From IMG/VR virus record IMGVR_UViG_3300029625_000016, positions 1-22,743 of that record: DNA of 22,743 nt. One strand, written 5' to 3'. The translations under genes and the position numbers were made by a program. Shown in pieces: positions 1-22,743 of the stretch. The stretch comes from a virus. The notes beneath the pieces were generated by a model that saw nothing but the letters and a program-made list of their open reading frames with translations, was not told the DNA's origin and made no database searches. Every line of letters begins with the position of its first letter. The first letter of the stretch is position 1.

Positions 1-826
1 AATCGTTCAAATGCGCAGTAAGGCCACTATCCGGTATCCTAAAATAAGTTCCGTCATAGACTACCGTGACCACTGCTCCCGCAGGAATAAAACCACTCAC
101 CAAATCATTCCCAGCCTCGTTCTTAATCGTTTTGGCGCCCAGGTTATTTACATTGAGGGTACATGCTCCTGTATTAGTATTGGAGGCAAGAAATTTTACC
201 GTCATGCCGGTGGTATATGCCGCAGGGGCAGGTGATAAGGTAACGGCATAAGCGTTTACTGTGCCAGTATCGACAGCAAATCCCGACGGTATATTCAAAT
301 TTGTGAGACCTGAACCATCACCGCTGAACTTTGTCCCCGTAGTATTTACCTGTGTAAGCGCATTCCCCAGACCACTATCCGGCGTGTTATCTGTCCAAGT
401 GGTCGTCGTATTATCGTTGATCTGCGTAAGCTGGTAAAATGTGCTACCACCTGCCTTAGTGCGCCCAATTATACGGGCTACTGTTCCAGTTGGGCCTGTA
501 GGGATATTGGTTAGAAGTACCTGTTGTCCGTTTGGAGTTACCACTGGTGAGGGTGTACCATAACCGGTGTTGCCCTGTACTATTAGCGTCCCTGTGCCGG
601 GTTGACCGTGCCAATAACCAGTTAGAAAACAAACTACATATTGATATTGTCCGGTCAGGTTGCCAGTATTCTGACTGACTGTTGCTGTCAGTGCTCCTGG
701 TGGTGAAATTTGGGGGAATGCCTTAATTTGTCCAATATCGGCGTTACCCTGGAGTGCATCTACAATCTGGTTAATATCTGAAGCAAATTGCTGGTCAACA
801 TTGTCTGTAACTTTATACAATCCCAC
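1..826 (-). CDS. tail fibre protein, N-terminal part (runs off the left edge)
   Basis: A reading frame is open from a GTG at 826 to base 1, 275 codons with no stop, so the C-terminus lies outside the window. A GGAGGG Shine-Dalgarno sits 8 bases before the GTG. The protein begins MGLYKVTDNVDQQFASDINQ and continues with Gly/Thr/Asn-rich beta-type sequence. It includes FSGDGSGLTNLN and a segment ending VVYDGTYFRI, both of a kind common in phage tail fibre shafts. It follows the DUF2612 and small tail genes, which is where receptor-binding fibres sit in such operons. It probably attaches to the baseplate through its N-terminus and carries the host-binding domain in the missing part. The host receptor cannot be inferred. 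Confidence 0.8.
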   Translation of the reverse strand, partial: MGLYKVTDNVDQQFASDINQIVDALQGNADIGQIKAFPQISPPGALTATVSQNTGNLTGQYQYVVCFLTGYWHGQPGTGTLIVQGNTGYGTPSPVVTPNGQQVLLTNIPTGPTGTVARIIGRTKAGGSTFYQLTQINDNTTTTWTDNTPDSGLGNALTQVNTTGTKFSGDGSGLTNLNIPSGFAVDTGTVNAYAVTLSPAPAAYTTGMTVKFLASNTNTGACTLNVNNLGAKTIKNEAGNDLVSGFIPAGAVVTVVYDGTYFRIPDSGLTAHLND

Positions 827-840
827 TTATTCAACCCTCC

Positions 841-1320
841 TTAGCCAGCGTTCCATGTAATTTGCCAGATAAAAGTAGCCGATTCGGTATTTGTAACCGC
901 AATCGGCGATTGAAAGACGATATGCGCCATCAAATTATTGTTTGCATCCAATAATCCTGCCTCTGTGTAAGTATCGTTAAGTTGGCCAATATTATAGTTA
1001 GTTGTGAATATGGACGTGTTTGCATTGGTCGTCCGTGCCGCCACCAGACGCTGAGTGCCAAATTGCGGATTAAACAATGCCGTATCGCTTACTTGAGGTA
1101 TGCCACTGCCTTTGCCAAGAATAAACTGCATAGGGGGAGATATTGGGTTTTGTCCAGTATTATTTTGCCCTATAGACCAGGCAGCCACAGCATTTAGGAA
1201 TTGCTGACAAAGGGTATTGTTACCAAGCTCGACAACCTTCTTCTTCTCGTCAGTACTAGTAATTATGACGATCAAGCTGCCCTGAGCAATGCCAAGTCCT
1301 CCAATATCTTGATGCTGCAA
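841..1320 (-). CDS. small tail protein of unknown function (159 aa)
   Basis: The start is TTG at 1320, with GGAGGG seven bases upstream; no ATG gives a comparable frame. The protein starts MQHQDIGGLGIAQGSLIVII and ends in beta-rich sequence (FIWQITWNAG). It has no signal peptide, membrane segment or catalytic motif that I recognise. It lies between the DUF2612 tail protein I and the tail fibre, with only 14 bases before the fibre start, so it is probably co-translated with them. Position suggests a fibre-associated or baseplate-to-fibre connector protein, but this is inferred from context only. Confidence 0.75.
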   Translation of the reverse strand: MQHQDIGGLGIAQGSLIVIITSTDEKKKVVELGNNTLCQQFLNAVAAWSIGQNNTGQNPISPPMQFILGKGSGIPQVSDTALFNPQFGTQRLVAARTTNANTSIFTTNYNIGQLNDTYTEAGLLDANNNLMAHIVFQSPIAVTNTESATFIWQITWNAG

Positions 1321-1338
1321 TTATAATCCCTCCTTTGT

Positions 1339-2094
1339 CTAAATTTGATATGTCGATTGTCCCCATTTTCTACCATTGCCCCATGTATACGGTACTGTGC
1401 CCGTACTGGTGCTCAGGCTGTCGCTACCTTTGGGCAATTCGGGAGTATTAGTTACGATATCAGAAGAAGGTGTGTAAATTGCTGGGGGGAACCAAAAACC
1501 CTGTCCCCATTTTCTACCATTGCCCCAGAGTTGCCCATCTCCTGGCGTGAGGACAATATATCTGGTTGTATCAGAACCAGATATTTTTTCGTTCGATTCA
1601 AATTCCAGTTCAAAATTTAAACCTACACCTTGTGGCTTCGGTATAATATAACCGCGCGATGCAAGGTCTTTTTGCAATGGGGTAAACAGGGATATCTTAG
1701 CAAGCATGGTCATGTCTTGGTTATCTACTATTTTTAATTTAGGGGTGTCAGGGAAAACTGTATTCCAAATGTTATATATCTGCGGAATAGATCCATCCCA
1801 TAGATTGCGCAGTATTTTTGCTCGAATAACTTGCCTGTAAGTATCATCGTCAAGAATCGGGGAAGAGCCATCGGATGGCTGAAAATCAACTCTTCTTTTG
1901 ATTCCTACGATGCTCCCTATGACGTCTTGTTGAGAACCAGAGGCTAAATCGAGATCAAAATATTTATACAAATCATCAGCTAACTTTGCGACATCATCGA
2001 GGATTTGCAAGTGCAAGGTAAGCCAAGCAATAAACTTGGGCTTGTCACTATGCTGCGATGTGACTAGATTCAAATAATCTTGGATACCTGCCAC
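1339..2094 (-). CDS. DUF2612 family tail protein I-like baseplate protein
   Basis: About 250 residues. The N-terminal 150 (AGIQDYLNLVTSQH, then SQQDVIGSIVGIKR, DDTYRQVIRAKILRNLWDGS) match the DUF2612 pattern. That family occupies the place of P2 gpI next to baseplate J and links the wedge to the tail fibres. The C-terminal part holds two copies of WGNGRKWGQ encoded by a 26-bp DNA repeat. I prefer GTG at 2094, because AGGGG lies 8 bases before it; the in-frame GTG at 2103 overlaps that Shine-Dalgarno. The gene starts shortly after the J stop codon at 2113. Family assignment is confident; the exact contact surface in the baseplate is known only by analogy. Confidence 0.85.
   Translation of the reverse strand: MAGIQDYLNLVTSQHSDKPKFIAWLTLHLQILDDVAKLADDLYKYFDLDLASGSQQDVIGSIVGIKRRVDFQPSDGSSPILDDDTYRQVIRAKILRNLWDGSIPQIYNIWNTVFPDTPKLKIVDNQDMTMLAKISLFTPLQKDLASRGYIIPKPQGVGLNFELEFESNEKISGSDTTRYIVLTPGDGQLWGNGRKWGQGFWFPPAIYTPSSDIVTNTPELPKGSDSLSTSTGTVPYTWGNGRKWGQSTYQI
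1358..1527 (-). repeat. two copies of a 26-bp direct repeat inside the DUF2612 gene
   Basis: Identical 26-base copies occupy 1358-1383 and 1502-1527, 144 bases apart (48 codons), so both are read in the same frame. Each encodes most of the motif WGNGRKWGQ. The full identity, including third codon positions, suggests a recent internal duplication or gene conversion rather than ancient protein repeats. Confidence 0.9.
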
Positions 2095-2112
2095 ACTTGA
2101 CACCCCTATTCT

Positions 2113-3285
2113 TCACGACAGATTAACGGTGATATAATTTACATTTCCTCTTGTGACTTCGTTGAACAGCATCGGTATGTCGGTCGTATTCTGTGTTTGG
2201 CCGTGCCTTGCTGCCGTTAGAGACGTGATCGAAAATACCGGTTTTGTTAAATCTTGAACCGATAAAGCAGCCCCCCACAGACTCGATATCGTCAAGCTGT
2301 CCCCGATATTCAGAGCATTGAGGTAAGCAACTATAGCATTTTTAATATCAACTGTCGTCTGCACCGTATATCCCGTTAGCTGTTTGATATTTATAGTTAC
2401 ATCAATATCAACATATGTCGGACGATAAAATCCTATTGTTGTTTGCTGGCCGAATTGGTCGGTGATAATGACCTTAGTAGTTCCATTAGCTAAACAGCCA
2501 GGTCCTTTTTTGTTAAATATAGCCTGGGCAATATCCTGGTCAGTACCTCCTTCCACTACAGCTGTAATGCTGTGCGGCGGCAGACCGTTGGAATCTGTTA
2601 TATTTGTGTCATTCTCATAAACTATAAATCTGGTTACCCCGGAAACTGCCGCTATAGCTCCTTTTGTTCCCTCCAATACTGTCCTGCTGGGTAATGCCGT
2701 ACTAATGGCCTGTCTGCTTCTAAGTTGCGAGTCAGTCTCCGCTGCCGTTCCTACCGTAGCATATCCTGCATTACTTACTGCAGTCCATCCATATGTAGGA
2801 GTTACGATCTTATTTATATCGCCAGGATTAGCGACAATCGGACCTGGTATCTGGCACGTAGCAGTCGCATCTGATGTGCCACCAGGCCCGATTGTAACGG
2901 AAGGCGGGAGATTCCATTTGTAGCCGCTTTTATCCTGGACCACCCCGTTGTTTATTACGGTTCCAGGAGTACCGGTAAGCGTAACCACACAGGTTGAATA
3001 CGTAGCCGGCTTTGGTTTTATACCATTGAGTTTCACTAGAGAAGCTAAAGCAGCACCCATAGCTGTGCCTGGGCTTCTGCTGTTATAAGCTGCCTGGAGA
3101 GCCTGCATAACGTCATAGGCCTTCAGAGCAAAAATGGATATAAATTGATAATCCTGGCTATCCGGTTCCAGGTAAATGTCTTGCCCAAAAATGTTTTTAG
3201 CTCCTGCGATTAAGCTATCAACAATATCTTGATAAGTTGGTATATGGAGACCTGATTGATCTATGTAGGGAGGAAAATATGCCAT
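2113..3285 (-). CDS. baseplate J-like protein
   Basis: A 390-residue protein starting MAYFPPYIDQSGLHIPTYQD. It shows the usual layout of baseplate J-like wedge proteins (P2 gpJ, Mu gp47, PBSX XkdT). There is an N-terminal helical region with GAKNIFGQDIYLEPDSQDYQ, a central beta domain with TPGTVINNGVVQDKSGYKWN, a TETDSQLRSRQAIST-like stretch (AAETDSQLRSRQAISTALPS), and a C-terminal domain ending GNVNYITVNLS. Length fits the family. The ATG overlaps the stop of the gp25-like gene by one base (TGATG), indicating translational coupling. The product should form baseplate wedges around the hub, together with the gp25-like and DUF2612 proteins. Confidence 0.92.
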   Translation of the reverse strand: MAYFPPYIDQSGLHIPTYQDIVDSLIAGAKNIFGQDIYLEPDSQDYQFISIFALKAYDVMQALQAAYNSRSPGTAMGAALASLVKLNGIKPKPATYSTCVVTLTGTPGTVINNGVVQDKSGYKWNLPPSVTIGPGGTSDATATCQIPGPIVANPGDINKIVTPTYGWTAVSNAGYATVGTAAETDSQLRSRQAISTALPSRTVLEGTKGAIAAVSGVTRFIVYENDTNITDSNGLPPHSITAVVEGGTDQDIAQAIFNKKGPGCLANGTTKVIITDQFGQQTTIGFYRPTYVDIDVTINIKQLTGYTVQTTVDIKNAIVAYLNALNIGDSLTISSLWGAALSVQDLTKPVFSITSLTAARHGQTQNTTDIPMLFNEVTRGNVNYITVNLS

Positions 3286-3644
3286 CAGAAAGCCACCTCC
3301 ACGCTAGCAGTCTGGCCGGTAGTTGTAATGATGGTACAGTTAATAGAATATTGCCGGTTATAATATGATGATTGGAATTCCAGGATAGCGGCTACATTTA
3401 AAGATTCTCTGATACGATTCTGCACAATTAAATTTGCCGCTTTGATGTTTTCTGGCAAACCTGGTTGCCCCATAATATTTTGAAACAAAGGCAAACCCTC
3501 GTTAACATCCTCCCACCATTCACCTTTCAAGAGCAAAAGGCGCGTTTTTACAGCCTGGGCTACCGCATCGGCATCGCGTAAAAAGTCTTGAGATGATTTT
3601 CCAAAAGAATAGTCTCCTTGAGTGTCTAGAGATCGATAAATCAA
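3285..3644 (-). CDS. gp25-like baseplate wedge protein (GPW/gp25 family)
   Basis: A 119-residue protein, MIYRSLDTQGDYSFGKSSQD, followed by AVAQAVKTRLLLLKGEWWED and GLPLFQNIMGQ. This matches the short gp25/P2 W type wedge proteins, in which a conserved VK/IKTRL...GEW segment precedes the sheath-contact region. Despite the historical name, these proteins are structural and not active lysozymes. The start is TTG at 3644: an in-frame stop lies only three codons upstream and AAAGGG is about ten bases away. Its stop overlaps the ATG of baseplate J. It should join the wedge to the first sheath ring. Confidence 0.88.
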   Translation of the reverse strand: MIYRSLDTQGDYSFGKSSQDFLRDADAVAQAVKTRLLLLKGEWWEDVNEGLPLFQNIMGQPGLPENIKAANLIVQNRIRESLNVAAILEFQSSYYNRQYSINCTIITTTGQTASVEVAF

Positions 3645-3664
3645 GACGTTTCATCCCTTTCGCT

Positions 3665-4261
3665 TTACCAATTCTGGTTATAAGCTGCACCCTGGACTGT
3701 AACACCACTTGTTCCTGTTATATTAACTCTTTCTGCTGTGATATTCACTGTGGGAGCGTTCATAGTAATCCTATCTGACGCAACATTGATAGTGACAGCA
3801 CCATCATCTGTTCTTAATTGCGCTGAATCAGTATTATAATCCGATATTACCCTTGGCTGACTCCAAGCGCCCAAAATCGCAAAAGCGTCAGATAGATCAT
3901 GCCTGCGTTTCTCGATTTGATTCTGAACATCGCCGTTTGACCACCAGGCATCAATACACATGTCACTGAATACGACCAGACATTCATCTCCCTGCTTAAC
4001 CGGCATCGTCAAAACAAAACCACCTGCACGCGGGAAAACTATCGGCACATCAAGTAGCAAAGGCAGGTCAACAAATTGCATATTTCCATCCTGGTCTCTG
4101 ATTCTTTCGCGAATGGCGGGCTGGACGGTGACAGTTTGCTCTATTGGGTCAAAAGATTGCACTATGCCTGGTATGGCTACTCTAATGTCCCATTTAATCT
4201 TGTCAGCCAAACGGCGATAAAATTCGTCCTGACTGTTTATTATTTCGCCAATAGTGTACAT
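3665..4261 (-). CDS. Gp138-like baseplate spike / cell-puncturing protein
   Basis: I choose ATG at 4261, with GGGAGG eleven bases upstream. A longer frame back to 4303 would overlap the hub gene and has no better signal. The protein begins MYTIGEIINSQDEFYRRLAD and has an OB-fold-like segment (IPGIVQSFDPIEQTVTVQPA, later MPVKQGDECLVVFSD). DAWW and KRRHDLSDAFAILG follow, as in Gp138-type spikes. The last 45 residues alternate hydrophobic and polar (AVTINVASDRITMNAPTVNI), as expected for a short beta-helix tip. It lies between hub and gp25-like genes, the normal place for the central spike. I see no HxH iron-binding motif at the tip. Confidence 0.88.
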   Translation of the reverse strand: MYTIGEIINSQDEFYRRLADKIKWDIRVAIPGIVQSFDPIEQTVTVQPAIRERIRDQDGNMQFVDLPLLLDVPIVFPRAGGFVLTMPVKQGDECLVVFSDMCIDAWWSNGDVQNQIEKRRHDLSDAFAILGAWSQPRVISDYNTDSAQLRTDDGAVTINVASDRITMNAPTVNITAERVNITGTSGVTVQGAAYNQNW

Positions 4262-4280
4262 ATTTAAATTTTCCTCCCGC

Positions 4281-5684
4281 CTAGAAAGGATTAGTATTGC
4301 CACTTGAGACCATACTTGGCAGAATACCTGCCTGCGTTACTGTTTCTAATTCAGTATACCAATCGTTGCCTCGCGTATCTCCAATATGATTTATTTTAAT
4401 CACGCGGTATATGCCATCATGGTCAAGCATATATACCGGCTGTCCAATGTCGTATTTCTGATTTCTGATCAGGCTGTTGTCAACATGGACAAGCGAGCCG
4501 ATTTTGATATTTGGATTTAAGAGGCATTTTATTTTTGCTCCATAATCGTATTGAGTAGGAACACCTATGAGTCCTGATGAGGGGGAGAGATCAATTATTT
4601 CGGTGGGTTCATCGTCCATGCGCAGTATATTTATTTCTCCATCGTCAATATAACAAGTCGCGTTTTCTGATTGGGCTACCTGCCGCAAATAATCTATAGC
4701 TTTGCCAAAAACAACCTTCCCTCTCGTCAGTTGAGAATCGGATAAGTTCTCGGAAATACTGCCTAGTTGGGAGGGAATGGATGATTGAGAAACAATATTT
4801 TCAATAATTGAGCGCGCATTCTGACCTCTAGTAAGAGAAAAGTTAACCGTGCCGTAAGCCAGAAACTGGTCTGCGCTCATTGATACCAGCGTTAGTTTAT
4901 ATGTGGTACCACCTTCTTTTTCTCTTATCGGCTGTATCACATTGCCGCTGAAAATCTTACCATACATATTTCCTTCATATCCCGCCTCAACGACAACATG
5001 ATAACCCTCTTTTATTATTTTGTTTTCGGTCTCAGGTGCGAGGTTGTATATCGTTACTTCTGACCATAATGGTTGAATCATGATCGTTTTGACAATATTA
5101 AACGTGCATCTTAACTGGGACACGTCTATAGCTGTCTCGCCATTTTTGTCATATACCCAAATCCTGTATCTGCGTCCATACAGAAGGTTACCATATGCTT
5201 CTGTACCAGCAACCACAGAGTAATTTGTCTTGGGTATTTTAATATTCTGCAGAGGGCCGTAGAATGAAGAGCCCAGATCGACATTAACCATGCCGCTGCT
5301 GCCGTCATTCCTGCCGAACACAACGGTATAATTTTTGCCGAGATATTTCAGATATTGGCCGTTGTTGTACATAGTCCAGGCACTTAACCCCTGGCTTTTA
5401 TATACCTCACTTGCGGCATATATATTGTTATCTAAGTTGGAAAGCCAGGAAATCCATACATTAGTATCATTACTTCCCGTCCATTGCTGGAGTTGGCTTG
5501 AATGTGCAGAAAGATTAATCTGGAAAATACCAACGGAATATCCATAGTCATAGTCACCAATATTCCCCGTATAATAACTTGATTCGGCATAGCCTACGGC
5601 AGTCAGAATAACAGCATCATTATAAGGCACTCCATATGATACCAGTTTCCGTATAATGTAATTGCTGTCGTAAGCCACTATCAA
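4281..5684 (-). CDS. baseplate hub protein with N-terminal lysozyme-like domain
   Basis: A 467-residue protein of two parts. From about residue 168 (LYGRRYRIWVYDK) it follows the XkdQ-like/gp27-type hub pattern: EVTIYNLAPETENKIIKEG, VIQPIREKEGGTTYKLTL, LRQVAQSENATCYIDDGE, and near the C-terminus IYRVIKINHIGDTRGNDWYT. Residues 1-115 are extra and resemble a lytic transglycosylase or lysozyme fold: ILTAVGYAESSYYTG with candidate catalytic Glu34, then DYGYSVGIFQIN (46-57). The hub should cap the tail tube, hold the spike and carry the peptidoglycan-cutting domain to the cell wall. The gene overlaps the plug gene by four bases and precedes the spike. Hub identity is firm; enzyme activity is inferred. 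Confidence 0.9.
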   Translation of the reverse strand: MIVAYDSNYIIRKLVSYGVPYNDAVILTAVGYAESSYYTGNIGDYDYGYSVGIFQINLSAHSSQLQQWTGSNDTNVWISWLSNLDNNIYAASEVYKSQGLSAWTMYNNGQYLKYLGKNYTVVFGRNDGSSGMVNVDLGSSFYGPLQNIKIPKTNYSVVAGTEAYGNLLYGRRYRIWVYDKNGETAIDVSQLRCTFNIVKTIMIQPLWSEVTIYNLAPETENKIIKEGYHVVVEAGYEGNMYGKIFSGNVIQPIREKEGGTTYKLTLVSMSADQFLAYGTVNFSLTRGQNARSIIENIVSQSSIPSQLGSISENLSDSQLTRGKVVFGKAIDYLRQVAQSENATCYIDDGEINILRMDDEPTEIIDLSPSSGLIGVPTQYDYGAKIKCLLNPNIKIGSLVHVDNSLIRNQKYDIGQPVYMLDHDGIYRVIKINHIGDTRGNDWYTELETVTQAGILPSMVSSGNTNPF

Positions 5685-6013
5685 TCACCCCACAGAAGTA
5701 AAAAGTCCGTACCAAGGCTTTCCTTGTCAGGACTGTCCAGAGCCGAATTGCCGTTATTAACCAGATACATGCTGCCAATGCCGAGATATTGATATTGTTC
5801 TAGCAGATTATTCGCCGGTGGTTGGCCAACAAGAAGGGGCAATGAATCTATTAAAATATTATTATTGGCATCGCTAATTGTTATCCACCAGTAACCAGCC
5901 TGGGTATTATAAGACAGTTTGAGGTTTAATTTGACATTTTTGCCGCTCACGGGGACAGTGATAGACAGCTTCTGGTTGGGCTTGCTTGTAACTGGTACCA
6001 TATAATAGGCCAA
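5681..6013 (-). CDS. baseplate plug-like protein (Pam3 gp18 type)
   Basis: About 110 residues: MAYYMVPVTSKPNQKLSITV, GYWWITISDANNNILIDSLP, YQYLGIGSMYLVNNG and a C-terminal DFLLLWGD. This pattern (two beta segments, then YLGIG and a final W) fits the plug proteins that close the tail tube in simplified contractile baseplates such as cyanophage Pam3. I take TTG at 6013 as start, since GGGGTGAT lies just upstream. A TTG at 6031 is also in frame but sits in the terminator T-tract. The gene overlaps the hub start by four bases. A rho-independent terminator lies immediately upstream, so expression needs read-through or antitermination from the late transcript. Confidence 0.78.
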   Translation of the reverse strand: MAYYMVPVTSKPNQKLSITVPVSGKNVKLNLKLSYNTQAGYWWITISDANNNILIDSLPLLVGQPPANNLLEQYQYLGIGSMYLVNNGNSALDSPDKESLGTDFLLLWGD

Positions 6014-6025
6014 ATTAATCACCCC

Positions 6026-6053
6026 AAACAAAAAGCGCCTTCAATGGCGCTTT
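6026..6053 (-). terminator. rho-independent terminator after the DUF4352-like gene
   Basis: On the minus strand AAAGCGCC (6053-6046), a six-base loop, and GGCGCTTT (6039-6032) form a perfect 8-bp stem that runs into TTTTTGTTT. It lies 26 bases after the stop of the membrane-protein gene and just before the Shine-Dalgarno of the plug gene. Orientation fits termination of minus-strand transcription. Confidence 0.85.
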
Positions 6054-6078
6054 ATTTCTAGACAGTTCTTGAGCGCGA

Positions 6079-6897
6079 TCAAGGCAGGCGCGGGCGTGAG
6101 GAAGAAGTTCCGTTCTGCTGCTGTTGTTTTTCTTTTTGGTTTTCCGTCCTTTGACTGTTTTCTTGCTTTTCTTTTTCTCCCTCTTGCGGTTTTGTGTAAT
6201 TATTTCGCTGTTCTTGTGTTCTCTTTATTACATCCAAGTAAAAATTAACCCGTTCGCCATCATCAGGATCAGTGTAGGTCAGAACAAAATTCTGCTGTAT
6301 CGGGGGCACATTAAAAACCAGCGTGGTCCTTCTTAGTTCTCTGGGCAAAATCTCGCCAGATAGGTCTCCACGCATTTCATATTCGGCAGGTGAATACACA
6401 TACGCTTGGCTGTCAACAACTTTGAAAGATCTATAACTCCAGTGCACGGTATCGTCACTTGGATTATCGAGGACAATTTGAACAGCCAACTGGCAGGGGG
6501 AAGCCGGATTATTTATGATGAACCCCAGCCAAAAATCCTCTACCATCAGACTGAAATCTTTATTTTTAAGAACTATATATTTTTTGTAGCTATAATATTT
6601 ATCAGGTTCCGCTTCGGTCGCAAAGCCTTTCTCTATACCATTAATTACGACCTGTGAATGGTGAAATTGATTTTTCTGGCTTGTGATTTCGGAGCGTTCT
6701 GTCGGGGAGATTGATTGTTCGGTGACGTTTCGATTATCCTGCTCTTGTTGTTGATTAGCTTCATCCTTGCTTGCAGCGCTATTTAATTTCAGATTTGAAC
6801 TGTATGCCCCCTGCAAGCCAACTACTAGAATAAAAACAATAAAAATCCAAACCCATTTATTTTTATAAAATACGGCGGTACTATTTTTATTCTCCAC
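6079..6897 (-). CDS. membrane-anchored DUF4352-like (Ig-fold) protein, moron-like
   Basis: A 272-residue protein starting at GTG 6897 after AAGGGGTGG. Residues 14-33 (WVWIFIVFILVVGLQGAYSS) form one hydrophobic segment after a short basic N-terminus, so it is probably anchored with the rest outside the cell. After a Gln/Glu-rich linker, residues about 70-225 look like a DUF4352/telokin-like Ig domain: VQIVLDNPSDDTVHW, SFKVVDSQAYVYSP, then LPRELRRTTLVFNVPP and LTYTDPDDG. The tail is low-complexity (Lys/Glu/Gln). Such proteins are not virion parts. It interrupts the tail operon between Dit-like and plug genes and has its own candidate promoter and terminator, so I read it as a moron expressed in the host, perhaps altering the cell surface or superinfection. 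Function is inferred. Confidence 0.72.
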   Translation of the reverse strand: MENKNSTAVFYKNKWVWIFIVFILVVGLQGAYSSNLKLNSAASKDEANQQQEQDNRNVTEQSISPTERSEITSQKNQFHHSQVVINGIEKGFATEAEPDKYYSYKKYIVLKNKDFSLMVEDFWLGFIINNPASPCQLAVQIVLDNPSDDTVHWSYRSFKVVDSQAYVYSPAEYEMRGDLSGEILPRELRRTTLVFNVPPIQQNFVLTYTDPDDGERVNFYLDVIKRTQEQRNNYTKPQEGEKEKQENSQRTENQKEKQQQQNGTSSSRPRLP

Positions 6898-6929
6898 TGA
6901 AAAGCCACCCCTTCTCTTTTTTTAAGAAT

Positions 6930-6938
6930 ATAATAGCA
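6930..6938 (-). promoter_or_regulatory. candidate extended -10 promoter for the DUF4352-like gene
   Basis: On the minus strand TGC (6938-6936) precedes TATTAT (6935-6930), an extended -10 element differing from TATAAT at one base. Transcription would start near 6923, leaving about 25 bases before the GTG at 6897 and including its Shine-Dalgarno. No good -35 hexamer is seen; the upstream part is pyrimidine-rich (CCCCTCCCCC). The 74-base gap is the largest in the tail region. Confidence 0.4.
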
Positions 6939-6971
6939 TATTTTCTGGAAGAGAGGGGGAGGGGAAATATT

Positions 6972-7562
6972 TTATTGTTTATTTGCGCCTTTCCCAAGTC
7001 CTAATTGATACCAAAGGCTTTCATCCACTGGCTTTACCGGCAATTCACCCATAGGGGTCGTATCCGTAACATGCGGGTTAGCGCTTACTTTAACTGTCTT
7101 AGTCTGTGCCATAAACACTTCACGCAGCGTCACCGTCGCTCTGAGTCCGTACAGCGTAGTATGGTCGTCTGGAACGGCTATCGTTTCAATTAACATATTC
7201 TGATATGTTTTCAGGCGTGTTACTACCTGTACGGGGACGCGGTTGCGCTGCATTTCTTGCAATATTTCAAACGCCCTGGCAGATCTGGACCAGCCACCCT
7301 CGAATTGCCCTTCCACCAGCGATGCTGATACATCAGACATGCCTATTTCCATCACTAATATAGCTGGATTAAGATAAGCGTGGTCAGTTACCGCCGCACC
7401 TATCTCAACTGGATGTTCGGTGATAGTCAAGCTGCTGGTATGCTCCAGCCGCAGAAAAGCGTCAAAAAATAGGCCGCCAAGGTTTGTCTTAACGTAAACC
7501 AGTTCGGAAGTATTCGATAAATATTCCTGATATTGTTGAGGTAAGGTTGGGTACAGCCCCAT
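6972..7562 (-). CDS. Dit-like tail/baseplate protein
   Basis: About 196 residues: MGLYPTLPQQYQEYLSNTSE, then FDAFLRLEHTSSLTITEHPV, ALVTDHAYL-type sequence (GAAVTDHAYLNPAILVMEIG), and a beta-rich segment VVTRLKTYQNMLIETIAVPD ending near TVTLREVFMA. This is the pattern of Dit-like N-terminal domains found after tape measure genes. Such proteins join the tube end to the baseplate. The ATG at 7562 overlaps the tape measure stop by one base (TGATG); an in-frame TTG one codon earlier is also possible. AGGGGG lies ten bases before the ATG. The C-terminal 40 residues are Pro- and Gly-rich and may be a flexible tail. Confidence 0.82.
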   Translation of the reverse strand: MGLYPTLPQQYQEYLSNTSELVYVKTNLGGLFFDAFLRLEHTSSLTITEHPVEIGAAVTDHAYLNPAILVMEIGMSDVSASLVEGQFEGGWSRSARAFEILQEMQRNRVPVQVVTRLKTYQNMLIETIAVPDDHTTLYGLRATVTLREVFMAQTKTVKVSANPHVTDTTPMGELPVKPVDESLWYQLGLGKGANKQ

Positions 7563-9322
7563 CAAATCGATACCCCCTGTTGAGCGCGTAGTAGCAATTT
7601 ATTATTGTTGTTGTTTATCGCCGTTGCTATGTTTTCAGGTTGTTTAGCGCCATAAATATAATACACAGGTTTGATTTCATAGTTTATATTGGTGTCTCCC
7701 GATACGTGGTAATTATGGTAGTAGTAAGGGTAGGCAAACGAACTGAGCGGAGTAGGTATATTATTGCGATAACTTGTGGATGCGAACTGCTGGCCTATGC
7801 CAATAGGTACCATCGCGACCTGTTTAATAGTATTCGTAGCAGTGTCAATCCACTGCTTTAAATCGTTTTCCGGGTAGTAAGCTATATTCTGGTTATTCCT
7901 GCCCCCGAAAATATCTTTGAAGAACCCTTTTAACTTTTCAACAAAATCGGTTATCGGGTGTGGATAAGACGGTTTTTCTTCCTGCCGTTTTTCCTGCCCA
8001 TATGGTGACGACATGCTGGGAGGGGGTTGTTGACTGAAGTAAAATTCCCTTGGAGCCTCTCGTTTTTCTTCCTGCCGTTTTTCCTGCGCTTCTGCTGATG
8101 ATGGTTCCTGAAGATTTTTGAAATAATTTTTTGCGTTTTCTAGCGATTGCCTGCCTCTTTCATAGAGTTCTTTGAATGCCTCTAACGCCCGTTGTTTTCC
8201 TTCCTCCTGCATAGCTTTATCGCCTTTGATATATCCCGCAATTTCTTCCCAACCGCCGGCAGAAGCTTTTAGAACGAGCGCCATATCTTTAAGAGCGGCA
8301 CTTATGGCATGTAAAACTCCAACCACAAGGTCTTTAATGTCTTTAACTCCGGTTAGCTCTTTTATAAATTCCCCAAAACTTTCCGCTAGTTCCTTTACAC
8401 TGCCAAGCAAATCATCTATGTTTTCTTTAAATTCCTTGATCGTGCCTGTATCCTGGAGGCGTTTATCGAGTTCGTCAACCCACCTCCACATATCCGGAAA
8501 TGCGGACTTACCACCGCGCTTATAAGTATAAAAATCATCGATAAGCCCCAGGAGGATAAACATCCTGCTGATAAGTCTGCCAATCGGATTTGTCCTGAAC
8601 AGCATAAAAAACGCTGCCATTAATTCCATTGCGTGCTTAGTATGCATACCCAGGCTTTTCCAAACGTCTTTGACCTCGCCACCTATAAGGTAAATTGACC
8701 TTCCCAGTCTCACAAACATAGACATGAACTGCGCTACTTTAGCCGTCCACTTCGGCATATTAGCCGTTATCTGGTCGTTGAGATTTTTTAACCAGTCCCT
8801 TAAATTGAACATCGGACTGTTGAGGTATTTACTGAGATAGTATCCTATCCAGTATGATGCATATGTTACTTCCAGTTTAAACCTCTGCCATTCAAATGTG
8901 AGTGAGCGTATTCCCCTCATAGCTTCGTCAAACCCACCGGGAAGTTGCATACGCGAGGCTTGATCACGCAGTTCCAGGAACTTACCCATCAACTCAGGTG
9001 ACAGATAAAGTTCCTGGACAGTAACACCGAGCGCTTGAAGGGAATTTCTAAACGCTACGGCATTGTCTTTGGCCATCCACATGCGCCGTGCGAAAATCTC
9101 ATTCTGCAAATCGGCGTTTGCAACACCGAATGTCATGTCTGACAGTGCTTTTGTTAAGCCGGCTATGGCACCGCTAACAGCGGCAAACTTAGCAATTGAA
9201 GTATCGGCAAAAGAATATATTACTTTCTCAAACTGTTTTACAGTCCCTTTAGCCCTATCAAAGCCTGGCATATCTACGTGATAGCCAAGCGAGACTAAAT
9301 ATTCTTTGATAACATCAAACAT
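7562..9322 (-). CDS. tail tape measure protein
   Basis: The longest tail gene, 586 residues, between the tail chaperone pair and the Dit-like gene, which is the standard tape measure position. It is largely helical, with a hydrophobic stretch around residues 235-265 (AMELMAAFFMLFRTNPIGRL) and charged heptad-like helices (RLQDTGTIKEFKENIDDLLG). A Pro/Gln/Glu-rich region at about 415-465 contains QEKRQEEK twice. The length is short for a tape measure; at roughly 0.15 nm per residue it implies a tail near 90 nm. The ATG overlaps the stop of the frameshifted chaperone frame by one base (TAATG). It sets tail length and is ejected ahead of the DNA. I see no lysozyme or peptidase motif in it. Confidence 0.88.
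   Translation of the reverse strand: MFDVIKEYLVSLGYHVDMPGFDRAKGTVKQFEKVIYSFADTSIAKFAAVSGAIAGLTKALSDMTFGVANADLQNEIFARRMWMAKDNAVAFRNSLQALGVTVQELYLSPELMGKFLELRDQASRMQLPGGFDEAMRGIRSLTFEWQRFKLEVTYASYWIGYYLSKYLNSPMFNLRDWLKNLNDQITANMPKWTAKVAQFMSMFVRLGRSIYLIGGEVKDVWKSLGMHTKHAMELMAAFFMLFRTNPIGRLISRMFILLGLIDDFYTYKRGGKSAFPDMWRWVDELDKRLQDTGTIKEFKENIDDLLGSVKELAESFGEFIKELTGVKDIKDLVVGVLHAISAALKDMALVLKASAGGWEEIAGYIKGDKAMQEEGKQRALEAFKELYERGRQSLENAKNYFKNLQEPSSAEAQEKRQEEKREAPREFYFSQQPPPSMSSPYGQEKRQEEKPSYPHPITDFVEKLKGFFKDIFGGRNNQNIAYYPENDLKQWIDTATNTIKQVAMVPIGIGQQFASTSYRNNIPTPLSSFAYPYYYHNYHVSGDTNINYEIKPVYYIYGAKQPENIATAINNNNNKLLLRAQQGVSI
7972..8087 (-). repeat. two copies of a 26-bp direct repeat in the tape measure gene
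   Basis: Identical 26-base copies lie at 7972-7997 and 8062-8087, exactly 90 bases apart (30 codons), so they keep frame. Each encodes QEKRQEEK within the Pro/Gln-rich hinge. In-frame copies of this kind allow loss or gain of a 30-residue unit by slippage, which would change tape measure length without breaking the frame. Confidence 0.88.
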
Positions 9323-9561
9323 TAGCCGATTCCTCCCTTGTTTGCCGCCGCTTCGTATGCTCTTCTTTCGTTTTCGGCTTTAACTGTTAGTATTTCATGT
9401 GCGTCCAGTAAATCGTCCAGTGTGTAAGTACCATCCCATAGTTCATGCTGTCGCCACATTCCAGCTATGACTGGGGCATAGAGGAATTCATTGACGTTTT
9501 CGCATCTTGCTGGAATATAGTCGATATTGCTTCTGACAGGGAAGCTAAGAGGTTTTCGTCG
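9322..9561 (-). CDS. -1 frameshift extension of the tail assembly chaperone (G-GT type)
   Basis: A second frame, -1 to the preceding chaperone gene, is open from just after a TGA at about 9570 to TAA at 9324-9322. It encodes ENVNEFLYAPVIAGMWRQHE, then DGTYTLDDLLDAHEILTVKA and NERRAYEAAANKGGIG. The DGTYTLxDLxDAHE...ENERRA pattern fits the second frame of phage tail chaperone pairs. The only ATG in this frame is within AGMW, after the start of the conserved segment, and no GTG or TTG precedes it. It is therefore best explained as a C-terminal extension made by frameshifting at 9567-9561, giving a product of 199 residues (120 plus 79). Its stop overlaps the tape measure ATG. An independent short gene is less likely. 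Confidence 0.75.
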   Translation of the reverse strand, partial: RRKPLSFPVRSNIDYIPARCENVNEFLYAPVIAGMWRQHELWDGTYTLDDLLDAHEILTVKAENERRAYEAAANKGGIG

Positions 9562-9920
9562 AAAAAATCAGCTATATTCCACATCAGCGTTTGCACCATC
9601 AGCATGAATACTGTTTTTGCATCATTGTCGAGGTCAATTACTCCAAACGTTCCATTACTGTTTAAAACGGGCGTAGGCCCAGCGGGCAGTAATTCCTCAC
9701 ATACGGACAGACAATCTCTCTGTAGTTCCATAAAATCCTGTTTATTTATCACTTTCCCGCCGGGTGGTGAGGGGATACCCGCCATCTGGCCGATGCCCAT
9801 AGGTAGAGCTTCGGTCATGAGACGATACGCGATATATGAACCGGTCATAGCATCGAACTTTCCTATGCGCCACTTACGTCCCTCGAATTCAAATACTTTA
9901 TACAACTCTCGCTTTTTCAT
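9465..9920 (-). CDS. tail assembly chaperone (zero-frame product)
   Basis: A 151-residue protein starting MKKRELYKVFEFEGRKWRIG from ATG 9920, with AGGGGGT upstream. It is helical in the second half (FMLMVQTLMWNIADFFDENL). It sits between the tail tube and tape measure genes, the place of lambda G-like chaperones that coat the tape measure before tube assembly. The last 31 zero-frame codons overlap the -1 frame, and the zero-frame tail (TSMNSSMPQS) is polar and looks less constrained. The normal ratio would be mostly this short form with a minor frameshifted long form. Assignment rests on position, the frameshift arrangement and general resemblance, not on a catalytic motif. Confidence 0.78.
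   Translation of the reverse strand: MKKRELYKVFEFEGRKWRIGKFDAMTGSYIAYRLMTEALPMGIGQMAGIPSPPGGKVINKQDFMELQRDCLSVCEELLPAGPTPVLNSNGTFGVIDLDNDAKTVFMLMVQTLMWNIADFFDENLLASLSEAISTIFQQDAKTSMNSSMPQS
9561..9567 (-). other. slippery heptamer T TTT TTC for programmed -1 frameshift
   Basis: In the zero frame the codons are GAT TTT TTC GAC, giving the canonical X XXY YYZ heptamer T TTT TTC at 9567-9561. It is located just after the -1 frame opens (TGA within GCTGAT). Slipping one base back leads into CGA CGA AAA and on to the conserved extension. No other heptamer of this form was found in the overlap. Confidence 0.7.
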
Positions 9921-9930
9921 ATTTTACCCC

Positions 9931-10365
9931 CTAAATGGTGTCTTGTTGTATATCTGCGCACATCAATACCCAATTAACATGCTGGCCTTGTGCCTGATAC
10001 GGCCTATCAGGCAGTTTTTGAGGCGAAACACCGCTTGCGGTAATGAGGTCTTTCATAAAAGGAGAACGTATCACAATACTGGCACTGGCCCATTCGGACG
10101 AATCGGCGGCTTCAATGTAGTTGTACCATCTCAGTAACCACTTATGGAGATCGGAAGTCTGCTGAATGGAAAGAGTAATATTGCCATTGCGCCCTCTGAT
10201 TTTTGATACCATTATCGAACCATCAGCGGCAACATCATGGGCAGTCCTTTCAGTAGTCATGGTCACGGTTATAGTGCCGATACCTTCCCCGTTGGCAACT
10301 CTCTTGCCCACACTAGGATGAGAGATAGTAAACTGCACATCAGAAAAGCTATAAGTCGTATTCAC
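9931..10365 (-). CDS. tail tube protein (DUF3277 family)
   Basis: A 144-residue protein starting at GTG 10365, eight bases after AAAGGAGG. The sequence NTTYSFSDVQFTISHPSVGK, EGIGTITVTMTTERTAHDVA, DGSIMVSKIRGRNGNITLSI and QTSDLHKWLLRWYNY has the DUF3277 tube pattern. In that family a beta-barrel subunit forms hexameric rings that stack into the inner tube. It follows the sheath gene directly, as in other contractile tails. A C-terminal segment with ASIVIRSPFMKDLITASGVS is also typical. Length fits the family. Confidence 0.9.
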   Translation of the reverse strand: MNTTYSFSDVQFTISHPSVGKRVANGEGIGTITVTMTTERTAHDVAADGSIMVSKIRGRNGNITLSIQQTSDLHKWLLRWYNYIEAADSSEWASASIVIRSPFMKDLITASGVSPQKLPDRPYQAQGQHVNWVLMCADIQQDTI

Positions 10366-10382
10366 ACTCTATGCCTCCTTTC

Positions 10383-11489
10383 CTACCTGTTGACCTGAAC
10401 GGAGACAACTACATGCTCAATAGCACCGGCCAGTTTGATACACACATAAATAGGCGGGGCAATTCTCGCGTCCCTATCGGCTTGAGACTGACTGTCTATA
10501 CTCTCTGATAGGATCAAATAACCTTGTGACAGCATATCTCCCGTGTTGAGAGACAACACAGGCGGAGCATTCCATATTCCAGGCGCGATAAACCCTTTGT
10601 CTCTCGCCTTGTTGCAAGGCCCGGTAATGGCATTTATCAGCAGCGTTACGCCGCCTTCAGTCTGCGGTACTTTGCTGACTCCCGTAAGCATATCAAGTAG
10701 CGATAACTGTATATCATTAACCAGCATATCCAGTCCAAGGATCTCGTCAAAGTGCTGGCCGTTAGCCATGACGCCCTGTTCAAATACGTTATAGGTATTG
10801 CCACGGTTGATATAAACATTGCCATTCTGACCTTTTATAGTCTGCACTTCGGTAAGCGATAGAGGTTCCGGAGTAACACCAACTTCCTTCTTATAAGCTA
10901 GAGTGTACGCACTATTAGCAGTGCCCGTATTTGCCCCCATAGCATAGCCGAGAATAGCAGCTACCGCATTTGCTTGAGTGCTGTATTGTCCCAAGGTGCG
11001 GCTGTAGGAAGATGCCTTTAGTGCTGCCATGATATTGCCCGTAGCTCCGGTTTTTACATCTGAGTCTGCGGTTGTATAGAAAAACGTGCTTTTTGGTTCT
11101 GCGGTTTCGATATACTGCGCTACGCTGGCAATATCACTCTTAGTTGCGCCGCATATCGTGCAGGCATACCAATCCGTATTTTTGGCGCGGCAATCGGTAA
11201 CTGCCGCAACCGCCGTTTCACTGGTATTGTCCCACCTGCCAATAGCCACTTTCGGGGGCCTGGGCGATTGAGAAAAGTACAGGCTTGCGGCCACATATTC
11301 CGGGCTGTTGAGCGCAAACCCATCGCCTGCCATTGACGCAAGGTCAGCATAAACTTTTACCCTGTCAGTGGTGGAGATTATATTGCTTTGGCCGATAATG
11401 AGACCGAGATTAAACCCGGCGCGCGCAGCAGCTACTGGAGAAATCACCACCGACACGTTGACTATATCGCTAAGCGGCAGCGTTGCCAT
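10383..11489 (-). CDS. tail sheath protein (DUF3383 family)
   Basis: A 368-residue protein: MATLPLSDIVNVSVVISPVA, FNLGLIIGQSNIISTTDRVK, YASL-type segments (YADLASMAGDGFALNSPEYV) and RPPKVAIGRWDNTSETAVAA. The core has KGQNGNVYINRGNTYNVFEQ and FDEILGLDMLVNDIQLSLLD. The C-terminal part includes the TEGGVTLLINAI segment and ends HVVVSVQVNR. This is the DUF3383 pattern for short contractile sheaths. Its presence makes the phage a myovirus type. GAGGTGA precedes the ATG. It stands directly upstream of the tube gene and is probably made in similar amounts. The sheath contracts on binding and drives the tube into the cell. Confidence 0.92.
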   Translation of the reverse strand: MATLPLSDIVNVSVVISPVAAARAGFNLGLIIGQSNIISTTDRVKVYADLASMAGDGFALNSPEYVAASLYFSQSPRPPKVAIGRWDNTSETAVAAVTDCRAKNTDWYACTICGATKSDIASVAQYIETAEPKSTFFYTTADSDVKTGATGNIMAALKASSYSRTLGQYSTQANAVAAILGYAMGANTGTANSAYTLAYKKEVGVTPEPLSLTEVQTIKGQNGNVYINRGNTYNVFEQGVMANGQHFDEILGLDMLVNDIQLSLLDMLTGVSKVPQTEGGVTLLINAITGPCNKARDKGFIAPGIWNAPPVLSLNTGDMLSQGYLILSESIDSQSQADRDARIAPPIYVCIKLAGAIEHVVVSVQVNR

Positions 11490-11508
11490 TTAATTATTCA
11501 CCTCGCAA

Positions 11509-12072
11509 TTAGTTGATGTTTCTCGTCTGTCCATCGTCTGCTTTGAGCGATATGCTGATACCAGCTAAATTTGGGACAGTAGAATAACGCGTCACGTGTT
11601 CGTTGAATTTAGCTAGTAAGTCACATCGTTGCCACCATTGACCGTTGAAAAGTTCTGGCACCCTATTTACCGGCGGTACGTCAAGAATTAGATACAGATT
11701 GTTTGCGGCAAGGGTGCTTTTTACATCCTGAAGATAGATGCCGTTTCGGATAGTTTCCGCGTATTCATAACTGTTGGGGCCATAAACAATCCAATGCACG
11801 AGATGTACGCGGGTGTAAGATGCTACTACCGTAGTAGTGATGCCGCCATCTCCTTCTTGCTGTTGATACATGGTTTCTCGCTGCTGAATATATGGGTCTG
11901 ATATCGGCGCAATTCGCAGAAATACCACGTTTTGGTCTATTCCCCACCCCGGCGCGCCATCTGAAGGCCAGGCGATACGCACGCCTTTGTTCGGGTCAAG
12001 ACCGGTCAGCCTAACCGTAAGTGATTGAAAAATGTCTTCGATTTGCTTTAACGAGAGAATAACATCCTCCAT
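11509..12072 (-). CDS. neck / tail terminator protein (LIC_12616-like)
   Basis: A 187-residue protein, MEDVILSLKQIEDIFQSLTV, followed by GLDPNKGVRIAWPSDGAPGW, then NVVFLRIAPISDPYIQQRET and YTRVHLVHWIVYGPNSYEYA. The Ala-Trp-Pro and Val-Phe-Leu-Arg segments and the position immediately before the sheath fit the LIC_12616-like neck terminator family. That family caps the tail tube and joins it to the head. The ATG lies three bases after the previous stop, with GGTGAT overlapping that stop. It is probably co-translated with the stopper-like gene. Family assignment is by pattern recognition. Confidence 0.78.
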   Translation of the reverse strand: MEDVILSLKQIEDIFQSLTVRLTGLDPNKGVRIAWPSDGAPGWGIDQNVVFLRIAPISDPYIQQRETMYQQQEGDGGITTTVVASYTRVHLVHWIVYGPNSYEYAETIRNGIYLQDVKSTLAANNLYLILDVPPVNRVPELFNGQWWQRCDLLAKFNEHVTRYSTVPNLAGISISLKADDGQTRNIN

Positions 12073-12075
12073 TTT

Positions 12076-12447
12076 TCAATCACCTTCCATTCTCACTCCA
12101 TAAGCTACGAAGTAGCCATAATCACCAAATTGTACCACATTAACAACGCGGTACCTTTCTCCGCGCCAGCCGATCTCGTCGGACGTACCAGCATTACCAT
12201 TTCCGTCGTTGTTATGCGTGACGAATATTTCCTGGTCGGCATAGAATTTCATCATTCCCGTGACGCGGTCACCCTCAGGAAACTGCATGATTTCTTCGCT
12301 GCTCGCAGGCATTACCACGCCAACCAATGTTAAAATAGGCTGATCCACTTCAATGAAACGACCAGCCTGCCAGCTTCCGCTTCTGCGGTACACTGTAAAA
12401 TTTTGTGAAAAATCAGGGTCATAAAGTATTTCCGATATGTTAATCAT
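12076..12447 (-). CDS. head closure (stopper)-like protein
   Basis: A 123-residue beta-rich protein: MINISEILYDPDFSQNFTVY, RRSGSWQAGRFIEVDQPILT, VVMPASSEEIMQFPEGDRVT and GWRGERYRVVNVVQFGDYGY. The Glu-Gly-Asp and WRGERYRVV segments recall small barrel proteins that close the portal channel after packaging. It sits between the gp10-like and terminator-like genes, where head closure proteins sit. The ATG overlaps the upstream stop by four bases (ATGA), indicating coupling. Placement is the main evidence; I cannot exclude another connector role. Confidence 0.65.
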   Translation of the reverse strand: MINISEILYDPDFSQNFTVYRRSGSWQAGRFIEVDQPILTLVGVVMPASSEEIMQFPEGDRVTGMMKFYADQEIFVTHNNDGNGNAGTSDEIGWRGERYRVVNVVQFGDYGYFVAYGVRMEGD

Positions 12448-12935
12448 GTAGCTTCACCTTTTTTACGGATAACATAAATTATGGACTGGCGTAGCGCGCC
12501 TGTATCAATTAAAGGCTGGTTACTACCTTTTTTGGCAATAGTTAAGGGGGAATTGGGCGGCCAGTTATTCTTGGGATTGGTGAACCAATCACGCACGGCG
12601 TTCTGAGCATCTATGCCGGCTTTTACCAATGCTGACATGGTTTTTTGCTCGTCTCCTTCGAGCGCGTTTCTGGCAGCATCTTTTAAATCTTCGTTGATGA
12701 ACTTTTTATTGTCAGGATCTTCGATAGCCGGTTCTATAAGCGGCCTGGGAGGAATATTGTTTACGGGTGACCCATGTGTGTGAATATAAACCAGCTGAGC
12801 ATTATTAATTTTGTCTTTTTTTCGTTTAGTCGTCCCTTCGGGAACCCCAACCAAGACATCAAGCTCGCTGAGTCTACGGACGATTTTTTCTAATTCGCGC
12901 AGCCGGTCTTTAGAGGACACATTCAGCATGAACAT
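12444..12935 (-). CDS. HK97 gp10 / virion morphogenesis-like protein
   Basis: A 163-residue protein with NNAQLVYIHTHGSPVNNIPP, RPLIEPAIEDPDNKKF and, near the C-terminus, QPLIDTGALRQSIIYVIRKK. The pair IPPRPLIEPA and LIDTGALRQSI is the recognisable signature of gp10-like and P2/Mu gpG-like morphogenesis proteins, which act at head-tail joining. The ATG at 12935 follows TGGTGAT; a second ATG two codons on is possible. It lies between the DUF4054 adaptor and the stopper-like gene and overlaps the latter by four bases. Confidence 0.78.
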   Translation of the reverse strand: MFMLNVSSKDRLRELEKIVRRLSELDVLVGVPEGTTKRKKDKINNAQLVYIHTHGSPVNNIPPRPLIEPAIEDPDNKKFINEDLKDAARNALEGDEQKTMSALVKAGIDAQNAVRDWFTNPKNNWPPNSPLTIAKKGSNQPLIDTGALRQSIIYVIRKKGEAT

Positions 12936-12939
12936 GGTA

Positions 12940-13449
12940 TCACCATACCATCATATTTCCTTTCCCCAGTATTTTGGCTATGGTGGCGAACTGCACGCCA
13001 TACGTGGTTAATTTCCATGCCGCCCAGCCGTTCAAATCTTGCGCTATAACATTGTAATCATAATTCACGGAAACATCGCCGACCGATTTAGATATACGAA
13101 GCCCCCTGGTTTCTCCGGCTGCGATTACTTTAGCCGCCGGGCTTCCTGCTTCAGTCGTCCCCTGAAGCCATAAGGTAGCAAAATGCGCTACGAATAACCC
13201 CATGCAAAACTGCCAAGCATCCTGATATCTGACCTGTTTTACAGAGGCATGAGCCAGATCGACAAATATCTGTAATATGGGTTCAGGAACCGCAGGGCTA
13301 AACCCTGGATAAACAGAGAGAAAATCCGCTACGGTATATGGCGGATTTTCTCCTATACGCACATTCGAGGCATTATCTATGATTTGCGCTACTCCTATTT
13401 CCGTGCCGGTCGGATAGGTGTTCGGCACAATGTTTTCAGGCCACGGCAT
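12940..13449 (-). CDS. head-tail adaptor (DUF4054 family)
   Basis: A 169-residue protein with PYTVADFLSVYPGFSPAVPE, LQIFVDLAHASVKQVRYQDA, FCMGLFVAHFATLWLQGTTE and RGLRISKSVGDVSVNYDY. This is the DUF4054 pattern. The helical bundle with the FxxxYPxF and LF.AHxATL segments acts as the adaptor ring below the portal, equivalent to HK97 gp6. It is the first connector gene after the capsid gene and a small unknown gene, as expected. AAGGTGTG precedes the ATG. Confidence 0.88.
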   Translation of the reverse strand: MPWPENIVPNTYPTGTEIGVAQIIDNASNVRIGENPPYTVADFLSVYPGFSPAVPEPILQIFVDLAHASVKQVRYQDAWQFCMGLFVAHFATLWLQGTTEAGSPAAKVIAAGETRGLRISKSVGDVSVNYDYNVIAQDLNGWAAWKLTTYGVQFATIAKILGKGNMMVW

Positions 13450-13467
13450 TCAAGGCACACCTTCTCT

Positions 13468-13740
13468 CTACCCGGTCGTCTGGTTGAGAATTTTCTGCTT
13501 GGTTGGTCCAGGTTTAACAGTAGCAGCGTTCAATTCAATAGTTTTTTCATCCTCTTTACTCTGCACTATTTCAATATCTCCGTCTTTTCTGGCCCAACCG
13601 AACATCGGATCATACTGCACCCAGTCCGGCAAATCGCAGAAAGAAAAAGGCAATGTCGTGGCCTTTTCGACCACGACTTTCTGCCCTTCTTTTTCTCCCC
13701 ATTGAGTAAATTCAAACGCTTTTTTGGCGAATACTCGCAT
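13468..13740 (-). CDS. small protein of unknown function in the head module (90 aa)
   Basis: A 90-residue protein, MRVFAKKAFEFTQWGEKEGQ, then FSFCDLPDWVQYDPMFGWAR and a Lys/Glu-rich C-terminus. GGGGAG lies before the ATG and spacing to both neighbours is short, so it belongs to the late operon. I do not recognise a named family. The DLPDWVxxDPMFxWA segment is the most likely conserved core. Small proteins at this position, between the major capsid gene and the adaptor, are common in related phages. They may be minor capsid or assembly factors. Confidence 0.7.
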   Translation of the reverse strand: MRVFAKKAFEFTQWGEKEGQKVVVEKATTLPFSFCDLPDWVQYDPMFGWARKDGDIEIVQSKEDEKTIELNAATVKPGPTKQKILNQTTG

Positions 13741-13765
13741 GTTATATCATCTCCCCGTGTATTCC

Positions 13766-14794
13766 TTAAATGCCGTCGGCATATCTCGGCGGCTGGAGAT
13801 AGAGGAACTTCACTTCGCCCAACTGTGCGGCATAAGCCGTCAGATAGGCGATATCCTGTACGCTTGGCTGAGTCATAATGCGGGACAGCGGCACAGGAAG
13901 GTCAAAGTATACCCTATCTTCATCGTTTACGTAGGCTACCATCCGGTCAGTGCCCCCAGCTCCTGCACCGATACACCACCGTGAGGGGAATATTTGCAGG
14001 TCAACGCCCTGATTTTTGCCGATGTTGTTATTTAACAGAAACTCCAGAATGGAAACATTTCCTGCGCTGCTCACTTTCTGAGAGACGATGTAGGCATACT
14101 GCGCAGGCGGAATAAGAATATGGTTCGGCATACCGGTAAGGTCGTATTCAGAAGCTGCCCATCCTGCAACCATTACTTGGTTCACGTCATTTAGGATTTC
14201 ATCCGGAGTTTTCTTGTTCCACTGAGTGTAACCAGAAGCGCCAGCCGCAACCGATGCCGCAGTAACATACGGATTATTGACCAGGCCGTATGTCCCGGCG
14301 TGGCTGAAGCCTTTGTAAACGTTCTGGTCGATAGTCTTGTTGTAGTTAAGACGGATACCCTTGTCCAGAATGTCATCGAGGGATCTGCCGATATTTTGGA
14401 GTTTAGCCTGGTCAGCAAATGGTATTTTCAAAATATTTGCCCAGGTAAACACCTTGTAGATATCCTTGCCAATATCAGCCTGCATCACAGGAATGGCGTT
14501 GGTTTCGCCGCCAATGATACCGCTTTCGTTAGGACCGGCAGTCGCATAACTGACATTGAGCGTAGAAGTGAATTCCACCCACCCTCCACCGGTCTTTGCG
14601 ACAATATCACGCGCCCAGGTCACGGACGTAAGCGGTTCGCGCACTTTGGGATCGCGCTTCTCAAGTTCGCCAACCAGGAAAGCCATGCCTGTTGCTGTCG
14701 CAGAGTCTAAAGCTATCATCGCAAAACCGCCGGTTTTAACCATAGAGTCAATAGTTCTAATGTCCTTAATCGGATAAGTTTGCACCCCGTACAA
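13766..14794 (-). CDS. major capsid protein (DUF2184 family)
   Basis: A 342-residue protein starting at TTG 14794 after GGGAGGCG. It has the DUF2184 layout. The N-terminal arm is GVQTYPIKDIRTID. After it come VGELEKRDPKVREPLTSVTW and WVEFTSTLNVSYATAGPNES, then a core with FTWANILKIPFADQAKLQNI. The C-terminal HK97-fold domain contains YDLTGMPNHILIPPAQYAYI and DRVYFDLPVPLSRIMTQPSV. No long N-terminal delta domain is present, consistent with a separate scaffold, here provided by the DUF2213 gene. The order protease, cement, capsid fits this phage type. It assembles into the icosahedral shell. Confidence 0.92.
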   Translation of the reverse strand: MYGVQTYPIKDIRTIDSMVKTGGFAMIALDSATATGMAFLVGELEKRDPKVREPLTSVTWARDIVAKTGGGWVEFTSTLNVSYATAGPNESGIIGGETNAIPVMQADIGKDIYKVFTWANILKIPFADQAKLQNIGRSLDDILDKGIRLNYNKTIDQNVYKGFSHAGTYGLVNNPYVTAASVAAGASGYTQWNKKTPDEILNDVNQVMVAGWAASEYDLTGMPNHILIPPAQYAYIVSQKVSSAGNVSILEFLLNNNIGKNQGVDLQIFPSRWCIGAGAGGTDRMVAYVNDEDRVYFDLPVPLSRIMTQPSVQDIAYLTAYAAQLGEVKFLYLQPPRYADGI

Positions 14795-14807
14795 TCTGTT
14801 CGCCTCC

Positions 14808-15323
14808 CTATGGATTATTTCTGGTAAGGATAGTTAGTTCGGTAACATTGTTGCTGTCTTTCTGCCCCGTAGCCCACTTGCAATTCGTTAGCAGTATAGT
14901 GTTGGCGCCATCCGGAGCGGCTTCAAAACCTCCGACCACACCGGCGGGGATAGAAGCATTTGCCGCTATTCTGATATAGACTGGGCCACCGGCTGTAGGC
15001 GTGCCAACGTTGCAAACAACTGATACGCTGCCGCGTTCGATAACGTCGCACGGCTGTCCCGGCTTGTATGATCCTGTGGGATTATAGTAATCGGCAGATT
15101 GCTTAACTTCACGTACCGCCACACCAGCAAATTGATCAGCGGTATTCGACGCACCGAACTTACTGTAAGTATTATCCGAATTCAATACTACGGGGTCGCC
15201 AAAGTTGATATTAGCCGTATCAGTGCTTTTAACGAAACGGTTCACAATAATGCAATCGCCATTTCGGGCAAAATTGCCGGGATAACCATAATTCATTGAA
15301 ATTCCAACAGCTTGACCTGGCAT
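14808..15323 (-). CDS. structural cement (capsid decoration) protein
   Basis: A 171-residue, Gly-, Ala- and Asn-rich beta protein: MPGQAVGISMNYGYPGNFAR, then GDPVVLNSDNTYSKFGASNT, FAGVAVREVKQSADYYNPTG, YKPGQPCDVIERGSVSVVCN and GTPTAGGPVYIRIAANASIP. The PGxPCDVxxRGSVSVxC core is typical of Gp24-like cement proteins encoded just upstream of DUF2184 capsid genes. They bind the outside of the shell and stabilise it. The ATG begins directly after the TAA of the DUF2213 gene, with AAAGGAGG inside the end of that gene, so translation is probably coupled and strong. Confidence 0.88.
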   Translation of the reverse strand: MPGQAVGISMNYGYPGNFARNGDCIIVNRFVKSTDTANINFGDPVVLNSDNTYSKFGASNTADQFAGVAVREVKQSADYYNPTGSYKPGQPCDVIERGSVSVVCNVGTPTAGGPVYIRIAANASIPAGVVGGFEAAPDGANTILLTNCKWATGQKDSNNVTELTILTRNNP

Positions 15324-16115
15324 TTACTTAACCTCCTTTTTATAATGAGGGTTGTATTTTTTTGCCCATTCTCTACCCAGTTCATAGAGATTATTGGGTT
15401 TTTTATCCTGTGTCTTCGTATTGTCAACTACCGCTTTTTGAATTGCGGCATATCCACTACGCGATTCATTCTTATTGCCGGAATAGACGCCGATCTGATC
15501 CCGGAATGTCCTGGCAAGAGCGTCTGCCGCCTTCTTGCGTTCCATAGGGTCCGGGATACTCGCTATAAAAGGTTTAACAGCCTTAATTGCCGTGAGAACA
15601 GCATCCCTCCTGATGCTGCTGTCGGCACCAGGGATAGGATTTTCCGGCCTTTCTTCGGGCGGCATGACAGGACCAGCGCTAATGTTTTCGTCCTTCAACT
15701 CGCTCTCAGGAGTAATTGTTACGGACTGGTCAGCTTTTTCATCGTTGTCCTTTGCATGTCCTTCAAGCTCTTTTTCGAGCGAATCCAGACTGTCGGGTTC
15801 TTCTTTCTCCAGCTTTGCATGAAGTGCCTTATCGCTTTCTACCAACTGGTTGACAATTGCCGTAAGAGCGTCGATTTTTTTCGATAGCTCAGCAATAGCG
15901 TTAGGCTCATCAGCAACAGCAGCAGTTGCCGCTGGAGGGCTGGGAGCGGATTGGACAGAAACGTTATCTTTAACGCTCTTGTCGTCCTTCATCTTGTCAT
16001 CATCTTCAGCCATTTCCACCGCCATACGAGAAGCCTCCGCTAACTCCTCCGGATCAGCATCCTTTGCAAATGCCGAAAGCATTTTGCCGATGATGGTTTT
16101 TTTGTTGATTTTCAT
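15324..16115 (-). CDS. nested in-frame scaffold protein (internal start in the DUF2213 gene)
   Basis: An ATG at 16115 (Met189 of the full protein) is preceded at seven bases by AAAGGGG (16129-16123), as strong as the starts of neighbouring genes. It would yield a 263-residue protein, MKINKKTIIGKMLSAFAKDA onward. That comprises only the acidic coiled-coil and basic C-terminal part and starts just after the protease domain ends. Lambda C/Nu3 and several other phages make protease-scaffold and free scaffold from one gene in this way. The site is seen in the sequence; its use is inferred. Confidence 0.55.
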   Translation of the reverse strand: MKINKKTIIGKMLSAFAKDADPEELAEASRMAVEMAEDDDKMKDDKSVKDNVSVQSAPSPPAATAAVADEPNAIAELSKKIDALTAIVNQLVESDKALHAKLEKEEPDSLDSLEKELEGHAKDNDEKADQSVTITPESELKDENISAGPVMPPEERPENPIPGADSSIRRDAVLTAIKAVKPFIASIPDPMERKKAADALARTFRDQIGVYSGNKNESRSGYAAIQKAVVDNTKTQDKKPNNLYELGREWAKKYNPHYKKEVK

Positions 16116-16679
16116 TTTCTTGCCCCTTTCATCAGAAAATCTTGATTTCGGACTTTCGTCCTTTATTGCAACGCGAGGCCCAGCGCGTCCGGAAGTCACT
16201 ACCGCTACATGGTTCCCGCGAATCTGCTTCTGCTGGTATTTCCCGTCACCTATAGGTTCATAGATGCAGTTATACCCGCAGGATACTTCCCGTTTCCCAT
16301 TCTCAATTTCCGAGATGAGACGTGGGTCTTTAATGAATAGATCGGCGAGCAACAGGTCTGCTTCTTCGTTTGTGCCCTGTCTGACATTTGTTACCTGCCC
16401 TTTTTCGTAAGAGGAATAATTATCTGGTCTCACGTTATCAGGCGGATGTTCGTTAGTAACGGACTTGCCCTCAAAACTAGCTATCGTAGCAGGGTGAAAC
16501 ACCTCTTCCGGGCTGCGGTACACTAATACTTTCTGGTCATGGGCATCCTCCAGACCTATTTCCTGGCCCAAATATTCCTGCCAGCCGGTACGGGCTATTG
16601 GGACATTGTGGCAAATTAAAAACCCCTCCGGGGTTTTGGTCATGTTGGGAGATATTCTGCTGCCGTAAAACGCTTTCAC
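15324..16679 (-). CDS. DUF2213 prohead protease fused to scaffold domain
   Basis: A 451-residue protein starting at GTG 16679 after GAGGTGATG. Residues 1-175 match DUF2213: FLICHNVPIARTGWQEYLGQ, FEGKSVTNEHPPDNVRPDNY, ENGKREVSCGYNCIYEP, IRGNHVAVVTSGRAGPRVAI. His78 and Ser133, with His157, fit the serine protease residues of HK97-fold prohead proteases; this is inference from spacing. Residues 190-350 are acidic and Lys/Glu/Ala-rich with predicted coiled coil (IAELSKKIDALTAIVNQLVE), as in scaffolds. The C-terminal 60 residues are basic and may bind capsid subunits. It should guide capsid assembly and then digest scaffold. An internal ribosome site can make the scaffold part alone. Confidence 0.88.
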   Translation of the reverse strand: MKAFYGSRISPNMTKTPEGFLICHNVPIARTGWQEYLGQEIGLEDAHDQKVLVYRSPEEVFHPATIASFEGKSVTNEHPPDNVRPDNYSSYEKGQVTNVRQGTNEEADLLLADLFIKDPRLISEIENGKREVSCGYNCIYEPIGDGKYQQKQIRGNHVAVVTSGRAGPRVAIKDESPKSRFSDERGKKMKINKKTIIGKMLSAFAKDADPEELAEASRMAVEMAEDDDKMKDDKSVKDNVSVQSAPSPPAATAAVADEPNAIAELSKKIDALTAIVNQLVESDKALHAKLEKEEPDSLDSLEKELEGHAKDNDEKADQSVTITPESELKDENISAGPVMPPEERPENPIPGADSSIRRDAVLTAIKAVKPFIASIPDPMERKKAADALARTFRDQIGVYSGNKNESRSGYAAIQKAVVDNTKTQDKKPNNLYELGREWAKKYNPHYKKEVK

Positions 16680-16712
16680 ATTGTCATCACCTCTCTTCTT
16701 TTTTGGTAGATA

Positions 16713-16898
16713 TTACCGCAGCCCGCCTATCCGGGTATTCCTGCAAATAGCATCCACGCCGCTCCAACAATCCCTATTGCTTTTCCCAGCCTTCTTCAGA
16801 GCAATGGCTACAGCCTGTTTCTGAGGGTGCCCGGATTCAATCAGTTCTTTGATGTTGCGGCTGATCACAGCCTGGCTAGAACCTTTTTCAAGCGGCAA
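16713..16898 (-). CDS. small conserved phage protein (MPLxKGSSQ type)
   Basis: I choose TTG at 16898, because AGGTGA lies five bases before it and the resulting protein starts [20 protein letters not shown]. That fits a widespread small phage protein that begins MPLxKGSS and contains [20 protein letters not shown] at 16907 is also in frame but overlaps the Shine-Dalgarno. The C-terminal 20 residues contain two cysteines ([13 protein letters not shown]). It is often found near portal, head or replication genes; its function is not established. It lies between the minor head and protease genes in the same operon. Confidence 0.72.
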
Positions 16899-16914
16899 TT
16901 CTCTCACCTGCCTT

Positions 16915-17763
16915 TCACAGAACGCTGTGCTGGTTCAACGCTTCAAATTCTGCTTTCGTCATCGTCACAATAGCGCTGCCGTAATAAACTTTATGCGGCC
17001 AACTGACTCTATCTATTCCAGTCAGCGGTGCAGCGTAACAGCGGCAGTTCCATATCTCCCCGGCGTGATAGGGAGGGGGAGGGTTCTTTTCGCCAATCAG
17101 TTTTTCCGGCGATGGCGGGTTATTCCAGTTCACCAAAATGCGGTTCATATGTTTGTGGCTGGAACGTACCCGTTGATCTTCGGAAGTGCGCCATTCATAC
17201 CACTGCAGGCCGATGGATTCGGCGCGTGCCCGCGTCAGTGCCGCCCATGTCTTTGACACCTCCGTCCTTGCAATCAACTGCGCTTTAGCGTGGGTAATTT
17301 CAGGGAACTTCTCCCGGATTTCTCTGACCATATCAGAAGCTCTGCGTCCTTTTAACGCCTCTCGCGCAATATAGTCAGTAACTTTACCCGCTATATCCAG
17401 AGGCAAAGTTTTTATCAATTCCGCGTTGCGCCGTATCTGGTAGTACACTTCGCCGCCGATTTCGGTACTGAGTTCGCGCTTCAGTGCCGCATAAATGATT
17501 CTTCCCCTGCCGCCTTTTCGAGCTGCCTGCCGCCATGATTTCGCATTCTCGACGAAAAGGTGGGTTACCATCCTGGAAGCTGTTTCCTGCGCATATTTCT
17601 CCAGAGCCAGGACGTATAGCGAGTTCTTTAGGATGCTAATGACACGATATGGGTCTGATTCTCCTTCAATTGCTTTTCTTAAAAATTCTAGAATATCCAT
17701 GATACTGCGAAAAAATTCGGTCTCGATCCGCTGTTTAGGCTGCCAGATGTTGTCCCTGTCCAT
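16915..17763 (-). CDS. minor head protein (SPP1 gp7 / Mu F family)
   Basis: A 282-residue protein. The N-terminal half is helical. The C-terminal half has the Mu F-like pattern: [20 protein letters not shown] (164-183), [20 protein letters not shown] (191-210), and [20 protein letters not shown] (232-251). The GEIWNCRC motif with paired cysteines is diagnostic. The start ATG lies just after the portal stop and follows GGGAG. Family members bind the portal inside the procapsid and are few per virion; in SPP1 gp7 affects DNA ejection. No toxin or ADP-ribosyltransferase fusion is seen at the C-terminus. Confidence 0.9.
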
Positions 17764-17766
17764 GAT

Positions 17767-19302
17767 TTATTCTCCCGGCTTCCTGTAGAAGCGGCTATGG
17801 CCGTACCGTTTGTAATACTCTTCATTGGACATTTTATTCGGTATATCCTCATGGGCGGTAGATTGCTCATGAGAGTGGTAGGGATCCAACATGCCCAAAT
17901 CCGTCTCACCGGCTATTGTGGGACGGTCGCTGGCTTTCTCTATGTCCTCATCAGTTATATTGCTCCATAAGCCGGTAAGCGGTTCGATCTGTCTAAGTTC
18001 CTTCAATGCTATCTTGGGACTGATCAGCCCCATGTTATACACATCGGCTATGGACTGAGTCAATCTATTTGCGAGGTCGGCCTTGTCCGTATCCGTATTG
18101 CGTCTCACAGGATTAAAACGGTATGACAGATCATCGGGAACATACCCAAACTCAGACATGCATAAAACGGGGAGCAGTTTATCAATCGCCGGTCTTAAAT
18201 AAGCTTCCTGTTTTTCTTCAATAGTGTCGTAATAATTCTGCAGATCGCTCTCACCTGTGGCATTCATCCCTGCCGGGCTGCGACCGAAAAGTTTCGTTAC
18301 GGGAATTTCAGCGGCACCGCTGACATCGAGCATAAAATTCTCGTATATCTCGGCGAGACCGCTAAAAGTATACTGTTTCGCCTCGAAGTCATCGTCCTTA
18401 TCGATGATGTAGAGGCCCATGTTATTCATTAGCCAGTTCTGGGCCTGCACCGTATTGTAAAGGAGCTGCTGCGCCTGCGCGTTATTAGTGGCCAGCATTT
18501 GCCCTAATTCGTTCATTTTAAGAACGCGTAGATTGGCCAGGAACACCAACTGCGCGATATTCCAGCTGGTGTTGTCGCGCTTTTTTAACTCTTCAAAGAC
18601 ATGCTCTATTTCCGACGCGCCCCAGTATATTTCGGCCTGTTTTTCCCAGAACGGCAGGTCGCGTCCGACAAACCGGATCACGCGGCTATGATGTATGTTA
18701 ATAATTTCGCTCGTAGCATGATTCACCACCTGGTAAGTGCTGGGCAGTCCGAATTCCGGGTCATTTATATCAGTTACCAGGTCCGGACCGGGATATATGC
18801 CTGACCAGCGGTCAACGACGAGAAGACCCTTGAAACTGCCGGGGAATACCGAGTCAACGTCCAGAGGCTGATCAAGAATGTCTTCATGGCCGTCAATCAT
18901 TATGATTGCCGCCGCGCCGCCATAAAGCCTTCCCCATTTGAGACCTTCGAGTATCTTGGCCTTGACTCTCGTCCTGCGCTCCAGGATCGCTATTTTTTCA
19001 ATGTCCTGCGGAGGCAACTGACTCGATATTTGGTACCAGTTTTTACACATATCCTCCGGCACGACGTCGATAATTTTACGAATGACCCAGTGGCTGCGAT
19101 AGAGGCTGTTCATAAGCTGGTAATTCTTTGTCAGCCTGGTCAGCGGGTAATCAGTTGCCTCCAGGATATTGGGCATACCCCAGCCTAATCGGGCCAGCGC
19201 GTTCTGAAAAGCGTCCAGCGTTTTCATGCTGCTGCGCTCGCTGGCATTATCATAAAACTCCGGGTGTATTTTTTTTCTCTTTGCGCTATTGCGGCGTCCC
19301 AT
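17767..19302 (-). CDS. portal protein (DUF1073 family)
   Basis: A 511-residue protein. Residues 30-92 (AFQNALARLGWGMPNILEAT, then SLYRSHWVIRKIIDVVPEDM) are the DUF1073 N-terminal signature. The middle holds GGAAAIIMIDGHEDILDQPL and the C-terminal half has FGRSPAGMNATGESDLQNYY followed by EEKQEAYLRPAIDKLLPVL, the conserved stem and wing part. Length fits the family. AAGGTGG precedes the ATG. It forms the dodecameric ring at one capsid vertex, through which the terminase packs DNA, and lies between the terminase and the minor head gene as usual. Some DUF1073 proteins are annotated near anti-CBASS Acb1, but only portal features are seen here. Confidence 0.92.
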   Translation of the reverse strand: MGRRNSAKRKKIHPEFYDNASERSSMKTLDAFQNALARLGWGMPNILEATDYPLTRLTKNYQLMNSLYRSHWVIRKIIDVVPEDMCKNWYQISSQLPPQDIEKIAILERRTRVKAKILEGLKWGRLYGGAAAIIMIDGHEDILDQPLDVDSVFPGSFKGLLVVDRWSGIYPGPDLVTDINDPEFGLPSTYQVVNHATSEIINIHHSRVIRFVGRDLPFWEKQAEIYWGASEIEHVFEELKKRDNTSWNIAQLVFLANLRVLKMNELGQMLATNNAQAQQLLYNTVQAQNWLMNNMGLYIIDKDDDFEAKQYTFSGLAEIYENFMLDVSGAAEIPVTKLFGRSPAGMNATGESDLQNYYDTIEEKQEAYLRPAIDKLLPVLCMSEFGYVPDDLSYRFNPVRRNTDTDKADLANRLTQSIADVYNMGLISPKIALKELRQIEPLTGLWSNITDEDIEKASDRPTIAGETDLGMLDPYHSHEQSTAHEDIPNKMSNEEYYKRYGHSRFYRKPGE

Positions 19303-19329
19303 ATAAAATTACCACCTTTTGCTGGCTAG

Positions 19330-21444
19330 CTAGCCAGCCAGTCTCCAGGGCTTTATCTTGGTTTTCATGTAGAAGCGCAGCGCTTCCAGCGCTTCCATGC
19401 TGCCGGAAGGGACTTCTTTGCCGCGCTCCCTAGCCTTTTCATCCCACATGCAGGATGTTATTTCGCGTATGGTTTGCTGGCATTTTTCATGCACGCGTAA
19501 CATGCCCCACCGGATCATGCTGGACGTAATCCTTATGCCGTCGTTGAGGTCATCGACGGCATCGCGAACAAAATGCCCCCTCAAGCGCAATTCGCGCTTG
19601 AAACTTTCAGCGCCTGGACTGAGAATAATCTCTGCGGTCGCGTCGCTGTCTCCTATGAATTTCTCCAGATCGTCAGCATATTGTTTATCTGTTTTCTGCT
19701 GCCCGCTTTCGAGGCTATTGTAGTAGTATTCGTCAACCTGCCACACGGTGCGACCATCGTCCCATAAGTCAAGAAATACCATCGGCGTTGTCGTGCCGTA
19801 TTTCACTGCCACAGAACGCGTGGCGACATTTTTCAACCATAACGGTTGCGTGTCGTCGTTAAAAATATTGCTGCTGCTCCACATATCGTACACCAACATG
19901 GATTTTGCGCCTTGAAGCACCGAAAGTGCCATTTCAAGAGCGTCAGGTCCGTCATCATGCGCCGCCTTGGGCCAGTTTTCGAGTTGATCTATTAATACTC
20001 GCTGGTTCCTGTGAAATTTTACATAACCGTTATTGACGGTCGGCTGAATCGATTGAATGCGAAGCTCCTTATTTTTTATGGTCCTTATCTCGCGCAGATT
20101 GAGATAGAACCCGGCCGCAGCCGAGCGCTTGGCAACTTCATCCTTGAAGAACTGCTGGAACTGTACGGTTTCAACGCAAACCTCGTCGAATTTCCACACA
20201 CCGTGCATTTCAAACAGCGTCTCTATTATTTTGTCCGGGTGCATTCGGCGCAGTACCGCATCAAGCACGTACATATAACCAGTCCTCAGATGTTTGCCCA
20301 CGACGATGATAGCGGTGTAATCCGCCGAAGAGGTTTTGCCCATTGATGGGTCTACAGCGGCCACGACACGCATCTCCTCGCGTGGCGGCGCGTAATCATA
20401 CAAAGAACAATTAAATATCCTGTCTTCCGGGTTTATCGGTTCGTTCTGAAGCTCCGAATTAAACGAAGCCTCACCTTCAGTAACGCGCACCACCATCAAG
20501 TCATAGTAAGATTGCTTTTCCGGCCACAGGACTTCAGTTCCTTCCAGCATATCCTTTTTGTTTTTCTCAAAAAAATCCCTGGCTTTTTCTGTCCTGTCCG
20601 GCAGGCTGAGATCCGTAATTATCTCGGCCCACTCATCCCAAAGGTCCTGCCTGGGAGAAAACGATTTTACCGCCCGGTGTATCACAGATACCCAGGCCGG
20701 ATTGGTAAGAACCCACGAGAAAAGGCTGTCGTAGTGAATTATCGTTCCGACGTACACTATATCCGTATAGTCATCGCCGAGCTTCAGAACAACTTTTGTG
20801 AACCAGCTTTTTAATTTGGCACGCTGCTCTGGAGTAACCGTATTTTCGTCGTTTTCCAAATCGTCCAGAATTATCAGGTCCGGCCTGTATTTCCCGTGAC
20901 GCCGCCCGCGGATTTTTTGCCCGCTGCCGGCACATTCCAGCTTTATATTCGTATTGGTAACACACTCTATGGTATTCCACGGCGTGCCGACGATACTGCC
21001 AAAGTCCTCTAAAATACGTTCGTTACCCTCCAGTTCCCGTTGTATGTCAACCAAAAACTCGCTAGCCTGCGCCGCAGTGTCACTTATGATGAAAATATAA
21101 TTCTTTCGCCTGTATAGAGCGCAATAGAGGGGGAATACCAGCGTGGTACGCGTGGACTTGGCATAACCACGCGGCGATGCTTCCGCGTACCTGTTGCCTC
21201 CCGGCGTGTCGGCGATACGCTGCAGCACCTGATAACCATGCCTGTGAAATTCCGGTGTCTCGCGAAAAAGCCGGTCGGGGAAATATGCCCTTGCAAAATA
21301 CTCCATATCCAGCTCGCCAAGCTGCTTCCGCAAGCCTTTAGGACCGGTCAGAGGCATGTTTTTTTCAATTATCAAGTCTATCTGATCGCTGGTAAAATGC
21401 TTTCTCAGGTACTCCATCAAAAGTTTTTTCTCGGCAACGTCCAT
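19330..21444 (-). CDS. terL: terminase large subunit with extra C-terminal nuclease-like domain
   Basis: A 704-residue protein, well above the usual 450-550. The ATPase has Walker A-like SPRGYAKST (90-98), Walker B DLIILDDLE (189-197) and coupling motif YVGTIIHYDS (231-240). The first nuclease domain has VAAVDPSMGKTSSADYTAII with Asp365, then EVCVETVQF (Glu425) and HDDGPDALE (Asp498/Asp501), so it looks complete. Residues about 541-697 form a second unit resembling PBSX-type terminase nucleases: VKYGTTTPMVFLDLWDDGRT, DEYYYNSLESGQQKTDKQYA, DLNDGIRITSSMIRWGMLR and CMWDEKARERGKE. In that unit the expected acidic positions appear as Lys548, Ser609, Met683 and Glu687. GAGGGGT precedes the ATG. It is the packaging motor and DNA-cutting enzyme. 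Confidence 0.92.
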   Translation of the reverse strand: MDVAEKKLLMEYLRKHFTSDQIDLIIEKNMPLTGPKGLRKQLGELDMEYFARAYFPDRLFRETPEFHRHGYQVLQRIADTPGGNRYAEASPRGYAKSTRTTLVFPLYCALYRRKNYIFIISDTAAQASEFLVDIQRELEGNERILEDFGSIVGTPWNTIECVTNTNIKLECAGSGQKIRGRRHGKYRPDLIILDDLENDENTVTPEQRAKLKSWFTKVVLKLGDDYTDIVYVGTIIHYDSLFSWVLTNPAWVSVIHRAVKSFSPRQDLWDEWAEIITDLSLPDRTEKARDFFEKNKKDMLEGTEVLWPEKQSYYDLMVVRVTEGEASFNSELQNEPINPEDRIFNCSLYDYAPPREEMRVVAAVDPSMGKTSSADYTAIIVVGKHLRTGYMYVLDAVLRRMHPDKIIETLFEMHGVWKFDEVCVETVQFQQFFKDEVAKRSAAAGFYLNLREIRTIKNKELRIQSIQPTVNNGYVKFHRNQRVLIDQLENWPKAAHDDGPDALEMALSVLQGAKSMLVYDMWSSSNIFNDDTQPLWLKNVATRSVAVKYGTTTPMVFLDLWDDGRTVWQVDEYYYNSLESGQQKTDKQYADDLEKFIGDSDATAEIILSPGAESFKRELRLRGHFVRDAVDDLNDGIRITSSMIRWGMLRVHEKCQQTIREITSCMWDEKARERGKEVPSGSMEALEALRFYMKTKIKPWRLAG

Positions 21445-21482
21445 AAAAATTACCCCTCGTCGTCACACAACTGCCGTGAAAA

Positions 21483-21725
21483 TCACACTACCTTTATCCT
21501 GCTGCGCCTGTGAGCAGCGGAATAATCGGCGTACTGTCTCATTCCTTCTCTGGTCGGCTCGACAACTATGCACTCATCATCAAACTCGAAAACCTTCATG
21601 TCTTCGCCGTATTCCTGCACGTAAATATTCACCGCACCAATAATCGTTTTTCTGCGGCGCATTATATCCAAAAAGGCTAAAGCTATGGATTCAGGTGTCA
21701 TGCCTTTCTTGAACTTTATCCGCAA
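21483..21725 (-). CDS. small protein of unknown function before terL
   Basis: About 80 residues from TTG 21725, which has GAGGTG nine bases upstream. A longer in-frame TTG at 21764 with AGAAGG would give 93 residues but a 74-base overlap with the preceding gene. With the preferred start, the overlap is 35 bases. The protein contains FKKGMTPESIALAFLDIMRR, NIYVQEYGEDMKVFEFDDEC and a basic C-terminus (SAAHRRSRIKVV). I do not recognise a family. It occupies the usual place of a terminase small subunit but is short and lacks a clear DNA-binding helix pair, so I do not call it one. Confidence 0.62.
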   Translation of the reverse strand: MRIKFKKGMTPESIALAFLDIMRRRKTIIGAVNIYVQEYGEDMKVFEFDDECIVVEPTREGMRQYADYSAAHRRSRIKVV

Positions 21726-22227
21726 CTCTTCCAGCACCTCGCTTAATAAGATCGCGAGAAACAAAATAACCTTCTTCGCTGCTGTATATAATAAGATCGT
21801 GTCTCCTGAGTTCAGCTATAATATACAGAGTAGCTCTTCTGCTTTTCCTGAAAACTTTCTCAATATCGGATACCGTCATCTGCCGCTTTTTTCTCCCAAA
21901 AACCAGTCTTCCAGTGCCCCACTCTATGAAAGGAGCCAAGTACAACAAATATCCGGCGCTTTCAGGCGGCAACCCCTTGCGCATAAGAGAAACGAGTTCT
22001 TCAACCATAAGCATAACGTAAGGTTTTTTCCCACCTGTATGCTTGGGCTTTCTTTTTGACCTGCCTTTATTGCCGCGAGAACTCCAAAACGTATAAAGAG
22101 GTTCCGGTAATTCAGGATGATTGATGTATACAAGTTCGCTACTATGAGTCCTTTCGCGACTCAATATAAATTCATCCATAGTAGCATTTCTCTCACCACG
22201 CAGATATTCAAGAGTCTCTTTTTTCAT
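21691..22227 (-). CDS. winged-helix DNA-binding protein, possible regulator or small terminase
   Basis: A 178-residue protein from ATG 22227, after AGGGG. A GTG at 22302 is also in frame but would translate through the palindrome at 22268-22291. Residues 50-68 are very basic (RGNKGRSKRKPKHTGGKK). Residues 85-162 look like a winged helix: SAGYLLYLAPFIEWGTGRLV, then MTVSDIEKVFRKSRRATLYI for the helix-turn-helix and LRRHDLIIYSSEEGYFVSRD for the wing. Similar proteins occur in Bacillota phages and plasmids as regulators or replication-type DNA binders. Being two genes before terL, it may regulate the late operon, perhaps through the nearby palindrome, or act as the small terminase. Function is inferred. 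Confidence 0.68.
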   Translation of the reverse strand: MKKETLEYLRGERNATMDEFILSRERTHSSELVYINHPELPEPLYTFWSSRGNKGRSKRKPKHTGGKKPYVMLMVEELVSLMRKGLPPESAGYLLYLAPFIEWGTGRLVFGRKKRQMTVSDIEKVFRKSRRATLYIIAELRRHDLIIYSSEEGYFVSRDLIKRGAGRVADKVQERHDT

Positions 22228-22267
22228 ACCGATACCCCTGTTAAGATCAATGCACATAAGGGTTAGG

Positions 22268-22291
22268 GGGGGTGCAAAATTTTGCACCCCC
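22268..22291. promoter_or_regulatory. 24-bp perfect palindrome upstream of the winged-helix gene
   Basis: Both halves of 12 bases (GGGGGTGCAAAA and its complement) abut with no spacer, centred between 22279 and 22280. It lies 41 bases before the ATG at 22227. There is no T-tract on either side, so it is not a typical terminator. A dimeric DNA-binding protein site is the simplest reading. Confidence 0.55.
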
Positions 22292-22407
22292 AAAAATGCC
22301 ACTCAGCCTTACAGCCGCAAGGGTTCCAGGGTTTTTCGCGTGCATTTCGTTTATATATATGCTTTTTTCTGTGCAGACGCTATCGAGCATACCCCAGGGC
22401 GTATGTA

Positions 22408-22429
22408 GATGTGGGTACGGATGTGGGTA
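22408..22429. repeat. tandem direct repeat, 12-bp period
   Basis: GATGTGGGTA occurs at 22408-22417 and again at 22420-22429, separated by CG. A degenerate third copy (GTATGTA) may precede them. Short repeats of this sort next to terminase genes can be protein-binding iterons. Confidence 0.6.
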
Positions 22430-22440
22430 TGATAATGCTA

Positions 22441-22455
22441 TTCCATTTAATGGAA
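22441..22455. repeat. inverted repeat TTCCATT-T-AATGGAA
   Basis: A perfect 7-bp inverted repeat around a single T, eleven bases after the tandem repeats. AT-rich and too short for a terminator; it may be a small operator half-site pair. Confidence 0.5.
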
Positions 22456-22483
22456 GCCCGCACGCGAGAGCGCAAAATATGGA

Positions 22484-22499
22484 GGGGGAGGAATCCCCC
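22484..22499. repeat. GC-rich hairpin GGGGGA-GGAA-TCCCCC
   Basis: A 6-bp stem with a four-base loop. A T-run on the plus strand follows seven bases later, too far for a normal terminator, and there is no plus-strand gene before it. Role unknown. Confidence 0.45.
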
Positions 22500-22549
22500 C
22501 GCCGGGTTTTTCTGTTTAGGACGCCTCAAAACTTGGCAACCTCCCGCCG

Positions 22550-22584
22550 AAAAAAGTACCCAAAAGGAACATTTCGGGTACTTT
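22550..22584 (-). terminator. rho-independent terminator after the partial upstream gene
   Basis: On the minus strand AAAGTACCC (22584-22576) pairs perfectly with GGGTACTTT (22561-22553) across a 14-base loop and runs into six T residues (22555-22550). It begins at the stop codon of the partial gene and so ends that transcript before the terminase operon. Confidence 0.82.
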
Positions 22585-22674
22585 CACAGCTTCCCGTGTT
22601 TCACGGCCGCGCCTTTCTTCCCGGCCTCGCTTTTCGTCCGCAGTACCTTCCGGCCGAAACGCCCCTCTATGTAC
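22584..22674 (-). CDS. C-terminal end of an unidentified basic protein (partial)
   Basis: A minus-strand frame is open from the last real base of the contig to TGA at 22586-22584. It encodes 29 residues, YIEGRFGRKVLRTKSEAGKK then GAAVKHGKL. It is rich in Lys and Arg, with a Ser-Glu-Ala-Gly-Lys-Lys-Gly stretch. The N-terminus is lost because adapter sequence begins at 22675. The immediate terminator after the stop supports a real gene end. The family is not recognised, and a chance open frame cannot be ruled out at this length. Confidence 0.45.
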
Positions 22675-22743
22675 CTGTCTCTTATACACATCTCCGAGCC
22701 CACGAGACTAGGCATGATCTCGTATGCCGTCTTCTGCTTGAAA
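22675..22743. other. Illumina Nextera i7 adapter (sequencing artefact)
   Basis: Bases 22675-22693 are the Nextera transposase mosaic end (CTGTCTCTTATACACATCT) and 22694-22708 the i7 linker CCGAGCCCACGAGAC. Bases 22709-22716, TAGGCATG, equal index N706, and 22717-22740 the P7 flow-cell end, followed by AAA. This is read-through adapter left in the assembly, not phage DNA. Confidence 0.98.

Follow-up and report, generated by a model that had tools for sequence, protein, structure and literature searches.

The analysed window, a stretch of 22,743 nucleotides of viral DNA, encodes a terminase large subunit (TerL) of 704 amino acids at positions 19330..21444 on the minus strand, as judged from the ORF call, profile searches and an AlphaFold2 model of the whole protein. 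We consider it close to certain that this three-domain protein is a complete psiM2/Mu-like TerL that has acquired a further domain of RNase H fold, derived from TerLs of the PBSX/D6E lineage. Such a TerL with an added pseudonuclease is a variant on a known architecture without a described counterpart that we could find; literature searches in open-licence papers did not turn up a terminase described as bearing an extra, inactive nuclease. Nearly as certain is its origin, in which the resident PBSX-type TerL had its ATPase half exchanged for a foreign TerL. By a narrow balance of the evidence, we favour the explanation that the remaining nuclease, catalytically decayed, was kept as an adapter to the portal.

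The core of the protein (residues 1-512; 19909..21444, minus strand) was assigned from profile matches, invariant columns and motifs read from the sequence, and comprises an ATPase and a first nuclease. Residues 35-520 matched phrog_38 (E 4e-115), residues 375-510 matched TIGR01630 psiM2_ORF9 (2.9e-25) and residues 363-508 matched Terminase_6C. Walker A (SPRGYAKST) and Walker B (LIILDD) motifs were read in the ATPase. In agreement with the first-pass annotation, which had described a full ATPase and an intact first nuclease, the acidic residues of the latter (D365, E425, D498 and D501) were invariant in an alignment of 24 relatives. The protein thus has the profile match over ATPase and nuclease and the nuclease acidic residues of a phrog_38/psiM2-like TerL, but does not end after one nuclease domain. 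Retrieved tail-less phrog_38 relatives extended at most 87 amino acids beyond the core model, versus about 200 in the fused TerLs.

The additional part, hereafter the tail (residues 516-704; 19330..19899, minus strand), was identified by profile searches and structure comparison as a linker followed by a degenerate PBSX/D6E-type TerL nuclease domain. A PBSX/SPP1-type terminase nuclease had been proposed at about residues 541-697, and this was borne out by matches to TIGR01547 (PBSX TerL; 3.7e-6 over that same stretch), phrog_10250 (5.5e-18) and PDB 5oe8 (phage D6E TerL; 1.1e-23). The nuclease match does lie there, but the domain with its linker starts slightly earlier than the proposed boundary, near residue 516 (nucleotide 19899). 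A tail-domain profile matched D6E (1e-60) over the linker, the nuclease and the start of the C-terminal arm. An AlphaFold2 model of the tail alone (pLDDT 94.6, pTM 0.90) superimposed on the D6E nuclease with a VIA Z of 27.0 and an rmsd of 1.6 Å over 178 residues; the other two nucleases named for comparison in the first-pass annotation gave Z values of 16.7 (SPP1 G2P) and 16.5 (T4 gp17). After D6E, the structural neighbours were, in order, P22, G20c, SPP1 G2P and T4 gp17. The tail thus has the sequence profile and the RNase H-like terminase nuclease fold of a PBSX TerL nuclease; it lacks the three metal-binding Asp residues and is not preceded by a PBSX-type ATPase. The AlphaFold2 model of the whole protein (pLDDT 90.0, pTM 0.66) had a low-confidence hinge at residues 513-515 and left the orientation of the domains unfixed. 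No second, intact PBSX TerL was present in the records searched, each of which, including the 42-kb L105 record, gave one tail match.

At the fusion junction, the window protein and one of its two fused relatives (L002) have a methionine (Met516; window positions 19897-19899), and the other fused relative (L003) has one at the equivalent place; in 88% of intact homologues this column holds Gly. An internal start at Met516 that would release a free tail protein was not supported, as the predicted ribosome-binding pairing at the junction Met was weak (-2.4 to -5.4 kcal/mol, versus -8.1 kcal/mol at the TerL start).

The active site of the tail was compared with that of 77 intact PBSX-type homologues aligned to the fused tails. 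The catalytic set was chosen from the literature, with three Asp residues taken from G20c TerL and, for motif III, a His spaced as in SPP1 G2P (H400/D403). Intact homologues almost invariably had D548 (76/77), D609 (76/77), the motif III His (76/77) and D687 (77/77). In the window protein, the first catalytic Asp is replaced by K548 (19801..19803, minus strand) and the second by S609 (19618..19620, minus strand), while motif III, D-H-x-x-D in homologues, reads E684-A-L-E687 with one residue deleted (19384..19395, minus strand); all three features were read from the alignment to homologues. The first-pass annotation had listed Lys548, Ser609, Met683 and Glu687 as the changed metal-binding positions. 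Three of these held against the 77 homologues; Met683 was one column off, as it is E684 that aligns with D684 (77/77 homologues), next to the deleted His. No acidic triad at shifted positions was seen in the alignment. The four catalytic positions read K, S, gap and E in the window, D, D, D (in the His column) and T in L002, and S, H, N (in the His column) and N in L003, so that the site is broken in all three fused tails, by different substitutions in each. Remaining nuclease activity of the second domain, with a changed set of residues, appears from its sequence highly unlikely: L002 retains two of the three Asp residues and Glu can sometimes stand for Asp, but two of the three sites are Lys and Ser in the window, the three in L003 are Ser, His and Asn, and in G20c TerL a change of D to N at each of the three Asp residues singly gave the lowest nuclease activity (PMC5389553).

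Other conserved residues were mostly kept. Among the fused tails, 2 of 12 catalytic cells were retained, versus 135 of 159 at other invariant positions, defined as columns in which 85% or more of the homologues agree (Fisher 1.4e-6, the cells being non-independent). The remaining losses clustered near the motifs (P610, S611, N631 and K681). In a codon model, omega = 1 was rejected for the fused tails (2dlnL 275), with dS saturated and the value of omega itself therefore not meaningful. Together, the contrast in kept cells and the rejection of omega = 1 indicate, at the level of sequence, that the scaffold of the tail is under selection and its catalytic site is not. Branch lengths were 0.27-0.65 for the fused tails and about 0.14-0.15 for intact relatives; this faster evolution points to relaxed constraint. 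It is also what would be expected of a passive recombination leftover, tolerated and decaying, as are the different route of active-site loss in each lineage and the single fusion event. We regard this explanation as improbable, however, since the frame is uninterrupted in all three lineages despite core identities of only 71-75%, and since the rejection of neutrality, the retained non-catalytic cells, a conserved C-terminal arm and a confidently predicted fold all speak against it. Among standalone PBSX-type TerLs, one (L092, 553-1881) has a second motif, LPPEAASL, without Asp and a motif III His changed to Asp, and its nuclease is possibly weakened.

Two scans of viral contigs, one with the window protein and one with the fused-protein alignment, returned hundreds of phrog_38 relatives; from each scan, the 80 best were retained. 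Three distinct proteins among those kept carry the tail, with the same junction in each: those of the window, L002 and L003 (the last recurs as L004, L105, L265 and L266, loci from two records that share one TerL sequence). The other fused TerLs are 66-71% identical to that of the window over the whole protein; L002 and L003 are, respectively, 75 and 71% identical in the core and 60 and 53% in the tail. That the window is an assembly chimera was considered because it is an IMG/VR virus record with untrimmed adapter at one end, and was rejected because the same junction occurs in independent contigs that encode such divergent proteins with the same portal downstream. The closest tail-less relative among those kept (L005, found again as L095, from a Peptococcaceae MAG) has a core identity of about 70% and stops a little way past the first nuclease. 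No fused TerL was found in 50,697 phage records, 72,556 plasmids or 398 genomes of one phylum, and a scan of genome contigs returned tail-less relatives only.

When the tail was used as query, the scan returned standalone PBSX-type TerLs with intact motifs. Two of these, L082 and L099, share 59 and 61% identity with the window tail, a distance no greater than that among the fused tails themselves. Downstream of these TerL genes lie portals with 74 and 72% identity to that of the window, and then the same MuF-like protein. Homology between the window and L082 TerLs starts in the linker (YDMW...NDE/D), which indicates that the resident TerL lost its ATPase half and kept linker and nuclease. In the core tree, the three fused proteins formed one clade (UFBoot 100) with L005 as sister; in the tail tree, the fused tails were monophyletic (UFBoot 93) beside the L082/L099 group, a neighbour group that was itself weakly supported. 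One fusion event is the simplest reading of these trees. In L155 (2723-4030), a PBSX ATPase and nuclease (215 and 220 amino acids) lie in frame with an apparent single stop between them, which may be a nonsense mutation, a sequencing error or a recoded stop.

Directly downstream of the fused TerL, the window encodes a portal protein (PF06381, Phage_portal_3; 17767..19302, minus strand), of a family that otherwise follows PBSX-type TerLs. Profile matches placed the resident head module after it, with a MuF-like head protein (PF04233; 16915..17763, minus strand) and then a DUF2213 protein, a cement protein and the major capsid protein (PF09950; 13766..16679, minus strand). This adds a history to the first-pass annotation: a foreign TerL has taken the place of the ATPase half of a resident PBSX-type TerL, and the resident gene still lies beside its own portal type. 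In a census of 104 distinct Phage_portal_3 loci, 95 had a PBSX TerL with ATPase and nuclease, three a fused TerL, two a nuclease only (both on cut contigs) and four an undetermined TerL; as loci came partly from tail scans and partly from portal scans, the 95 cannot be read as an unbiased rate. Where 1.5 kb or more of downstream sequence was available, which held for 124 distinct phrog_38 TerLs, Phage_portal_3 adjoined 3 of the 3 tailed and 0 of the 121 tail-less proteins. In L005, the sister without a tail, the portal is of SPP1 type and the small subunit is a Terminase_2 protein. The portals of L002 and L099 are sisters (UFBoot 99) although their TerLs differ in architecture, which indicates that TerL and portal have been exchanged within the Phage_portal_3 family. 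Six distant Phage_portal_3 members from annotated phages (about 35-38% identity) were all accompanied by phrog_2-class TerLs, none of them phrog_38, and in five of the six the TerL nuclease was unmatched by the PBSX-tail profile; a PBSX-type nuclease is thus not strictly required for this portal family. Since tail and portal genes adjoin, linkage alone could produce the association, at least in part, and the association comes from one fusion event and three independent sequences only.

Several further observations concern the head module and its surroundings. Phage_portal_3-like portals without a recognised upstream TerL occur in L321 (1-3238) and L338 (1-2426); in L321, an apparent GIY-YIG-like endonuclease and a sugar-nucleotide enzyme were seen by eye in place of TerL. 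In L111/L112 (6903-9644), a Phage_portal_3-like portal lies within an open frame of 914 amino acids, and in L171 (3875-5386) a MuF-like protein lies within one of 504 amino acids; both may be head-module fusions. Elsewhere in the window (4281-5684), a baseplate hub gp41-like protein has an N-terminal lysozyme-like stretch, with weak SLT_3/Lys Pfam matches below cut-offs.

The first-pass annotation had noted that no small terminase lies next to the TerL gene. Indeed, none was recognised in the roughly 1.3 kb between TerL and the upstream end of the window; its last positions (22684-22743) are untrimmed adapter sequence in the public record, which we take to be Illumina P7 plus Nextera transposase sequence. 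The associated proposal, DNA recognition or small-terminase docking by the tail in compensation for a missing small terminase, gains something from this gap and is nevertheless very improbable. Ordinary small terminases lie just upstream of the fused TerL in L002 (PF16677/phrog_606) and in L004 (phrog_4044), the latter being the same phage as L003; they belong to different families, and the window itself simply stops in adapter sequence.

The C-terminal arm (residues 695-704, TKIKPWRLAG; 19333..19362, minus strand) was delimited by alignment. A KTxIKPWRL motif is common to all three fused proteins, and the closest PBSX TerLs have an identical or almost identical one. Columns 694-702 had an identity of 0.93, the highest of any nine-column window in the fused set, compared with 0.22 for motif III; the test is a modest one, as random column sets reached this level in 1.8% of draws. 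The D6E authors proposed, for that phage, that the C-terminal arm mediates assembly onto the portal (PMC5727402), and the fitted model of the HK97 motor has the ring of nuclease domains immediately beneath the portal (PMC10359639). Of the regulatory, DNA-binding and portal-docking roles that had been suggested for the tail, docking is the best supported, with the tail tracking the portal family and the arm as its best-kept stretch, and we infer it on those grounds.

The main rival is that the tail is a vestigial nuclease kept for DNA grip or for regulation of the ATPase, as a switch between initiation and translocation. The packaging ATPase of phi29 has such a vestigial domain, which lost cutting and kept DNA binding (PMC7672431). 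In D6E, removal of the nuclease domain raised the ATPase kcat from 7.8 to 457.7 per min, so that the nuclease restrains the ATPase, and the arm residue R421 affects ATP binding (PMC5727402); an arm arginine, R701, is retained in the window tail. The ATPase of the window protein, however, comes from another lineage, so that autoinhibitory contacts would need to have evolved anew, and the tail tracks the portal family though the small terminases vary. On balance, we consider a grip or regulatory role possible but unlikely.

Docking of the tail on the portal as an adapter is, in our assessment, its most likely role. Sequence comparison shows that, in an ancestor of this phage, a complete psiM2/Mu-like TerL with ATPase and active nuclease recombined into a resident PBSX-type TerL gene. 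The newcomer took the place of the resident ATPase half, and the resident nuclease became its C-terminal extension, still immediately upstream of the portal gene to which it belonged. The added nuclease then lost the residues that bind metal, whereas purifying selection continued to act on its fold, as the alignments and the codon model document. Through the arm and a portal-facing surface, the tail probably connects the foreign motor with the resident Phage_portal_3 portal, the first nuclease presumably does the DNA cutting, and loss of activity in the tail could prevent a second nuclease from cutting at the portal. An adapter is expected to keep fold and arm with a dispensable active site, and to follow the portal rather than the small terminase, with another portal beside the tail-less sister. 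Whether the graft is, more generally, an interchangeable portal adapter that lets a foreign motor drive a capsid with which it did not co-evolve is, to our mind, an evenly balanced question. The TerL surface that recognises the portal has so far been largely inferred. Here, ATPase and first nuclease have apparently been swapped while second nuclease and arm were kept beside a constant portal family, which offers a direct test; if correct, the adapter interpretation would mean that specificity for the portal resides in the C-terminal nuclease domain with its arm. The fused TerL also documents a route by which packaging genes of different lineages are joined, and its tail is a case of a pseudoenzyme in which a function decayed after being made redundant by a domain from another lineage.

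Compared with known systems, the tail resembles the PBSX-family TerL nuclease (TIGR01547; D6E, PDB 5oe8) in fold, sequence family, linker and C-terminal arm, and its nearest relatives adjoin the same portal family as in the window; it differs in being attached to a foreign, complete TerL and in having lost the catalytic Asp residues. Residues 1-512 are like psiM2/Mu-like TerLs (TIGR01630, phrog_38; BalMu-1, Mushuvirus, DMS3) in both domains and their catalytic residues, while the relatives retrieved from that group end soon after the first nuclease and none that could be tested is accompanied by Phage_portal_3. Like phi29 gp16, the window TerL is a packaging motor that has retained an RNase H-like domain without catalytic function. 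In gp16, however, no active nuclease is present and the dead one stands alone at the C terminus, whereas in the window TerL the dead domain is an extra one, derived from another TerL lineage, that follows an apparently active nuclease with intact residues.
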